NCBI GenBank assembly: GCA_003212795.1
Contig: QCOV01000002.1
Coordinates: 186,001-250,000 of the forward strand
Length of the DNA stretch: 64,000 nucleotides
DNA from: OCS116 cluster bacterium AG-435-F03
Lineage (GTDB): Bacteria > Pseudomonadota > Alphaproteobacteria > MED-G09
Direction of reading: 5' to 3'
The translations under genes and the position numbers were made by a program. Shown here piece by piece: positions 1 through 64,000 of the stretch (position 1 is its first letter; each line of letters opens with the position of its first letter). The notes under the pieces were generated by a model. That model was not told where the DNA came from. It was given only the letters and a program-made list of their open reading frames with translations, and did no database searches.

Positions 1-260
1 GATTTTTGAGGGCCTAATCCACATGGACGTATAATTCCATATATTTTTTTTTCTGATAATTTTCTCATTTCTTCAGGATCACTAGCATTTTCAAAAAGAA
101 GAGGTGTGACCTTGTTAACTCTTTCATCAGTACATTGAGCCGATAATAAAACAGCTATCAAAAGCGTAAAAGGATCTCTGTGATCTAAAGGTACAGGTGT
201 TTCCTTGTATTGTTCGTCAAGAATTCTCGAAATAATATTTATTCTTTCAGACTTATTCAT
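1..260 (-). CDS. nth: Endonuclease III, N-terminal part (cut by window edge)
   Basis: Base-excision-repair DNA glycosylase/AP lyase acting on oxidised pyrimidines. Only the first 86 codons are inside the window; the helix-hairpin-helix, catalytic Lys/Asp and Fe-S cluster region would lie beyond base 1. The visible part, read from the minus strand, contains the family signature FTLLIAVLLSAQCTDERVNK, which aligns with the DPFELLIAVLLSAQATD region of E. coli Nth. The ATG at 260-258 lies inside the end of gpmA (8 bp overlap), so the two are probably translationally coupled. Identification rests on one strong N-terminal motif; MutY is less likely because of the LLSAQ.TD wording. Confidence 0.85.
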   Translation of the reverse strand, partial: MNKSERINIISRILDEQYKETPVPLDHRDPFTLLIAVLLSAQCTDERVNKVTPLLFENASDPEEMRKLSEKKIYGIIRPCGLGPQK

Positions 261-864
261 ACTTTAGAGAATATAGTTCTTTTGATGGATCAAATTCATA
301 TACAAGTGGTTTACCTGTTGCGATTTCCCTCTCAAGGATTTGTTCTGAAGATAAATTCTCAATATGCATTATTAATGAACGAAGTGAATTACCATGAGCG
401 CTAATAAATACATTTTTTTCAAGCTTTAGCTTAGTAAAAATTTCAGATAAGAAAAAAGGCACTACTCTTTCTGCGGTATTCTTTAAACTTTCTCCATTTG
501 GCGGGGGTATATCAAATGATCTCCTCCAAATATGTACCTGCTCTTCTCCCCATTTCTTTCTCGCATCATCCTTATTAAGGCCAGTTAAATCTCCATAGTC
601 TCTTTCATTCAACTCTTGGCATTTAACCAGGCTATACTCTCTAATATTAAGACCTTTGATAATAATTTCTGCAGTGATAATGGCTCTATCAAGAATAGAA
701 GTGTAATAATGGTCATAAGTTATTCCAAGATTATTTAAATTGATTCCTGCTTCCTTGGCTTCAGCAAGTCCTTTGTCTGTTAGCCCTGGATTTTCCCAAC
801 CTGTAAATAGATTTTTTTCATTCCATTCACTTTGGCCGTGTCTTACAAGAGATAGATATGACAT
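253..864 (-). CDS. gpmA: 2,3-bisphosphoglycerate-dependent phosphoglycerate mutase
   Basis: Interconverts 3- and 2-phosphoglycerate in glycolysis/gluconeogenesis in the cytoplasm. Histidine phosphatase fold: the phospho-acceptor motif LVRHGQSEWN carries His9, the ELNERDYGDLTGLNK segment carries the acid/base Glu near residue 87, and SAHGNSLR carries the second His near 157. At 203 residues it is near the short alphaproteobacterial GpmA length. It follows dapB by 11 bases and overlaps nth, so dapB-gpmA-nth look like one leftward unit. No anomaly seen. Confidence 0.94.
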   Translation of the reverse strand: MSYLSLVRHGQSEWNEKNLFTGWENPGLTDKGLAEAKEAGINLNNLGITYDHYYTSILDRAIITAEIIIKGLNIREYSLVKCQELNERDYGDLTGLNKDDARKKWGEEQVHIWRRSFDIPPPNGESLKNTAERVVPFFLSEIFTKLKLEKNVFISAHGNSLRSLIMHIENLSSEQILEREIATGKPLVYEFDPSKELYSLKYE

Positions 865-875
865 TAAGCGCCTTT

Positions 876-1721
876 CTAAAAACCTAAAACATCTTGCATA
901 GTATATAAACCGGGCTCCTTATCTTGTCCCCAACTTGCTGCTTTTAAAGCACCATTAGCAAATATATCTCTGCTCTCTGCTATATGTGCTAAAGATATTC
1001 TCTCATTAGTTCCTTCAAAAGTTACTGAATGATCACCAACTACACCTTCTTTTCTATATGAAGAAAATCCTATATCACCTTTTTTGCGTATTAAGCCCTC
1101 TTTCACCTGAGTAAGATTTATTTCATCTTCTATAACTATTGGATCATCGATAACTTTTTTATTTTCTAAATCAATATTCATTCCATTTGCTACAAAAGAT
1201 CCGAGTGCGAGAGCTGTTCCTGATGGATGGTCCTTCTTTTCTTTATGATGAACCTCTGAAATTTCGATATTCCAATTGTCGTCCAATAATTTTGAAGCAT
1301 TCTGAACAATTCCAAGTAAAATATTGAGCCCTAGGCTCATATTGCCTGACTTAATAATGGTTGCGTGTCTTGCTGCAGCTTGAATCATTTCATCCTGTTT
1401 ATTATTAAAACCAGTAGTGCCAATTACATGTACTATTCTTGCTTGAGCACTGAGTTCAGAAGCATATAAAGTAGAGTCAATGGAACTAAAATCAATTAGA
1501 GCATCAGATTTTGTAACTGCACTTATTAAATCATCATTTATTTCGATTCCTGTAATAGAACACCCTGCATTCTTATATGCATCTTCTCCAATAAATTTAG
1601 AGTCTTTTCCCTCAATTGCTGCAACTAAATTATACTTAGAGGAGTTTGATATTTGTCTTATTAGTTCACAACCCATTTTACCAGCAGCACCAACAATTGT
1701 TATATTAATTTTTTTACTCAT
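876..1721 (-). CDS. dapB: 4-hydroxy-tetrahydrodipicolinate reductase
   Basis: NAD(P)H-dependent reductase of the lysine/diaminopimelate pathway, needed for peptidoglycan and lysine. The Rossmann motif GAAGKMG is at residues 11-17, the GTTG nucleotide contact near 101-104, and the catalytic His-His/Lys segment EVHHKEKKDHPSGTA near 156-170. Length 281 is slightly above the usual 265-275. It lies 19 bases downstream of coaA on the same strand and 11 bases before gpmA. Family assignment is secure. Confidence 0.95.
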   Translation of the reverse strand: MSKKINITIVGAAGKMGCELIRQISNSSKYNLVAAIEGKDSKFIGEDAYKNAGCSITGIEINDDLISAVTKSDALIDFSSIDSTLYASELSAQARIVHVIGTTGFNNKQDEMIQAAARHATIIKSGNMSLGLNILLGIVQNASKLLDDNWNIEISEVHHKEKKDHPSGTALALGSFVANGMNIDLENKKVIDDPIVIEDEINLTQVKEGLIRKKGDIGFSSYRKEGVVGDHSVTFEGTNERISLAHIAESRDIFANGALKAASWGQDKEPGLYTMQDVLGF

Positions 1722-1740
1722 CCTATCACTATAATCACAA

Positions 1741-2694
1741 TTATATCTTTCTTAACCATAATTCGTCTATCTTATGATCTTCATCCTTCTTTACAATCAT
1801 AGATGCCCTGTTTCTTGTCGGCAAAATATATTCATCTAAATTTTTTAAATTAATTGTTTCCCAAATTTGTGTAGCCAAATTAATAGCCTCTTGATCATCT
1901 ATATCAGCAAATCTATTAAAGAAAGAATTTTCATCTGAAAAGGCTTTTTGTCTCAAATTTAAAAACCTCTCAATATACCATTTTCTAATTACCGGCTCGT
2001 CCGCATCTAAATAGATTGAAAAATCAAAGAAATCAGAAATAACAGGTTCAAAAGAATTTTCTTTATGTATGGGAGGTTGCAAAACATTTATGCCCTCAAG
2101 AATTAAAATAGATGGAGAATTTATGGTTATATTTTCGTCCTCAAGGATGTCATAAACTAAATGAGAATATTTAGGGACCTCAACGCTTTTAATGCCAGAT
2201 TTAATATTAAATAAAAAATCATATAACAGTTTTGTATTATAGCTTTCTGGAAATCCTTTTCTTTCCATTAGCCCTTTCTCCTCAAGAACTGAATTCGGAT
2301 AAAGAAAACCATCGGTCGTAACTAATTCAATATTTTTGGATTTATATATTTCAGAGAATAAAAGTTGTAATATTTTTGAAAAAGTTGATTTGCCAACAGC
2401 GACTGAACCTGCAACTCCGATAATATAAGGTGTATTTGTTTCTGTATTAAGAAATTCATTTATCTTATTATTTAAGGAATATCTATTATGAATACTAAGC
2501 ATAATTAGTTCGGTCATTGGTAAATAAAGCTCTTTTATTTCCTTAGCATCTAGCTCTGTATCCAAGCCAAGCAATGAGTTTACTTTTTCTTGATTAATAT
2601 CAATATCTTCATCACTATTAGATTTATTCCGTTTTTTTGGCGAGAATTTATTATATAAACCACCTAAAGGATGAGCTGTTTTTTTTACATCCAT
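1741..2694 (-). CDS. coaA: Type I pantothenate kinase
   Basis: Phosphorylates pantothenate in the first step of coenzyme A synthesis. The P-loop GVAGSVAVGKST is at about residues 93-104, followed by TTDGFLYPN and the LEGINVLQ segment typical of bacterial CoaA. I place the start at 2694 (MDVKKTAHPLGG), giving 317 residues, close to E. coli CoaA (316). An in-frame upstream Met at 2748 would overlap hisE by 50 bases and add residues without family support. With the chosen start the gene follows the hisE stop by 4 bases. A his-coaA arrangement is common in alphaproteobacteria. Confidence 0.94.
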   Translation of the reverse strand: MDVKKTAHPLGGLYNKFSPKKRNKSNSDEDIDINQEKVNSLLGLDTELDAKEIKELYLPMTELIMLSIHNRYSLNNKINEFLNTETNTPYIIGVAGSVAVGKSTFSKILQLLFSEIYKSKNIELVTTDGFLYPNSVLEEKGLMERKGFPESYNTKLLYDFLFNIKSGIKSVEVPKYSHLVYDILEDENITINSPSILILEGINVLQPPIHKENSFEPVISDFFDFSIYLDADEPVIRKWYIERFLNLRQKAFSDENSFFNRFADIDDQEAINLATQIWETINLKNLDEYILPTRNRASMIVKKDEDHKIDELWLRKI

Positions 2695-2698
2695 ACAA

Positions 2699-2989
2699 CT
2701 ATTTTCTTCGATTCTTGAGTTCTTGGAAAACTTCATTTGGATCAACATCTGAAAGTTTTAATAGAAGTAGCCAATGGTATATTAAGTCTGCGCTCTCATT
2801 GATGATTTCTTTTTTTGTTTCAGCTAGTGAGGCTATAATTAATTCAGATGCTTCTTCGCCAACCTTTTGAGAAGCCTTTTTTATTCCCTTCTCTAATGTC
2901 CTATAGGTATAAGAATTATCATCCCCAGAATTTTCTTTCTCATTAATAATTTCCCAAAGTTCATTTATTATTTTTGTGTGGTCTTCCAT
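2699..2989 (-). CDS. hisE: Phosphoribosyl-ATP pyrophosphohydrolase
   Basis: Hydrolyses phosphoribosyl-ATP to phosphoribosyl-AMP, second step of histidine synthesis. A 96-residue all-alpha MazG-like protein with the metal-binding helices KVGEEASELIIA and ESADLIYHWLLLL (the EExxE...ExxD pattern). It stands alone rather than fused to HisI. It follows hisF with a 2-base gap, so it is part of the hisBHAFE run; hisI, G, D and C are not in the window. Confidence 0.95.
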   Translation of the reverse strand: MEDHTKIINELWEIINEKENSGDDNSYTYRTLEKGIKKASQKVGEEASELIIASLAETKKEIINESADLIYHWLLLLKLSDVDPNEVFQELKNRRK

Positions 2990-2991
2990 AA

Positions 2992-3747
2992 TTATTTTCT
3001 TACGCTAAGTCCTTTTTCTAATAATTTATCTTTTACCTCTTTTATAGTAATTTCTCCAAAATGAAAAATGGAAGCCGCTAAAACAGCGCTAGCGCCTCCT
3101 TCTGTTATGCCATCAATAATATGATCAATATTTCCAACTCCACCTGAAGCAATAACGGGTATTTCAAGTTTTTTTGTTATCTTATTTAATAGCTCAGTAT
3201 CATATCCTTTTTTTGTACCGTCTCTGTCCATAGAAGTTAATAAAATCTCTCCTGCGCCAAGTAATTCAGCCTCTTTAGCAAAATTTATAGGATCTAACCC
3301 AGTAGGCTCTCTTCCTCCATGGGTATATATTTGCCAAGCATCATTATCGCTCTTAGCGTCAATAGCAACAACTATACACTGACTGCCAAAAGCTTTGCTT
3401 GCTTCTTTTATAAAATTTGGATTTGTAATTGCTGATGTATTAATTGATACTTTATCTGCACCGGAATCTAGAAGCATCTTTATATCTTCATTAGTGCGGA
3501 CTCCGCCACCAACTGTAAGAGGCATAAAGCATTTTTCTGCAGTTCTTCTTACAACATCTAATAAAATAGATCTGTTTTCATGACTAGCAGTTATATCAAG
3601 AAAACATAATTCATCCGCTCCTGCTTCATCATAAGCTTGGGCCGCCTCTACAGGATCTCCAGCGTCAACTAAGTTTACAAAATTTACACCCTTTACGACT
3701 CTCCCATTTTTAACATCCAGACAAGGTATAATTCTAGTTTTGAGCAT
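2992..3747 (-). CDS. hisF: Imidazole glycerol phosphate synthase, cyclase subunit
   Basis: Cyclase half of IGP synthase; with HisH it converts PRFAR plus glutamine-derived ammonia into IGP and AICAR. TIM barrel with catalytic Asp11 (IPCLDVKNG) and Asp130 (VVAIDAKSD), and the phosphate-binding loops GGGVRT and ASGGVG. 251 residues, normal length. The 14-base overlap with the end of hisA (3734-3747) implies translational coupling. AICAR released here is a substrate of PurH, encoded at 34962-36548. Confidence 0.96.
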
Positions 3748-4474
3748 CTTGATTACCTAAAATCTTTATGGCTTCAGCAATATCAATCTTGTTATCATAT
3801 ATTGCTCGTCCACATATAAGCCCTGAAATGCCTTTGTCTTCAAATTCATTTATCATAGCAATGTCATCAATTTTAGAAACGCCACCGGAAAGAATGACAG
3901 GAATCTTATACTTACTAGCTATATCTGCTGTCATTTCAATATTTGGCCCTTGCATCATGCCATCTTTGTTTATATCTGTTAAAATTATACCTCCTATATT
4001 TTGTTTTGATGCAAAATCTAAGGCGTTATCTAAATCTTTATCTGAGTCTTCAGTCCAACCATTTATTTTAATTTTGCCATCCAACACATCAGTGCCCAAC
4101 CAAATTCTGCGAGGGTAATCACTGGCCATAGACGCTAGAAAGTTTAAGTCCTTGAAGGCGGCTGTTCCAATAATCGCTCTATCAACGCCTAAATCAAAAA
4201 GAGATTTGAGTCTTTCAGAAGTTCTGATTCCCCCTCCAAATTGAATTTTCAAGTTTGTTTTTTTCTTAATTTCTAACAATATTGAGCCATTTTTGGATTC
4301 ATCACCTTTGGCTGCATCTAAATCAACAATGTGAACCCATGTACATCCCTCAGATTCAAAGATCTGAGCTTGTTTTAATGGATCTTTATTGAAAACTGTT
4401 TTTTTTGAATAATCGCCCTTTTTTAAACGGACACATTCCTTATTTATTAAATCTATAGCTGGATATAAAATCAT
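3734..4474 (-). CDS. hisA: ProFAR isomerase (1-(5-phosphoribosyl)-5-[(5-phosphoribosylamino)methylideneamino]imidazole-4-carboxamide isomerase)
   Basis: Isomerises ProFAR to PRFAR in histidine synthesis. TIM barrel related to HisF, with catalytic Asp8 (ILYPAIDLI) and Asp near 129 (LGTDVLDG), and phosphate loops GGGIRT and LSGGVS. I choose the ATG at 4474, whose ATGA overlaps the hisH TGA stop; a GTG nine bases upstream (4483) would add only three residues. This gives 246 residues, the usual length. Coupled to hisH upstream and hisF downstream. Confidence 0.95.
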
Positions 4475-5118
4475 GGCTTCCACATCAGAAATCTTTTTAT
4501 GAATTCTACCCCTGATCGTTGGCTCTTTTCAGGATGGAATTGAGTGCCAATGATATTATTTTTAATAAGCGCAGATGGAAAAGGTTGATTATAATTTGTT
4601 GTAGCTAAAATATTATCAGTATCTTTTGCATTGAAGTAATACGAATGAACAAAATAAAAATCCTCTCCGTTAAGATCAGAAAATCTTCCATCGTCTCTCT
4701 TAAAGTTGACTTCGTTCCAGCCCATATGAGGTATTTTTAAATTCTTATCATCAGGGCACAAGTTTTCTACCTGGCCCGAAATCCAACCAAGACCTTTGGA
4801 CTCAATATTCTCAAAACCTTTATCTGCCAATAACTGAAGGCCTATACAAATACCTAATATTGGCGCTCCATGGTCATGTACTCTTTCCGTTATAGACTCG
4901 CTCAAACCTTTTACAGATTTTAGTTTGTTAAAACATTCAGAAAACGCTCCTACGCCTGGAAGAACAAGCTTATCAGCTTTAAAGATTGTTTCGGGTTCAT
5001 TAGTAACAGTAACGCTACCAGATATATCCAATTCGGTTAATGCTAACTCAAACGCTTTTCTTGCAGAATGAATATTTCCACATTCATAATTAATTATTGC
5101 AATATTAATATTGCGCAT
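4471..5118 (-). CDS. hisH: Imidazole glycerol phosphate synthase, glutamine amidotransferase subunit
   Basis: Class I glutaminase that feeds ammonia to HisF. The nucleophile Cys91 is in LGICIGLQLLADKG, and the His195/Glu197 pair in TQFHPEKS completes the triad. The oxyanion segment LPGVGAF is at about 53-59. 215 residues, as expected. It begins 2 bases after the hisB stop and ends in an ATGA overlap with hisA. Confidence 0.96.
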   Translation of the reverse strand: MRNINIAIINYECGNIHSARKAFELALTELDISGSVTVTNEPETIFKADKLVLPGVGAFSECFNKLKSVKGLSESITERVHDHGAPILGICIGLQLLADKGFENIESKGLGWISGQVENLCPDDKNLKIPHMGWNEVNFKRDDGRFSDLNGEDFYFVHSYYFNAKDTDNILATTNYNQPFPSALIKNNIIGTQFHPEKSQRSGVEFIKRFLMWKP

Positions 5119-5120
5119 AT

Positions 5121-5720
5121 TTAATTTCCGAGACTTCCTTTGCTTGAAGGAACCCTATCTCCTTCTCTTGGGTCAATAGATAGTGCTTCTCTAATACAGC
5201 GTGCAAGACCCTTAAAACAAGACTCTGCTATATGATGGTTATTTTCTCCATAGATATTCTCAACATGAAGTGTTGCACCAAGATTTTGTGCAAAAGCTGC
5301 AAACCATTCATGAAAAAGCTCTGTATCCATTTCTCCCAATAGTGGTTTAGAAAATTTTACAGACCATTCTAAATGTGGCCGCTTTGAAACATCAATAGAA
5401 ACCCTAGTTAAAGTTTCATCCATCGGCATATGAATATTACCAAATCTTTTAATACCGGAGAAATCCCCCAGAGCATCGGCAATTGCTAATCCAATAACAA
5501 TTCCGGTGTCTTCGACAGTATGATGTTGGTCGACATGTAAATCACCCTTAGCATTAAGTTTCAAGTCTATAAGAGAATGTCGAGAAAAACTATCAAGCAT
5601 GTGGTCTAAAAAACCTATTCCTGTTTCGATCTCAGATTCTCCTATACCATCAATATTTACCTCGCACGAGATTTGAGTCTCTTTTGTATCTCTTTGAATT
5701 TTAGCTGTTCTTTTACTCAT
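5121..5720 (-). CDS. hisB: Imidazoleglycerol-phosphate dehydratase
   Basis: Dehydrates IGP to imidazole acetol phosphate. A monofunctional HisB (199 residues, no HisN-type phosphatase domain) with the paired metal-binding motifs [10 protein letters not shown] and [12 protein letters not shown], plus GFLDHMLD near the N-terminus. First gene of the visible his run; 15 bases separate it from the upstream Smr gene, so the operon may start further upstream. Confidence 0.96.
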
Positions 5721-5735
5721 TTTATTTCTTCCAAT

Positions 5736-6164
5736 TTATCCTATAGTTTCTTTTTTACGCAAATGCAAAACAAATGCTCCTTCTCCACCTTGTTTTCTAT
5801 GGGCATTTGAAAAACCAATAATAAATTTGTAGGATTTTTTATCATCCAAATAATCTTTGACTACTTGTCTAATTATGCCTGAACCCTTGCCTGTAATAAT
5901 GTTTATATATCTATATCCATTAAAAAAACTTTCATGGATGAAGCCTTCAACTATATCTCTTGCCTTAAATCTGTCTAGTCCGTGTAAATCAATTTCTGCT
6001 TCTATTTTAATTTTACCTTTTAAAATCTTTCTTAGTGTATCTCTTGTTATCTGATTTGGTTTAGGAAAAACTTTTTTCTCCATAAATTTTTCTTTATCAA
6101 TAAAGTTTGCTTTCTCATCTGACTTTAGCCATTTGAGAATATCATCATCAGATAATTTTTTCAT
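5736..6164 (-). CDS. Smr-domain protein
   Basis: 142-residue stand-alone Smr (small MutS-related) domain protein. The DLHG motif is at about residues 59-62, the TGKGSG motif at 91-96, and the C-terminal segment HRKQGGEGAFVLHLRK at 122-137. The family has nicking endonuclease or RNA-related activities in some members; the role of alphaproteobacterial stand-alone versions is not established. The N-terminal 50 residues are charged and probably flexible. It follows the Tim44-like gene by one base, an order common in alphaproteobacteria near the origin. Confidence 0.88.
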   Translation of the reverse strand: MKKLSDDDILKWLKSDEKANFIDKEKFMEKKVFPKPNQITRDTLRKILKGKIKIEAEIDLHGLDRFKARDIVEGFIHESFFNGYRYINIITGKGSGIIRQVVKDYLDDKKSYKFIIGFSNAHRKQGGEGAFVLHLRKKETIG

Positions 6165-6165
6165 T

Positions 6166-6807
6166 TTAACTCTCTGATTGAGTTGATATTAACTGCCATG
6201 ATGGGCTTTTATCTTTTAATGCCTTTTTAAAAGTCCACTGATCAATAACTGATATTGGGTTATCTTTACTGCCCTCAATAATTTGATCATTTTCATCTAA
6301 GACATAAGTGATAATTCTTGAATAAAATTCAACGGTTAGTAATACATTCTTCCGTTCGATTTTGGCATCAATGATATCAGATTTATCAAATGCAATTAAT
6401 TCATTTACAAGTCGTTTATTTTTATTTTTTCTTTCTTTTATTGCCTCATTAAAACCGTCATACACATCTTTACTAATAATATTTTTAATAGTTTTTAAGT
6501 TTCCATCGGCATAGTTCTTTAATATCATTTCGTAGGCATTGCTTGCGCCATCTACGAAGCTTTCCGAACTGAAGCCAGGTATTTCACTGCTTAGAAATAA
6601 TAAAATATCTTCTTTAGTTTTTAGCGATTTTTTTTCTTTAGGCTTTGTTAAAGATTCAATGTCGGCACTTACACGAGACGCATACTTATTTTGTCTAAGA
6701 GGATCTTCGTTGCCTGTTCTTCGACCAAGTATCATCCTTAATCTTATGAATCCTACAACAGCTATTAAAAACAAGATCAAATTAAATGGATCAAATGGAT
6801 TTCCCAT
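6166..6807 (-). CDS. Tim44-like (TimA-type) inner-membrane protein
   Basis: 213-residue protein with one N-terminal membrane segment (about residues 6-24) followed by a basic linker and a C-terminal Tim44-like/NTF2-fold domain (about 65-210, containing ILKNYADGNLKTIKNIIS). The family is related to the mitochondrial import motor subunit Tim44; in alphaproteobacteria its members are inner-membrane proteins, and a translocation role is inferred rather than shown here. Divergent from fxsA, with a symmetrical promoter-like element between them at 6830-6844. Confidence 0.85.
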   Translation of the reverse strand: MGNPFDPFNLILFLIAVVGFIRLRMILGRRTGNEDPLRQNKYASRVSADIESLTKPKEKKSLKTKEDILLFLSSEIPGFSSESFVDGASNAYEMILKNYADGNLKTIKNIISKDVYDGFNEAIKERKNKNKRLVNELIAFDKSDIIDAKIERKNVLLTVEFYSRIITYVLDENDQIIEGSKDNPISVIDQWTFKKALKDKSPSWQLISTQSES

Positions 6808-6829
6808 AAATTACTCCTAATTGCGAAAG

Positions 6830-6844
6830 CATTATACTATAATG
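6830..6844. promoter_or_regulatory. Symmetrical -10 element, candidate bidirectional promoter
   Basis: The perfect inverted repeat CATTATA-C-TATAATG places a consensus TATAAT hexamer on the plus strand (6838-6843, toward fxsA) and another on the minus strand (6836-6831, toward the Tim44-like gene). The start codons are at 6871 and 6807, leaving plausible short leaders on both sides. Start sites are inferred. Confidence 0.5.
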
Positions 6845-6870
6845 TTTAATAATAAAATGGAAAAATTTAA

Positions 6871-7248
6871 ATGGTTTATATTTTATCTTTCTTTTTGATT
6901 GGTCTTCCAATATTAGAAATTTGGATACTCATTCAACTCGGTTCAATATTTGGTTTTTGGGGTACATTGCTTTTAGTTTTCGGTACAGCAGTATTGGGAA
7001 TATTTCATATTAGGATGCAAGGTTTTGAGTTAATTTTCAATCTACAAAAAAAACTAATGTCTGGACAAAAAGCTATACCGGAATTGGTGCAGGGTGTTGG
7101 ATTGTTGATTAGTGGGTTTTTCTTTATTGTTCCCGGCGCAATAACAGATATAGTTGCTTTAGTTTTTTTGATACCTTTTACTCGCAAATATATCTTAAAA
7201 TTATTGATTGGCTTTGTAATAGATAAGATGAGGGAAAAAGGTTATTAA
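6871..7248 (+). CDS. fxsA: FxsA-family membrane protein
   Basis: 125-residue polytopic membrane protein. It has hydrophobic segments at about residues 2-20, 24-46 and 70-105, including the FxsA signature FGFWGTLLLVFGTAVLG followed by MQGFELI. E. coli FxsA modifies phage F exclusion when overproduced; its normal role is unknown. It is the only rightward gene in the first 10.8 kb and is convergent with dnaQ with no gap. In many alphaproteobacteria secB lies between fxsA and dnaQ; it is not here. Confidence 0.85.
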   Translation: MVYILSFFLIGLPILEIWILIQLGSIFGFWGTLLLVFGTAVLGIFHIRMQGFELIFNLQKKLMSGQKAIPELVQGVGLLISGFFFIVPGAITDIVALVFLIPFTRKYILKLLIGFVIDKMREKGY

Positions 7249-7944
7249 TCAAACCTCAAAATCATCCCATAATGACTTTACAGTCATGGCATTTATAAAA
7301 TTCGCATGGTCTTCTTTTTCTTTTTTGCTTACACCATATGAATAAATTTCTACTTTCTTGATTTTAGGTGAATTATTTTGATTATTTTCAAATTTTTCTA
7401 CGACATTATCAGAATCTAGGTTCAGGCCCGGCTCTTTCCCCCCCAAAAGCTCAAGATAAACATCAGCCAAAATCTTAGAATCAAGCAATGCCCCATGAAG
7501 CTCTCGATCATAATTATTAATATCAAACCTACGGCACAATGCATCTAAGCTGTTTTGAGCGCCTGGATATTTTTCTCTTGCAATTTTAAGTGTATCAATT
7601 GCTTGGCTCAAATTGATTTCATTCAAATCAAGTCTCTTCAGCTCTGAATTTAAAAAACCTATATCAAACTCAGCATTATGAATTATTAAAGGACTATCAG
7701 ATATAAATTCTAGGAAGTCTGCAACAATTTCTTTGAAAAGGGGTTGGTCTTTTAAAAAATCATTTGATAGACCGTGTACTTCCTCTGCGCTTGGATCCAT
7801 CATCTTTTGCGGATTAAGATATGTTTGATAGGTTCGGCCTGTTGGCATATGATTTATCAACTCAACACAACCTATTTCTACAACTCTATCCCCATTTTTT
7901 GGACTCAGGCCTGTCGTCTCAGTGTCTAATGCAATTTCTCTCAT
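7249..7944 (-). CDS. dnaQ: DNA polymerase III epsilon subunit (proofreading exonuclease)
   Basis: 3'-5' exonuclease of the replicative polymerase. DEDDh fold: Exo I ALDTETTG has Asp7/Glu9; Exo II HNAEFDIGFLNSEL and Exo III with the late His in ELHGALLDSKILADVYLELLGG follow. The tail of about 50 residues beyond the exonuclease domain should contact the polymerase alpha subunit. 231 residues, usual length. It overlaps coaE by 4 bases, in the conserved coaE-dnaQ order. Confidence 0.94.
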   Translation of the reverse strand: MREIALDTETTGLSPKNGDRVVEIGCVELINHMPTGRTYQTYLNPQKMMDPSAEEVHGLSNDFLKDQPLFKEIVADFLEFISDSPLIIHNAEFDIGFLNSELKRLDLNEINLSQAIDTLKIAREKYPGAQNSLDALCRRFDINNYDRELHGALLDSKILADVYLELLGGKEPGLNLDSDNVVEKFENNQNNSPKIKKVEIYSYGVSKKEKEDHANFINAMTVKSLWDDFEV

Positions 7945-8525
7945 GATATTATTTTTTTTACAATATTTGCCACCTGATTTCTAGCATCTTCAATACTAAT
8001 TGAAGTATCTACAATGAAGTCAGCTTTTTTCTTTTTTACATTGTTTGGTATTTGTTGCGCCATTATATTTTCAAATTTCTCTTTTGTCATGTTTGGTCTA
8101 GATAAAACTCTTTCTTCTTGTATTTCTCTAGGGGCATCAACAACGATGACAATATCGACAAAGTTTTCACCACCTGTTTCAAATAAAAGAGGTATATCAA
8201 GGACAATTGCTTTAGCTTTGGCGTTTTTTTCAAAAAATACCTCTCTGTCTTCACCAACAAGTGGATGAATTATGCTTTCGAGACTTTTTATCTTTTCTGG
8301 GTCCGCTAAAACCTCTGCACTTAAACTTTCTCTATTAACAGAGCCATCTGGGTTAATTGACTTTGGAAATTTTTCTTTTATCTTTTCTGAGCCCTTTTGC
8401 CCTGGTCCATATAGTTTGTGAACAGCTGCATCAGCATCATATAAAGGGAAACCAAGTTCAGAAAAAATTTTTCCTGTTTCGGTTTTCCCCATACCTATTG
8501 AACCAGTCAAGCCAATTTTTAACAC
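7941..8525 (-). CDS. coaE: Dephospho-CoA kinase
   Basis: Last step of coenzyme A synthesis, phosphorylating the ribose 3'-hydroxyl of dephospho-CoA. P-loop GLTGSIGMGKTETG at about 5-18; LYDADAAVHKLY is the acceptor-site segment, and VLDIPLLFETG and RVLSRPNMTKEKF (lid) follow. 194 residues, normal. It follows aroE directly and overlaps dnaQ by 4 bases. Confidence 0.95.
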   Translation of the reverse strand: MLKIGLTGSIGMGKTETGKIFSELGFPLYDADAAVHKLYGPGQKGSEKIKEKFPKSINPDGSVNRESLSAEVLADPEKIKSLESIIHPLVGEDREVFFEKNAKAKAIVLDIPLLFETGGENFVDIVIVVDAPREIQEERVLSRPNMTKEKFENIMAQQIPNNVKKKKADFIVDTSISIEDARNQVANIVKKIIS

Positions 8526-9419
8526 TTAAGCACCTATATTCTCTTCTAACTTTTCATATAAAGGTTTGTCTTCTAATAAATTTTCTAGATTATTATAATT
8601 ATAAAAAAGACAAAAAGCAGGCGCTGCTTGATTAATAAGCATACCCAATCCATTTGTAAAATTAAGATCAAGTTTTCTTGCTGATGATAATAGGTTTGTT
8701 TCAAGTGGAGAATAAACTATGTCATAAACAAAAAGTTCTTTTTTGGAGTTATCTAAGTTAAGTGTTAAGCTTGTATCAATGCCTTCCATACCTAATGAAG
8801 TTGAGTTTATAAGAAGATCACAAGTTTCAATATTTTCTTCAAATTTATCCAGTGAAGCATGAGATATCTTTAAAGGACTTTCGCTATTTTTTAGCGCAAA
8901 GCTTAACTCTTCAGCTTTTAACAATGATCTGTTTAGAATTACCAAATTTCTTTTTTCGTCTTTTTCTCTATTCCTAAAGTTTTCACTAAGGCCATATGCG
9001 ATTGACTTAGCAGCGCCGCCTGCGCCCAAGATAATAATATTTTTAATTTTCTCTAAAGATTCTATTTTTTTGTATAAAAGCGACGAAAAGCCATAATAAT
9101 CAGTATTATAGCCAACTAGTTTATTATTTTCTATTTTAATAGTGTTAATTGCTGGCGCTTCTTTGTTATAAAGACTTAAATCATTATTTATTGTCTCATC
9201 AACAATTTCACTGGCAATTTTTTTAAATGGTATAGTTATATTAAATCCACTATAGCCATTCTCCTTAAGCTGTTTAACTGTTCTTATAAAATCTGTCTCG
9301 TTTTCTGCATGAATGGCTTCGTATGAACCATCAATACCTAGTTTTTTTAACCAGTGGTTATGAATTAAAGGTGATCGGCTGTGTTTTATTGGATTACCTA
9401 TGACAGCGGCTTTCATCAT
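8526..9419 (-). CDS. aroE: Shikimate dehydrogenase
   Basis: NADPH-dependent reduction of 3-dehydroshikimate in aromatic amino acid synthesis. Substrate-binding N-domain GNPIKHSRSPLIHN (9-21), catalytic Lys66 in FNITIPFKK and Asp107 in YNTDYYGF, then the NADP motif ILGAGGAAKSIAYGL. Two Met codons start the frame; either is possible. 297 residues is slightly long because of lysine/asparagine-rich loops. Direct neighbour of maf and coaE in the conserved origin-proximal block. Confidence 0.95.
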   Translation of the reverse strand: MMKAAVIGNPIKHSRSPLIHNHWLKKLGIDGSYEAIHAENETDFIRTVKQLKENGYSGFNITIPFKKIASEIVDETINNDLSLYNKEAPAINTIKIENNKLVGYNTDYYGFSSLLYKKIESLEKIKNIIILGAGGAAKSIAYGLSENFRNREKDEKRNLVILNRSLLKAEELSFALKNSESPLKISHASLDKFEENIETCDLLINSTSLGMEGIDTSLTLNLDNSKKELFVYDIVYSPLETNLLSSARKLDLNFTNGLGMLINQAAPAFCLFYNYNNLENLLEDKPLYEKLEENIGA

Positions 9420-9995
9420 CTAGTTTTTACCTATTTTATTTATTGCATTAAGTAATTGTATTAACGGTAATCCTACAATAGAGAAAAAGTCTCCGTCTAT
9501 TTTTTTAAAAAGTTTAGATCCATAACCTTCAATGTTATAAGCGCCTACACACTTCAAGATACTTTTACCTGATTGAGATAAATATTCGTTAATTTCCTTG
9601 TTTGTGAGTTTGTGCATTTCCATTTTCGATACGCTCTGGTGACGCCAAATAATTTTATTTTTTTGGGATATTACAGTTCCAGAAATTAAATTATGTGTTT
9701 TATTTGATAGCTCTTTTAAGTGTCTTTTGGCTTCATGGATTGATTTTGGTTTATCGTAAATTTTATTACTATGTAGCAAAACTTGATCGGCCCCTATAAT
9801 TATATCTTTGGGTTCAGCATGTATCGAGAGAGCTTTTTTTTCAGCTAAATATATAGCAAGGTCTTTCTTTTTACCTTTAAATTCTTTTTTTTGTGTTGCC
9901 TCATCTATAGTCGGGCTTTTTACTTTAAAATCTATACCTGTGTTTTTCAGAAGTTTCTTTCTTGAGGGAGAGCTTGATCCTAAAATAATTTTCAT
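9420..9995 (-). CDS. maf: Maf-family nucleotide pyrophosphatase
   Basis: House-cleaning nucleoside triphosphate pyrophosphatase acting on non-canonical or modified nucleotides. Signature ILGSSSPSRKKLL at 3-15, DEATQKK near 31, and IIGADQVL near 65 with the catalytic Asp. 191 residues, normal length. It overlaps ppsR by 4 bases (9992-9995) and is followed at once by aroE, the order seen next to Caulobacter Cori. Confidence 0.93.
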   Translation of the reverse strand: MKIILGSSSPSRKKLLKNTGIDFKVKSPTIDEATQKKEFKGKKKDLAIYLAEKKALSIHAEPKDIIIGADQVLLHSNKIYDKPKSIHEAKRHLKELSNKTHNLISGTVISQKNKIIWRHQSVSKMEMHKLTNKEINEYLSQSGKSILKCVGAYNIEGYGSKLFKKIDGDFFSIVGLPLIQLLNAINKIGKN

Positions 9996-10801
9996 TCTTG
10001 TGCTCTTATACTCATTATAGCTGCGGCAGTTTCTTCTACCGATCTTCTTGTTGTATCAATTGTAGGCCAACCCATTTTATTAAATAGTCTTTTGGCATCA
10101 TCAATTTCTTTTGTAACACTATTTATGTTTGTGTACTCATCTTTTTTTGGATCAAGACCTAATTCTATTGCTCTTTTTTTTCTTACTTCAACAAGATTCT
10201 GGGGTGTAGTTATTAATGCTATAACTTTTAGATTTTTATTTTTGTCAAATTTTGGTAGGTCTTGATTTGGAACAAGCGGTATATTTGCAGCTTTAATTCC
10301 TTGGTTAGCAAGATATATGCATGTCGGTGTCTTTGATGTTCTGCTAACTCCAACCAAAATAATCTCTGCTTTTGTAATTGTTTCAATATTTTGACCATCA
10401 TCGTGCTCAAGAGTAAAATTTAGAGCTTCAATTCTTTTAAAATATTCATCATTTAGCTTGTGCTGTCCTCCGGGCATTTTAATTGCTTTAATTCCTGTTT
10501 CATCTTCTATCATAGAAACTATATTGTTCATGAAGGGCATATATGTGATTTCATTATTATTGCAGAAGCTCTCAAGTGTTTTACTTATTTCATCATCAAC
10601 AAGGGTACAGAGCACTATTCCCGGGTTTTCTTTAATTTTTTCAAAGACGCGCTCAAGATTCTTCTTACTTCTTATTAGGGGGTAAACATTTTCTTCGTAG
10701 TCTAAATTCTCAAACTGTGCTGCTGCTGCCGCACCAACAGATCTAAGGGTTTCTCCAGTGGAATCTGATATTAAATGTATAACTAGTTTAGTATTATTCA
10801 T
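9992..10801 (-). CDS. ppsR: Pyruvate, water/phosphate dikinase regulatory protein (DUF299)
   Basis: Bifunctional kinase/pyrophosphorylase that switches PEP synthase or PPDK by threonine phosphorylation. The family start HLISDSTGETLRSVGAAAA is present, and the P-loop-like stretch ILVGVSRTSKTPTCIYLANQ lies near residues 147-166. 269 residues. This is the orthologue of Rickettsia RP001, the first gene beside the Caulobacter and Rickettsia origins, which is why the adjacent gap is read as oriC. The substrate (PEP synthase or PPDK) is not in the window. Confidence 0.92.
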   Translation of the reverse strand: MNNTKLVIHLISDSTGETLRSVGAAAAAQFENLDYEENVYPLIRSKKNLERVFEKIKENPGIVLCTLVDDEISKTLESFCNNNEITYMPFMNNIVSMIEDETGIKAIKMPGGQHKLNDEYFKRIEALNFTLEHDDGQNIETITKAEIILVGVSRTSKTPTCIYLANQGIKAANIPLVPNQDLPKFDKNKNLKVIALITTPQNLVEVRKKRAIELGLDPKKDEYTNINSVTKEIDDAKRLFNKMGWPTIDTTRRSVEETAAAIMSIRAQE

Positions 10802-10957
10802 TGTTTTAAACTGTTCACTTCCTGTTAATAAAATTTATTAGATTGTTTATAAATTAAATAATATGCAAGATATTCATATTATTCTAAATTAGCCAACATA
10901 ATAATAAAATTAACAAATTAATCTGTTTAAACTGTAAGTAAATACTTTTTTTGATAT

Positions 10958-10966
10958 TTACCCACA
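10958..10966 (+). promoter_or_regulatory. DnaA box (one mismatch)
   Basis: TTACCCACA, differing from the TTATCCACA consensus at one position, inside the candidate oriC and 58 bases from the exact box, in opposite orientation. Confidence 0.55.
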
Positions 10967-11024
10967 TTATTAACATAAAAAAAAATATTCTAAATAATTG
11001 ATTTTATTATTTAATTTTTTATAT

Positions 11025-11033
11025 TGTGGATAA
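11025..11033 (-). promoter_or_regulatory. DnaA box (exact consensus)
   Basis: Plus-strand TGTGGATAA is the complement of the consensus TTATCCACA. It lies next to the AT-rich run of the candidate oriC. Confidence 0.7.
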
Positions 11034-11180
11034 ATATGTAAATTTTTCGTATTTTTAGTGGTTTGTGAGTAACATTGTTGATATAATGTTTATCACCACT
11101 ATTTCGGTGCCTACCACATCTACTATATTTAATAATATTATTATAGAACCAACTTAAATTATATTTCTAGGATATTAAAA

Positions 11181-12446
11181 ATGAAAGAATTAAAACTTCA
11201 AGAGTTGAAAGCTAAAACAGCAGCGGAATTAATAGATTTCGCTAAAGAAAACGGCGTTGAAAACTCAAGTTCATTAAGAAAACAAGAACTCTTATTCGCA
11301 ATACTAAAACAGTTAGCAGAGGTAGATGTAGAAATTATAGGAGAAGGAGTTATAGAAGTATTACAGGATGGTTTTGGTTTTTTAAGATCTCCTGATGCTA
11401 ACTATTTACCTGGACCAGATGATATCTATGTCAGCCCTTCTCAAATAAGAAAATTTTCACTTAAAACAGGCGACACAGTTGAAGGATATATCAGAGGGCC
11501 TAAAGAAGGTGAAAGATATTTTGCTTTAGTAAAGGTAAACAGTATTAATTTTGAAGAACCAAAAAAAGCAAGAACAAAGGTCCATTTTGATAATTTAACT
11601 CCATTATATCCTGAAAGTCCATTTGTTATGGAAGTGGTTGAGAAAGATAAAAAGGATCTATCAGATAGAGTTATAGATATTGTATCTCCTTTAGGAAAGG
11701 GACAGAGGGCATTGATTGTATCTCCTCCAAGAACAGGAAAAACAGTATTACTTCAAAATATTGCAAACTCAATTACAAAAAATCATCCCGAATGTTATTT
11801 AATTGTACTGCTAATTGATGAAAGACCAGAAGAAGTTACTGATATGCAGCGATCTGTTGATGGCGAAGTTGTATCATCAACATTTGATGAACCAGCAAGT
11901 AGGCATGTCCAAGTTTCAGAAATGGTTATGGAAAAGGCAAAAAGGTTAGTAGAGCATGGTCGTGATGTAATAATACTATTAGATTCTATTACACGTTTAG
12001 GTAGGGCTTTTAATACAGTTGTACCGTCGTCTGGTAAAGTTTTAACAGGTGGTGTTGATGCAAACGCGCTTCAAAGACCTAAAAGATTTTTTGGAGCAGC
12101 AAGAAACATTGAAGAAGGAGGATCATTAACTATAATATCAACTGCCTTAATTGATACAGGAAGCAGAATGGACGAAGTAATTTTTGAAGAATTTAAAGGA
12201 ACAGGGAATAGTGAAATTGTTCTAGATCGTAAAATTGCTGATAAAAGAGTTTATCCAGCAATAGATATAATGAAATCAGGAACTAGAAAAGAAGAACTTT
12301 TAATTGAAAACGAGCAACTTCAAAAAATATATGTACTTAGGAGAATTCTAGATCCAATGGGAACAACAGACGCGATAGAGTTTTTGATTGATAAATTGTC
12401 CCAAACAAAAACCAATGACGATTTTTACGATTCTATGAACACTTAA
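11181..12446 (+). CDS. rho: Transcription termination factor Rho
   Basis: Hexameric RNA helicase that ends transcription. N-terminal Rho/OB-fold RNA-binding domain (about 1-125, with the RNP-like [18 protein letters not shown]), then the RecA-like ATPase: Walker [12 protein letters not shown], Walker [18 protein letters not shown]-loop and R-loop [20 protein letters not shown]. 421 residues, normal, with no long insertion. An SD-like AGGA lies ahead of the ATG. First rightward gene after the origin and only 3 bases before mnmE. Confidence 0.97.
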
Positions 12447-12449
12447 TAA

Positions 12450-13748
12450 ATGACCATCTATGCTCTTTCAACAGTTGAGGGTCAATCAGGTGTTGCTATT
12501 ATTAGGGTTTCAGGTCCTTTATCTAAAAAAGTGATAAATAATTTAACGGGAAAAGAACCTAAACCACGCCTGGCTACCCTTGTAAAAATCAAAACGTTAA
12601 AAAATAAGATTATAGACAAAGGATTAGTTGTTTACTTTCCAAAGAAGCAAAGTTTTACAGGTGAAGAGGTTGCCGAGTTTCATATTCATGGAAGCACAGC
12701 AATTATAGAAACACTACTTAAGGAGCTTGGAAGAATAAAAGGGTTAAGACCGGCTAAACAGGGTGAATTTACGAAACAAGCTTATCTAAATGGCAAAATG
12801 AACCTTTTACAAGTTGAGGGTCTATCTAGTTTAATTCAAGCTGAAACAGAAGCACAAAGAGAAAAAGCACTTGAAACTTACTTAAACGAAAATTCTAAAA
12901 TACATTTCTCTTGGCTTCATGAACTTAAAAGTGCGCTAGCATATATCGAGAGCAGCATTGACTTTTCAGAAGAAGATATTCCAGCATCCTTATTAAATTC
13001 TTCTAAGAAATTAATAAAGAAAACCGTTAATAAGATAAAAAAATATGAACAGAGTTTCGAAGATAATAAAAGAATAAAAGAGGGCATAAAAATTGTAATA
13101 CTTGGAATACCTAATTCTGGAAAATCAACTTTAATCAATTATTTATCAGGAAAAAAAATAGCAATTGTTTCAAGAGAAGCTGGAACAACTAGAGATATTT
13201 TAAACCAAAAAGTAAGTATAAGAGGTATACCAGTAACATTTTATGATACAGCCGGTCTCAGAAAATCAAAAAACGATATTGAAGTAGAAGGAAACATAAG
13301 AGCCCAGAAAATTGCTAAAGAAGCCGATATTAAGCTATATCTTGGATCCAATAACATCAAAAAACCATTTGGAAACATTAAAATTGATAAAAACAAAAAT
13401 AACTTAGTGGTTATTAATAAATCTGACCTTAAAAAGAAGCACAAAGAAAAACCCAACTTAACAATATCGCTAAAAAACAATAAATCTCTAGATATTTTGT
13501 GGAAAAAAATTAATCAAAAAATTAAAAATCTTGTAAACACATCAAGCGGGCCCACGATCTCATCTGAAAGAGAATATACACACATTATAAAAACCATAGG
13601 AATTCTTGAAAATATTAACTTTAATGATGTTTCTATTGCTGCAGAAGATGTTAGGGCAGCTATTAATGAAATCTCAGAAATCACTAAAAAGACTGATAAT
13701 GAAGATATATTGGACATAATTTTTAATGAGTTTTGCATAGGTAAATAA
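12450..13748 (+). CDS. mnmE: tRNA uridine-5-carboxymethylaminomethyl modification GTPase
   Basis: With MnmG installs the (c)mnm5 group on the wobble uridine of several tRNAs. N-terminal folate-binding domain begins at once (TIYALSTVEGQSGVAIIRVSG). The embedded G domain has G1 GIPNSGKST, G2 GTTRD, G3 DTAG and G4 NKSD. The C-terminal FCIGK tail with the catalytic Cys is intact. 432 residues. The G domain and following helix are lysine/asparagine-rich, as expected from base composition. Followed immediately by two parS-like sites. Confidence 0.95.
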   Translation: MTIYALSTVEGQSGVAIIRVSGPLSKKVINNLTGKEPKPRLATLVKIKTLKNKIIDKGLVVYFPKKQSFTGEEVAEFHIHGSTAIIETLLKELGRIKGLRPAKQGEFTKQAYLNGKMNLLQVEGLSSLIQAETEAQREKALETYLNENSKIHFSWLHELKSALAYIESSIDFSEEDIPASLLNSSKKLIKKTVNKIKKYEQSFEDNKRIKEGIKIVILGIPNSGKSTLINYLSGKKIAIVSREAGTTRDILNQKVSIRGIPVTFYDTAGLRKSKNDIEVEGNIRAQKIAKEADIKLYLGSNNIKKPFGNIKIDKNKNNLVVINKSDLKKKHKEKPNLTISLKNNKSLDILWKKINQKIKNLVNTSSGPTISSEREYTHIIKTIGILENINFNDVSIAAEDVRAAINEISEITKKTDNEDILDIIFNEFCIGK

Positions 13749-13764
13749 TGTTTCACATGAAACA
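13749..13764. promoter_or_regulatory. parS: parS-like site 1 (ParB binding)
   Basis: TGTTTCACATGAAACA differs from the canonical parS TGTTTCACGTGAAACA only in the core (G to A). It begins on the base after the mnmE stop codon. parB lies 3.3 kb away and the candidate oriC 2.6 kb away. Confidence 0.8.
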
Positions 13765-13776
13765 TTTCTCACATTA

Positions 13777-13792
13777 TGTTTCACATGAAACA
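13777..13792. promoter_or_regulatory. parS: parS-like site 2 (ParB binding)
   Basis: Identical 16-mer to site 1, starting 28 bases after it. Both carry the same CACATG core and the same orientation. They occupy the mnmE-mnmG gap. Confidence 0.8.
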
Positions 13793-13833
13793 TTTTCCTT
13801 GATTAAAATAAATTATAAACATAAAACAAAACT

Positions 13834-15699
13834 ATGAATAATTTTGATGTAATTGTTATTGGTGGAGGCCATGCTGGTTGCGAAGCAGCTACAGCATCTG
13901 CAAGGGTGGGGGCTAATACACTATTAATTACTGGGTCACTATCAACAATAGGAGCCATGTCTTGTAATCCAGCTATGGGCGGAATAGGAAAAGGACATCT
14001 TATTAGAGAAATTGATGCTCTTGATGGTGTAATGCCCAGAGTATCAGATCAATCAGGGATACAATTTAGAGTTTTAAATAAAAGAAAAGGACCAGCAGTC
14101 CAGGGTCCAAGAGCTCAAATTGATAGATCATTATACCTAAGCAATATGCAAGATGAGATATTTAATTATAAAAACCTTAATACATGTGAAGCTATGGTCG
14201 AAGATTTACTAGTTGAAAATAATAGGATTAAAGGCATCTTATGTAAAAATGGTGATACTTTTTTAGCATCTTCAGTAGTTTTAACAACAGGAACTTTCCT
14301 AAATGGCGTTATATTTTGTGGTAAAAATACAACACCTGGGGGTAGAATTGATGAACCTCCCGTTATAGGTCTATCAAAGAGACTAAAGAATCTTAAAGTT
14401 AGTTTATCAAGGTTAAAAACCGGTACTCCTGCGAGATTAATTAAAGACTCTATTAATTTTAATAAACTCGAAGAACAATTAGCTGATAAAACACCAGAGC
14501 CTTTTTCTTATATGTCTCAGCAAATTACAAACAAGCAAATTAGTTGTCATATTACTAGGACAAACAAAAAAACACACAAAATAATAAAAGATAACATTAA
14601 TAAATCTGCAATGTATTCAGGTTTGATATCTGGTGTTGGACCAAGATACTGTCCTTCAATTGAAGACAAGGTCGAAAGATTTAGTGAGAAAGATAGCCAT
14701 CAAATCTTTCTTGAGCCAGAAGGCCTTAATAGTAATCTTATTTATCCGAATGGTATATCAACGTCTCTTCCAGAAGATATTCAACAAAAATTCTTGAGAA
14801 CCATTCCTGGTCTCGAAAAGGTTGAGGTTGCTAAATATGGATACGCTATAGAATATGATTATGTTGATCCTAGAGAATTAGAACATACACTTGAGGTAAA
14901 AAAGTTACCAGGCCTTTGGTTGGCTGGTCAAATAAATGGTACTACAGGTTATGAAGAAGCCGCAGCCCAAGGCCTAGTTGCTGGTATGAATGCTGGAAGA
15001 TATTCACAAGGTAAAAAAAGTTTCAAATTTGATAGAGCTGATGGTTACTTGGGTGTCCTTATAGATGATTTAGTTACAAAAGGTGTTACAGAACCTTATA
15101 GGATGTTTACCTCAAGATCGGAATACCGTTTGAGCCTACGCGCCGATAATGCAGACCAAAGGTTAACTGATATTGGAATAGAGCATGGAGTCGTTTCCAG
15201 CAAAAGAAAAAACTTCTGGCATAAGAAAAAGAAAAAATTAGAATCTTTAAGAGACAAATTAAATAATTATAACTTAACACCTAATAAAGCTAGAAAGCTA
15301 GGCTTGAAAATTAATCTTGATGGAAAAACTAGATCTGCTTTTGATTTATTAGGTTATCACGAAATTAATTTTAAAAAGATTGAGAAAATTTGGCCAGATG
15401 TTTCTACAAACGATGAAACACTAAAAAACACTATTTCTGCCGAAGCTACTTATGGAAGATATCTTGAGAGACAAGAGAGAGATATTGAAATATTTAGAAA
15501 AGAAGAAACAAAAATATTAAGTGATGAATTGGACTATAATTCTATAAAAGGATTATCTAATGAACACAAACAGAAGTTAACTAAAATCAAACCCTCAACT
15601 CTTGGACAGGCTCAAAGAATTGATGGAATCACACCTTCAGCAATTGGTCTTATATTATCACATATGAAGAATAGAAGCGGGGCCAACACTGATAACTAG
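13834..15699 (+). CDS. mnmG: tRNA uridine-5-carboxymethylaminomethyl modification enzyme, FAD subunit
   Basis: FAD-dependent partner of MnmE in wobble-uridine modification. FAD motif [20 protein letters not shown] near the N-terminus; [13 protein letters not shown] and the GidA signature [12 protein letters not shown] follow, as does [17 protein letters not shown]. The C-terminal helical domain ([15 protein letters not shown]) is complete. 621 residues, normal length. It is 41 bases after the second parS site and its end overlaps the probable start of rsmG, the usual alphaproteobacterial order. Confidence 0.96.
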
Positions 15700-16306
15700 T
15701 AATAAATTAGAGACCTCCTTTTTATCCAAAGAAAAAGAGCAAAAACTAAAAGTTTTTCAGGAGGAGGTAATTAAGAATAATCAAAAGTTTAATTTAATAA
15801 GCAAATCATCAGTATTTAATTTATGGGAAAGGCATATAATTGACAGCGCACAATTGATTAAATTTTTCCCTAAGGGCTTTGATAAGTTTATAGACATTGG
15901 ATCAGGAGCTGGCTTCCCTGGATTAGTTCTTAAGATCTTGGATAATAAACTAATGGGCCACCTTGTTGAGTCAAACACAAAAAAAGCTAAATTTTTGTCA
16001 AATACATCTAAATTACTTGGCATTGATATCAAAATTCATAATGAAAGATTTGAAAATTTAAAGAAATTCAAAAATGATAATAAATTTGTTTTAACCTCTA
16101 GAGCTGTTTCTAGTCTGAACAAAATTATTAAAATAAGTTTCTTGTTCTTTCAGTCAGGATCAATCGGTCTCTTCCATAAGGGCGAAAAATGGCAACAAGA
16201 AATAAGTGAAGCAAGTAAGTTTTGGGAATTTGAATTTGAAGCAATTAGTAGTTTAACAAACAAAGATTCACGAATTATTATGATTAAAAATGTTATAAGA
16301 AAGTAA
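15689..16306 (+). CDS. rsmG: 16S rRNA (guanine-527-N7)-methyltransferase; start uncertain
   Basis: SAM-dependent methylation of G527 of 16S rRNA. The SAM motif [17 protein letters not shown] and the upstream conserved segment [21 protein letters not shown] are in one open frame. However, no ATG, GTG or TTG precedes that segment: the first standard start is a TTG at 15854, which would remove it and leave 150 residues. Extending to the CTG at 15689 gives 205 residues, the family's usual length, overlapping the mnmG stop. An ATA (15692) or ATT (15770, just after the SD-like AGGAGGAGG at 15759-15767) are alternatives. Identity is secure; the initiation codon is not. Confidence 0.85.
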
Positions 16307-16308
16307 AT

Positions 16309-17082
16309 ATGAAGAAAATATATTCTATTATAAATCAAAAGGGTGGTGTGGGAAAAACAACAACAACAATTAATCTAGGTACGGCTATGGCAGCATGCGG
16401 TGCAAATGTTCTTTTGGTTGATATGGATCCACAAGGTAATTTATCTACTGGAATGGGAGTAGAAAAGTATGATAGAAAAAAAGGTGTTTATGACATTTTA
16501 GTAAATAATACTCCTTTAGATGATGTTCTAATTAAAACCGATATTAAAAATCTGGATATAATACCTTCAAATGATGATTTATTAGGAATAGATATTCTTT
16601 TGTCAAATGAAGCTGACAGGGTGATGCGACTTAAGAGAGCAATTGAAGAATTAAAAACTTACGACTATATTTTACTTGATTGCCCGCCCTCATTAAGTCT
16701 TTTAACCCTTAATGCCTTGGTAGCATCAAATGGAGCTTTAGTACCACTTCAAGCAGAATTTTATGCTCTAGAGGGCTTAAGTCAGCTTCTTAAAACTATT
16801 GAAGACATAAAAAATTCTGTTAATCACAGCCTCGTTCTTGAAGGAGTCATAATTACCATGTTTGACGGTAGAAATAATCTTTCAAATCAAGTGGAGCAAG
16901 ATGTAAGGTCATATTTAGGGACTGAAGTTTTTACAACGAAAATCCCAAGAAATATTCGTTTGTCAGAGGCCCCGTCTCACGGGGTACCTGCTTTAATATA
17001 TGACCACAAATGTACAGGAAGCGCGGCCTATATAAATTTGGCCAGAGAAGTTTTAAATAAATCAGGGTGGGTAATAAAATGA
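16309..17082 (+). CDS. parA: Chromosome partitioning ATPase ParA/Soj
   Basis: Walker-type ATPase that moves ParB-parS origin complexes. Deviant Walker A NQKGGVGKTTTTINLG at about 8-23, DMDPQGNLSTGMG (A'), and Walker B YDYILLDCPPSLSLL. 257 residues, chromosomal ParA length without the N-terminal HTH of plasmid types. It begins 2 bases after rsmG and ends in an ATGA overlap with parB. Confidence 0.97.
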   Translation: MKKIYSIINQKGGVGKTTTTINLGTAMAACGANVLLVDMDPQGNLSTGMGVEKYDRKKGVYDILVNNTPLDDVLIKTDIKNLDIIPSNDDLLGIDILLSNEADRVMRLKRAIEELKTYDYILLDCPPSLSLLTLNALVASNGALVPLQAEFYALEGLSQLLKTIEDIKNSVNHSLVLEGVIITMFDGRNNLSNQVEQDVRSYLGTEVFTTKIPRNIRLSEAPSHGVPALIYDHKCTGSAAYINLAREVLNKSGWVIK

Positions 17083-17948
17083 CGAAAAAGAAAGGTTTAG
17101 GAAAAGGATTGGCTGCTTTAATAGGTGAAGCAGAAGATCCAAATTTAAGTAAATCTGAAATTAAGGAAATAAATGAAACTAAAAGTAATGAGATTCCTAT
17201 AGAATTTTTATTTCCTAATAAAAACCAACCTAGAAAAATATTTGATCAAGAAAAGATAAATGAATTAAGCCAATCTATTAAACAAAAAGGTCTAATTCTT
17301 CCAATATTAGTAAAAAAAATAGATGAGAAAAATTACCAAATAATTGCCGGTGAAAGAAGATGGAGAGCATCTCAAAAGGCTGGATTACATAATGTTCCAG
17401 TAATAATTAAGAATTTAGACGATAAAGAGATATTGGAGATAGCTCTTATTGAAAATATGCAAAGAGAAGACCTTAACCCAATAGAAGAGGCTGAGGGAAT
17501 TACAAGATTACAAGAAGAGTATCAATATACTCAGGAAGAATTAGCGAAAATCCTTGGAAAATCAAGACCACAAATTAGCAATACAATCAGATTGCTAAAA
17601 CTACCTCATAAAGTTCAAGAATTTGTACAAAATAAATCTTTATCTGCTGGTCATGCAAGAACCCTTGTGGGGGTTGAACAAGCTTATTCTATAGCCCAAA
17701 TCGCAATAAAAAAAGATATGAATGTAAGGCAGCTTGAAACCTATATTGCTTATATTAAAAACAAGAAAAATAAAAAAAGGGGTAATAAATTAAAAGACCC
17801 CAATATATTGTCATTAGAAAATGAAATTACCCAGATGTTGGGGTTATCAACTAAAATTGAACAAAGGGGTAATGAGAAAGGCAAGCTAGAGATATTTTAT
17901 AATAATTTAGAACAATTTAATGATTTACTTAAGAAGCTAAGAAGCTAA
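17079..17948 (+). CDS. parB: Chromosome partitioning protein ParB (CTPase, parS binding)
   Basis: Sliding-clamp CTPase loading at parS. Starts KKKGLGKGLAALIG; the ParB/Srx CTP-binding motifs IAGERRWRASQKAG and LIENMQREDLNPIEEAEG are present, then the HTH LGKSRPQISNTIRLLKLP and a C-terminal dimerisation domain. I choose the ATG at 17079 overlapping the parA TGA; a GTG at 17067 would add four residues. 289 residues. Its likely targets are the two sites at 13749-13792. Confidence 0.96.
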   Translation: MTKKKGLGKGLAALIGEAEDPNLSKSEIKEINETKSNEIPIEFLFPNKNQPRKIFDQEKINELSQSIKQKGLILPILVKKIDEKNYQIIAGERRWRASQKAGLHNVPVIIKNLDDKEILEIALIENMQREDLNPIEEAEGITRLQEEYQYTQEELAKILGKSRPQISNTIRLLKLPHKVQEFVQNKSLSAGHARTLVGVEQAYSIAQIAIKKDMNVRQLETYIAYIKNKKNKKRGNKLKDPNILSLENEITQMLGLSTKIEQRGNEKGKLEIFYNNLEQFNDLLKKLRS

Positions 17949-18971
17949 TTACTTTGAGGCTGCAGCAGTTAAGCGCAAAACAATATTACCCGCTATGGTC
18001 TTTGAAAGCTCAGGTGATCTTTTTATTTCTGTCTCACCTTCATTTATTATTGTAAGCGCCCTCTCTATTTTTTGAAGATTCCAAAGCCTTATTTGTCTGG
18101 CAAAGTTATCTTTTTCCTTAAAGAAAACAGGTGGCTTTAATTCATTCATTGCCTCTGTTAAATTTTTACCTGAATCCATAGCAATAAGTGTATTATGTAT
18201 TCTTTGAAAAAAGTTAGATAAACTATTTAAAACCTGAATAGGTTGTTGTCCATTAGACTCAAGCTTATTAAAGCAGAATAAAGCATCATCAATCATACCA
18301 AGAGCTGCAGAATTACATAAGTTTTGAATTTCTACAGGTTTATCGGATAAAAGAACTTTATCTACGATATCAGAATCTATTGTTTTTTCTTCTTCTTCAA
18401 ACATATAAAGCATAATTAATTCAAGATTTGATTCTAGAGCTTTATTATTTTGCCCAGAAAAAGAAATAATTTTTTGTTTTGCGTCATTTGAGATTGAAAA
18501 ATTATTTGCATTTAAATAATTTTCGATGAAACCATGTGTATCCTTTATCGTGTCTTCATAAAAAGGAATTGATATAAAGTTATTAGATTTTTCAAATAAA
18601 GCTCTAAGTTTTGATCTAGGCCCTAATTTTCCTGATTTAACAAGGATAAATGTTTTTTCCGTTGGCCTTTCTAAATAATTTTCTAGACACCCTGCTTTAT
18701 CGGTATCTAGCATATCAATCTTTATTATTTTAATTCCACCACTAAGCATTATTGTGTTTATCTCATTAAAAAAGATTTCATTTTGGTTTAAGATAATATT
18801 TGAGTTTAATTGCTGTGCCTCTAGCATTTCATCATTGTTTTGATTTAGTTGCTTATAAATTTCATCAAAATTTTTATTAACACGATATTCATTTGGGCCA
18901 TACAAGAGTGCACCAAACATTTTTAGTGGTTGAGTAACGAGATCATTAATATCTGAGATCTTTCCCTTCAT
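17949..18971 (-). CDS. holA: DNA polymerase III delta subunit (clamp loader)
   Basis: Clamp-loader subunit that opens the beta clamp. Recognised from KPLKMFGALLYGPNEYRV-type start, the DKAGCLENYLERPTEKTFILVKSG region, and the C-terminal collar helices (QPIQVLNSLSNFFQRIHNTLIAMDSG). Length 340 is as expected for HolA. It is convergent with parB without a gap, and its start overlaps lptE by 4 bases, giving the leuS-lptE-holA order common to most proteobacteria. Confidence 0.9.
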   Translation of the reverse strand: MKGKISDINDLVTQPLKMFGALLYGPNEYRVNKNFDEIYKQLNQNNDEMLEAQQLNSNIILNQNEIFFNEINTIMLSGGIKIIKIDMLDTDKAGCLENYLERPTEKTFILVKSGKLGPRSKLRALFEKSNNFISIPFYEDTIKDTHGFIENYLNANNFSISNDAKQKIISFSGQNNKALESNLELIMLYMFEEEEKTIDSDIVDKVLLSDKPVEIQNLCNSAALGMIDDALFCFNKLESNGQQPIQVLNSLSNFFQRIHNTLIAMDSGKNLTEAMNELKPPVFFKEKDNFARQIRLWNLQKIERALTIINEGETEIKRSPELSKTIAGNIVLRLTAAASK

Positions 18972-19450
18972 TTCCCCTGATTTTTTTTGAAAAGCGCTAA
19001 TTGTCTTTTTATATCTTGTATAACTAATAACAAGATTCTATCTCTAGTATCTTGCTCAGCAACAAAGTTTGCATATGGTTCGGCCACCCTATTATACGCT
19101 GAGGATATTAGAGACTCTCCAGTAAATATTTCTTCTTCATCAATCTCTTTTTTGATACTAAATTTAACAGAAATGGCTATATTTTTTCTCAGTACTTTTT
19201 CATCTTCCCGTATATCTATATCCTCAAACTGTTCATCAATAGTAAAACTTATTATAAAATTATTAGATGTAGATAAAGGTTTTAAAGCCTCATCTAATCC
19301 CTTGTAAATAATTAAAGAACTTTCACTTTTATTATTTGGTTCATTAACAATAAAGCCCGATAAAGATTCAATATTATAAAGAGGCTGGAAACCACAAGAT
19401 TGAAGAAAAAAAACAAAGAGAATAATTATTATATTTTTTCTAAACAACAA
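18968..19450 (-). CDS. lptE: LPS-assembly lipoprotein LptE
   Basis: Outer-membrane lipoprotein plug of the LptD/E translocon that delivers lipopolysaccharide to the cell surface. Signal peptide with lipobox: [20 protein letters not shown] puts the lipidated Cys at residue 19, followed by the GFQPLY motif typical of LptE. 160 residues. Start is TTG (19450 or 19447), overlapping the end of leuS. Sequence is poorly conserved beyond the N-terminus; the call rests on lipobox, GFxPLY and leuS-holA context. Confidence 0.85.
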
Positions 19451-22007
19451 AATTTAAAATCCTTCCCTTAACATAAATTATTTTCTTAATTTCTTTACCC
19501 GCTAGATCATTCTTTATTTTATTATTATTTTTTGCGACTTCAACAGCTTCTTTTTCCTCAGCTGTTATTGGTAGGCTTAATTCACCTCGCTTTTTTCCAT
19601 TTATTTGAACAACAATCTTTGCGTCTTCATTATCTGTTAGGCTTTCATCAAACTCTGGCCAAGATTGTTTACAGGCTAAACCATCAAAACCAGCATATAC
19701 CCATGACTCTTCAGCTAAATGAGGAACGAAAGGTGATAAAATTACTATTAGATTTTTCAAAATTTTAGAGGCAGTTTGACCATTTATTTTTTCTTTCGTT
19801 TCTGATTTGGAAAGCTCTCCAATAAGAGAATATATGTTTGCAATAGCTTTATTAAATGACATTGTTTCAAGATTAAAGGTGATATCTTTGATGCCTTTAT
19901 TAATAATTTTCATAAATTGTACTTGTTCAGATGTATTTTTAATGCCTTTTTGTTCAACAATTTCTTTATACTCCAGAATTGTTCTCCATATTTTGTTTAT
20001 AAACTTATTAGAGGATTCTATACCTGCCTCTGTCCAGAAAATGTCTCTATCAGGAGGAGAATCAGAAAGGACAAACCATCTTGCTGTATCTGCACCATAT
20101 AGTTTAATAATATCGTCCGGATCAACTATATTCTTTTTTGACTTTGACATTTTTTCTGAGGGACCAACTTTTATTTTCTCGCCAGTATCTTTATGGTGGG
20201 CGTCTTGTTTGTTATCTCCTTTTCTCACAAATTTTGGCTCTATCCAATCACCCTTTTCGTTAGAATATGTTTCATGACAAACCATTCCTTGAGTAAACAT
20301 ACCATCAAATGGCTCTTTAATTTCTAGATGACCTGTAATTTTTAAGGCCCGCGTAAAAAACCTAGAATATAGTAGATGTAAAATTGCATGCTCTATTCCT
20401 CCAATATACTGATCAACAGGCAACCAGTAATTTGCTTCATCTTTATTAATTGGCTTAGAGTTATCAAGCTCACAAAATCTCGCAAAATACCATGAAGAGT
20501 CAATAAATGTATCAAATGTATCAGTTTCTCTTATCGCTTTCAGCCCAGTTTCTTTGCAAGTTGTATATTTCCAGGTAGGGTGTTTTTCTAATGGATTACC
20601 TGGCTGTGAAAAGTCAATATCTTCGGGCAATGTTATAGGAAGTTCGTCTATTGGAACTGGAATTATTGCGCCATCTTCTCTGTGCAAAATGGGTATCGGA
20701 CAACCCCAGTATCTTTGTCTTGAAATTCCCCAATCTCTTAATCTATAATTTATTTCCTTTTTTCCTATTTTTAATTCCTTTAGTTTATTAATAGCAGCCT
20801 TTTTGGCTTCATCTATGTCTAGCCCATCTAGGAATTTTGAATTAATAATCTTTCCTTCTCCAAGGTAAGCTTCATTTTCAATTACCATATCTTTTTTGTT
20901 TAAATTCTCTGGACATACTACGGGCAAAACAGGAAGATTGTATTTTCTAGCAAAATCTAGGTCTCTTTGATCATGTGCTGGACAGCCAAAAATTGCGCCT
21001 TTACCATAAGATGATAATACAAAATTAGCTATATAAACCGGAAGTTCTATATCTTTATCGAATGGGTGCTTTACTTTAATTCCAGTATCAAATCCTTCTT
21101 TCGCAACTTTTTCTATAGCTTCTTCAGAAGATGCGATTTTTTGGCACTTTTCTATAAATTTTAGAGCATTATCGTTATTCTGAGATATTATGGTTGCTAT
21201 TTCGTGATCAGGAGCAACAGCACAAAAACTTGCACCAAACAATGTGTCGGGTCTTGTTGTGTATACATCAATCTTGTCAGCAATCTTTGAAAACTCCTCC
21301 ATTACTTTGAAGCTAAAAACTGCACCTGTAGATTTTCCTATCCAATTTTTTTGCATAAGTTTTACTTTTTCAGGCCACTTATCTAATTCTTCTAAACCAT
21401 CAAGCAAATCATCGGAAAAATCTGAAATTTTTAGAAACCACTGATTTAGCTTTCTTCTTTCAACTTCTGCACCAGATCTCCAACCTAAACCATCTATCAC
21501 TTGTTCATTTGCTAATACTGTATTGTCTACAGGATCCCAATTAACTTCACTTTCTTTTCTATAAACAAGATCATTTTTTAAGAAATCAATGAAGATAGTT
21601 TGTTGATGCTTAATGTAATCATGATCACAAGTTGCAAACTCACGGTCCCAATCAATCGCAAGGCCTAGAGATTTTAACTGTTCTCTCATGCTATCGATAT
21701 TTTTATAAGTCCATTCTTTAGGGTGAATTTTGTTTTCCATAGCGGCGTTTTCTGCTGGCATACCAAAAGCATCCCATCCCATAGGATGTAATACATTATC
21801 ACCTTTGGTTATTCTGTACCTAGTTATCACATCGCCTATTGTATAGTTCCTGACATGGCCCATATGAATTCTTCCTGAGGGGTAAGGAAACATTTCTAGT
21901 ATATATTTCTTTGGTAAATTTTTATCAGATTTTTCAGAGGCAAAGGATTTTTCCTTAGACCACAAATCTTGCCAATAAGGTTCTATTTTTTTTGGGCTAT
22001 AATCCAT
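19440..22007 (-). CDS. leuS: Leucyl-tRNA synthetase
   Basis: Class I aminoacyl-tRNA synthetase. HIGH-type motif [17 protein letters not shown] near residue 40, editing domain with [26 protein letters not shown] loop, and C-terminal anticodon/UNE domains ending [15 protein letters not shown]. 855 residues, normal. It follows the DUF3576 lipoprotein gene by 8 bases and overlaps lptE. Confidence 0.97.
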
Positions 22008-22015
22008 TAATATAC

Positions 22016-22450
22016 TTATTCAAAGGCTTTGCTTCCAAGCCTAAGCTCTCTAGCCTTTGTAAGAATTGAATTCTCTATTAATTTTGCTGTTTCAGGGTTT
22101 ACTTCAGCGTCTTCCCATTCATTATCAGATTTAATTTGTCTGAATACAGCAACTTCTATAGCGTCTGCCCTTAATCTTCTATCTTTTATATAGACAAAAA
22201 CCTTAGTTCTTTCATTCGTTATGCCTTCACCACTATACCAGTTTGTTGATATTATACCGCCAGTAGAGTCGCTTTTATCAATTGGCATAAACATTAGAGT
22301 ATCAAGGCTTGCCCGCCATAAAAAAGCGTTTACAGCCATAGAGTATTGGGACTGCTCTATTTCAGAAATTGTTCTATCCGTTCTATTGCCGCAGGAACTT
22401 AATGAAAATATTACTACGAATACTAATAAAAATTTTAAAGGTATATTCAC
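22016..22450 (-). CDS. DUF3576 lipoprotein
   Basis: 144-residue exported lipoprotein: GTG start, hydrophobic stretch, lipobox FSLSSCG with Cys near 20. The body matches the alphaproteobacterial DUF3576 pattern ([45 protein letters not shown], ending KARELRLGS). Function unknown; conserved next to leuS in many alphaproteobacteria. First gene of a leftward unit with leuS, lptE and holA, divergent from yggS across 132 bases in which I see no clear promoter. Confidence 0.85.
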
Positions 22451-22582
22451 ATAAATCTCCCAAGAAAGTTTATCTAATTTATTTAATATCAGAATTATTA
22501 AGCTAAAATAAACTAAAAATATAATAACTTCATCAAGATTAAATATTTTCTTTATTTATGAAAAATGATCTAAAATTAAATT

Positions 22583-23245
22583 ATGGAAGAAATTATTAAA
22601 AATTATAATACTGTTCTTGAACAAATTAGGATTTCTGCAGATGAGGCTGATAGAAATATGGACGAAATAAAACTAATTATTGTTACAAAAAAATTTGATG
22701 TTGAGAGTATAAAGCCCCTACTTGATATTGGGCATCTATATTATGGAGAAAACAGAGTACAAGAGGCTAAGGGCAAATGGCCAAATTTAATAAATGAATA
22801 TAAGAATATTGAATTAAATCTTATTGGACCACTTCAAACAAATAAAACTAAAATAGCTTTAGATTTATTTTCATCAATTCATACCATCGATAGAAAAAAA
22901 CTTGTTGATAAGATATTAGAATATCCGGAGAAGATTAAAGAAAATACGGAATTATTTATTCAAGTTAATTTGGCCGATGAAAAGCAAAAAACTGGAATCT
23001 CAATAGATAATTTTGATGAGTTTTATAATGATGCCATTAAAAACCTAAAAATAAATGGATTAATGTGTTTGCCCCCAAAAGACGATGATTCATCAATCTA
23101 CTTTGCTTTTTTGTATCAAATGGCAAAAAAAAATAATTTGAAAAATCTTAGTATGGGAATGAGTTCAGATTTCAAAGAAGCAATATTATTTGGTGCGACC
23201 CATATAAGGGTAGGCGAGGCTATAATGGGAGATAGGGTTGGATAA
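22583..23245 (+). CDS. YggS/PLPBP-family pyridoxal-phosphate homeostasis protein
   Basis: Single-domain PLP-binding TIM barrel involved in B6 vitamer and amino acid homeostasis, with no known catalytic turnover. PLP lysine in LIIVTKKF near residue 36, YYGENRVQEAKGKW, LIGPLQTNKTK (usually IGxLQxNK), FIQVNLADEKQKTG and the phosphate loop MGMSSDFKEAILFGATHIRVG. 220 residues, normal length. It ends 8 bases inside the following regulator gene. Confidence 0.93.
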   Translation: MEEIIKNYNTVLEQIRISADEADRNMDEIKLIIVTKKFDVESIKPLLDIGHLYYGENRVQEAKGKWPNLINEYKNIELNLIGPLQTNKTKIALDLFSSIHTIDRKKLVDKILEYPEKIKENTELFIQVNLADEKQKTGISIDNFDEFYNDAIKNLKINGLMCLPPKDDDSSIYFAFLYQMAKKNNLKNLSMGMSSDFKEAILFGATHIRVGEAIMGDRVG

Positions 23246-23852
23246 CCAAAAAGACAAAATCGCCATAATTGCAAACAACCAAAACTTACTTGATTTGTTA
23301 GAGGAGTCATTTTTATTATATGGAAAATTTTCAATATCTATTTTTACAAATAACTCAATCTTGGATTTAATAAAGAAAGTGGACAATACTAATGTCTTAC
23401 TTGTTTCCATTGATATTCTTGATAATCTTGATAAAAAATATTTGGATTTTTTCAGAGAAAATGAAAAGAAATCAATTTTTTTAATTAACAAAGAAGATAA
23501 AAAAGATATTTTGCTAGAAAAACAAATAAAACCAAAATCTATAATAAATATACCATTAAGCATTAGTAATGTTATTCAGATAATTGAGGGCCTGATAAGA
23601 GAGGAAGCAAATAAAATGAATGATATTATAATTGGTAACTTTTCTCTTGATGTTGTGGGTAGAAAAATATCTTTAAATAAGATTAATGAGAAATTAACCG
23701 AGAAGGAAACAGAAATCCTTTGGAAGCTTTTGAATAAAATTGATCATCGGATACCTCAAAAGGAATTTCTTAAAGAAATATGGGGGTATGATGAAAATAT
23801 CGAAACAAGAACACTTGAGACCCATATATATAGAATAAGAAAAAAAACTTAA
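23238..23852 (+). CDS. OmpR-type response regulator with degenerate receiver; C-terminus frameshifted
   Basis: TTG start overlapping yggS. The C-terminal half (about 128-204) is a winged-helix OmpR/PhoB DNA-binding domain (LTEKETEILWKLL, WGYDENIETRTLETHIYRIRKK). The N-terminal half has receiver-like spacing but lacks the key residues: the acidic pair is replaced by NN (IIANNQ), the phospho-Asp position reads VSID, and the conserved Lys before Pro is Asn (NIP). The frame stops in an 8-base A run (23840-23847). Removing one A restores a reading frame to 23928 that supplies the missing wing (LNSIGAKDYKI...). It is therefore either a sequencing error, a slippage site or a truncated gene. Probably phosphorylation-independent. 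Confidence 0.8.
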   Translation: MDNQKDKIAIIANNQNLLDLLEESFLLYGKFSISIFTNNSILDLIKKVDNTNVLLVSIDILDNLDKKYLDFFRENEKKSIFLINKEDKKDILLEKQIKPKSIINIPLSISNVIQIIEGLIREEANKMNDIIIGNFSLDVVGRKISLNKINEKLTEKETEILWKLLNKIDHRIPQKEFLKEIWGYDENIETRTLETHIYRIRKKT

Positions 23853-23920
23853 CTCCATAGGGGCTAAAGATTATAAAATTAACAATATTGATAATTCATA
23901 TATCTTAAGTCTAAAAAAAC

Positions 23921-24727
23921 TTAATTAAATTTAAAATCTGCAACAACAGGAACATGATCTGAGGGCCTTTTCCATCCGCGTATATTTTTCTCTATAAAGG
24001 TTTTTTCTAAATGTTTAGACATTTTTTGACTAACCCAAATGTGATCGAGTCTTCTGCCCCTATTTGATTTTTTCCAGTCTTTTGCTCTATAGCTCCACCA
24101 GCTGTATATCTTTTTCTCGTAGCCTTGAGTTAGCCTGATTGCGTCTTCAAATTGAAAAGATTTTAAAAATTTTTTCAATTTTTTAATTTCTATTTCTGTA
24201 TGACTGACAATATTTTTTAATTGCTGATGAGACCATACATCCATTTCATGAGGGGCAATATTTAGATCCCCTACTAAAACAACTAAATCATTGTTGACTG
24301 ACTTTTTATTAGAAAATAATTTCGCAGCTTCTTCTAAAAATTTAAGCTTATGTTTAAATTTGACATTGATTTTAGGGTCTGGCTCATCTCCACCAGCAGG
24401 GACATAAAAGTTATGAATGCTAATTTTTCTATTTTTATAGAGAAATTTAATACTCATATGGCGCGCATCATCCTTATTACAGAAAATATGTTTTTTGATA
24501 GAATTAATTGGATGCTTTGAAGCTATACAAACACCGTTGTACCCTTTTATCCCAAAGGCCTCAGTATCAATAAAGCCCATCTTTTCAAAATCTTTAAAGG
24601 GAAAGTCTTCTTTTAAGCATTTTGTTTCTTGTAGACATAAGATATCTGGGTTAAGTTTTTTAACTACTTTCTTTACAGAATTAATCCTTAACCTTACTGA
24701 ATTTATATTCCAGGTAACAACTCTCAT
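23921..24727 (-). CDS. xthA: Exodeoxyribonuclease III (AP endonuclease)
   Basis: AP endonuclease/3'-exonuclease of base-excision repair. EEP fold: WNINSVRLR, catalytic Glu34 in CLQETKC, GDLNIAPHEMDV, RRLDHIWVS and the terminal SDHVPVVADF with the catalytic His. 268 residues, normal. Converges with the regulator gene: its stop overlaps the restored frame of that gene by 8 bases. Confidence 0.95.
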   Translation of the reverse strand: MRVVTWNINSVRLRINSVKKVVKKLNPDILCLQETKCLKEDFPFKDFEKMGFIDTEAFGIKGYNGVCIASKHPINSIKKHIFCNKDDARHMSIKFLYKNRKISIHNFYVPAGGDEPDPKINVKFKHKLKFLEEAAKLFSNKKSVNNDLVVLVGDLNIAPHEMDVWSHQQLKNIVSHTEIEIKKLKKFLKSFQFEDAIRLTQGYEKKIYSWWSYRAKDWKKSNRGRRLDHIWVSQKMSKHLEKTFIEKNIRGWKRPSDHVPVVADFKFN

Positions 24728-24738
24728 TTTTTATTTTA

Positions 24739-25812
24739 TTATGAGTCTAAGATATTATCCCACATCTCATCGATCATCATTTCATAATCAAAATCCATAA
24801 TTATTGATGTGTCCTCATATCTTTCAAAGATTTGAGCATCAGGGAATATTCTAGGATCACTTTTGTAACTATCTTTTAGAATTTCAAATGACATCTGATT
24901 AGCAGTGGCTAATTGATTGTTTATAGCTATGTTTCTTCCAATTTCAGCATCTAAAATTGCATTGATATAATAATGCGCAGATTCCTTGTTATTTGATTTC
25001 GCAGATATACAAATTATATCCTGCCAAATTAAACTACCCTCTCTTGGATAAACAAACCCAATATTTTTATCTTTTTCTATTACTTCAAGAGCTTCTTCAT
25101 TTGTTGCAATTGCTAAATCAACTTCATCAGCTAGAATTAGTGCGATACCATCGGAATTTCCAAAATTTTTAATATGTTCTTTCTGTCTTTTAAGAAGGCC
25201 CTCAGCTTGGTTAATCCAGCTTGGATCATTTGAATTAGCTGAAATTCCTATATATTTTAAAGCTATTTGTATTAATGTTCTTCCATCATTGATCAAGGCA
25301 ACTCTTCCGGAATATTTATCTGAATCTAAAAGCCATCTCCAAGTAGCAGGAGGATTATCAAATTTATCCTTTCTGTACAAGATACCAATACCGCCCCATG
25401 TTAAAGGTACTGAGTATTTTCTGCCGTCATCATAATTAGATTTTAAAAACTGAGGATTTATATAACCAATATTTTCAATTAGAGAATTATCTAATTCAGC
25501 CATCTTTTCTTCATATATAGATTCTTCAATTAAGTAGTTTCTTGCAATTATTACATCAGCTGTTTCTTCATAATCAGCGAAGTCTAGTTCTTCATTTTTT
25601 GAGTAAAATGATGTTTTAATTGGAATATTTATGGATTTATCTAATTTTGATAAATCTCTTTTTTCTACATACTCTTCCGGCATAATTACTGAAAAAGAGA
25701 TTTCTTCTTGGGCATTAGACTTTACTGACCAAACAAGAAGTGTAATTATAATTAGCCCTGAAAAAAATTTTAAAAGACTTACATTGCTTCCAATTACTTT
25801 TATATTACTCAT
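24739..25812 (-). CDS. PotD/PotF-like periplasmic substrate-binding protein
   Basis: 357-residue exported solute-binding protein. Hydrophobic signal segment at about 13-32 followed by SNAQEE. Body typical of spermidine/putrescine-type binding proteins (YSVPLTWGGIGILYRKDKFDNPPATWRWLLDSDKYSGRVALIND, broken here for length: see YSVPLTWGGIGILYRKDKF; then WQDIICISAKSNNKESAHYYINAIL). No permease or ATPase genes are adjacent, so it is an orphan here and its ligand (polyamine or other) is not established. Lies between xthA and lolA. Confidence 0.75.
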   Translation of the reverse strand: MSNIKVIGSNVSLLKFFSGLIIITLLVWSVKSNAQEEISFSVIMPEEYVEKRDLSKLDKSINIPIKTSFYSKNEELDFADYEETADVIIARNYLIEESIYEEKMAELDNSLIENIGYINPQFLKSNYDDGRKYSVPLTWGGIGILYRKDKFDNPPATWRWLLDSDKYSGRVALINDGRTLIQIALKYIGISANSNDPSWINQAEGLLKRQKEHIKNFGNSDGIALILADEVDLAIATNEEALEVIEKDKNIGFVYPREGSLIWQDIICISAKSNNKESAHYYINAILDAEIGRNIAINNQLATANQMSFEILKDSYKSDPRIFPDAQIFERYEDTSIIMDFDYEMMIDEMWDNILDS

Positions 25813-25871
25813 AATTTACCTCTCCACAAAACTCTATACTCTTATATATATAAGATTTTCTAATGAAAACA

Positions 25872-26468
25872 TTATTTTGTAATAAAATACTGTTTTTCCA
25901 CATTTTCTTTGAATTTTAACTTAGAAAAAAAAATATTTGTTACTTTTTTTTGATGATCAGTAAATTTCCATTGACGAAGAATAGGTCTAGGATAATCAAA
26001 TATAACTTCCAAGGAATTTCTCTCGTTTTTATCATTAAAGCTTATAAAAATCTTTCCTATATTTTGATCTACAATGGATGTTTCAAAATATCTTTCAATA
26101 TCAGCATCTTTATTTAAAAGTTCTAATATCGGGTTATTATTGATTGAATAATTTTGGAAACCTTCTATTTTTTTTTCTTTGAAAAATAATTTCCCAGATT
26201 TATAAATTATTATTGTTTCAGAGGGGAGGCTGTAATGAAAAGCTATTTCATTTTCATTGTTTACCCAAAAATTTCCTTTTGAAATATTTCCAACATGATC
26301 AATTTGCGTAAATGCTCCTGTAAGATTATTAAAATTTTTAATATAGCTTATTGTGGTTTGTTTCCATGTATTCAGATTTTCTTTTTGATTTTGGTTATCA
26401 ATATTACCAAGAACTGGGAATGAAAAGATTATAAGTATAATAAGGTTTATTTTTAAAAGGCGAAACAT
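25872..26468 (-). CDS. lolA: Outer-membrane lipoprotein carrier protein LolA
   Basis: Periplasmic chaperone that ferries lipoproteins to the outer membrane. Signal peptide (about 1-21, ending PVLGN), then the LolA-like pattern NFNNLTGAFTQIDHVGNISKGNFWV, broken-beta-barrel strands, and NPILELLNKDADIERYF. 198 residues. It lies 10 bases after ftsK on the same strand, a typical alphaproteobacterial pair. Sequence is divergent, so the call leans on the FTQ...GxFW motif and context. Confidence 0.85.
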   Translation of the reverse strand: MFRLLKINLIILIIFSFPVLGNIDNQNQKENLNTWKQTTISYIKNFNNLTGAFTQIDHVGNISKGNFWVNNENEIAFHYSLPSETIIIYKSGKLFFKEKKIEGFQNYSINNNPILELLNKDADIERYFETSIVDQNIGKIFISFNDKNERNSLEVIFDYPRPILRQWKFTDHQKKVTNIFFSKLKFKENVEKQYFITK

Positions 26469-26478
26469 TAGTCTGAAC

Positions 26479-28674
26479 TTATAGAAGCTCCCTTTTCCCT
26501 TGAGTATTTGGTGCTGAAACTATTCCTTTTTCTTCCATCTCCTCAACAATCCTTGCTGCACGATTATATCCTATCTGTAATTTTCTTTGGATATAACTAA
26601 TTGATACCCTTTTATCATTTGTAACAATTGAGACAGCTTGATTATATAAGGTATCTTCACTGTTATTTTCAAAAGAAGATAAATCATCTTTCTCATCTTT
26701 TTCTTCAACTATTTCATCAATGTAATCTGGATTTTCTTGTTTACGAATGTGTGAAACTATTCTTTCTACCTCTGAATCTGAAACAAATGCACCATGTACT
26801 CTGGTAACTCTTCCTCCCTCTGACAAGAATAACATATCACCGTTTCCAAGTAATTGCTCTGCTCCCATTTCATTTAGGATGGTTCTACTGTCAATCATCG
26901 ATGCTACCCTAAATGAAATCCTAGTAGGAAAATTTGCTTTTATTGTTCCCGTAACAACATCTACACTTGGTCGTTGAGTAGCCATAATAACATGTATTCC
27001 GGCTGCTCTTGCCATTTGAGCAAGTCTCTGAACTAAATGCTCAATATCATTCCTTGCAACCAACATCAAGTCTGCCATTTCATCAATAACAACTACAATA
27101 AAAGGTAGTTTCTCTGCTACTACCTCTTCTTCTTCATAAATTGGATCTTGGTTTTCATCATATCCTGTGTGAACCCTTCTTTTAAAAGTTTTGTTTTGAA
27201 GGCTATATTCCTCAGCTTTTCGATTATACTCGGCCATATTTCTTACCGATAGAATAGCCATTTTTTTGTATCGCTCCTCCATTTCTCGAACAACCCACTT
27301 AAGTGCAACCACAGCTTTATTTGGATTTGTAACAACTGGCGTTAATAAATGAGGAATGCCATCATAAACAGATAATTCTAACATTTTGGGATCAACCATT
27401 ATTAGCCTACAATCTTCTGGTTTAAATTTATATAAAATTGACAAAATCATTCCGTTTATACCTACAGATTTACCCGAACCAGTTGTGCCCGAAATAAGCA
27501 AATGTGGCATCAAAGAAAGATCTGCAATAATTGGTGTTCCACCAATATCCTTTCCTAGACTTAAAGGTATGCCTTTTGTTTGTTTTTCGAAATTATCAGA
27601 GTCAAATATTTCGCGTAAATAAACTGTATTTCTGTTTTCATTTGGTAGCTCAATACCTATTGAGTTTTTCCCAGGAACAACAGCAATTCTTACTGATGCT
27701 ACAGCCATCTCCCTGGCAATGTCATCGGTTAAACTTATAACTCTCTTCGTTTTAATTCCTGGTGCAGGCTTTAATTCATAAAGCGTAACAACTGGACCTG
27801 GCCTTACAATATCTATTTCACCTTCAACACCAAATTCTTTAAGAGCATTTGAGAGTTTATTTCTATTTTCTTCAATTAAATCATCTGGAATAGTATTTTT
27901 ATTATTTTCATCTGCCTCTTTTAATAAATCAAGTGAAGGAAGCTCATATCCATCAGGATTTGATTTCACTCTCATTGTTTTCTTTTCGACTGCTTTTGGC
28001 ACAGCTTTTTTAATTGGCCGAACTTCCTCATCTTTAGATATAATCTTTACTTGCTTTGGCCTATCTTCTTTAACAATAGTTTTCGAAGCCTTAACCTCTT
28101 TTTCTAAAATCTTTTTGCTTGGCAATAACGCTTTAGTTCCAAGCATTAGAGAAGTTGCCGTTAACAAAAGAACGAGAATATTTTTGTAATAATTGGTGAT
28201 CTCTACTTCTATTAAATTACCTAAATAGATTAATTGATTATTTAATAAGTACCCAAATACTCCTCCATTTTCCGAAATAATATGACCTGAAAAAGACAAT
28301 GTAATTACACAAATAAATAAAAGTACAATTACTTTAAATGGTTTTTGTGATCTTTTGGTTAAAGAGAAAAAACCATATATGATTAGACCTATAGATATCA
28401 ATATTGATGCGAAACCAAATGCCTGTATTAATAAATCTGCAGCATATGAACCAGGGTAGCTAATTAAATTATTTGATAAATCGTCTGATGAGGTATTTAA
28501 GCTTGGATCAAATTTATTATAGCTAAGGATTGATATTGTGATTAAAACTCCAATAATCATAAGGCCAATATTTGTTAAGAAATTTATTAAAAATTTTAGT
28601 ACTCTGATTAACAATTCATATAAATAGCGTAATGCCATTCTGGGATAAAAAGTTATTTTAGAAACAATGCTCAT
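26479..28674 (-). CDS. ftsK: DNA translocase FtsK/SpoIIIE
   Basis: Septal DNA pump that clears the chromosome dimer region at division. Four N-terminal membrane segments (about 28-50, 74-100, 112-132, 163-181), a short charged linker (about 190-265, much shorter than in E. coli), the RecA-like motor with Walker A SGTTGSGKSVGING and Walker B VVIDEMADLML, and the gamma winged-helix domain ending DKRVSISYIQRKLQIGYNRA. 731 residues, on the short side for the family. It leads lolA and is divergent from a UbiH-like gene; an exact DnaA box lies 59 bases upstream. Confidence 0.96.
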   Translation of the reverse strand: MSIVSKITFYPRMALRYLYELLIRVLKFLINFLTNIGLMIIGVLITISILSYNKFDPSLNTSSDDLSNNLISYPGSYAADLLIQAFGFASILISIGLIIYGFFSLTKRSQKPFKVIVLLFICVITLSFSGHIISENGGVFGYLLNNQLIYLGNLIEVEITNYYKNILVLLLTATSLMLGTKALLPSKKILEKEVKASKTIVKEDRPKQVKIISKDEEVRPIKKAVPKAVEKKTMRVKSNPDGYELPSLDLLKEADENNKNTIPDDLIEENRNKLSNALKEFGVEGEIDIVRPGPVVTLYELKPAPGIKTKRVISLTDDIAREMAVASVRIAVVPGKNSIGIELPNENRNTVYLREIFDSDNFEKQTKGIPLSLGKDIGGTPIIADLSLMPHLLISGTTGSGKSVGINGMILSILYKFKPEDCRLIMVDPKMLELSVYDGIPHLLTPVVTNPNKAVVALKWVVREMEERYKKMAILSVRNMAEYNRKAEEYSLQNKTFKRRVHTGYDENQDPIYEEEEVVAEKLPFIVVVIDEMADLMLVARNDIEHLVQRLAQMARAAGIHVIMATQRPSVDVVTGTIKANFPTRISFRVASMIDSRTILNEMGAEQLLGNGDMLFLSEGGRVTRVHGAFVSDSEVERIVSHIRKQENPDYIDEIVEEKDEKDDLSSFENNSEDTLYNQAVSIVTNDKRVSISYIQRKLQIGYNRAARIVEEMEEKGIVSAPNTQGKRELL

Positions 28675-28732
28675 TTAAAATCTGATCTCTTCAATGTTGC
28701 TATCGAATCAATATTATATTTGTTCTTAAATA

Positions 28733-28741
28733 TTATCCACA
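28733..28741 (+). promoter_or_regulatory. Isolated exact DnaA box upstream of ftsK
   Basis: TTATCCACA, exact consensus, in the 126-base gap between ftsK and the UbiH-like gene. No second box accompanies it, so it may be a regulatory DnaA site or chance. Confidence 0.4.
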
Positions 28742-28764
28742 GCAAGGTTTTTTTCTATGAGTAT

Positions 28765-28791
28765 TTGACAAATTACTATTCAACGTAAAAT
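28765..28791 (+). promoter_or_regulatory. Candidate sigma-70 promoter of the UbiH-like gene
   Basis: Perfect -35 TTGACA (28765-28770) and a -10-like TAAAAT (28786-28791), spacing 15. The start site would fall only a few bases before the ATG at 28801, so the mRNA may be nearly leaderless. No SD-like sequence precedes the ATG, which fits. Confidence 0.45.
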
Positions 28792-28800
28792 ATCAATCTT

Positions 28801-30018
28801 ATGAATTATAACGATAAAAACATTGATTTTATTGTATTTGGAGGTGGAATTACTTCAGATGTTCTTTCCCTTATATTAAATAATGAAAATAAGCAGTTTT
28901 ATGTCTTAGATGATAATAAAAATGATACATTAGTTAATTCTCCAAGATCTTTAGCGCTTTCACCATCTTCAATGAATTTGCTAAATTATTTTGAAATTGA
29001 TTTTCCTTTTGAAAAGTTAAATGAAATGAGGGTCTATGAGTCTGATTTGAGTAATAATAAAATAAAGAGTGAATTAATTTTTAATAATGAAAAGACTTTA
29101 TCTTATGTGGTCAAATATAATGATCTTAAGGACTCGCTTTTAAAAAAAACTAGATCTTTAAAAAACAGACTTAACTTAGAGAATTTTTTATCATTTGACC
29201 TAGAAAAAAATTTTATAAAGCTCGTCATGAAAGACGGTAAAGAAATATTTGCTAAAAACATTATTTTTACGCAGAAAATTGACTCAACGCTCCTTTCTCA
29301 ATTTAAACTCTCATATAAGGAAAAGAATTATAATCAAAAAGCTATTGTTGCTACCTTAGATCATAAGGATTCTCATGAAGGTGTAGCCTATCAATATTAT
29401 GATAATGGTAAACCGTTGGCCTTACTTCCATTATCAAAGTCAAAGGATTTATATAGAAGTTCATTAATATGGTCTTTAGATGATTATTTGGCAGATGATA
29501 TCTTATCTAATCAGGATTTAAAACATGTCTTACATGAAAAAATAGGACATCTTTATAAAGACATTAATATTTCTGAAGGTCCTCTATCTTTTGACTTGGA
29601 TAAGTTTCTTTTGAAGGGCAAAACTGACAAAAGACTAATTTTCGTTGGTGACTCTGTAAGGATGATGCATCCGATGGCCGGTCAAGCCTGGAATCAGAGC
29701 CTTCGAGATGTCTCCTATATTGCTGACGCATTATTTGAGTCAAAAAATCTTGGAATTGATCTTATTTCTACGCCTTCATTTAATTCTTTCAAAAGAATAA
29801 GAAAGATAGAGAGTGAAGGCATAACTAATTCAATTGATTTTATAAATTATATTTATACTTTAGACACTTCTATATCAAAGGGGTTTAGAAGAAACCTTAT
29901 GAAATTTGTAAATTTTGTAAAACCAATAAACAAATTATTAGTTAGTGAAGCCGAAGGTGGAATATTAAGACGCCCAAGCCTTCTTTTGGGAGAAAAGCCA
30001 GGTTCGAAGAGAATTTAA
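28801..30018 (+). CDS. UbiH/COQ6-family FAD-dependent hydroxylase (degenerate FAD motif)
   Basis: Flavoprotein of the ubiquinone-ring hydroxylase family. Seen: N-terminal strand plus glycine motif [18 protein letters not shown], and the C-terminal FAD motif [26 protein letters not shown], which matches the GD...HP.AGQG.N.G.RD signature. The family's N-terminal GGGxxG reads GGGITS, so the last Gly is lost, and the GQGLN segment reads GQAWN. 405 residues, usual length. It overlaps the Trm112 gene end-to-end by 4 bases. Which ring position it hydroxylates cannot be told from sequence. Confidence 0.8.
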
Positions 30019-30188
30019 TCTAATTTTCTAGCTTCCTCAGGAAGCATAATTGGAATACCATCTCTAATTGGATAAGCAAGATTAGCTTCTTTGCTTATTA
30101 ATTCATTATTTTTTTCATCTAATAACAATTTATCTTTAGTTACTGGACAAACCAAAATGTCTAAAAGATCTTTATCAATTTTGTTCAT
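30015..30188 (-). CDS. Trm112/YcaR-family small zinc-ribbon-like protein
   Basis: A 57-residue gene read directly from the minus strand: begins [20 protein letters not shown], ends [14 protein letters not shown]. This is the Trm112/UPF0434 pattern ([11 protein letters not shown]..L, [11 protein letters not shown]). Only one Cys remains of the usual pair in the first knuckle (CPVTK). In other systems Trm112 activates methyltransferases; bacterial members are small and poorly characterised. It is 4 bases after the Lon-N gene and overlaps the stop of the UbiH-like gene. Confidence 0.88.
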
Positions 30189-30192
30189 AATA

Positions 30193-30843
30193 TTACTGTA
30201 TAGATTCTATGCCCTTATTTGTCGATAGGGCCATTTCGGTCATTGCAATTAAAAGTTCATTTCTCTTCTGAATATCTTCAGCTTCTAATAAGGCCTGTTT
30301 TTCTTCTGCGCTATAAGGGCTTAGTGAGCATAAAGAGTTTACGAGTGTTTCTGTGGGCGAACCTTTTACAGCTTCCCAATCGATTTGAAGATTATTTTTT
30401 TCCAAATATCTTTTCAAAACATCTAAAAGCTTGTCCCTATTAGCCTTATCTTGATTAAAACCTGGAGTTAAATCATTTTCAAAATCTTCATATGAAACTT
30501 TGACTTGTCTATAAGGTGTTAATGTATCTAGTTCTTGAGTAACCTTATATCTACAAATACCGTTTAAAGTAATAATAAATCTTGAGTCTGAAAGTTCTGT
30601 AAACGATGTAATTTTACCAAGGCAACCTATAGAATATAATTGATTTTCATTACTTTCTTGAGTTTGTATCATTCCTATTAATCGATCAGAGGATATAGAA
30701 TTATCAATCATTTCTAGATATCTTGGTTCAAATATATTGAGTGGTAACTGGGATCTAGGAAGAAGAAGAGCGCCATTCAAAGGAAAAATTGATATCTTAC
30801 TAGGTATTTCTTCAATCTTTTTATATTTGTATAAACTGTTCAT
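30193..30843 (-). CDS. Lon substrate-binding (LON N-terminal) domain protein
   Basis: Stand-alone LON_substr_bdg domain protein, without ATPase or protease domains. Pattern [29 protein letters not shown] at the start is typical. I choose the ATG at 30843 ([10 protein letters not shown]), 216 residues and 1 base after the cnoX stop; the in-frame Met at 30915 lies inside cnoX. Function of stand-alone versions is unknown. Its place between cnoX and Trm112 is a conserved alphaproteobacterial arrangement. Confidence 0.88.
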
Positions 30844-30844
30844 T

Positions 30845-31765
30845 CTAACTAAACAAAATTGAAGAAAGCTTCTTCCTTCCTTCGATAGCAAGCTCATCAG
30901 CAGGACCAAGAGCATTAAAAATTTCTAAAAGATTTTTTCTTGGCGCTTCATCATTCCACATTCTATCTTTTTCAATTATGAACAAAAAGTGTGAGATTGC
31001 ATTTTCATAATCCCCTTTTCCCATAAGGCTCATAGCAATACTAAATCTTATTTCGTGATTGTCGGGATTTTCTCCAAGCTTTTTTTCAAGGTCAGTTATA
31101 TCAGCAGCATCAACTTCATTATCTTGTGCCTTTTCAAATATTTCAATTCCTGATTTTGCTGACATAAAGTCTTGGTTCTTTTCTTTTTCAGGACTTTCTA
31201 TGTTTGATAATATTTCTTTTGCTAAATCAACTTCATTAATTTTTAGGTAGCAATTTGCTAGCATAGATAATGCTGTAACATTGTCAGGTTCTGATTGAGC
31301 TATTTTTCCAAAAACCTCCAGTGCTTCATTATAATTCTTATCACTAAACAGAGCTTTACCTTGTTCTATAGCTATATCATTGTCAGAAGGTCCATTAAGG
31401 GCGGCAAGTTTTTCAACAAAAGTTTTTATAGATGACTCTGGCTGCACACCAACAAAACCATCAACAGGCTGACCATTATGAAAACCCAGAATTGCTGGAA
31501 TAGATTGTATTTGTAATTGTTGAGATATCTCAGGATAGTCATCAATATTCATTTTTGTTAATGCGACTCTTCCATTGGATGAAGCAACAAGCTTATCTAG
31601 GATAGGACCAATTTGTTTGCATGGTTCACACCAGGGTGCCCAAAAATCTACTATGACTGGAGTTGATTTTGATTTTTCAATTACTTCTTGAACAAAATTT
31701 TCATTTGTTAAGTCTATAGAATGAAGATTTTCCACTTCGTTTTGACTTGATTGATCAAAATTCAT
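30845..31765 (-). CDS. cnoX: CnoX/YbbN-type thioredoxin with TPR domain
   Basis: Thioredoxin-fold co-chaperone linking redox stress to protein folding. Thioredoxin domain (about 15-125) with active-site-like FWAPWCEPCKQIGP, so both cysteines are present, then TPR-like helices (about 130-300: LFSDKNYNEALEVFGKIAQ, NVTALSMLANCYLK). 306 residues, family length. It lies 3 bases after the RHH-PII gene and one base before the Lon-N gene. Confidence 0.9.
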   Translation of the reverse strand: MNFDQSSQNEVENLHSIDLTNENFVQEVIEKSKSTPVIVDFWAPWCEPCKQIGPILDKLVASSNGRVALTKMNIDDYPEISQQLQIQSIPAILGFHNGQPVDGFVGVQPESSIKTFVEKLAALNGPSDNDIAIEQGKALFSDKNYNEALEVFGKIAQSEPDNVTALSMLANCYLKINEVDLAKEILSNIESPEKEKNQDFMSAKSGIEIFEKAQDNEVDAADITDLEKKLGENPDNHEIRFSIAMSLMGKGDYENAISHFLFIIEKDRMWNDEAPRKNLLEIFNALGPADELAIEGRKKLSSILFS

Positions 31766-31768
31766 TTT

Positions 31769-32263
31769 CTAGAGTGCGTCTTCCTGTGTTTCGCCTGTTC
31801 GAATTCTTATTGCTCTATCTACATCAGTAATAAAAATCTTACCATCGCCAACCTTACCTGTCTCAGAAGTTTTTGATATAAGGTCTACTACTTCTTCAAC
31901 TTTTTCTGTAGGAACAACAAGTTCAATTTTTATCTTTGGCACTTCAGTTGTTTTGTATTCTGCTCCTCGATAAATTTCTGTTTGACCTCTTTGACGACCA
32001 AACCCTTTTATTTCCGTTGCAGATAAACCTTCAATTCCAATAGTAATAAGTGAATCTCTTACATCATTATATTTATGCGGCCTTATAATCGCAGTTATCA
32101 TTTTCATGGTTTCCCCCTTCTCTAATCTAAGAGCAATTTTAACTAATCTTCTTATCGACTCGGAATGCGATGGAATATCTGTTTGATTTCTTCTCCACTT
32201 ATCCACCTCTTGTCTAAATTCGGAAGAGGCCACTAACTGTATTCTTTGATCTTGCTTGTTCAT
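31769..32263 (-). CDS. Ribbon-helix-helix domain fused to nitrogen-regulatory PII protein
   Basis: One uninterrupted frame joining two known modules. The first ~50 residues (QRIQLVASSEFRQEVDKW, then SESIRRLVKIALRLEKGET) have the strand plus two helices of MetJ/Arc-type RHH DNA-binding proteins. From residue 53 it is a full 112-residue PII protein: MKMITAIIRPHK start, T-loop GQTEIYRGAEYKTTEVPK with the modifiable Tyr, and GKVGDGKIF. The internal ATG at 32107 is preceded by GGGGGAAACC, a good SD, so free PII could also be made. Start at 32263 chosen over 32278. PII senses ATP/ADP/2-oxoglutarate; no glnA or amtB is adjacent. Confidence 0.85.
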   Translation of the reverse strand: MNKQDQRIQLVASSEFRQEVDKWRRNQTDIPSHSESIRRLVKIALRLEKGETMKMITAIIRPHKYNDVRDSLITIGIEGLSATEIKGFGRQRGQTEIYRGAEYKTTEVPKIKIELVVPTEKVEEVVDLISKTSETGKVGDGKIFITDVDRAIRIRTGETQEDAL

Positions 32264-32306
32264 ATTTTTATTATACATAAGAAAGATTAATAGTTAAGTA
32301 AGTTTG

Positions 32307-32335
32307 TTTACATCTTGATAACTTTCAAATATTGT
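32307..32335 (+). promoter_or_regulatory. Promoter of tRNA-Gly
   Basis: -35 TTTACA (32307-32312), 17-base spacer, -10 TATTGT (32330-32335). The predicted start is about 5 bases before the mature tRNA 5' end. Confidence 0.55.
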
Positions 32336-32346
32336 AAGTTTCTCAA

Positions 32347-32421
32347 GCGGGTGTAGCTCAGTGGTAGAGCATCACGTTGCCAACGTGAGGGTCGTGAGTT
32401 CGAATCTCATCGCCCGCTCCA
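32347..32421 (+). tRNA. tRNA-Gly (anticodon GCC)
   Basis: Full cloverleaf: acceptor GCGGGTG pairs with CGCCCGC, D arm with GTAGCTCAGTGGTAGAGC, anticodon stem TCACG/CGTGA enclosing loop TTGCCAA (anticodon GCC), T arm with GTTCGAATC. CCA is encoded at 32419-32421. A T-rich run follows (CTTTTTATT) and may end transcription. Confidence 0.97.
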
Positions 32422-32479
32422 TCTTTTTATTATCACTCAATTTTGTTATTATTTTTATTATTAATTAATATTGTTGTAA

Positions 32480-32644
32480 TTAAGCAACATTATTATATTT
32501 AATGCCTCTATATTTAAGTTCTTTTTGGACAATATTAATTTTTTCAATGTTATTATTATGCTTAATGCCTCTATAAAGACCTTCTTTTAAAGGCATGCAT
32601 GTTTCAACTGCTATATCTCTATTTCCTCTATATATTCTATTCAT
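32480..32644 (-). CDS. YRG-repeat microprotein B (DUF4278-like)
   Basis: 54-residue gene read from the minus strand: starts MNRIYRGN, contains three spaced YRG units (IYRGNRD, LYRGIKHNN, KYRGIKYNN) and ends VA. It begins one base after the stop of its paralogue (TAAGATG), with the SD AGGAG inside the end of that gene, so the two are translationally coupled. The YRG repeat pattern resembles DUF4278, a small family known mainly from cyanobacteria; that match is from memory of the motif. No membrane segment or signal peptide. Function unknown. Confidence 0.7.
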   Translation of the reverse strand: MNRIYRGNRDIAVETCMPLKEGLYRGIKHNNNIEKINIVQKELKYRGIKYNNVA

Positions 32645-32645
32645 C

Positions 32646-32792
32646 TTAAGCTCCTCTATATTTAAGTTCGTCTCTGTTTATTTCATTTTTTTCAACAGTA
32701 TTGTTGTGTTTAACACCTCTATAAGTGCCTTCATTATTGTGATTTCTTTCCTCAACATTAATGTTTGTATTTCCTCTGTAGATCTTTTCCAT
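32646..32792 (-). CDS. YRG-repeat microprotein A (DUF4278-like)
   Basis: 48-residue paralogue of microprotein B: MEKIYRGNTN..., TYRGVKHNN, and a final KYRGA. The start at 32792 is supported by a strong SD (AAAGGAGA) six bases upstream; a longer in-frame start at 32849 has no SD. It ends right after the third YRG where microprotein B continues with IKYNN. At DNA level the two share the segment CCTCTATATTTAAGTTC (32504 and 32654 regions). Asn-, Lys- and Glu-rich. First gene of a two-gene leftward unit divergent from the cobalamin riboswitch. Confidence 0.72.
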   Translation of the reverse strand: MEKIYRGNTNINVEERNHNNEGTYRGVKHNNTVEKNEINRDELKYRGA

Positions 32793-32904
32793 TTTAATCT
32801 CCTTTATATGTATAATGTATAACTTACACATAATATGTATATTACTCACTAAAATGTCAACCCCCTTTAACTTTTTTCTTGTTATTTTTTTAATAACAAA
32901 TAAA

Positions 32905-33058
32905 AGACCAATTGGTGCCGTTTAATATCGGATAATAGGGAAAAAGGTTTAAATCCTCTGCTGTACCCGCAACTGTTATTAAGTGTTTTTACAAATGTGT
33001 CACTGAGAAATTGGGAAGACTGTAAAAACTATACTTATAAGCCAGGAGACCTGCCAAA
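32905..33058 (+). promoter_or_regulatory. Cobalamin (B12) riboswitch aptamer
   Basis: Hallmarks in order: GGTGCCG (32914), AATAGGGAA (32934), AAATCC then the ACCCGCAACTGT core (32966-32976 region), a 9-bp stem GTTTTTACA/TGTAAAAAC (32985-32993 with 33021-33029) enclosing CACTGAGAAATTGGGAAG, and the B12 box GCCAGGAGACCTGCC (33041-33055). Lies upstream of a btuB-like receptor gene, its usual target. High cobalamin should repress. Confidence 0.93.
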
Positions 33059-33101
33059 ATAGTCGTATGTTTTTAGATCGGGGATAATCTAAGAATGCGG
33101 G

Positions 33102-33142
33102 CTTTGCCTCTAAACGACATAATTTTTATGGAGGAGGCAAAG
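33102..33142 (+). promoter_or_regulatory. SD-sequestering hairpin (riboswitch expression platform)
   Basis: Perfect 9-bp inverted repeat CTTTGCCTC (33102-33110) and GAGGCAAAG (33134-33142), loop 23 bases. The 3' arm overlaps the SD GGAGGAGG (33130-33137) of the receptor gene, whose ATG is at 33145. No T run follows, so control is probably translational. Confidence 0.75.
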
Positions 33143-33144
33143 AA

Positions 33145-34965
33145 ATGTTTGTCATTATTTTTATTTTTCTAATTTTTATTTCACCTTTGAATGCTCAGGA
33201 ATCAAGTAATTTTTCTATTCCAGAAGAAATAATTGTTAAATCAACAAGATCTGAAACTAATATTTATCAATTGGGTGGTTCAGTAGATATTATTACTTCA
33301 GAGCAAATTAAGAAAAGTGGTTTTAATTTTGTAAATGAAGCTCTTCAAACTATTCCAGGTTTGTATATTAGTCAAAATGGTGCTTTAGGCGGAACTGCTA
33401 CAGCTAGGATTAGAGGAGCAGCAAGTGGTCAGACTTTAGTTTTAATTGATGGTGTTTCAGTTTCTGACCCATCAACCCCTGGCGGTGAGTTCGACTTTTC
33501 AAGTTTATTGAGCTCTAATATCGAAAGAATTGAAATTTTAAAAGGTTCTCAATCAACATTATGGGGCAGTGACGCTATTGGAGGTGTTATTAATATAATA
33601 ACAACTAGTGAAGCAATCGGTCCAAGTATTAAATTGAATACAGAAATAGGCTCTTTCAACACACAAAAAATTGGTGCTGATTTGAGATATTCAAATACGG
33701 TTCATAATTTATATCTATCTTATAATCAGTTTAAATCAGATGGTATTTCAAAGGCAGACAAAAGTGACGGCAATTCAGAGAAAGATGGAATAGGCAGTAA
33801 ATCTTACTTAATAAAAACAGATCATAAAATTTCTGGATTTGAAATATCTACTAACCTTAATTACAGAGAATCCGATATTGACTATGATAGTTTTGGATTT
33901 GTAACTGGAGTTACTGATGGTGATGAAAATACAAAGGGCAGACAAATAAACTGGGCCCTAGAAGCAAAAAAATCTTTTTTAGATGATCGTTTAACAAACA
34001 CATTTTCCCTTTCTGAGTCTGAGATTGACAGGAAATATTATACGAATGGAGTAGAAAATTTTTCAGCAAAAGGTAAAAGAAGTTTTGCAAGATATATTAT
34101 TAATTACAATTTTAACGAAAATAATTTCTTTACCTTTGGAGCTGAGGCAGAGGAGTCATCTACATTTGATGATGATTTTGAAACTGAATCATTATTTTTC
34201 CTTTACGAGGTTATACCTCATGAAGATTTAGGCCTCTCTTTTGGTTTAAGAGAAGATAAAAGAGATAATTTACCAAGTGAAGAAACTCCTAAGGTAACAG
34301 CTTATTATAATATTAATAATAATTTACGCCTATCAGCTAATTGGGGCGAGGGGTTTAAATTACCAACAATATTTCAATCTACATTTTTTTGCTGCGGAGC
34401 AGACAAACCAAACAATAATCTGCTTCCAGAAACTAGTGAGGGATATGAGGTTGGCTTAACTTATGAATCAAATGAAAGAGATAATAGTTTCAAGTTTATT
34501 TATTTTGATCAGGAGATTAGTAATATGATAGATTTTTCATTTAGCCTTGGTGCTTATGAAAATTTAAAACTTGTTAACTCCGAAGGTTATGAATTTAATT
34601 TCGTATCTATTATCACTGATAATATACTTTTATCGGGAAGCTACTCCAAAACAGATAGCACAAATGAAGCAGGTATCAGGCTTATTCGATTGCCAGAAGA
34701 AAAAGCAAACTTAAATTTTGATTTATCTTACGGACTTAAAAATAAAATTTTTGTATCATTCTTTTATAATGGTGATGAAACTGACCCAAGAGGAATTGTC
34801 AAAAGCTGGATTAGATCTGATATAAATTTTTCTAGAAAAGTGAATGATAATATTAGAATGTATTTAAAAATCAAAAATATTTTCGATGAAAATTATCAAG
34901 ATATATACGGTTATGGAACCGAAGAAAGATCATTCAATTTAGGTGTATCATTGGATATTAATTAA
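33145..34965 (+). CDS. btuB: TonB-dependent receptor, BtuB-like (vitamin B12 uptake)
   Basis: Outer-membrane gated channel. Signal peptide (about 1-17, ending PLNAQE), TonB-box-like EEIIVKSTR, plug domain with [27 protein letters not shown] and [20 protein letters not shown], then a 22-strand barrel ending in the aromatic/hydrophobic strand [11 protein letters not shown]. 606 residues, close to E. coli BtuB (614). Substrate assignment rests on the cobalamin riboswitch directly upstream. btuF/C/D are not in the window. Converges with purH with a 4-base overlap. Confidence 0.9.
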
Positions 34966-36548
34966 TGATTAAAATGTCTTAACCCTGTAAAAATCATTGC
35001 CAAACCAGCATCATCTGCAGCTTGAATGACTTCTTCATCTCTTATTGATCCACCGGGTTGAATTATAGCTGTTACACCAGCTTCAGCTGCTGCTATTAAA
35101 CCATCAGCAAATGGAAAAAAGGCGTCAGAGGCAACAACTGAGTCAACTGCAAGAGGGCTACTTTCTCCAGCGGCAGATGCGGCATCTTCAGATTTTCTTG
35201 CTGCTATTCTCGATGAATCTAGTCTATTCATCTGTCCGGCTCCGATCCCAACTGTTGCACCATTCTTTGCATAAACTATAGCGTTTGATTTTACATGTTT
35301 TGCTACAGTGAAAGCAAAATATAAGTCCTCTATCTCTTGATCAGTTGGTTTTCTTTTTGAAACAACTTTTACCTCTTTTTGGTTGATAACAGTGTTATCA
35401 TTAGTTTGAACAAGAAAACCTCCAGTAACTGTTTTCATTACATAAGATATTTCACTGGTATCAGATAAACCGCCGGTAGATAGCAGCCTTAAATTCTTTT
35501 TCTTGCTTATTATATTTTTAGCTTCATCCGAAACAGAAGGCGCAATAATTACTTCAGTAAATATCTCTGTAATTAATTCTGCGGTTTCCTTTTGTAGTTC
35601 TGAGTTAAAAGAAATTATTCCTCCAAAAGCAGATGTTGAGTCGCATTTTAAAGCTTCTTTATATGCTTCTACTTGATTGGAATTAATCGCAACTCCACAT
35701 GGATTTGCATGTTTAATTATTGCGACAGCATGACTTTTATTTGGATCAAATTCTGAAACTAGTTCAAATGCGGCGTTGGTATCATTGATATTATTATAAC
35801 TAAGCTCTTTTCCTTGGATTTGTTCGGCGGTAATAACGCCAAATCTATTTGTTCCATCAGTATAAAATGCCGCTTCTTGATGAGGGTTTTCACCATATCT
35901 CAGTGATTGTATTTTTTTTCCACCAAAAGATTTATAAGTTTGATCCCCATCTTTTACTTGTTTGTTCATCCAGTTTGATATAGCTGAGTCATAAGCTGCT
36001 GTCCTTGAATAGGCCTTAAGGGCTAAGTTTTTCAATGTTTTTTCTAGGACTTTTCCATCTTTTTTTAATTCCTCTATAATTAAACCATAATCATCCTTAT
36101 CAACGACCACAGCAACACTATTATGATTTTTTGCTGCCGCTCTTATCATTGCTGGCCCACCTATATCGATATTTTCAATACATTCTTCAAAGCTTACATC
36201 TTTTTTAATTGTATCTTCAAACGGGTATAAATTAACAATTAATAAATCTATCGTATTAATGGAGTTACTTTTTAAAGTCTCCATATGATCTTTATTTGTT
36301 TTTATCCCTAACAATCCACCATGTATATTTGGATGAAGTGTTTTTACTCTTCCATCTAAAATTTCTGGAAAACCTGTTACAGATGATACATCAGTAACAT
36401 TTACCCCTATCCCTTCAATAAAATTTTTTGTTCCGCCTGTTGATAGAATATCAATATCCAATGATGACAATTCTTTGGCTAAGTCTTCTAAGCCCTCTTT
36501 ATCTGAGACAGATATAAGCGCTCTTTTGACTTCAATCCCACCACTCAT
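34962..36548 (-). CDS. purH: Bifunctional AICAR transformylase / IMP cyclohydrolase
   Basis: Final two steps of purine synthesis to IMP. N-terminal MGS-like cyclohydrolase domain ([37 protein letters not shown]) and C-terminal AICARFT domain ([10 protein letters not shown] with Lys/His, [24 protein letters not shown]). 528 residues, normal. Uses AICAR also produced by HisF. Upstream rpe is 4 bases away on the same strand. Confidence 0.97.
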
Positions 36549-36552
36549 AAAA

Positions 36553-37218
36553 TTAACTCCGAGATCTTAATTTAGAGATATTGTTGGCGTAATTATCTTG
36601 TCCGCCCTGAAAAGTTGAGGTTCCTGCAACAAGAACATCAGCGCCAGCATTTATTGCTAATTGTGATGTTTCAAAATTTATACCTCCATCTACTTCAAGC
36701 TCTATATCTTTTCCAGTTGCATCAATTAATTTTCGAATATTTTCAATTTTTTCTAATTGATCATGCATGAAGCTTTGTCCTCCAAAACCAGGAACAACAG
36801 TCATAACAAGTATTAAATCAATATCTTCAATTATCTTATCTAAGACATTAATTTCGGTTGATGGATTTAATGATATTCCCACTTTACAACCCAGGGATTT
36901 GATAATCTCTATGGTCGCCTTAGGATTGTCTTCTGCTTCGGGATGAAATGTAATAATATCTGATCCAGATTTAGCAAAATCTTCTAATAAAGGATTCACA
37001 GGAGTTATCATTAAATGAACATCAAATGGGATTTTGGTACATTTCCTTATATCTTTAATTACCTCAGGGCCTATAGTTAAATTTGGAACATAATGTCCAT
37101 CCATAACATCAACATGTACATAATCTGCTCCTGCAATTGTAATTGCTGAAATCTCTTCTCCAAGTTTTGAAAAATCTGCTGCTAATATCGATGGAGCAAT
37201 TTTAATTTTTTTGTCCAT
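36553..37218 (-). CDS. rpe: Ribulose-phosphate 3-epimerase
   Basis: Pentose phosphate pathway epimerase. TIM barrel: [32 protein letters not shown] with metal His/Asp, [12 protein letters not shown] and [10 protein letters not shown]. 221 residues, normal. Placed in the rsmB-rpe-purH order found in many alphaproteobacteria. It follows rsmB by 39 bases. Confidence 0.96.
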
Positions 37219-37257
37219 TTAAATTCCATATCAGAGGCTTTGACTCAACGCAAGTAT

Positions 37258-38550
37258 TCAAGATACTTTTTTTAAACTTGCAATAAAAAAACCATCTCTA
37301 TTTTTAGCACTTTTTTTTCCGTTAGGTAGAACTCTTAACCATCCTTCATTCGTAACCGAGTCTTCAATATCTTCTATAAGGTTTGAAGAAATTTTATCGA
37401 TTTTACAATCTTTATGTTTTTGAAGGAATTGAATAATTTGAGTTTCGCCTTCTTCTTTTTCAAGCGAACAGTTACAATATATCAATTGACCATTATCTTT
37501 TAATAGAGACCAGCTTTTCTCAAGTAATTTTTTCTGAAGATCTACTAAGCTACTTACAGACTTTTCATTCTTTGCGTAAAGTATATCTGGATTTTTTCTT
37601 ATTGTTCCAGTTGATGAGCACGGAACATCCAATAAAATTTTGTTCCATTTTTTTTCGGTTTCATAAGTTAAGATATCAACATTTTCAATTACAGTATTAT
37701 ATTTAAGTCTTTTCATATTTTCTTTAAATCTATTTATGCGAGTCTTATTTGAATCAATTGAATGTACTGTTGCTCCTAAGGAAATCATTTGAGCAGTCTT
37801 ACCACCAGGTGCAGCGCATAAATCAAGAATCTCATCATTCTCTTTTATATTTAAACATTTTACAGGTAATTGAGACGAATAATCTTGTACCCACCACTCA
37901 CCTTCTTCATATCCTTTCTTATCAGCAATCAATCCAGACTCTCTCAGCCTAAGAACATTGTTTGGCATAAGTTCCGCATTAAGCTCTTTTTGCCATTTTG
38001 ATATGTTATTTTTAACGGCTATATCAATATGTGGATGAATATCTTGGATACATTCAATAAAATTAAGATAATCATTTGGCCAATTTTTTCTCCATCTATC
38101 TAGTAACCATTTTGGTATTTTAGGAGAGTCGTTAAAAATCTTTTTATATTTTTTTTCTTCTCTTGCGATATTTCTCATAACTGCATTTACTAAAGATCGC
38201 CATTTTACAGTTGCAATATCAACTGATGTATTAACGGCAGCATGATCTGGGGTTTCTAATATAAACATCTGGGCAACCCCAATTCTTAATGCCATTTTTG
38301 GGTTATTAGGGAGTTTTTTTATTGGTTCTTTAAGAAGGTTATCAATAGTAGAATCTATTTGCGTTAAATATCGCAATACTGACGAAGACAATAAATAAAT
38401 AAATGCTTTATCTTTGTTTGAAAGTTTAATGGATTTTTGATTCTTCATGGCTTTTTGAAAAGCATTATCGAAAGGTATCAAATCTTCGATTACATCTTTT
38501 AAAATTAAAGAAACTTTTTTTCTAGCTATATTACCTGATTTTTTTTTCAT
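37258..38550 (-). CDS. rsmB: 16S rRNA (cytosine-967-C5)-methyltransferase
   Basis: SAM-dependent rRNA m5C methyltransferase. N-terminal NusB-like RNA-binding domain (about 1-130: TVKWRSLVNAVMRNIAREEKK), then the SAM motif LDLCAAPGGKTAQM, catalytic LLDVPCSSTGTIRKNPD and the second Cys in YCNCSLEKEEGE. Start set at 38550 (MKKKSGNIARKK), 430 residues; upstream Mets at 38562 and 38643 are possible, but the latter runs past the divergent neighbour's start. No clear SD supports either. Confidence 0.93.
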   Translation of the reverse strand: MKKKSGNIARKKVSLILKDVIEDLIPFDNAFQKAMKNQKSIKLSNKDKAFIYLLSSSVLRYLTQIDSTIDNLLKEPIKKLPNNPKMALRIGVAQMFILETPDHAAVNTSVDIATVKWRSLVNAVMRNIAREEKKYKKIFNDSPKIPKWLLDRWRKNWPNDYLNFIECIQDIHPHIDIAVKNNISKWQKELNAELMPNNVLRLRESGLIADKKGYEEGEWWVQDYSSQLPVKCLNIKENDEILDLCAAPGGKTAQMISLGATVHSIDSNKTRINRFKENMKRLKYNTVIENVDILTYETEKKWNKILLDVPCSSTGTIRKNPDILYAKNEKSVSSLVDLQKKLLEKSWSLLKDNGQLIYCNCSLEKEEGETQIIQFLQKHKDCKIDKISSNLIEDIEDSVTNEGWLRVLPNGKKSAKNRDGFFIASLKKVS

Positions 38551-38602
38551 GAATCTAACCATTAAGAATTGTTTATTTGTAAAATAGGTTATATATGAAT
38601 TT

Positions 38603-38791
38603 ATGTCTAAAAATCTGGAAAATATAGATAAATTAAAAAACACAAATTCTCAATCTGCTCTTAAAGAAGCTGCCGAAAGAAGAAAAAATAAAAAAAATAA
38701 AAAAGCTGAAAAAGAAATAGATGGCAGAGAGGGTCCAGAGCCCACTCGTTATAATGATTGGGAAAAGAATGGAATCATAAGCGATTTTTAG
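38603..38791 (+). CDS. DUF1674 / SdhAF4-like succinate dehydrogenase assembly factor
   Basis: 62-residue protein with the C-terminal signature GREGPEPTRYNDWEKNGIISDF, typical of DUF1674, the family of mitochondrial SDH assembly factor 4, and ALKEAAERRK before it. SdhAF4 binds flavinylated SdhA and limits ROS; the same role is inferred. The middle is a lysine/asparagine-rich stretch. Divergent from rsmB across 52 bases; no sdh genes nearby. Confidence 0.88.
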   Translation: MSKNLENIDKLKNTNSQSALKEAAERRKNKKNKKAEKEIDGREGPEPTRYNDWEKNGIISDF

Positions 38792-38798
38792 ATAACCA

Positions 38799-39068
38799 CT
38801 ATATTAATTGCTTGAATTTAAAAATTTCGACTTTATCGAAAAGACCGGCTTTTTTATAGGGATCATTTTCAGACCATTCTTCCGCTTCGCTTTTATTATG
38901 GACTTCTATAACAATTAAGCTACCTATCATTGTATCTTCTTCAGATAAAAGTGGGCCTGCATATTTCACTACATTAGTTTCAGCGACATATTTTAAATGG
39001 TCTTCTCTATTTTGCATTCTTGTCTCAATAGCATTTTCTTTATCTTGGCACATTAAACAGTAAAGCAT
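38799..39068 (-). CDS. YciI-family protein
   Basis: 89-residue dimeric alpha/beta-barrel protein of the YciI family (CLMCQDKENAIETRMQNREDHLKYV, GPLLSEEDTMIGSLIVIEVHNKSEAEEWSENDPY). The His in REDHL and Asp in ENDPY are the conserved pair thought to form the active site. Biochemical function unknown. Shares one base with the gpsA stop, as in many alphaproteobacteria (tsaD-gpsA-yciI). Confidence 0.9.
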   Translation of the reverse strand: MLYCLMCQDKENAIETRMQNREDHLKYVAETNVVKYAGPLLSEEDTMIGSLIVIEVHNKSEAEEWSENDPYKKAGLFDKVEIFKFKQLI

Positions 39069-40075
39069 TAGTTTTCCTTTTTTATTGGTCTGTTAAGGAG
39101 GTTATCTATTATGTCTGTTACAGAGTATTTTTTCTCTATTAAATCATTTACGGCTAAAGTTATTGGCATATCTACCCCATTTTCTTCAGCTAAACTCGTT
39201 ATTGCCTTAGCAGAATACATACCTTCAGCAATTGTTGAAAGGCCATTTGTTGCTTCTTCGATTGATTTTCCCTCACCGAGCTGAATACCTAGAGAATAAT
39301 TACGAGAAGTTTTTGAATTACAGGTTAGAAGTAGATCTCCCATTCCAGATAAGCCTGCAAGAGTTTCTTCTTTGCCTCCCATAGATATAGCTAATCTTTT
39401 TATTTCTGAAAAACCTCTAGCAATAGTAGCTGCTCGAGCGCTATCGCCCATCTTTTGTCCTTCAACAACACCAGCGGCAATAGCAATTACATTTTTAGTT
39501 GCACCACCAATTTGGGCACCTATTACATCTTCGCTAATATAAGGACGAAAAGTAGGAAGACTAATATTTTCAGCAATACTTTTTGCTATTTCTAGATCTT
39601 TACAGGCCAATGTAACAGCTGTTGCTTTATTGTTAACCACATCAATTGCAAAACTCGGTCCTGAAAGTATAGCAATGGGGTTTTTAGGAAAAATACTTTC
39701 GGTAACCTGGCTCATTAGACTTAAGGTAGAAATCTCAATTCCCTTTGAACAGAGTATTATTGGAGTTTCTGATTTAAGAGTTTTTGAAACTTCTAATAAT
39801 GTTTCTCTTGTATGCTGAGCTGGAGAAACAACAAGTAGCAAATCACATTTTGTTATTTGTTCAAGATTATTAAATGCCACTATTAAATTAGAGAGTTTAA
39901 TATTAGGTAAAAAAACATCATTTTCATGTTTAGAATTAATACTGTTCACAACAGAATTTTCTTTCGCCCATAAATTAATTTGATGACCTCGCCGACTCAT
40001 AACTTCTGCAAGAGCCGTTCCCCATGCACCAGCACCTACAATAGAAATATTTTTAAAATTCTGTTTCTCGCTCAT
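39068..40075 (-). CDS. gpsA: Glycerol-3-phosphate dehydrogenase [NAD(P)+]
   Basis: Makes glycerol 3-phosphate for phospholipids. Rossmann motif ISIVGAGAWGTALAEVMSRRG, substrate motif GATKNVIAIAAGVVEGQKMGDSARAATIARG with catalytic Lys, and GLSGMGDLLLTC. Start at 40075 (MSEKQNFKN) gives an ATGA overlap with tsaD and 335 residues; the in-frame Met at 40102 lies within tsaD. Confidence 0.95.
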   Translation of the reverse strand: MSEKQNFKNISIVGAGAWGTALAEVMSRRGHQINLWAKENSVVNSINSKHENDVFLPNIKLSNLIVAFNNLEQITKCDLLLVVSPAQHTRETLLEVSKTLKSETPIILCSKGIEISTLSLMSQVTESIFPKNPIAILSGPSFAIDVVNNKATAVTLACKDLEIAKSIAENISLPTFRPYISEDVIGAQIGGATKNVIAIAAGVVEGQKMGDSARAATIARGFSEIKRLAISMGGKEETLAGLSGMGDLLLTCNSKTSRNYSLGIQLGEGKSIEEATNGLSTIAEGMYSAKAITSLAEENGVDMPITLAVNDLIEKKYSVTDIIDNLLNRPIKKEN

Positions 40076-41169
40076 TCTGTTCTCACTTCTTCTAAGGGCC
40101 ATCTAGCTTTAGCAGAAACATCTAGTGAATTCAAAAAACCCTTACTCATTCTCAAGCAACCCGCCCAAGCTATCATGGCTGCATTATCCGTACAAAGTTC
40201 AATAGGTGGTGATGAAAAATTCATATCATTTTCTAGTGCTAAATTATTCAATTCGTGGGTAATTTTTTTGTTAGCAGCAACCCCCCCAGAGGCAACCAAG
40301 TTTTTGATTGAAAGATCTGGTCTATTATCTTTAACAACCTCAATTGACTTTTTTGTTCTATCAATCAAACAATCAACAATTGCTTTTTGATAAGATGCAG
40401 CCATATTTTGCATAGTTTTTTTATCAACGGGCTCTAATGTTCTGGATAGTCTTATTAATGCCGTTTTTAGTCCTGAGAAAGAAAAGTTACAATTATTTTG
40501 ACCGAATAATGGTTTGGGTAAATCGAAATAATCTTCATCACCTTTCAGTGCTAGCTTTTCTAATTCTGGGCCACCTGGGTATCCTAATCCCATAAATTTG
40601 GCACCTTTATCGAATGCTTCTCCTACAGCATCATCTAATGTCGTTCCTAATTGAGAATATTTCCCCAACTCTTCAACAATAAGTAATTGGCTATGTCCTC
40701 CAGAGATTAATAAAAGTATATAGGGAAATTCAATGTTATCTGTAAGCATTGGTGTAAGGGCATGACCTTCCAGATGGTTTATGGATATAAGAGGTAATCC
40801 TGTGGAGATCGATAAACCTTTCGCATAGGTCAGACCAACGATTAAGCCCCCCACAAGACCTGGACCTGTTGTTACGGCAATACCATCAATTTCTGTTAAT
40901 TTTTTATTAGCATCTAATAGAGCTTCATCAACTAAAGCATCCAAATACTCAATATGGGATCTGGATGCAATTTCAGGAACAACTCCACCAAAAGGAGAAT
41001 GCTCATCAATTTGGCTAATTATTTTATTAGCAAGAATTTTTCCTTTGCCATTTTCCAAACTCACCATTGAAACTGCTGTCTCATCGCAACTAGTTTCAAT
41101 TCCAAGAACCGTGATATTTTTTTTATCTAAAATCTTATTTATCCCTTCTAACTCTAAATTTTCCACCAA
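40072..41169 (-). CDS. tsaD: tRNA N6-threonylcarbamoyladenosine transferase subunit
   Basis: Transfers threonylcarbamoyl to A37 of ANN-decoding tRNAs. ASKHA fold: VLGIETSCDETAVSMV, metal motif HLEGH (INHLEGHALTP), SGGHSQLL, VASGGVAANKKI and CTDNAAMIAWAG. 365 residues. The frame opens with TTG/GTG codons (41169/41166) about 21 residues before the conserved start; no later start exists, so it must begin inside the upstream exported-protein gene (about 35-base overlap). Confidence 0.95.
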   Translation of the reverse strand: MVENLELEGINKILDKKNITVLGIETSCDETAVSMVSLENGKGKILANKIISQIDEHSPFGGVVPEIASRSHIEYLDALVDEALLDANKKLTEIDGIAVTTGPGLVGGLIVGLTYAKGLSISTGLPLISINHLEGHALTPMLTDNIEFPYILLLISGGHSQLLIVEELGKYSQLGTTLDDAVGEAFDKGAKFMGLGYPGGPELEKLALKGDEDYFDLPKPLFGQNNCNFSFSGLKTALIRLSRTLEPVDKKTMQNMAASYQKAIVDCLIDRTKKSIEVVKDNRPDLSIKNLVASGGVAANKKITHELNNLALENDMNFSSPPIELCTDNAAMIAWAGCLRMSKGFLNSLDVSAKARWPLEEVRTE

Positions 41170-41659
41170 TTCCGTCTATTTTAAGTAAAAAGCTACCTAA
41201 TGATGCTGATGTAATTTCTACTGACCTTCCTTTTAAGTCTTTTGGCCCTCTATATGGTGTAGAGTCTACCTGCTTCCAAACTTGTCCATTTTCAAGCTCA
41301 ATCTTAATTTTTCCAAAACTTACCCATTCATTTTTCTTTATAGTTGATGAAAGAGAGTTTAGACCCGTGTTTTCTTTGCTAGCTATAGGATTAACATTTT
41401 GTAAAACACCAAAAGAATCTTCCTTCTTTTCTTTTTCAATTCTCTGAATTTCTATTTTTCTATCTTTTTCACCAAGAGTTGCAATAGGAAAAGCTTTTTC
41501 TATTTTGTCTATATTTTTCTCAAAACAATCAAGCTTATCTTTATCACTAATAATTTTTTTGCATTCTATAATTTCAGAAATTACACTCGCCTCTTTTTGA
41601 GTAATAGCAAAAGCACTGAAAGGAATAAGAAGTAAAAATATATATAAAGTTTTTTTCAT
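41135..41659 (-). CDS. Exported protein of unknown function
   Basis: 174 residues with a signal peptide (MKKTLYIFLLLIPFSAFA, cleavage after residue 18). The mature part has a Cys pair (IIECKKI and LDCFEKN, about residues 33 and 45), a charged coiled segment, and a C-terminal domain with WVSFGKIKIELENGQVWKQ and GSFLLKIDGIGGKFRVRR. This combination recurs in small periplasmic proteins of many proteobacteria without a named function. Its 3' end overlaps tsaD. Divergent from the dsbD-like gene. Confidence 0.7.
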   Translation of the reverse strand: MKKTLYIFLLLIPFSAFAITQKEASVISEIIECKKIISDKDKLDCFEKNIDKIEKAFPIATLGEKDRKIEIQRIEKEKKEDSFGVLQNVNPIASKENTGLNSLSSTIKKNEWVSFGKIKIELENGQVWKQVDSTPYRGPKDLKGRSVEITSASLGSFLLKIDGIGGKFRVRRDK

Positions 41660-41751
41660 ATTTTTTTTTGTAACCTTAACATTTTAATCATAGATACTAT
41701 ATAAGAGAAGTAATCAATATTTATAATATATTTTAATTGGTAATTGAGCTT

Positions 41752-43791
41752 ATGAATAAATTGAAGAATGTAATTGAAAAATTCTTTTTATTGTCCCTCC
41801 TGCTGTTTTCCGCAGTAGAGCTAATCGGAGAAGATAACTTTGCAAATACTGAAAATGCGAATATTGATATTATATATTCTGAAGATTTCCTAAAAGAAGG
41901 CGATGAACTAATTCTTGGGTTGAGATTTAAGTTAACTCCAGGGTGGCATATATATTGGAAAAATCCAGGCGACTCTGGACTTCCACCTGAATTAGAATGG
42001 AATTTACCAGTTGGCATAGAATTTCAAGAAATATTATGGCCCTCCCCAGAGCTAGCGCCATTGGATCCATTAACTAGTTATGGATATTATGACGAAGTTG
42101 TATTGCCAATTAAATTTAAAATAAATTCAAATTATAACTATAGTGAAAAATTCTCTGCGTTTTTAAGCTTCTTAATTTGTGAAGAAATATGTATTCCAGA
42201 GGATACAAATATTTCAATTGATTTAACAAAATTTTCGCAATCACAACTCGAAAATGGAAAGAATATATTAAATGACTGGATAAATAGATTACCTTCTAAG
42301 TCCTCATTTATTACTGAAGCATTCTTGTCGGATAATACATTTAAAATTTCTTGGAGATCAGGGGAAATATATGAAAAGGCATATTTTTATCCTGAACAGA
42401 ATGGTTTAATAAATTATAGCTCAAATCAAATATTAGGAAAAAATAATGAAAGCGCTTATTTAACTATTGATAGACCAGAAAATTTTAGGGAGGAGCTACA
42501 ATTTGTTTCTGGGGTATTAGAGTTACAAAATGCAGATCAAAAAACATTTTTCCAAATTGAAAATAGCATTGAGCGAGTTTCCTTTATAGAAGTCAACAAA
42601 ACACAAGGATTGAGCTTTTTACTCGCAATCTTCTTGGCTTTTATTGGAGGAATAATTTTAAATGCTATGCCTTGTGTATTTCCTGTAATTGCTTTGAAAG
42701 TGATGTCTCTTGTAAACGAATCTGGAAAAAGTAATAGCTGGAAACATGGTCTTGTTTTCACATTAGGCATTGAGATATCAATGCTAATTCTTTTGATTGC
42801 TACCATGGCAGTAAAAAATCTTGGACAATTTGTTGGTTGGGGATGGCAACTACAATCTAGTTTAATGTCTAGCTTACTTGCTATTTTATTTTTTGCGTTA
42901 GGTGTAATTCTTGTCTCAAGAGTAGAACTAGGAAGTTTTTTCACAAGGCTTGGTAATTTAAATGTAAATAAAACAGGTTATTCTAATTCTTTTTTACTTG
43001 GGCTTTTAACAGTTATTGTTGCAACCCCATGCACTGGACCTTATATGGGAGCAGCTATTGGCTGGGGCATATCTCAACCAATTTTAATATCATCTATAAT
43101 TTTTCTATCTCTAGGTTTTGGTATAGCTTTCCCAACATTGATATTATCTATTTTACCTAAAGGAATAAATATTCTTCCTAAGCCAGGGAATTGGATGGGT
43201 ATAGTCAGCAGAATAATGGGAATACCAATGTTCTTAACAGCGCTATGGTTAGCTTGGGTTGTGTTTAGACAATCTGGTTATGAGGGTCTTATAATACTTA
43301 TCTCTTCACTAATGATATTATTAGTTGCATTTTTAATATTAAGGCTTTCATCAGTTATTGCTAAAAGAAGTTCAGTGGCTTTAATATCAGCCAGCATCCT
43401 TTTTCTTATATTTTTCATTCCAGCTGAAAATAAAAATACAAAATCATATATCGATATTGGTGAAAAATGGTCAACAGAAAGAGTAAACCAGTTAAGAGAT
43501 GAAAAGAGAAATATACTATTAAATTTCACAGCAGATTGGTGCTTAACCTGTAAAGTCAATGAAAGGTTAGTTTTAAATTCAAAAGAGTTTATTTCGTTGA
43601 TTGAGAGTGATGAAATAGTATATCTGGTCGCAGATTGGACAAAATATGATCCCAAGATCACTGAAGAACTTGAAAAATACAAAAGAGCTGGTGTTCCTCT
43701 TTATTTATATTGGAGTCAGGGCTCAGATGAAGTAAAAATTCTACCTGCGGTCTTAACAAAAAGCATTTTATATGATCATCTTAAATTATAG
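41752..43791 (+). CDS. DsbD/ScsB-like thiol:disulfide interchange protein
   Basis: Moves reducing power across the inner membrane. Signal segment (about 8-24), N-terminal DsbD-like periplasmic domain (GWHIYWKNPGDSGLPPELEW; cysteines in LICEEICIPED), eight-helix CcdA-like core with paired Cys motifs LNAMPCVFPVIALK and VATPCTGPYMG, and C-terminal thioredoxin with FTADWCLTCKVNERLVL. About 679 residues from the ATG at 41752; a TTG five codons upstream is the alternative. Three-domain layout is complete. Substrate (cytochrome c, copper-stress or other thiol proteins) not determined. Confidence 0.88.
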   Translation: MNKLKNVIEKFFLLSLLLFSAVELIGEDNFANTENANIDIIYSEDFLKEGDELILGLRFKLTPGWHIYWKNPGDSGLPPELEWNLPVGIEFQEILWPSPELAPLDPLTSYGYYDEVVLPIKFKINSNYNYSEKFSAFLSFLICEEICIPEDTNISIDLTKFSQSQLENGKNILNDWINRLPSKSSFITEAFLSDNTFKISWRSGEIYEKAYFYPEQNGLINYSSNQILGKNNESAYLTIDRPENFREELQFVSGVLELQNADQKTFFQIENSIERVSFIEVNKTQGLSFLLAIFLAFIGGIILNAMPCVFPVIALKVMSLVNESGKSNSWKHGLVFTLGIEISMLILLIATMAVKNLGQFVGWGWQLQSSLMSSLLAILFFALGVILVSRVELGSFFTRLGNLNVNKTGYSNSFLLGLLTVIVATPCTGPYMGAAIGWGISQPILISSIIFLSLGFGIAFPTLILSILPKGINILPKPGNWMGIVSRIMGIPMFLTALWLAWVVFRQSGYEGLIILISSLMILLVAFLILRLSSVIAKRSSVALISASILFLIFFIPAENKNTKSYIDIGEKWSTERVNQLRDEKRNILLNFTADWCLTCKVNERLVLNSKEFISLIESDEIVYLVADWTKYDPKITEELEKYKRAGVPLYLYWSQGSDEVKILPAVLTKSILYDHLKL

Positions 43792-43809
43792 CTTTTTTAA
43801 GGAATAGAA

Positions 43810-44604
43810 TTGAAAGACTTTAAACACCTAAAAATTAATAAGGATAACGGGATAGTCCATGTACTCATGGATAGAGGTGATGGAAGAAATGCATTATCCT
43901 ATGATCTTATGAAAGAGTTAACTGAATGTGCTAATAAGCTCAAATCTGACATTGATGTAAATTGCATTATTCTCTCTGGTCAGGGAGATTCCTTTTCAGT
44001 GGGCGCTGACCTTAAAGATAAAACATTCCTTAAAGGGGATGAAACAAGCCTTGAAAGAAGAGAAATACATAAGATTGGTCCAGATATGTGTCAGGCATGG
44101 GAATCTTTAGAACAAATCACTATTGCTTCAATAGAGGGTCATTGTATAGGTGGAGCGATCGCTTTAGCTGTTTCATGTGATTTCAGAGTAGCATCCTCTT
44201 CATCAGTTTTTAGATTGCCCGAAGTTCCTCTTGGTATGAATATGAGCTGGCAGGCAAATCCAAGAATTAATTCTTTAATTGGACCCGCAAGAACAAAAGA
44301 GTTAGTGATACTTGGAGAAGATTTATTAGGTGAAAAAGCTTTTGAGTGGGGTTTGACACAGAGAATTTGTAAAGACGGAGAAGCGTTAAATTTATCTATG
44401 GAACTAGCAGCAAAGATTAATAAACTTCCTCCAATAGCGGTAAGAATGTCAAAAACTTCAATTAATGCAACTAACAATTCCTTAAATTATAATTCTAGCT
44501 ATATGGATAGAGATCAATATCTTTTGACTGGCTTCACTGAAGATAGAAAAGAAGCAATTAAGGCATTTTTTGAAAAAAGAGATGCAAATTTTAAAGGAAA
44601 ATAA
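43810..44604 (+). CDS. Enoyl-CoA hydratase/isomerase (crotonase) family protein
   Basis: 264-residue crotonase-fold protein. CoA/oxyanion segment GDSFSVGADLKD near 60-71 and IEGHCIGGAIALAVSCDFRVAS near 105-126 are clear; the usual catalytic Glu in the region after PEVPLGMN (EVPLGMNMSW) is replaced by hydrophobic residues, so reaction is uncertain. TTG start with SD AAGGAATAG. Forms a rightward pair with the SDR gene 17 bases downstream. Confidence 0.82.
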   Translation: MKDFKHLKINKDNGIVHVLMDRGDGRNALSYDLMKELTECANKLKSDIDVNCIILSGQGDSFSVGADLKDKTFLKGDETSLERREIHKIGPDMCQAWESLEQITIASIEGHCIGGAIALAVSCDFRVASSSSVFRLPEVPLGMNMSWQANPRINSLIGPARTKELVILGEDLLGEKAFEWGLTQRICKDGEALNLSMELAAKINKLPPIAVRMSKTSINATNNSLNYNSSYMDRDQYLLTGFTEDRKEAIKAFFEKRDANFKGK

Positions 44605-44621
44605 ATAACTGGGAGATTATA

Positions 44622-45401
44622 ATGACTGGAAGAGTAGATGGAAAAATGTCTTTTGTTACTGGAGCGGCTCAAGGTCTTGGTGAAGCGATAGCATATATGC
44701 TAGCAAAAGAAGGTTCAAAAGTTGTACTAGCTGATATTAATGAAGAAAAATTAACTGGTGTTGAAGATAGAATAAATTCTGATTTTCCAGGAAAAGCTCA
44801 TTCAGTAAAACTTGATGTCACATCTGAAGATCAATGGAAGGATACACTTAATGAAGCAGAAAAATTAATGGGAGGAATAAATATTCTTGTTAATAATGCA
44901 GGCATAGGTGGTGGTTCTACAGTAGAAGAAACAGATTATGAGATATTCAAACAGGTTATGGCTGTTGATACTGACTCAGTATTTTTAGGTTGTAAATATG
45001 CTATACCTATTATGAAGAATTATTCTCCTGGCTCAATAATTAATACTTCTTCGATATCCGGTTTAATTGCTGGCCATAATATGGCTGCATATAATACAGC
45101 TAAAGCAGGCGTATGGATGCTGACAAAATCAGTAGCTTTGCATTGTGCAAGATCTGCGTATAATATTCGATGTAACTCAATTCACCCAACTTTTATTGAT
45201 ACACCTATCTTAGATGCGATGGTAGAAAGATCTAATTCAGAAAAAGAACAGGTTATGATGAAGTTGGCCCGACAGGTTCCTCTCGGAAAAGTGGGTGAGC
45301 CTGATGATGTTGCTTATACTGTTTTATTCTTAGCTAGCGATGAATCAAAGTTTATAACTGGTGCAGAAATTAAAATAGATGGTGGCATTAGTGCAATGTA
45401 A
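44622..45401 (+). CDS. Short-chain dehydrogenase/reductase (1)
   Basis: Classical SDR, 259 residues. Cofactor motif TGAAQGLGEAIA at about 13-24, acidic Asp after strand 2 (VLADINEE) suggesting NAD preference, NNAGIGGG, catalytic Ser (NTSSISG) and YxxxK (AAYNTAKAG). C-terminus EIKIDGGISAM. Substrate not predictable; closest in style to cyclopentanol/hydroxyacyl dehydrogenases. SD GGGAG seven bases before the ATG. Confidence 0.85.
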   Translation: MTGRVDGKMSFVTGAAQGLGEAIAYMLAKEGSKVVLADINEEKLTGVEDRINSDFPGKAHSVKLDVTSEDQWKDTLNEAEKLMGGINILVNNAGIGGGSTVEETDYEIFKQVMAVDTDSVFLGCKYAIPIMKNYSPGSIINTSSISGLIAGHNMAAYNTAKAGVWMLTKSVALHCARSAYNIRCNSIHPTFIDTPILDAMVERSNSEKEQVMMKLARQVPLGKVGEPDDVAYTVLFLASDESKFITGAEIKIDGGISAM

Positions 45402-45418
45402 CTACTAAGGTTAAGATT

Positions 45419-47431
45419 ATGAAAATTTTTATTATTATTTTTATTAGTTTATTTATTACAAAAGGGTACGCAAACAATATGGAAATTTCAGGAATAGATA
45501 TAAGTCAATTTAATGAGGGGTTTAAACCCCAAGATAGCTTTTATGATTATGTTAATCATAACTGGTTATCAGAAACAGAAATACCAGATGATCAGATAGG
45601 CTGGGGCTCATATATGACTCTCAGAGAAGAGTCTCTGCAAAATCAAAATACTTTGATAAATGCTCTTATTAAAAATAAAGACAATTTAGTAAAATCATCT
45701 GAGGAAGAAAAAATAGCTAATCTATATTTAAGTTATACAAACAGAAATTTAGTTAATAAACTTGGCTCAGCGCCACTTAAAGATGACATAAAAAGAATTA
45801 ATAACATCACGACCACGCAAGATCTTTGGAAATACTTTTCTGAGTCTGTAAAAAAAGGGATATCGTCTCCTATTTATTTTGCTGTTTATGACGATCTCAA
45901 GGATCCTTTAAATTATACTATCTATTTTGGTCAATCTGGCCTTGGTCTTCCTGATAGAGACTATTATCTATTAGATCAGCCACATTATATTAAAGGGCGT
46001 GAAGAGTATCCTAAACATCTTTCAAATCTTTTTGATCTATCTGGTTTGGATAATGCGAACAAAAGAGCATCAAATGCTTTCGATGTAGAAAAGGAACTAG
46101 CTAAAATTCAAATTAGTCGTACAGAAAGAAGGGATCCTGAAAAAACCTACAACCCAATGAATGGAGTTGATTTAGCTGAGATCAGTGATGCTAAATTTAA
46201 TATATGGCTTAAGAATCTTGCGATAGAATATTTTGATAGATATATCATAGAGTCGCCTGAATATTTAGCTGATCTTTCTAATTTAATTGATGAATATCCT
46301 TTAGATAAATGGAAAGATTACCTCTTAGCTAGATTAGTTAAAAGCGCATCAGGGTCTTTATCTGATGACTTTGTAGATGAATCTTATCGATTTTCTAGCA
46401 TACTAACGGGAAGAGAAGAAATGCCTGCATTATGGAAAAGAAGTGTTGGCTTTGTTAATGGATTATTGGGTGATGCGCTAGGTAAAATTTATGTGAAGCA
46501 TCATTTTCCTCCTGAATATAAACAGAGGATGGTTGAACTTATTGATAATCTTTTAGAGTCATTCAGAATAGGCATTGAAGATTTAGAATGGATGAGTAAA
46601 GAAACTAAAGAAAAAGCTCTCATAAAGTTAGAAAAATTGAATGTTAAGATTGGATATCCGGAAGTTTGGAAAGATTATACTGGTCTGAATTTTTCTGATG
46701 ATGATTTGTATGGAAATATTAAGGCTGCATCTGAATTTGGTTACAAAGACGCCTTGAAGAAACTTTCAGAAAAAGTTGATAGAAAGAGGTGGGCTATGTC
46801 ACCTCAAACTGTGAATGCTTATTTCAGCCCAACAAAAAATGAAATAGTTTTTCCCGCAGCATATCTTCAACCACCAAACTTTTTTCCTGATGCCGATGAT
46901 GCCGTAAATTATGGGGCAATAGGTATAACGATTGGACATGAAATCAGTCATGCATTTGATGACAAAGGCTCACAATTTGATGGAGATGGCAATCTTAATA
47001 ATTGGTGGACTGAAGAAGATAGAGAAATATTTGAGAAAAAGACAAAACGTCTTGTTGATCAATACTCATCATATGAGATTACCCCAGGTAACTTTCTTAA
47101 TGGAGATTTTACATTAGGTGAAAATATTGCTGATTTAGCAGGAGCGATAGCTTCATTTAGAGCATATAAAATTTCTTTAAATGGTAAATCATCTCCAGTT
47201 ATTGATGGGCTAACAGGTGAACAAAGATTCTTTTTTGGTTCTGCTCAAGCAGATAGAGTAAAATTTAGGAAAGAAATAGACGCAATGCGAGTTGCCACTG
47301 ATCCTCATTCGCCCTCAAGATATAGAATTGATGGTGTATTTGTAAACATGCCAAGTTTTCATGAAGCTTTTGAAACTCAAGAAGGCGATAAAATGTTTAG
47401 AAATAAAGATGAAATTATCAAAATTTGGTAG
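45419..47431 (+). CDS. M13-family (neprilysin-like) zinc metallopeptidase
   Basis: 670-residue exported peptidase. Signal peptide (about 1-18, FITKGYAN), N-terminal M13 domain (FYDYVNHNWLSETEIPDDQ), zinc motif GITIGHEISHAFDDKGSQFD near residue 507 with the HExxH pair, third ligand in GENIADLAG, and the terminal CxxW replaced by ending KIW. M13 enzymes cleave short peptides; bacterial members are often periplasmic lipoproteins or secreted. Full length for the family. Operon-like spacing of 17 bases from the SDR. Confidence 0.93.
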   Translation: MKIFIIIFISLFITKGYANNMEISGIDISQFNEGFKPQDSFYDYVNHNWLSETEIPDDQIGWGSYMTLREESLQNQNTLINALIKNKDNLVKSSEEEKIANLYLSYTNRNLVNKLGSAPLKDDIKRINNITTTQDLWKYFSESVKKGISSPIYFAVYDDLKDPLNYTIYFGQSGLGLPDRDYYLLDQPHYIKGREEYPKHLSNLFDLSGLDNANKRASNAFDVEKELAKIQISRTERRDPEKTYNPMNGVDLAEISDAKFNIWLKNLAIEYFDRYIIESPEYLADLSNLIDEYPLDKWKDYLLARLVKSASGSLSDDFVDESYRFSSILTGREEMPALWKRSVGFVNGLLGDALGKIYVKHHFPPEYKQRMVELIDNLLESFRIGIEDLEWMSKETKEKALIKLEKLNVKIGYPEVWKDYTGLNFSDDDLYGNIKAASEFGYKDALKKLSEKVDRKRWAMSPQTVNAYFSPTKNEIVFPAAYLQPPNFFPDADDAVNYGAIGITIGHEISHAFDDKGSQFDGDGNLNNWWTEEDREIFEKKTKRLVDQYSSYEITPGNFLNGDFTLGENIADLAGAIASFRAYKISLNGKSSPVIDGLTGEQRFFFGSAQADRVKFRKEIDAMRVATDPHSPSRYRIDGVFVNMPSFHEAFETQEGDKMFRNKDEIIKIW

Positions 47432-47443
47432 TAAAACGAACTT

Positions 47444-47731
47444 ATGAATTCTTTATATTTTTTATTAGATGCAATTTTAAGATTGTACTTTTGGGTAGTC
47501 ATTCTAGCTGCAATATTTAGTTGGTTAGTTGGTTTAGGAATTGTTAATCGATCAAATCAGATTGTAGCAATGTTTTATGAAGCGGTATGGAATTTAACTA
47601 ACCCTGTCTTTAGTTATATAAGAAGATATCTTCCTAATTTAGGTGGTATTGATATTTCCCCAATTATAGTTCTCTTAGCAATCCAATTTTTACGTTCTCT
47701 TTTGGCTGAATATTGGCCCTTAAATTTTTAG
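47444..47731 (+). CDS. YggT-family membrane protein
   Basis: 95-residue protein with two hydrophobic segments (about 4-27 and 66-88), containing LDAILRLYFWVVILAAIFSWL and PVFSYIRRYLPNLGGIDISPIIVLL, the YggT repeat pattern. Family linked to membrane/osmotic functions without defined mechanism. It lies 12 bases after the M13 peptidase and 9 before folD. Confidence 0.9.
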   Translation: MNSLYFLLDAILRLYFWVVILAAIFSWLVGLGIVNRSNQIVAMFYEAVWNLTNPVFSYIRRYLPNLGGIDISPIIVLLAIQFLRSLLAEYWPLNF

Positions 47732-47740
47732 GAAATCTAA

Positions 47741-48634
47741 ATGTCCGCAAATATTATTGATGGAAAACAGGTTGCAGAAAAGTTAAGAGAAAGAATTGCA
47801 AATGCAGTAAAAAAAATTGAACAAGAACATAAAAAAATACCAGGATTAGCTGTTGTTTTGGTTGGAAACGATCCCGCAAGTGAAGTTTATGTAAGAAATA
47901 AAGGGATTCAGACTAAAGAAGTGGGTATGACTTCTTATGAATATAAGTTACCCGAGGATACTCCTGAGAATGAATTATTAAAAAAAGTAGATGAACTAAA
48001 TAATGATCCTAATGTTAATGGTATATTGGTACAATTTCCTGTTCCTCAACAAATTAGTCAGCAAAAAGTAATAGAAACAATTCTTCCTGCTAAAGATGTT
48101 GATGGACTACATCCAATTAATTCTGGATATCTTAGTAGCGGATTAGAAGGTTTAGTTCCTTGTACACCTCAGGGCGCAGCAATTCTGATTAAAGAAGCTT
48201 GTAAAGATTTGTCCGGTAAAAAAGCTGTTATTATTGGTCGTTCAAATTTAGTAGGTAAACCTGTAGCTCAATTACTTTTAAAAGAACACTGTACTGTAAC
48301 TATTTGTCACTCAAGGTCACAAAATCTTGAATTGATATCTTCTGAAGCCGACATTTTAGTTGCTGCAGTTGGCATTCCCAATTTAGTCAAAAAAGATTGG
48401 GTTAAGCCCGGAGCCGTGGTTATTGATGTGGGTATAAATAGGATTGATGTAGAAGAAAATGGCGAAAGTAAAACTCGTTTAGTTGGTGATGTTGATTTTG
48501 ACGATGTAAAAGGAATTGCTGGCTCTATTACCCCAGTACCTGGAGGGGTTGGCCCCATGACAATTGCGTGTTTATTATTGAACACACTTAATGCTTTTTG
48601 TGATCAAAATAATTTTGATAGACCCAGTTTGTAA
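47741..48634 (+). CDS. folD: Methylenetetrahydrofolate dehydrogenase / methenyl-THF cyclohydrolase
   Basis: Bifunctional C1-folate enzyme. N-terminal [15 protein letters not shown], catalytic Lys in [25 protein letters not shown], cofactor loop [17 protein letters not shown] and C-terminal [15 protein letters not shown]. 297 residues, normal. Supplies formyl-THF for PurH. Converges with argG one base apart, with no obvious terminator hairpin. Confidence 0.96.
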
Positions 48635-48635
48635 T

Positions 48636-49844
48636 TTAATCTTTTTTTAAGAGCTTTAATCTTAATGCGTTGAGTTTGATAAATCCTTCAGCATCATATT
48701 GATCGTATACATCATCTTCTTCAAATGTAACATGTTCTTCTGAGTAAAGTGATAAATCAGATGATCTCCCAACAACAGTAGCATTACCTTTATAAAGTTT
48801 TAATCTTACCATTCCTGTTACATTTTTCTGACTTTCATCGATTAAGGCTTGTAACATTTTTCTTTCTGGAGAAAACCAGAAGCCATTATAAATTAATTTT
48901 GCATATCTAGGCATTATTTCATCCTTAAGATGACAAGCCTCTCTGTCTAATGTAATTTGTTCAATTCCTCTATGAGCCGATAAAAGTATCGTGCCACCTG
49001 GAGTCTCATAAATTCCTCTTGATTTCATTCCAATACTTCTGTTTTCGACCATGTCTAGTCTTCCTATACCGTTTTTACCACCTAACTCATTGAGTTCAGT
49101 TAGTAGTTTTTCTGGCGATAATTTTTTGCCATTAATTGAGATAGGGTCTCCTTGTTTAAACTCAACTTCTATATAAGTTGCTTTATCTGGAGCATCTTCT
49201 GGTGAAACAGTTCTTTGGTAAACATCTTCGGGACATTCTTTTGAAGGATCTTCAAGTAATTTTCCTTCTGAAGAGGTGTGAAGTAAATTTGCATCCACTG
49301 AATATGGGTCTTCACCAAGATTATCTTTTGTAATAACAATCTGATTCTTTTCGGCAAATTCAATTAATTTTTTTCTTGAATTAAGATCCCACTCTCTCCA
49401 AGGGGCAATTACCTTTATATCTGGATTAAGACCATAATAAGCTAGCTCAAATCTTATTTGATCGTTTCCCTTACCAGTTGCTCCATGACAAACAGCATCT
49501 GCACCAACCTCTTTAGCAATCTCTATTTGCTTCTTGGCAATTAAAGGTCTTGCTATAGCGGTTCCTAATAAATACGAGCCTTCATAAAGTGTATTAGCTC
49601 TAAACATTGGAAATACATAATCCTTAACAAATTCATTTTTAAGATCTTCTACAAAGATTTCTTTAACGCCTAAATCTTCAGCTTTTTTCTTAGCTTCATC
49701 AAGTTCCGCGCCCTGACCAAGATCAGCACTAAATGTAACAACTTCACAATCGTAAGCTTCTTCAAGCCATTTCAATATTACGGATGTATCAAGTCCACCA
49801 GAGTAGGCTAAAACCACTTTATTTATGTTTTCTTTCTTTCCCAT
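48636..49844 (-). CDS. argG: Argininosuccinate synthase
   Basis: Condenses citrulline and aspartate in arginine synthesis. PP-loop [16 protein letters not shown] at about 12-27, [15 protein letters not shown] and [14 protein letters not shown] are signature segments. 402 residues, normal. Single leftward gene 18 bases downstream of rlmN; argH is not in the window. Confidence 0.97.
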
Positions 49845-49862
49845 TACTTCCCTTAGAAAAAT

Positions 49863-50984
49863 CTATAGCCGTCCTATACGCTCACTTTCAAGTTTTGCAA
49901 GCTCTTTTTTATATTTTATAGATGCTTTTTCCTTCTTTGTATCACTTTTTAATTGTCCACAAGCTGCAGAAATATCTCTTCCTCTTGGCATTCTTATGGG
50001 GCTAGCATAGCCTCCTCTGTTAATAATATCAGAAAATTTTTCAATTTGATCCCAATCTGAACATTCATAAATTGTTCCTGGCCAAGGATTAAAAGGTATA
50101 AGATTTATTTTGGATGGTATTCCTGAAATTAACTTTATAAGATCACGAGCTTGCGCTTCACTATCATTAACATCTTTTAGCATGACATATTCAAATGTAA
50201 TTCTTTTTGAGTTTTTGACTCTTGGATAATTTTTGCATGCATCAAGAAGCTCTTCTATCGGATATTTTTTATTAATTGGAACTAGCTCATTTCTTAAATC
50301 ATTATTTGTAGCATGTAGAGAGATAGCAAGCATTGAACCAATTTCATTACCAGCATCTTCAATCTTAGGAACAATTCCGGATGTTGACAAAGTTATTCTT
50401 CTTTTTGAAACTGATAGTCCGGCATCATCTGCAAAAACATTAATACCATCCCTTACATTTTCAAAATTATAAAGAGGTTCGCCCATACCCATCATTACTA
50501 TATTAGTTATATCCCTTTTTGTTTTATTCCATTCAGATAATGAGTCTTTAGCAATAACCATTTGGCTTACTATTTCTTGCGATGAAAGATTTCTGACTAA
50601 TTTTTGAGTACCTGTATGACAGAATGTACAATTCAGTGTACAGCCAACCTGACTTGATACACAAAGAGTTCCCCTATCTCCATCTGGAATAAACACAGTC
50701 TCTATTTCTGATCCATCAGGAAATTTTATAAGCCATTTTTGTGTTCCATCAGATGATATTTCATTTTTACTTATTTCTGGTCTTGTTAAATTAAATTGTT
50801 CATTTAATTCTTTTCTAAATTCCTTTGATAAATTTGTCATTTCCGATATGGATTTAGCTCCCCTGACATAAATCCAATTCCACAATTGGTTAGTTCTCAT
50901 ATTCAATTGTTTTTCTGAAACACCCATTGAAGTTAACAATGAATTAAGTTCTTTCTTATTAAGCCCGACTAAACTTTTATTCAT
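49863..50984 (-). CDS. rlmN: 23S rRNA (A2503-C2) / tRNA (A37-C2) methyltransferase
   Basis: Radical-SAM dual-specificity RNA methyltransferase. Cluster motif [14 protein letters not shown] (Cx3Cx2C), GMGEPLYNF and PFNPWPG are family signatures, and the catalytic Cys is in the terminal ISAACGQL. Start at 50984 has SD GGAGG upstream and an 8-base overlap with the SpoU gene; the frame could begin at 50993. 373 residues. Confidence 0.95.
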
Positions 50985-51459
50985 GATCAGCACCTCCAGG
51001 AAGATCTGGTTTTTTTGTGAAAGTCCCTAATGATTTAATGCGATCATACATAACTATTGCTCCAGCAATTTGAACATTTAAACAAAATTTTGTTGGAATC
51101 TTTATAACATGTTTGCATTTTTCAATTATTTCTGGAGAGAGTGAACCCTTTTCTGGACCCAGTATATATGCTGCTTGTCTTGGGTGGTTAAAGCTAGGGA
51201 GATCAATAGCTTCATCGGTTAATTCAACTCCCACTAAATTACATTTATCAGGAAATTTCATTTCTTTGGGGCTATCCCAATCATACCAAGGTAAATGATT
51301 TGGCGCTTTTGAAGTATCGGATTTCCCTTCACGAACAGAGTAATGGGCTGATATCGTAAAAATAAATTTCGCACCAAAAGCATGGGCTGATCTTACAAGA
51401 TTACCCATATTCATCGGTTTAGATATACCCTCAGCTCCAAATCCAAAATATCCACGCAT
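50977..51459 (-). CDS. SpoU/TrmH-family RNA methyltransferase
   Basis: SPOUT-fold methyltransferase. The start at 51459 ([13 protein letters not shown]) gives 160 residues and begins at the first conserved block; a longer in-frame Met at 51609 would run through the divergent promoter region into the oxidoreductase gene. Motif 1 [18 protein letters not shown], motif 2 [15 protein letters not shown] and motif 3 [14 protein letters not shown], all knot-forming. Target (tRNA Nm or rRNA) cannot be decided; TrmL-like by length. Coupled to rlmN. Confidence 0.87.
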
Positions 51460-51566
51460 AAATATAGCCTTAATCGAGTAAATTAAGTTGGGCAAGTACC
51501 TTTTTATATTCTTGGCGTTATCTTTTTTTAGGTTTATGAATAAATATTGAATTTTTGGAGGAATAA

Positions 51567-52571
51567 ATGAAAGCGCTCTTATGTAAAGAATTTGGTCCGC
51601 CTGAAACATTATCTTATGAAGAAATTGAAGATCCTGTGCTAAAAGAAGGTCATATTATAGTTGATATTCATTCAGCTTCAGTTAATTTTCCAGATGTTCT
51701 TATGATAGAAGATAAATATCAATTTAAGCCTCCGCTACCTTTCGCACCAGGAGGTGAGGCATCGGGTGTGATTTCAGAAATTGGCGATGGTGTTGAAGGT
51801 TTCAATGTTGGTGATAGAGTTATCGCATCATCTGGTTGGGGAAGCTTTGCTGAAAAGATACTAGTAGATCCTAATGCGTTGACTATTATTCCTGATCAGA
51901 TGGATCACAATACAGCTGCAGCTTTTCTTATGACTTACGGTACTTCTCATCATGCATTAAAAGATCGTGCAGATATTAAAGAAGGTGAATCTTTACTTGT
52001 TCTAGGGGCAGCAGGTGGCGTTGGTCTTGCAGCAGTTGAACTTGGTAAAGCTATGGGCGCAAAAGTTATTGCCGCCGCCTCATCGGAAGAAAAATTACAA
52101 ACATGTAAAGAGCATGGTGCAGATGAAGTTCTCCTTTATCCTTCTGGTAAAATGGATAGAGATCAGCAAAAGAAATTATCGGATGATATTAAAGAATTAA
52201 CAAATGGCCAAGGTGCAGATGTGGTTTATGATCCTGTTGGAGGAGATTATGCTGAACCTGCTTTAAGAGCAACCGCATGGGAAGGTCGATACTTAGTTGT
52301 TGGATTTGCTGCAGGAGATATTCCAAAAATACCTCTTAATTTAGCCTTATTGAAAGGTTGCCAAATTGTAGGCGTTTTTTGGGGCGCATTTAAAGGGCGT
52401 GAAGTTGAAGCACACAATGCAAATGTTGATGAGTTATTGAAACTTTACGGAGATGGACATCTGAAACCACATATTTCATCTATATATAGTCTTGAGGAAG
52501 GGTCAAAAGCAATAAGTGATCTTGCTGAAAGAAAAGCAAGAGGCAAGGTTATCGTTCAAGTAAGAGCATAA
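51567..52571 (+). CDS. NADPH:quinone oxidoreductase-like MDR protein
   Basis: Zinc-independent medium-chain dehydrogenase/reductase, 334 residues. GroES-like N-domain (SVNFPDVLMIEDKYQFKPPLPFAPGGEASG), Rossmann motif LVLGAAGGVGLAAVELGKAMGA near 147-168, and VVGFAAGDIPKIPLNLALLKG. No catalytic zinc Cys. SD GGAGGAA precedes the ATG. Probable acyl-CoA or quinone reductase; substrate unknown. First of a rightward pair with the EamA transporter. Confidence 0.88.
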   Translation: MKALLCKEFGPPETLSYEEIEDPVLKEGHIIVDIHSASVNFPDVLMIEDKYQFKPPLPFAPGGEASGVISEIGDGVEGFNVGDRVIASSGWGSFAEKILVDPNALTIIPDQMDHNTAAAFLMTYGTSHHALKDRADIKEGESLLVLGAAGGVGLAAVELGKAMGAKVIAAASSEEKLQTCKEHGADEVLLYPSGKMDRDQQKKLSDDIKELTNGQGADVVYDPVGGDYAEPALRATAWEGRYLVVGFAAGDIPKIPLNLALLKGCQIVGVFWGAFKGREVEAHNANVDELLKLYGDGHLKPHISSIYSLEEGSKAISDLAERKARGKVIVQVRA

Positions 52572-52575
52572 TAAT

Positions 52576-53490
52576 TTGAATTTTTTGACAAAATTTCTTT
52601 CAACCTTACCAAGAAATATACAAGGTGCTTTCTGGCTTGGATCATCAGTATTTGCTTTTACTGCTATGGCAGGTTTAGCAAAATATTTAGGTAATGATTT
52701 TCATGCCTTTCAAATTTCATTTTTTAGATCTTTTTTTAGTTTGATAGTTATATCTCCATTTCTAATTAGAGCCGGCGCAGCTCAAGGAGGTGTAAAAACT
52801 AAAGTTCCTTTGTTGCAAATTGTTAGGGGAACAGTAAGCGCTGTTGGTATTATGATGGGTTTCTATGCCATAGTTAACCTTCCTTTAGCAGATGCTCAGG
52901 CTATTCGTTTTTCTAGCTCACTTTTCTTGGTTCCGCTCGCAGCTATTTTTCTGAAAGAAAAAATAGGTTTAAGAAGAACTCTTGCTGCTTTGGTTGGATT
53001 TACAGGTGTTTTAATAATGTTAGACCCTGGTGGAGATTATAATTTTGCTTCTTTCATGGCGCTAGGTGCAGCAATTGCTTTTGCCTTTGCGGCTATATTA
53101 GTAAATATTGTTTCGAAATATGATGAGCCTGTAACATTAATGTTTTACTCAAATATTATCAGCGTTCTAATTATGATAATACCGGCTTTAATGTTTTGGG
53201 TAACTCCTAATTTTGATCAGCTCATTCTTATTTTTATAATGGCAATTTGTGCATCAATAGCGCATAATTTTTTCATTAGGGCATATGCAGTTGGAGAGGC
53301 ATCTGTAATTGCTCCAATAGATTATATAAGGTTATTGTTTAGTGCGGCTGTTGATTTTTTGATTTTTGGAATTATTTTTGGTTTAAATACTTTAATAGGT
53401 TCAGCAATTATTATTTTAACATCACTGTACATATTAAGAAGAGAAGCTAAAGTAAAAAAAGATAAAGAACCAAATTTGGAAGAAATATAA
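52576..53490 (+). CDS. EamA/DMT-family transporter
   Basis: 304-residue polytopic inner-membrane protein with about ten hydrophobic helices in two EamA repeats (repeat 1 ends GVLIMLDPGGD near 150, repeat 2 follows). Drug/metabolite transporter superfamily: FHAFQISFFRSFFSL and LVPLAAIFLKEKIGLRR. TTG start 4 bases after the preceding stop. Substrate unknown. Lysine/glutamate-rich tail on the cytoplasmic side. Confidence 0.87.
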   Translation: MNFLTKFLSTLPRNIQGAFWLGSSVFAFTAMAGLAKYLGNDFHAFQISFFRSFFSLIVISPFLIRAGAAQGGVKTKVPLLQIVRGTVSAVGIMMGFYAIVNLPLADAQAIRFSSSLFLVPLAAIFLKEKIGLRRTLAALVGFTGVLIMLDPGGDYNFASFMALGAAIAFAFAAILVNIVSKYDEPVTLMFYSNIISVLIMIIPALMFWVTPNFDQLILIFIMAICASIAHNFFIRAYAVGEASVIAPIDYIRLLFSAAVDFLIFGIIFGLNTLIGSAIIILTSLYILRREAKVKKDKEPNLEEI

Positions 53491-53507
53491 TTAATAGGGA
53501 GATTATT

Positions 53508-54293
53508 ATGCAATTAGATGAAAATATTAGTGCTGTAATTACAGGAGGCGCATCAGGTCTTGGTGAAGCTACAGCAAGAGAATTAGCAAAACACGGTGTG
53601 AAGTGCGCGCTATTTGATCTTAATGCAGAAAAAGGTGAGGCAGTTGCTACAGATATTAACGGTATTTTCTGTGAAGCCAATGTTACTGAAGAAGAAAGTG
53701 TCATAGCTGCATTTGAAAAAGCTAGAGCTGCTAATGGCCAAGAAAGGATTCTTATAAATTGCGCTGGAACAGGAATTGCAATTAAAACAGCGGCTAGAGA
53801 TAAAGAAACTGGCGATATTGTTCCACATCCATTGGATCCATTTAACACAATAATTCAAATTAATTTAGTGGGCACATTTCGTTGTATAGCTCATTCAGCT
53901 GCGGGCATGATGTCACTTGATCCTAATACAGATGATGGTGGGAGAGGTGCTGTTGTTAATACTGCTTCTGTAGCGGCTGAGGACGGGCAAATTGGTCAAG
54001 CTGCATATTCGGCCTCCAAAGGTGGAATAGTCGGAATGACACTGCCAGTTGCAAGAGATTTATCTCGAGAGGGAATTAGAGTAAATACAATCTTACCCGG
54101 TCTTTTTGATACTCCTTTATTTGAAGGAGCTCCAGATAAGATCAAGCAGGCACTTGGAGCTCAGGTTCCATTTCCTTCAAGATTAGGATATCCCACTGAA
54201 TATGCAGAACTTGCAAGACACTTATGTGAAAATGATATGATGAATGGAGAATGCGTAAGGCTTGATGGGGCTATTAGAATGGCACCAAGATAG
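53508..54293 (+). CDS. Short-chain dehydrogenase/reductase (2), HSD10-like
   Basis: Classical SDR, 261 residues. TGGASGLGEATAREL near 12-26, Asp in LFDLNAEKGE, NCAGTGIA, Ser in NTASVAAEDG and YSASKGG with catalytic Tyr/Lys. The long insertion (RDKETGDIVPHPLDPFNTII) and RLGYPTEYAELARHL are typical of type II 3-hydroxyacyl-CoA dehydrogenases (HSD17B10-like). Suggests a role in fatty or branched acyl-CoA oxidation with the adjacent crotonases; inferred. Confidence 0.87.
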   Translation: MQLDENISAVITGGASGLGEATARELAKHGVKCALFDLNAEKGEAVATDINGIFCEANVTEEESVIAAFEKARAANGQERILINCAGTGIAIKTAARDKETGDIVPHPLDPFNTIIQINLVGTFRCIAHSAAGMMSLDPNTDDGGRGAVVNTASVAAEDGQIGQAAYSASKGGIVGMTLPVARDLSREGIRVNTILPGLFDTPLFEGAPDKIKQALGAQVPFPSRLGYPTEYAELARHLCENDMMNGECVRLDGAIRMAPR

Positions 54294-54295
54294 GC

Positions 54296-54592
54296 TTAGT
54301 ACTTTTTAGCAGTCTTATCCATTTCTTTTGCAAGTTTAATGTCTAATTCTGTAACACCTCCTGCATCATGTGTAGATAGTGTGACATTTACTTTATTGTA
54401 AACATTAAACCATTCAGGGTGATGATCCATCTTTTCAGCAATGAGTGCTATCCTTGTCATCCAGCTAAATGCGCTAGTAAAATCTTTGAAGATATAATTC
54501 TTTTCAATAGAATCTCTACCACGGGTTTTTTTCCAATCTTTAAGTGTTTTTAAAATTTTATTTCTTTCTTTACTTTCTAGCTTTTCAGCCAT
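54296..54592 (-). CDS. phhB: Pterin-4a-carbinolamine dehydratase
   Basis: Recycles tetrahydrobiopterin-type cofactors. 98 residues from the ATG at 54592, which has SD GGAGC; a frame extension to 54604 adds four residues. Signature [37 protein letters not shown] (quoted in part: [15 protein letters not shown]) has the catalytic His-His. Phenylalanine hydroxylase (phhA) is not adjacent. Confidence 0.93.
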
Positions 54593-54656
54593 TTTTAGCT
54601 CCATTTTGTTATGTTAAATTACTTTAACAATTTTATTGTTGGGGTTGAATTCATTA

Positions 54657-54670
54657 ATTGTTATAACAAT
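54657..54670. promoter_or_regulatory. 14-bp perfect palindrome, candidate operator
   Basis: ATTGTTATAACAAT lies in the gap between phhB and the BI-1 gene, just ahead of a TATAAT hexamer (54672-54677) oriented toward the BI-1 gene. AT-rich background makes chance possible. Confidence 0.3.
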
Positions 54671-54709
54671 ATATAATATATTCAATTAATTAATAATTTG
54701 GAGTTGAAA

Positions 54710-55429
54710 ATGAACGAATTTAATCGTGCAAACACATCGGCAAGAGCGACAGATCAGGCATATATTGATGAAGGTCTTCGTGCGCATATGCTAAGAATAT
54801 ACAATTATATGACCGCAGCTTTATCACTAACAGGTATAGTTGCTTGGTTTGGTGCATCTTCAGGACTTTATCAGTCGTTAGCGGCATCTCCATTAATTTA
54901 TGTCATTATGTTTGCTCCACTTGGAGTAGTTTTTTATTTCGCCTCTAAAATAAACACAATGAGTTCTTCAAAAGCACAATCCGTTTTTTGGGTTTTTGCA
55001 GGTTTAATGGGACTTTCATTATCTTATATATTCCTTGCATATACTGGAGCAGCTGTATTCCAGGCCTTCTTTGTAACAGCAGGTGCATTTGCTGGGTTAA
55101 GTATATGGGGCTATACAACAAAAAGAGATCTCTCTGCCATGGGTGCTTTTTTAATCATGGGTTTGTTTGGCTTAATAATTGCTTCAGTAGTAAATCTATT
55201 TGTTGGCAGTGGGCAAATGTCTTTTATTATAAGCGTCTTAGGAGTTCTTATTTTCGCAGGTCTTACTGCATGGGATACTCAAAAATTGAAGCGTGATTGG
55301 CTTAATAGAGTTCAATATAGCGGACAAGAAGTTGCTGAGAAGTCAGCTATAATGGGCGCTCTAACATTGTACTTAGATTTTATTAACCTATTTCTTTTCA
55401 TTCTTCAGTTTATGGGAAGAAGAGACTAA
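54710..55429 (+). CDS. Bax inhibitor-1/YccA-family membrane protein
   Basis: 239-residue protein with seven hydrophobic segments, typical of the BI-1/TMBIM family (GLRAHMLRIYNYM at the start; FAGLTAWDTQKLK near the end, with the conserved Asp). In bacteria these are inner-membrane pH-sensitive calcium leak or FtsH-linked proteins. Start at ATG 54710 with SD GGAG eight bases upstream; TTG at 54698 overlaps the SD. Stand-alone. Confidence 0.92.
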   Translation: MNEFNRANTSARATDQAYIDEGLRAHMLRIYNYMTAALSLTGIVAWFGASSGLYQSLAASPLIYVIMFAPLGVVFYFASKINTMSSSKAQSVFWVFAGLMGLSLSYIFLAYTGAAVFQAFFVTAGAFAGLSIWGYTTKRDLSAMGAFLIMGLFGLIIASVVNLFVGSGQMSFIISVLGVLIFAGLTAWDTQKLKRDWLNRVQYSGQEVAEKSAIMGALTLYLDFINLFLFILQFMGRRD

Positions 55430-55474
55430 TTTAATAAATAATTTTTAAGCTTATTAGAAATCTGGGAGGAATTG

Positions 55475-56257
55475 ATGAGCGAAGAATACAAAAGCTCAAC
55501 AGATTATCTACTTGTAAATCTTGAAAATAATATACTAACAATTACCCTTAATAGGCCTGAGGCATTAAATGCCTATAGGCCTGAAATGCTCATTGAGATC
55601 AGAGAAATTATTTTGAAAACCGAAAATGATCCAAATGTGGCTGTTATAGTTATAGAGGGTGCGGGCAAAGCTTTTTCAGCTGGAGTAGATTTGAAAGTTC
55701 TTCAAGGTTTTGATCCTGAAGCTGGCAAAATAGGTGATCTATTTGATAAACCTGCAGCTTTAGCTTGGGACACATTTAGAAAAAGTCGTTGCCCTATAAT
55801 TGCAAAAGTTCATGGAGCTTGTTTTACGGGGGCACTTGAGATGGCATTGCATTGCGATTTCATTTTTACAACCGTAGATACTAAATTTGGCGATACTCAT
55901 GCTAAGTTTGGTTTGAGACCAACATGGGGAATGTCACAGACTTTATCACAAGCCATAGGTGTTCGAAAGGCAAAGGATATGTCTTTCTCAGCTCGTACTG
56001 TTCTTGGCGATGAGGCAGTAAGATTAGGAATAGCTAATGAGGCAGTTGAAGATAAAGATGCTCTCGATGCTCTAGTTGATAAGCGTGCAGGACAAATTGC
56101 TTCTAATTCTCAAGCTTCCGTTTCAGCCTTTAAAGATCTATATAATGTTGCACAATCTGGCCTATCCATGGATGATGCATTAAAAGAAGAATTCTCTAGA
56201 GAATATCCTGATATCAAAGATACTAATGATCGACTAGCAGGTTTTAAAAAGGATTAA
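55475..56257 (+). CDS. Enoyl-CoA hydratase/isomerase (crotonase) family protein 2
   Basis: Second crotonase in the window, 260 residues. GAGKAFSAGVDLKVLQ and VHGACFTGALEMALHCDFIF carry the oxyanion-hole residues; the loop GDTHAKFGLRPTWGMSQ has no obvious catalytic Glu pair, so it may be an isomerase or a non-hydratase member. Start ATG at 55475 with SD GGGAGGAA; TTG three bases earlier possible. Followed 4 bases later by an SDR, repeating the crotonase-SDR pairing seen at 43.8-45.4 kb. Confidence 0.84.
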   Translation: MSEEYKSSTDYLLVNLENNILTITLNRPEALNAYRPEMLIEIREIILKTENDPNVAVIVIEGAGKAFSAGVDLKVLQGFDPEAGKIGDLFDKPAALAWDTFRKSRCPIIAKVHGACFTGALEMALHCDFIFTTVDTKFGDTHAKFGLRPTWGMSQTLSQAIGVRKAKDMSFSARTVLGDEAVRLGIANEAVEDKDALDALVDKRAGQIASNSQASVSAFKDLYNVAQSGLSMDDALKEEFSREYPDIKDTNDRLAGFKKD

Positions 56258-56261
56258 GTCT

Positions 56262-57014
56262 TTGCGGTTAAAAGGTAAAAAATGCATTGTTACTGGAGGA
56301 TCAAGTGGTATCGGTGAAGCAACAGTTAGAAGATTTATCAGCGAAGGAGCAGAAGTTCTAATTGCAGATATCAATCTTGAAGATTCAAAAAAATTATCAG
56401 AAGAAATTGGCGAAGGCGTTGATTATATCAAATGTGATGTAAGGCTTGAGGATGATATTATTTCTGTTTCAGAAAAAGCTTATGAAATGTGGGATCAGGT
56501 TGATGTGTTGGTTAACAATGCTGGATCTGAACTCAATCAGTCCTATGATAAGATGACGGAGGCAGAATGGGACAATGTTCTTAACACAGATCTAAAAGGG
56601 CCTTGGTTAATGTGTAAGCACATTGTACCAAAGATGGTAGAGGCAGGATCAGGAAGTGTTATCAATATTTCCTCTTTAAATGGTTTAGTTGGCTTTCCTC
56701 TCTCAACTGCTTACGGAAGTGCCAAAGGCGGATTAGTAGTATTTACTCGTGATATGGCGATCGAGTTGGCTTCGACTGGTGTGAGAATTAACTGTGTTTG
56801 TCCGGGTGTTATCCAAACAGGTATGATGGAAAGATGGACAGATCTTATGCCTGATAAAGCTGAGGCACAGGAAATGCTGAGGAACACAATGCCGATTGGA
56901 AGAATGGGAACTGCAGAAGAAGTGGCAGGTGCAATCTTCTTTTTTGCTTCAGATGATTCCAGTTTATGCCAAGGATCTGTTTTGAGTGTTGATGGTGGAT
57001 TTACTGCACAGTAA
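56262..57014 (+). CDS. Short-chain dehydrogenase/reductase (3)
   Basis: Classical SDR, 250 residues, TTG start. TGGSSGIGEATVRRF near 11-25, Asp in LIADINLED, NNAGSELNQ, Ser in NISSLNG and YGSAKGG with the catalytic Tyr/Lys. C-terminus VLSVDGGFTAQ. Fairly typical of FabG-like/hydroxyacyl or sugar dehydrogenases. Converges with the MmcQ gene one base later. Confidence 0.85.
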   Translation: MRLKGKKCIVTGGSSGIGEATVRRFISEGAEVLIADINLEDSKKLSEEIGEGVDYIKCDVRLEDDIISVSEKAYEMWDQVDVLVNNAGSELNQSYDKMTEAEWDNVLNTDLKGPWLMCKHIVPKMVEAGSGSVINISSLNGLVGFPLSTAYGSAKGGLVVFTRDMAIELASTGVRINCVCPGVIQTGMMERWTDLMPDKAEAQEMLRNTMPIGRMGTAEEVAGAIFFFASDDSSLCQGSVLSVDGGFTAQ

Positions 57015-57015
57015 G

Positions 57016-57417
57016 TTAAACCCAAGGCGAAGTGTTCGACCGAAAAACTTTTTTATGACCATATTTTATTTCTAAACTTTCACGATCCCTTTTTTTTAAT
57101 TTGTTTACGACAAGACAATAAGACCGATCGATCATTCTCTTGATTTCACCATTAGGAATAGAGCCGCTCAAAATAATTGTATTCCAATGCATTTTGTTCA
57201 TGTGATAGCCTGGGACAACATCCTCAAATATTTCTCTTAAAATTATAGCTTCTTCGGGATCACATTTCAGATTTACTCTTTCTATATCTTGACGTGTTGT
57301 CATGAGGGCAAAGAGCTTCTCTTTTATTTTAAAGACCTGAACATCTGGGCCAAAAGGGTAATCTTCTTTAACTAGAGGTAAGGTAAGGCAATAAGTTCTT
57401 ACTTCCTCTTTATTCAT
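57016..57417 (-). CDS. MmcQ/YjbR-family protein
   Basis: 133-residue MmcQ/YjbR protein with the CyaY-like fold: EEVRTYCLTLPLVKEDYPFGPDVQVFKI, LFALMTTRQDIERVNLKCDPEEA, HMNKMHWNTIIL and the RMIDRSYCLVVNKL tail. Often labelled DNA-binding, but function is unproven. Its ATG shares a base with the stop of the large secreted-type gene upstream (TAATG), so the two may be co-translated. Confidence 0.9.
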   Translation of the reverse strand: MNKEEVRTYCLTLPLVKEDYPFGPDVQVFKIKEKLFALMTTRQDIERVNLKCDPEEAIILREIFEDVVPGYHMNKMHWNTIILSGSIPNGEIKRMIDRSYCLVVNKLKKRDRESLEIKYGHKKVFRSNTSPWV

Positions 57418-59132
57418 TAAATAATGTACATATCAGAGATAACACCAGTTTGTGCGCCTGATGAGTCCAATATATCTGCAACACCAAAAGAACGAGCAAA
57501 TTCGGTATATGTTAAGTCAACTCCAGCTGTTCCATCTGTTACATTTCCACCAACATTGTAAGAGAATTTATCTGCACTATTGATAGTGATTTCGCGCCCA
57601 TCCTCAAGAGTTAGGCGTGCTGCATTTTTGGTAAATAAGGTTTTATCAACATATGTATTATAAGGAATCTGAATAATATTTGTACCTTCAGTATCTGTAA
57701 TAGATACTTTTCCACTTTTTGGAAGAAGTTGTGAAACAAAATAAGTATCATCGCCTTCAAGGCCTCTGTAGTTCTTAGCCTGTCCATCAAGGATAATAAT
57801 ATTTTCACCTGCATTGAAATTAAGTGTTCCAGAAAGAACACTATCACTGTGAGCCTCTAAGGTATTTTTACTTGAATCTGCTGTAAGAGAGAGCTTATAT
57901 TTTGCAGCTTTTTCAATGGTAGGTGAAATTTCGGTAATTTGTAACTCAGGCATATTTTGCGATTGAAAATTCACAAAAACAAGTTCGCCATCTATTTCAA
58001 AAGGCCTTGTATAACTTTGATACCAATATTCACCATCAACAACTATTGGAATGTCATATTTACTGAAGTTACCAGAGTCATTTATATAAATCAGGTTTTG
58101 TAATGTTAGATTCCCATTTGAATTTGTATATTCAGACCCTGTCGTACCACTTAAAATTAAATCCTTATCTCCATCTTTATCTACATCTATAAGTTCATAA
58201 CCACCATGAGAGAGTTTTGCCAAAGGCATATCAATTGTTGTAGTCTTTCTAAAATTATAATCTCCATCATTCATAAAAATTAAAATTTTTCTGTCTGAAC
58301 CCGACTCTGTACTAACAATAATGTCGTTGAAACCATTTGAGTCGAAATCGTCAAATTTAAAGGATTCAACACCCATAGATTGATCCTCCAACAAATATGT
58401 AAATATTGGTGTTAGTTCATTAGCTGTTGTAAGTTCTTCAAGGTTATCAGAGTAGACAGTAAATTCAGCTTTATAACCATAGGCTGCTACATAAGAACCA
58501 AGAATCATCTCAGGTTCACTATCACCGTCAAGATCGGCAATACCTATTGCACTCATTCTTCCCGCATTTATTACATTTGTTTGTTCAAAAACTTTCTCAT
58601 CAGTTTGTTTCCATATAAAAAATTCATCAAATGAAACAGCAAAAATATCATTAAGACCATTATTGTCGATGTCATGTACAGCAATACAATGATAAAAAGT
58701 TTGTTTTTCTGAAACTTGAGTCCAAGTAATATTATTTTCATCATCAATACTGGCAACGCGAATATGATTACCTGCGTAAGGAGCTGTTCCAACTTCTAAA
58801 CCCTGGTCAGGAAAAACTATATCCTTGTTTGAGTTTAAAAATTTTGGACCATTCATATATCCTATTAAAATATCTTCGGTATTATTGAGTTTCCATTTTC
58901 CGTCCTCTTTAATGAGGTGAAGAGGATTAACCTCAGGATCTTCATTAAACCACGATCCAGTCAAAATAATATGTTCAGTTTGGTCTTTTGCAAAATACAT
59001 AGTTCCCTCATTAGAGTTTGCTATGACTTGATTTTTAGTACCAGAATCTGACCATTTATCTGTTCTGTCATCTCGATTTGAAGTGTAAGGAACATCTACA
59101 AAAGATTGTGTTAAAGTGTAATTCTTGGACAT
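57417..59132 (-). CDS. Large FG-GAP/VCBS-repeat secreted-type protein 1
   Basis: 571 residues, no Sec signal peptide. Seen: four or more Asp-rich FG-GAP/VCBS-type calcium motifs (DIDNNGLNDIF near 155, DLDGDSEPEMI near 200, DDFDSNGFNDII near 264, DVDKDGDKDLI near 320), then a C-terminal domain from about 413 shared with the next gene and ending DMYII. The acidic, repeat-rich, signal-less design with a hydrophobic C-terminal tail suggests type I secretion; no HlyB/HlyD/TolC genes are in the window. Probable extracellular or cell-surface beta-propeller. Ligand unknown. Confidence 0.75.
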   Translation of the reverse strand: MSKNYTLTQSFVDVPYTSNRDDRTDKWSDSGTKNQVIANSNEGTMYFAKDQTEHIILTGSWFNEDPEVNPLHLIKEDGKWKLNNTEDILIGYMNGPKFLNSNKDIVFPDQGLEVGTAPYAGNHIRVASIDDENNITWTQVSEKQTFYHCIAVHDIDNNGLNDIFAVSFDEFFIWKQTDEKVFEQTNVINAGRMSAIGIADLDGDSEPEMILGSYVAAYGYKAEFTVYSDNLEELTTANELTPIFTYLLEDQSMGVESFKFDDFDSNGFNDIIVSTESGSDRKILIFMNDGDYNFRKTTTIDMPLAKLSHGGYELIDVDKDGDKDLILSGTTGSEYTNSNGNLTLQNLIYINDSGNFSKYDIPIVVDGEYWYQSYTRPFEIDGELVFVNFQSQNMPELQITEISPTIEKAAKYKLSLTADSSKNTLEAHSDSVLSGTLNFNAGENIIILDGQAKNYRGLEGDDTYFVSQLLPKSGKVSITDTEGTNIIQIPYNTYVDKTLFTKNAARLTLEDGREITINSADKFSYNVGGNVTDGTAGVDLTYTEFARSFGVADILDSSGAQTGVISDMYII

Positions 59133-59170
59133 TTTTATAAATTCTCTTTTTATTATTTTCTAAACATTAT

Positions 59171-62113
59171 TTATATAACATACATATCAGCAATACTACC
59201 AGTTTGAGCGCCTGAAGAATTGAGAATATCATACACGCCAAAAACTTCTGCAAACTCAGCAAAAGTTAAATCAGTTCCCTTTGTCCCATTAGTGATATTG
59301 CCACCCACATTATAGGAAAACTTATCAGCGCTATTAATGGTAATTTCTCGTCCATCTTCAAGGGTTAAGCGTGCGGCATTTTTGGTGAAGAGCGATTTAT
59401 CAACATATGTATTTGCGGGTACTTGAATAATATTTGTTCCGTCAGTATCGGTTATAGATAATTTTGTGTTTTTTGGAATCAATTGTGAAACAAAGTAAGT
59501 GTCATCTCCACTTAAGCCCCGATAATTTTTCCCCTGTCCATCAAGAATAACGATATTGTCTCCAGCATTAAAATTGAGCGTCCCTGAGATAGCATTTTCG
59601 CTATGAGCAGTAAGTGTATTTTGATTAGTATCAGTGGATTCTGAAAGCTCATATTTTAGTGATGTTTTAGAGAGTGTTTTATCGGAGAATTGTATTTTCT
59701 CAATACTGGTTAAAGTATCCGAACCTTCATCAGTAAAGCCTTCAGATGGTGAGGTATGAACAACACTAACCGTTCCATCATCATTAGCCGTTAAAGTATA
59801 AGCTGAGGATGCATCTTTATAAATGGCTGTATCGACTCCCTTACCACCGTCAATAATATCGTTACCAGCGCCACCTTCAAAAGTATCTTTACCATCAAAA
59901 CCAAAAGCTTTTTCATTTCCTTCTCTCAATTTTAGATCGTTATCCTCCTCATTAAGCCAAACAGTAGTATTTTTTGCAAAGGGATGATAATTTTCATTTA
60001 TTCCAAAATTTTTAAAATGCTCGTAAGCAGTTTCATAATCTCCATTATCTAAGGACTCTTGTACATTAGGATATCTATTAAGGTAAAATTGTTCATCGAA
60101 ACCATTTGAATCTCTTTTTCCTGCACCATAATTTCCTAGATCTAAATTTGTTGTTTCTGGTGATAGGATTTGTGGTCGAATTTTCATACCATCTTGATAA
60201 ATTAAAACACCAATTTGATTATTGCCTAGATCGAGAAAATATTTAAAACCTATATCATTCCAGTCTAAATTAATTTTAAGTTGTTTAAAGTTTCCTAATC
60301 CATCATTTCTTAAAACATAAACATCGTTGACTGTAACTCCGCCAAATCCATAATTATTTCCTGTTGTTATAATGTCCAGATGACCATCAAAATCAATATC
60401 TATAACTTTAGTTTCAATTCCAAAGTTACCCATTTCATATTCTGAAATTTTATTATTCCAATCCTCAAATTTTTCATCGACATAACCGTAATAAGAAAAT
60501 CTTAGTCCTTCCCAGTTACCCACTCCTGTTCTGGCATCTCCGTTAGAAGCACTAATTTTTAATATTTCAGGTATTCCATCATGATTAAAATCTGCTACAA
60601 CTCCTCCATGAAAGCGAACAAAGCCAATCGATTCAAAATCAGTCAAAGGTAGGGTAGTCTTTGAAGAACCAAAATTATCACCTCCCCAAAAAACATATTC
60701 CCCTCCAACAAGATCATCATATCCATCTTGATTAAAATCACCTGCCAACAACCAACTACTTCGACCATCATTAGAATTTTTTTCAATCTCTGGATAATAA
60801 GTAATAGCTCTATCATCATTAGAAAATTCTATTAGGTATCTATTTGGATAATTATCAAAAGCACCAAGATTATTAACTATAATTTGTTTATTGTCTTTAC
60901 TTGTAAAATTACCAACAACACTTCCATGACTAAAATCAACTGTTTCTGGATATGAAAAATTTTCATTCTTGGCCCAACCATCTGATGATCCTATGAATAG
61001 CTGGTTTTGCTCGCCCCAAACAGGATTTATTCTTGGATCCGGAGCATTCTTAAACCCATCCATACCGCCAACCTCTCTACCTTGACTTGAGATAAAAAGA
61101 TCTAAATTTTTGTCATTATTTAAATCCATTACATGAAGGTCACGTGCCCAATAGGTAATTACCTCTTGATCAAAGTATTCAGAAGTAAAATCTTTTACTT
61201 TTCCATTCTCTATGGAATATACGGATATATTTGTTCCGGTGGAGTTAACATATGAGTTTCCCTGAAGTAGAGAATTTAAGTGTGTAAGAACTAAAAAATC
61301 TTTATTACCATCATTGAAAATTGTATGAAACCAGGGTGTTGAAGGTCCACCATTAATTGATCCATTTTCTGAAATAGGATAATTAAGATCATTGTAACTT
61401 ACCGAATTAAAACTTCTGTCAATCTCAATGATTTCTGAGGTTTTAAGATTTTTGACCGATAGATAACCTTTTTCACTTCTTGAGAAAAAATAATCATAGA
61501 AAGTTGTATTACTATCTAATTGAAAAGCTTTAAGATCAGCTGGCCTTTCAATATATTTGTCATCATAAAAAACAAAGTCATACAAAACGCCATCACTATT
61601 TTTTATAACGATATTTTCTATATTTTGGATTTTAGTATTAAGATTATTACCTTGGTTAGTAAATTCTAGTTCCCAGAAATCATCAATTTTAGTAAGGCTA
61701 ATAAAGTTTTCTTTCGTGTCTAACCAATAATTAATTACATCATAACCATTACCACCGTTAACAGTATCATTTCCAAGGTCAATCCAAAATGTCTGGTTTT
61801 TATCGTTACCTATAATGTTGTCATTAAATTTTGAATCCCAAATAGTATCAATATCGAAAACTTTATCCTCAAAACCCCATCCATCTGAAATTATATTATT
61901 TGATAAATTTGCAACTATACCTTCAGGGGAATTTCGATAACTAACTGAAGTAAATCTTGATAGTCCAATTAACTCATCACTTCCAGAATTCCCAATTAAT
62001 CTATGGTTATAGCCATAGATAACTTCATTCTCTTCAGAGCCCTCAATGTCATCCCATTCAGTAATTTCTTTTGCATCTTGTGGAGTATTTTTTAAAATTC
62101 TATTATTTGACAT
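59171..62113 (-). CDS. Large FG-GAP/RTX-type secreted protein 2
   Basis: 980 residues, no Sec signal peptide. Parts: N-terminal RTX-like region (LIGNSGSDELIGL, NDTVNGGNGYDVINYW), a beta-propeller with FG-GAP motifs (DLNNDKNLDLF near 332, DFNQDGYDDLV near 460, DFNHDGIPEIL near 510, DIDFDGHLDII near 573), a FDEQFYLNRYPNV motif near 671 found in many large secreted proteins, one RTX nonapeptide run GGAGNDIIDGGKG near 750, and a C-terminal domain (from about 819) shared with protein 1, ending DMYVI. It is 38 bases upstream of protein 1 and probably cotranscribed. Type I export inferred. Confidence 0.78.
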   Translation of the reverse strand: MSNNRILKNTPQDAKEITEWDDIEGSEENEVIYGYNHRLIGNSGSDELIGLSRFTSVSYRNSPEGIVANLSNNIISDGWGFEDKVFDIDTIWDSKFNDNIIGNDKNQTFWIDLGNDTVNGGNGYDVINYWLDTKENFISLTKIDDFWELEFTNQGNNLNTKIQNIENIVIKNSDGVLYDFVFYDDKYIERPADLKAFQLDSNTTFYDYFFSRSEKGYLSVKNLKTSEIIEIDRSFNSVSYNDLNYPISENGSINGGPSTPWFHTIFNDGNKDFLVLTHLNSLLQGNSYVNSTGTNISVYSIENGKVKDFTSEYFDQEVITYWARDLHVMDLNNDKNLDLFISSQGREVGGMDGFKNAPDPRINPVWGEQNQLFIGSSDGWAKNENFSYPETVDFSHGSVVGNFTSKDNKQIIVNNLGAFDNYPNRYLIEFSNDDRAITYYPEIEKNSNDGRSSWLLAGDFNQDGYDDLVGGEYVFWGGDNFGSSKTTLPLTDFESIGFVRFHGGVVADFNHDGIPEILKISASNGDARTGVGNWEGLRFSYYGYVDEKFEDWNNKISEYEMGNFGIETKVIDIDFDGHLDIITTGNNYGFGGVTVNDVYVLRNDGLGNFKQLKINLDWNDIGFKYFLDLGNNQIGVLIYQDGMKIRPQILSPETTNLDLGNYGAGKRDSNGFDEQFYLNRYPNVQESLDNGDYETAYEHFKNFGINENYHPFAKNTTVWLNEEDNDLKLREGNEKAFGFDGKDTFEGGAGNDIIDGGKGVDTAIYKDASSAYTLTANDDGTVSVVHTSPSEGFTDEGSDTLTSIEKIQFSDKTLSKTSLKYELSESTDTNQNTLTAHSENAISGTLNFNAGDNIVILDGQGKNYRGLSGDDTYFVSQLIPKNTKLSITDTDGTNIIQVPANTYVDKSLFTKNAARLTLEDGREITINSADKFSYNVGGNITNGTKGTDLTFAEFAEVFGVYDILNSSGAQTGSIADMYVI

Positions 62114-62166
62114 ATTATAGATGATATTTTTATTAGATTATTAAACAAGTTTATATATTTTCTTAA

Positions 62167-62517
62167 TTATTTAACTAAATTTAGATTTTTGTTTTTAAAA
62201 TAATTTAACAAATACTGAAGGTTTTTATTTCTTTTAAGAATTTGGCCCGATGTTGATTTTATCAACCACCTTTCATCAACTCTTTTACTTTTATGATTTT
62301 TTGTAATTTTAAAGAGAGGCATTTCACTAGCATGTCGATAAATTGAAAAAATTGTTTCATCTTTTGATGTGTCAATTGCATAGTCTTTCCATTTACCTGA
62401 TGAAACGCCTTTACCATATAATGAAAGGATCAAATTTAATTCCTCTTTTGAAAAGAAGTTTTGTTTTTTTTGAACGGCAAGATAAGCATTGCCTGTGATA
62501 ATTTTAGTATTCCGCAT
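62167..62517 (-). CDS. DUF2794 protein
   Basis: 116-residue protein matching the alphaproteobacterial DUF2794 pattern: FFSKEELNLILSLYGKGVSSGKWKDYAID, IFSIYRHASEMPLFKITK and a C-terminal SGQILKRNKNLQYLLNYF. Function unknown. Leftward, 53 bases ahead of the large secreted genes; a plus-strand candidate small RNA starts just upstream. Confidence 0.85.
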   Translation of the reverse strand: MRNTKIITGNAYLAVQKKQNFFSKEELNLILSLYGKGVSSGKWKDYAIDTSKDETIFSIYRHASEMPLFKITKNHKSKRVDERWLIKSTSGQILKRNKNLQYLLNYFKNKNLNLVK

Positions 62518-62610
62518 TTATTGAACTTTCATAAGAATCTAATCGTAATTTCGTCATAATTTCAACATCTTATTGTCAAAGTAATGTTTATTATTAACAC
62601 TTGAGTAACA

Positions 62611-62714
62611 CCTACAAGTTTTGATTCCCTCTAACTTGCAGGACTTAATAGAGTTTCCCTCCGAAGCTCATATTTCTAAAGCGACTCCTAAGCCCTTCTG
62701 GAGTCGCTTTTTTT
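62611..62714 (+). ncRNA. Candidate small RNA with anti-Shine-Dalgarno hairpin loops
   Basis: Three successive hairpins in the gap between two leftward genes. Hairpin 1: CCT-A-CAAGTT (62611-62620) with AACTTG-C-AGG (62633-62642), loop containing TCCCTC. Hairpin 2: GAGTTTC (62651-62657) with GAAGCTC (62663-62669), loop exactly CCTCC. Hairpin 3 is the terminator below. CCTCC-exposing loops before an intrinsic terminator are the hallmark of alphaproteobacterial anti-SD small RNAs (the Rhodobacter CcsR/'cuckoo' type). No clear sigma-70 promoter is visible, so the 5' end is uncertain. Confidence 0.55.
62678..62714 (+). terminator. Rho-independent terminator
   Basis: 11-bp perfect stem AAAGCGACTCC (62678-62688) and GGAGTCGCTTT (62700-62710), 11-base loop, T run through 62714 on the plus strand. 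The minus strand has only a weak T run, so it fits the plus-strand small RNA better than acnB, though it could serve both. Confidence 0.85.
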
Positions 62715-62752
62715 ATTAGATTTTAGATAAATAAAATTGATATATGATTTTA

Positions 62753-64000
62753 CTATTGTATAGCCCTTAAGCTTTCAGCAGGTGGAGCAAATTTGGTAAG
62801 ATCAATGCCCTTAACAGCAGTTTTATATTCTTCTATTGATGGAGTTCTTCCAAGAATTGTTGAAAGAACAACAACCGGTGTTGATGCTAAAAGGGATTCC
62901 CCTTTTTTGTTTTCTGCATCTCCAACTACTCTCCCTTGAAAAAGACGAGTAGAAGTAGCCATTACGGTATCTCCTTTTCCAGCTTTTTCCTGGTTGCCCA
63001 TGCAGAGATTACACCCAGGTCTTTCAAGATATAAAATATTCTCATATTCAACTCGAGCAGAGCTTTTAGGTGAGTCATCATTGAATTCAAAACCAGCATA
63101 TTTTTGTAAAACATCCCAGTCACCTTCTGCCTTCAACTCTTCAACAATATTATATGTTGGTGGCGCAACGACAAGTGGAGCCTTAAAATCTACAGTTCCT
63201 TCATTAGCTTCAATATTTTTCAGCATACGAGCAAGAATTTTCATATCACCTTTATGGACCATGCATGACCCAACAAACCCTAAGTCTACCTTTTTATCCG
63301 CTGCATAGTATGAAATAGGTCTAATGGTATCGTGAGTATATCTTTTTGAAACATCAACATTATTTACATCTGGGTCGGCTATCATAGGTTCATCTATTTC
63401 ATCTAGATCGATTACAACTTCAGCAAAATATTTTGCATTCTCATCTGGGGCCAGCGCGGGCTTTTCTCCTGATTTGATTTGCTTAATCCTATTGTTGGCT
63501 ATTTCAATTAAGCCACTTAAGGTCTTCTCATCATTATCCATTCCTTTATCAACCATGATTTGGATACGGGATTTTGCAATCTCCAAGGATTCAATGAGAG
63601 TTTCATCTTGAGAAATACAGATTGAGGCTTTAGCTTTCATCTCAGCTGTCCAATCGGTGAATGTAAATGCCTGATCAGCAAGTAAAGTACCGATATGTAC
63701 TTCAATGATTCTTCCCTGAAAAACATTCTCATTACATTGTGCTAACATTTGCTGTTGCGTAGCATGGACCACATCCCTGAAATCCATATGGTTTTTCATG
63801 CTGCCTTTGAAAGTTACTTTAACGGATTCTGGTATAGGCATTGTCACCTCTCCAGTAGCTAAAGCTAATGCTACGGTTCCTGAATCTGCTCCAAACGCAA
63901 CACCTTTTGACATACGCGTATGAGAATCTCCGCCAATTATTATGGCCCAATCATCAACAGTAATATCGTTTAAGACTTTATGGATAACATCAGTCATCGC
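62753..64000 (-). CDS. acnB: Aconitate hydratase B, C-terminal part (cut by window edge)
   Basis: TCA-cycle aconitase of the AcnB type; about 415 C-terminal residues are present and the N-terminal HEAT-like and swivel domains lie beyond base 64000. Signatures: IIGGDSHTRMSKGVAFGADSGTVALALATG near the start (quoted in part: GGDSHTRMSKGVAFGADSG), VGSCMVHKGDMKIL with the first cluster Cys, and RPGCNLCMGNQEKAGKGD with the other two. C-terminus LTKFAPPAESLRAIQ. The reading frame is open at the window edge. Confidence 0.95.
   Translation of the reverse strand, partial: AMTDVIHKVLNDITVDDWAIIIGGDSHTRMSKGVAFGADSGTVALALATGEVTMPIPESVKVTFKGSMKNHMDFRDVVHATQQQMLAQCNENVFQGRIIEVHIGTLLADQAFTFTDWTAEMKAKASICISQDETLIESLEIAKSRIQIMVDKGMDNDEKTLSGLIEIANNRIKQIKSGEKPALAPDENAKYFAEVVIDLDEIDEPMIADPDVNNVDVSKRYTHDTIRPISYYAADKKVDLGFVGSCMVHKGDMKILARMLKNIEANEGTVDFKAPLVVAPPTYNIVEELKAEGDWDVLQKYAGFEFNDDSPKSSARVEYENILYLERPGCNLCMGNQEKAGKGDTVMATSTRLFQGRVVGDAENKKGESLLASTPVVVLSTILGRTPSIEEYKTAVKGIDLTKFAPPAESLRAIQ

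Follow-up and report, generated by a model that had tools for sequence, protein, structure and literature searches.

Does a single bacterial frame join a DNA-binding module to a PII nitrogen sensor, and could such a protein act on transcription itself? Few signalling proteins are as widespread as PII; in the systems covered by the reviews consulted here, it acts by contacting other proteins. A preliminary description of the window (the whole 64,000-nucleotide stretch of DNA analysed here, from OCS116 cluster bacterium AG-435-F03) had claimed that a ribbon-helix-helix (RHH) domain is fused in frame to a PII protein. If the claim and its functional reading are true, the fusion would offer a single-protein route from 2-oxoglutarate and energy status to transcription, and a nitrogen regulator that seems to be shared throughout a streamlined marine lineage. 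One would then have to ask how a DNA-binding module that works as a dimer can sit on a sensor that works as a trimer.

A conserved frame joins the two modules

The fusion is encoded on the minus strand (Table 1). The frame first described, 32278 to 31769, does run through 169 amino acids with zero internal stops, but its start is better placed further in: every relative has a conserved MNKQDQ or MKKQDQ start (M-x-K-Q-D-Q-R-I-Q), and ATG 32278 falls inside the promoter, flanked by its -35 and -10 elements. The true start is thus probably ATG 32263, giving a protein of 164 amino acids. The fusion itself is borne out, as the same 164-residue frame recurs in relatives, and a stop codon between the modules, sought in these relatives, is absent from all of them. 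An assembly error, a missing stop or a frameshift was considered as the source of the fusion and rejected, given the same frame in 14 genomes.

Table 1. Features of the fusion locus (positions in the window)
Feature	Coordinates	Strand	Remarks
rhh-PII fusion gene	31769..32263	minus	164 aa + stop; one open frame and conserved start in 14/18 genomes
RHH module, residues 1-46	32126..32263	minus	kin of 50-60 aa phage/prophage RHH proteins; two predicted helices
6-residue linker, residues 47-52	32108..32125	minus	length fixed, sequence variable; overlaps SD-like GGGGG at 32113-32117
PII (GlnB/GlnK) domain, residues 53-164, 112 aa	31772..32107	minus	internal ATG 32107; PF00543
sigma70-like promoter of fusion gene	32270..32297	minus	TTAACT-16-TATAAT; -35 starts 32297, -10 ends 32270; 10/12 matches; position conserved in relatives
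Divergent promoter of tRNA-Gly	32307..32335	plus	TTTACA-17-TATTGT; best-conserved stretch between the two genes
tRNA-Gly (gcc)	32347..32421	plus	divergent neighbour in every relative scanned
ybbN-like thioredoxin, TPR-like C-terminal part	30845..31765	minus	syntenic in all relatives compared
LON substrate-binding-domain protein	30193..30840	minus	next gene in conserved cluster; listed ORF extends to 30915, scanned portion from 30840

The search for the RHH-PII architecture in other genomes, proposed at the outset, found it across the order: in 14 of 18 genomes and three genera, at 79-99% identity, and in all six genomes that are at least 90% complete. The order consists of uncultured marine Alphaproteobacteria whose public records go under the names PS1 clade, OCS116 cluster, MED-G09 or 'Rhodobiaceae' MAGs. 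True loss in the four remaining genomes was rejected; three of them (G002, G004, G006) are without a syntenic ybbN, in the fourth (G014) the contig ends inside ybbN, and the four absences are assembly gaps. Beyond the order, a sample of about 680 genomes (289 of the class and 398 of the phylum, with some overlap; ORFs were read for the class hits) yielded no further fusion, in a search that a strongly diverged RHH-PII could escape; stand-alone RHH relatives were the only matches to the RHH part in these samples. Apparent plasmid fusions in Sphingomonas and Paracoccus (residues 18-164) were discarded, as their annotation gives ordinary PIIs of 112 aa with their own start. Phage records held no fusions; the matches there were to the PII part, apart from a single weak one to residues 31-100 (25.7%).

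Between genera, the fusion retains 79-86% identity, against mostly 35-75% for neighbouring genes, and the recurrence of its frame is far beyond chance. Both modules are under strong purifying selection, with pN/pS values in well-diverged pairs (pS 0.6-0.9) of about 0.04-0.14 for the RHH module and 0.03-0.18 for PII. In the linker pN/pS rises to about 0.86, yet the length is always 6 residues. The low pN/pS in each half, together with this constant length, indicates that both halves are maintained as one protein.

The N-terminal module belongs to a family of phage-type RHH proteins

The RHH assignment is supported by the family of the module rather than by its sequence alone, since its homologues match PHROG 4738 and RHH_1 while the module itself is below threshold. 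Run on its own against Pfam and NCBIfam, the module had zero RHH model matches, and none to RHH_1 above the gathering score. Its family alignment has 44 sequences, of which 41 hit PHROG 4738 ('transcriptional repressor') and 19 hit Pfam RHH_1 (best E=5.3e-5). A profile that included stand-alone relatives retrieved 69 loci from IMG/VR, with ORFs of a median 56 aa and the consensus RFQMRVSxxFLxxIDDWRRxQPDLPSRAEAIRRLV. Alignment of the module to classical RHHs by hhalign gave 28% probability and E=0.0006 for a six-sequence set, mostly entered by hand. NikR was the sole RHH protein among the weak solved-structure (PDB) matches of the module profile, through its RHH domain and at a non-significant E=0.63.

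The module comprises a ribbon, QRIQLVAS, followed by helix A (about residues 14-25) and helix B (about 33-46). The ribbon residues R7, Q9 and V11 are invariant in the fusions and shared with the phage relative L130; by the geometry of Arc and CopG they would be expected to face outward to DNA, alternating with buried residues. A similar ribbon, QRLQIVAS, is common to L130 and two further relatives (L131 and L037). This likeness and the phage or prophage setting of the relatives suggest that the module probably has a phage-type regulator as its ancestor. Proteins of the PHROG 4738 type, which are 50-60 aa long and about 35-55% identical to the fusion module, stand alone or carry other C-terminal parts, and none was found with PII. 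The fusion also suggests that core metabolic control has taken in a domesticated RHH module of phage type.

Two observations concern these relatives themselves. Three on phage contigs (L171 223-942, L176 2001-2687 and L186 2001-2696; 229-240 aa in total) carry long C-terminal parts that resemble each other and are not PII. The stand-alone relative at L037 1474-1647 (57 aa) is identical to L130 from IMG/VR and lies among more small RHH-like ORFs, apparently in a prophage regulatory region.

Modelling of the monomer with AlphaFold2 (37 sequences) gave a mean pLDDT of 77, with about 82-87 for the RHH helices and about 52 for the ribbon strand, which is unpaired. The low value is what one would expect if the strand needs a dimer partner, and is no proof that it does. 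An earlier model built from 14 sequences was poor, and a mixed alignment (A8) was dropped because PIIs were misaligned onto the RHH part. When the model was used in a fold search, the lists were filled by PII, covering residues 51-164 only.

Could the RHH be a mere dimerisation or anchoring device, with the fused PII acting on protein partners such as NtrB, ATase or AmtB, and with DNA binding absent or incidental? PII proteins normally work via partners (PMC6243067), and residue 33 of the fusion is His, against Arg in about 90% of the phage family, both of which would fit such a device. We nevertheless consider it improbable, as the ribbon face does not vary among the fusions, the RHH core is as constrained as PII, and pure oligomerisation would not require exposed ribbon residues to be kept.

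A complete PII domain beside a classical Ntr system

The C-terminal part matches PF00543 with E=1.5e-27 (96.3 bits against a cut-off of 25; residues 58-163 of the 169-aa form), its alignment to solved PIIs covers the full 1-112 with E down to 2e-44, and the best Foldseek match of the model is E. coli GlnK, at 54% identity. The earlier observation of an intact T-loop Tyr and nucleotide-binding motifs extends to all tested nucleotide, 2-oxoglutarate and uridylylation residues: the equivalents of Gln39 (Q91), Arg47 (R99), Tyr51 (Y103), Lys58 (K110), Lys90 (K142) and Arg101/103 (R153/R155) are invariant in the 14 fusions and shared with ordinary PIIs. In these respects the protein is like GlnK and GlnB. 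It differs from them in its 52-residue N-terminal extension, in having no amtB or glnA neighbour (an absence that the preliminary description had remarked on, and which holds at this locus), and in its T-loop tip, which beside Tyr51 reads KTTE(V/I) in all fusions and mostly x-V-D/N-F-L in ordinary PIIs. Replacement of F11 by H is another family-specific change in the fused PII. The curated NCBIfam cut-offs for a GlnK or GlnB equivalog were not reached (148 against 181 bits for NF007946; 140.5 against 202 for NF008111).

In a tree of PIIs, which included two E. coli sequences entered by hand, the fused PIIs fall on a long stem (0.84) among the amtB-linked (GlnK-type) PIIs of Alphaproteobacteria and not with their own GlnB, their exact position being weakly supported. 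The window's own genome encodes exactly two PIIs, the fusion and an ordinary PII beside a GlnII-type glutamine synthetase, and two copies of amtB; none of the amtB loci read has a PII alongside. Across the order, GlnD was counted in 13 of 18 genomes and AmtB in all 18, and a single strong sigma54 activator is present, which in the own genome adjoins a histidine kinase and looks like NtrBC. The gene for the ordinary PII, glnB (beside glnII in the window's genome), has a sigma54-type site, TGGC-N7-TTGC, just upstream in each of the five PS1 genomes checked (at G000:C1 near 313900, L207, and at L210, L213, L215 and L217), in contrast to the sigma70-like promoter of the fusion gene. The presence of GlnD, AmtB, the NtrBC-like pair and the glnB site points to a classical Ntr system alongside the fusion, and the fusion seems to occupy the place of GlnK.

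This position also bears on a reading in which control is exerted by location and not by direct allostery. A GlnK-like fusion would dock on AmtB at high nitrogen and would be released as a DNA-binder under nitrogen limitation. GlnK docking on AmtB via Arg47 is established (PMC6243067), the equivalent of this channel-plugging residue (R99) is invariant, AmtB occurs in all 18 genomes of the order, and the fusion is the sole GlnK-type PII of the own genome. With the tip near Tyr51 altered in all members and the linkage to amtB lost, we regard this sequestration as unlikely, if the least unlikely of the alternatives.

Transcription and a putative internal start

The promoter of the fusion gene was found in a scan that returned 4 sites in the region against 2.6 expected. 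In the window's genus its -10 element ends about 7 bases upstream of ATG 32263, so the fusion mRNA may be nearly leaderless.

The internal PII start (ATG 32107) has GGGGG five bases upstream, as originally noted. Its duplex with the anti-SD is calculated at -10.8 kcal/mol, a value that none of the 288 in-frame internal ATGs tested across the window undercuts, and the value for the full-length start is +0.9, i.e. little or no SD. Among the other linker types the internal SD reaches -4.5 to -8.8 (within the top 2-16%); its spacing is less ideal in some of them, and in the genus with the SGDSET linker the SD is badly spaced. The internal Met is invariant in the fusions. These features suggest that free PII may also be made from the internal start; with only about four independent linker types, they are suggestive and not conclusive.

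The same features could be taken further, with the internal ATG supplying most of the PII, and the full-length RHH-PII being either a minor product or one that serves autoregulation only. The strong internal SD, the near absence of one at the first start and the invariant Met would all fit. We judge this division of the frame to be very improbable, since the modules are unseparated by any stop, frameshift or length change in 14 genomes, the RHH module is under full-strength selection, and some linkers position the SD badly.

A candidate one-component regulator

We favour, with fair but not high confidence, the interpretation that the fusion is a one-component, nitrogen- and energy-responsive DNA-binding regulator, in which a phage-type RHH has been joined to the N-terminus of a GlnK-lineage PII. 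Conservation across three genera, fixed linker length and synteny, and a pN/pS in the RHH module as low as that of PII support it, as do the invariant ribbon face, the PHROG 4738 and RHH_1 matches of the family and the intact PII effector residues. Further support comes from the surrounding GlnD, AmtB and NtrBC-like pair, from the placement of the fused PII, one of only two, among amtB-linked PIIs, and from the internal SD, which is strong in the window and recurs with the other linkers.

Against this interpretation stand the sub-threshold score of the module, the non-significant NikR match, the unpaired ribbon in the model and the dimer (RHH) and trimer (PII) symmetries that must be reconciled, as well as an upstream-motif search that identified no operator or target gene for the fusion. 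The strongest conserved upstream block, gacaatatttgaaag...gtaaacaa, was rejected as an RHH operator because it is the tRNA-Gly promoter on the opposite strand, and the shared motif TTAACTATTA was not found upstream of amtB or glnB as a regulon site.

In the proposed mechanism, the full-length form would be translated only weakly from its start, where an SD is slight or absent. Its PII domains would trimerise and bind ATP/ADP and 2-oxoglutarate, and Tyr51 may be uridylylated by GlnD. Its RHH modules would pair, each pair forming a two-stranded ribbon for DNA binding. One example of a possible assembly is two trimers bridged by three RHH dimers. The effector state would then rearrange the RHH heads and change DNA affinity, and free PII from the internal ATG would mix into trimers, tuning the number of DNA-binding heads per trimer. 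Whether PII is in this way itself the transcription factor, with 2-oxoglutarate, ATP/ADP and uridylylation passed directly to RHH heads whose number is set by internal-start PII, we put forward more tentatively than the general reading, as a possibility that we would not yet back.

The nearest logic is that of NikR, which combines an N-terminal RHH with a C-terminal small-ligand sensor of ferredoxin-like (beta-alpha-beta) topology. The fusion shares this arrangement of an N-terminal RHH and a C-terminal ferredoxin-fold sensor, and differs in the sensor itself, which is a PII (PF00543) for ATP/ADP/2-oxoglutarate where that of NikR is a nickel-binding, ACT-like tetramer; no NikR family match to the fusion was found in Pfam or NCBIfam. 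In cyanobacteria, PII status is relayed to transcription through PII-PipX-NtcA and PlmA (PMC6243067, PMC5083789). There PII acts via separate co-activators and regulators, whereas the DNA-binding-type module of the fusion is covalently attached. We found no paper that joins PII or GlnB with ribbon-helix-helix, in a search of largely open-access literature.

Gene neighbourhood

The fusion stop and the ybbN-like start are separated by 3 bases (31765-31771), and the ybbN-like gene is probably an operon partner of the fusion. In the relatives compared the order is tRNA-Gly(gcc) (divergent), rhh-PII, ybbN, LON domain, FAD monooxygenase and FtsK-like. The cluster thereby links a nitrogen sensor with a LON-domain protein and a protein of thioredoxin-TPR type. 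With respect to anti-phage defence, zero PADLOC matches were obtained. Just past the tRNA-Gly gene, at 32480-32850 on the minus strand, are two small adjoining ORFs with YRG repeats, one of which matches DUF4278 at 6.7e-06 (above the cut-off) and the other at 0.0005 (below it). A TonB-dependent receptor lies past the tRNA-Gly gene on the side opposite the fusion, at 33145-34965.

Follow-up and report, generated by a model that had tools for sequence, protein, structure and literature searches.

The question this locus raises is why two very small genes of a marine alphaproteobacterium, next to a glycine tRNA gene, resemble in sequence a family of small proteins whose other known members belong to cyanobacteria and cyanobacterial viruses. 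We analysed them in a window of 64,000 nucleotides from OCS116 cluster bacterium AG-435-F03; "the window" below means this whole stretch. The pair and the junction between its members are as follows.

32646..32792, minus strand: YRG microprotein 1, 48 aa, ATG start, three YRG units; PF14105 score 22.0 bits, below the 25.3 cut-off.
32480..32644, minus strand: YRG microprotein 2, 54 aa, three YRG units; PF14105 score 26.8 bits, above the cut-off.
32642..32657, minus strand: junction of gene 1 and gene 2, read from the sequence; Shine-Dalgarno (SD) AGAGGAG (32657-32651) in the last YRG codons of gene 1, followed by TAA-G-ATG.

An earlier note had described two tiny paralogous genes of 48 and 54 residues, and the open reading frames (ORFs), lengths and coordinates agree with it. 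Protein 1 begins MEKIYRGN and ends KYRGA, and protein 2 begins MNRIYRGN and ends KYNNVA. The start of gene 1 is the ATG at 32792, because it has a good SD (AAGGAG, 32804-32799) and is matched in relatives, although a longer 67-aa version of the frame with a GTG start is also listed among the ORFs. Direct reading of the junction, TATAGAGGAGCTTAAGATG, bears out the description of the second SD as lying inside the end of the first gene: it is built from the final Arg-Gly-Ala codons of gene 1, and the ATG of gene 2 starts one base past the gene 1 stop (TAAGATG). In both proteins the YRG units begin at Y5, Y24 and Y45. The note had the three units right, but it placed (V/I)KHNN between all of them, and it occurs only after the second unit; the third unit of protein 2 is followed by IKYNN.

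On the sequence evidence, both genes are real and coding. The pair holds six YRG triplets in 102 residues, while the 52 window ORFs of at least 150 aa (18,264 aa) hold four, against 1.3 expected. Since there are also orthologues in nine other genomes and dN/dS is low, the YRG pattern is more than chance. We searched with protein 1 in a family set of 18 genomes (G000-G017), the relatives being titled PS1 clade, OCS116 cluster or Rhodobiaceae, and found a three-YRG ORF of 48-54 aa beside the same tRNA-Gly in 10 of the 18. The earlier note had proposed a search for the same pair beside tRNA-Gly in relatives and had allowed for there being no homologues anywhere. The gene is indeed there, but as a pair in only two of the ten (G000, and G001, where the contig stops within gene 1); eight have a single copy (G005, G010-G013, G015-G017). 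The single copy of G005 is most like the microprotein 2 form, and the ORF of G013 holds one unknown residue. With G013 excluded and paralogue pairs included, dN/dS was 0.02-0.57 over 21 pairs and below 0.4 in 19 of them, which is purifying selection. Eleven aligned rows share M1, Y5-R-G, I11, E14, G22, Y24-R-G, H29, K44 and Y45-R-G without exception.

Before counting, we removed matches in long frames (262-264 aa and 688-695 aa) as unrelated, having read the 262-aa one. The A1 profile matched in 3 of 385 genomes of the class at E up to 0.05, the third being a weak match in a long frame (G274, 223 aa, E 0.0175) that was removed without reading. The same profile had no match among solved structures. 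A tblastn search found no phage or plasmid relatives, to which low-complexity masking may contribute, as a Pfam scan found DUF4278 in 6/6 cyanophage records. Scans of viral contigs gave no confirmed relative. The AlphaFold2 model of the microprotein was poor (mean pLDDT 48.6, pTM 0.19). As a separate observation, two neighbouring large ORFs of the window, at 57420-59132 and 59174-62113 on the minus strand, have a KNYRGL-GDDT string in common.

The earlier note had the pair adjoining tRNA-Gly and divergent from a B12 riboswitch, and we found both elements in place. The features around the pair, including those just upstream of it, are listed below.

32347..32421, plus strand: tRNA-Gly(GCC), convergent with the pair; the same neighbour in 14/14 family loci read.
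32815..32831, minus strand: operator-like near-palindrome ATGTGTAAGTTATACAT, conserved, upstream of the pair.
32832..32860, minus strand: promoter-like TTGACA-N17-CATATT upstream of gene 1; weak alone, with 6 such sites against 5.0 expected in shuffles.
32897..33072, plus strand: cobalamin riboswitch, divergent from the pair; 95.3 bits.
33145..34965, plus strand: TonB-dependent receptor, encoded after the riboswitch; BtuB-like from its position.

Judged by eye, a TTGACA-like box lies upstream of the microprotein gene in most relatives. The palindrome core, GTGTAA(C/G)T, is in 9/9 upstream regions read and is kept in G007, which has no microprotein gene. Elsewhere in the genome the palindrome has a single near match, at G000:C1:16022, flanked by a TonB receptor and a PhnD-like gene, both named by reading; a control pattern also gave one match per strand, and we claim no regulon.

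For 14 of the 18 family genomes we read the surrounding locus. This count leaves out G014 and also G002, G004 and G006, where the search turned up just a second P-II (55-56% identity) and the locus seems not to be assembled. The microprotein is present in ten of the 14 loci, is reduced in G003 to a tail, ELKYRGTKYNDVA-stop, where the pair would be, and is absent in G007, G008 and G009; it is dispensable. Riboswitch-like conserved strings, again judged by eye, come next in 13 of the 14 loci, and the contig of G001 ends before them. The order P-II, tRNA-Gly, B12 riboswitch is also found in G007, G008 and G009. The microprotein gene probably predates the split of two genera and was probably duplicated in one sublineage and lost repeatedly; the common ancestor of two or more genera in this marine family would then have had a DUF4278-type microprotein, inherited vertically since. 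A 67-aa ORF, probably helical, directly follows the microprotein in the sister genus (L022, L023, L025, L026). It is intact in G010, G011, G012 and G015 and broken in G016 and G017, and it has no family match over cut-off.

The likeness to DUF4278 that the earlier note had seen in the pattern is borne out by the PF14105 profile for protein 2 (E 6.7e-6) and falls short of the cut-off for protein 1 (E 2.2e-4). Cyanomyophage records scanned whole had a DUF4278 ORF in all six cases at E up to 1, three of them over the cut-off, and the six proteins scored 21.0-29.2 bits, a range into which both proteins of the window fall. Searched at the DNA level, PF14105 had no match across 398 Pseudomonadota genomes except in the window's own, and matched in 3 of 96 relatives (G000, G001, G005). 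We are confident, though short of certain, that the genes encode DUF4278-type (YRG-repeat) microproteins. None of the other sampled Pseudomonadota has DUF4278, which makes it plausible that the genes came long ago from cyanobacteria or their phages, and this is probably their origin; the earlier idea of a transfer from marine picocyanobacteria is plausible in this older form, with the donor a matter of conjecture, and is not supported as a recent insertion. In cyanophage P-SSM2 a type 1 glutamine riboswitch (L066:1245-1296) lies just upstream of the DUF4278 ORF. Neither glutamine riboswitch model (RF01739, RF01704) matched upstream of the window pair at E up to 5, and none matched over cut-off in 19 genomes.

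The note had also held that no neighbour explains the pair. This was incomplete, because it overlooked a P-II gene just beyond the tRNA, two genes from the pair and there in 14/14 loci.

31772..32263, minus strand: P-II protein with an N-terminal extension of about 50 aa, ribbon-helix-helix-like; coordinates from the second Met and without the stop codon (31769-31771); PF00543 E 1.5e-27.

The extension is in frame in all 14 family loci and is absent from the P-II of G018. In it AlphaFold2 predicts two helices (14-26 and 33-47), with a confidence that is moderate to low. It had no match in Pfam or NCBIfam, and only two in PDB sequences, both with E above 1; the ribbon-helix-helix label is our assumption from the order strand-helix-helix and a motif. 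Fold comparison of the P-II model gave matches that cover the P-II part only, which leaves the predicted helices and the sequence likeness to stand-alone proteins as the basis for the N-terminal fold. The extension was matched in 9 of 289 class genomes, four of the nine being family members; four non-family matches were read and have no P-II after the extension, a fifth (G113) being outside this count. The extended protein is a possible DNA-binding P-II, and plain P-II could also be made from an internal start, as an SD-like run of G precedes the P-II Met. The open-licence literature searched contained no paper joining ribbon-helix-helix with a PII/GlnB fusion.

What is published on the family points to nitrogen. 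Passages of PMC6316151 describe DUF4278 as the N-terminal part of IF17, a glutamine synthetase (GS) inactivating factor that is stabilised by its N-terminus, which also seems to make the inactivation of GS more effective; they also describe glutamine aptamers in cyanobacterial genomes as mainly associated with DUF4278 genes. Homologues of gifB are identified by DUF4278 in a passage of PMC11288750, and part of PMC9964418 reports glnA-type RNA in cyanophages. The small cyanobacterial protein PirA binds P-II, and ADP and the T-loop are needed, according to part of PMC8092223. Within the open-licence literature searched, DUF4278 is seldom named and PF14105 nowhere, and the YRG motif together with cyanobacteria came up only in unrelated plant work.

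The genome has GlnD (PF08335 with HD and ACT). In the 12 family genomes searched with PF08335 (G000-G011), nine have one protein each, the one that was read being GlnD, and none of the 12 shows a second, GlnE-like protein. GS adenylylation therefore seems to be missing, and another control of GS would be useful, although the absence of GlnE also fits general genome streamlining, G022 and G023 having no PF08335 match at all. Extra PF08335 matches, which we take to be GlnE, were seen in G018, G020, G021 and G024.

Our preferred explanation, which we hold tentatively and at rather less than even confidence, is that the microproteins act as small protein regulators of nitrogen assimilation. They would be largely extended, like the cyanobacterial DUF4278 proteins, IF17 and PirA. 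Their three YRG units would allow multivalent weak binding to an oligomeric partner, which may be P-II (a trimer) or glutamine synthetase (a dodecamer), and the N-terminally extended P-II two genes away would be the prime candidate for a partner or regulator. The TAAGATG coupling would keep the two paralogues at near equal amounts. The links that fit this mechanism are circumstantial: the associations of the family, the P-II neighbour and the apparently missing GlnE. The adjacency to P-II may be accidental, because the order of P-II, tRNA and riboswitch exists without the microprotein.

Two other accounts of the origin have to be weighed against membership of DUF4278 and an old transfer. The YRG likeness could be convergent, in a family-specific peptide of unrelated origin. 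Only one of five family members tested passes the Pfam cut-off (three relatives scored 15.1, 21.3 and 14.3 bits, two of these within the range of shuffles that keep YRG), and a profile-profile comparison (hhalign) of the PS1 and phage sets was a weak match, aligning 9 columns at 45% probability. Composition-matched shuffles of protein 2 that keep YRG matched DUF4278 in 4 of 10 cases and reached 16.8 bits. However, since they go no higher than this, the score does not come from the YRG triplets alone: protein 2 is 10 bits above the best of the 10 shuffles and over a curated cut-off, and the alignment of protein 1 spans nearly the full profile (4-55 of 57). We consider convergence unlikely. The pair could instead be recent phage- or island-borne cargo at tRNA-Gly, close to the earlier note's remark that a position next to a tRNA gene fits an insertion point; tRNA genes are common integration sites, and cyanophages carry DUF4278 ORFs. 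We rejected a recent island, and this account is largely refuted and extremely improbable. The place is conserved in two genera under purifying selection, gene order is kept around the losses in relatives, the tRNA 3' end matches in the window only at the tRNA itself, which leaves no duplicate or attachment repeat to mark an island boundary, no integrase is among the immediate neighbours, and the viral-contig scans gave no relative.

The remaining alternatives concern function. The YRG units might be decoys that copy the apex of the P-II T-loop (TEIYRGAEYKT, containing YRGAEY) and bind the partners of P-II, or undergo modification of the YRG tyrosine by GlnD. This T-loop is the only YRGxx[YH] among the 52 window ORFs of at least 150 aa, GlnD is present, three units match the three loops of a P-II trimer, and a Y is at the matching position in 11 of 23 readable units (four PS1-type and six phage proteins). 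Against this, the flanks of the window proteins beyond YRG and Y/H are no more T-loop-like than shuffled ones (P 0.084 and 0.35), and for the phage proteins P ran from 0.006 to 0.39 before any correction for the ten tests; we think decoys quite unlikely. A role for the pair in taking up B12, or one tied to the divergent TonB receptor through a common control region, is very unlikely. The gene is divergent beside the cobalamin riboswitch in gene-bearing loci whose contig reaches there, but loci without the microprotein (G007, G008, G009) or with it deleted (G003) retain both riboswitch and receptor, and control of the pair in cis is impossible for a riboswitch that lies on the opposite strand. 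A long shot is the bolder reading in which a cyanobacterial-type microprotein was built into an alphaproteobacterial circuit with a clade-specific ribbon-helix-helix P-II, a DNA-binding nitrogen sensor, the YRG units being multivalent T-loop mimics that titrate partners.

DUF4278 has almost no biochemistry. Here a three-unit form is kept by selection in a streamlined heterotroph apparently without GlnE, beside an unusual P-II, which gives a second, independent setting for asking what the YRG unit binds. If the microproteins are small-protein nitrogen regulators, a style of control thought typical of cyanobacteria would have crossed into ocean heterotrophs.

Among known systems, the DUF4278 microproteins of picocyanobacteria and cyanophages have the size, YRG units and Pfam score range of the window pair in common. 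The window proteins differ in having three YRG units where the phage proteins have two, in their alphaproteobacterial host, in having no glutamine riboswitch and, in one sublineage, in forming a tandem coupled pair. IF17 (GifB) has DUF4278 as its N-terminal part (PMC6316151, in part), the part that the window proteins resemble, but these have no further domain: the ORFs end after the YRG region, with only DUF4278 and a sub-threshold match of 13.0 bits, and no GS-inhibiting C-terminal part of the IF7 type as in IF17. PirA (Ssr0692), as partly described in PMC8092223, is a small cyanobacterial regulator that binds the P-II T-loop, and we use it as a model for a microprotein encoded near P-II, claiming no membership of its family.
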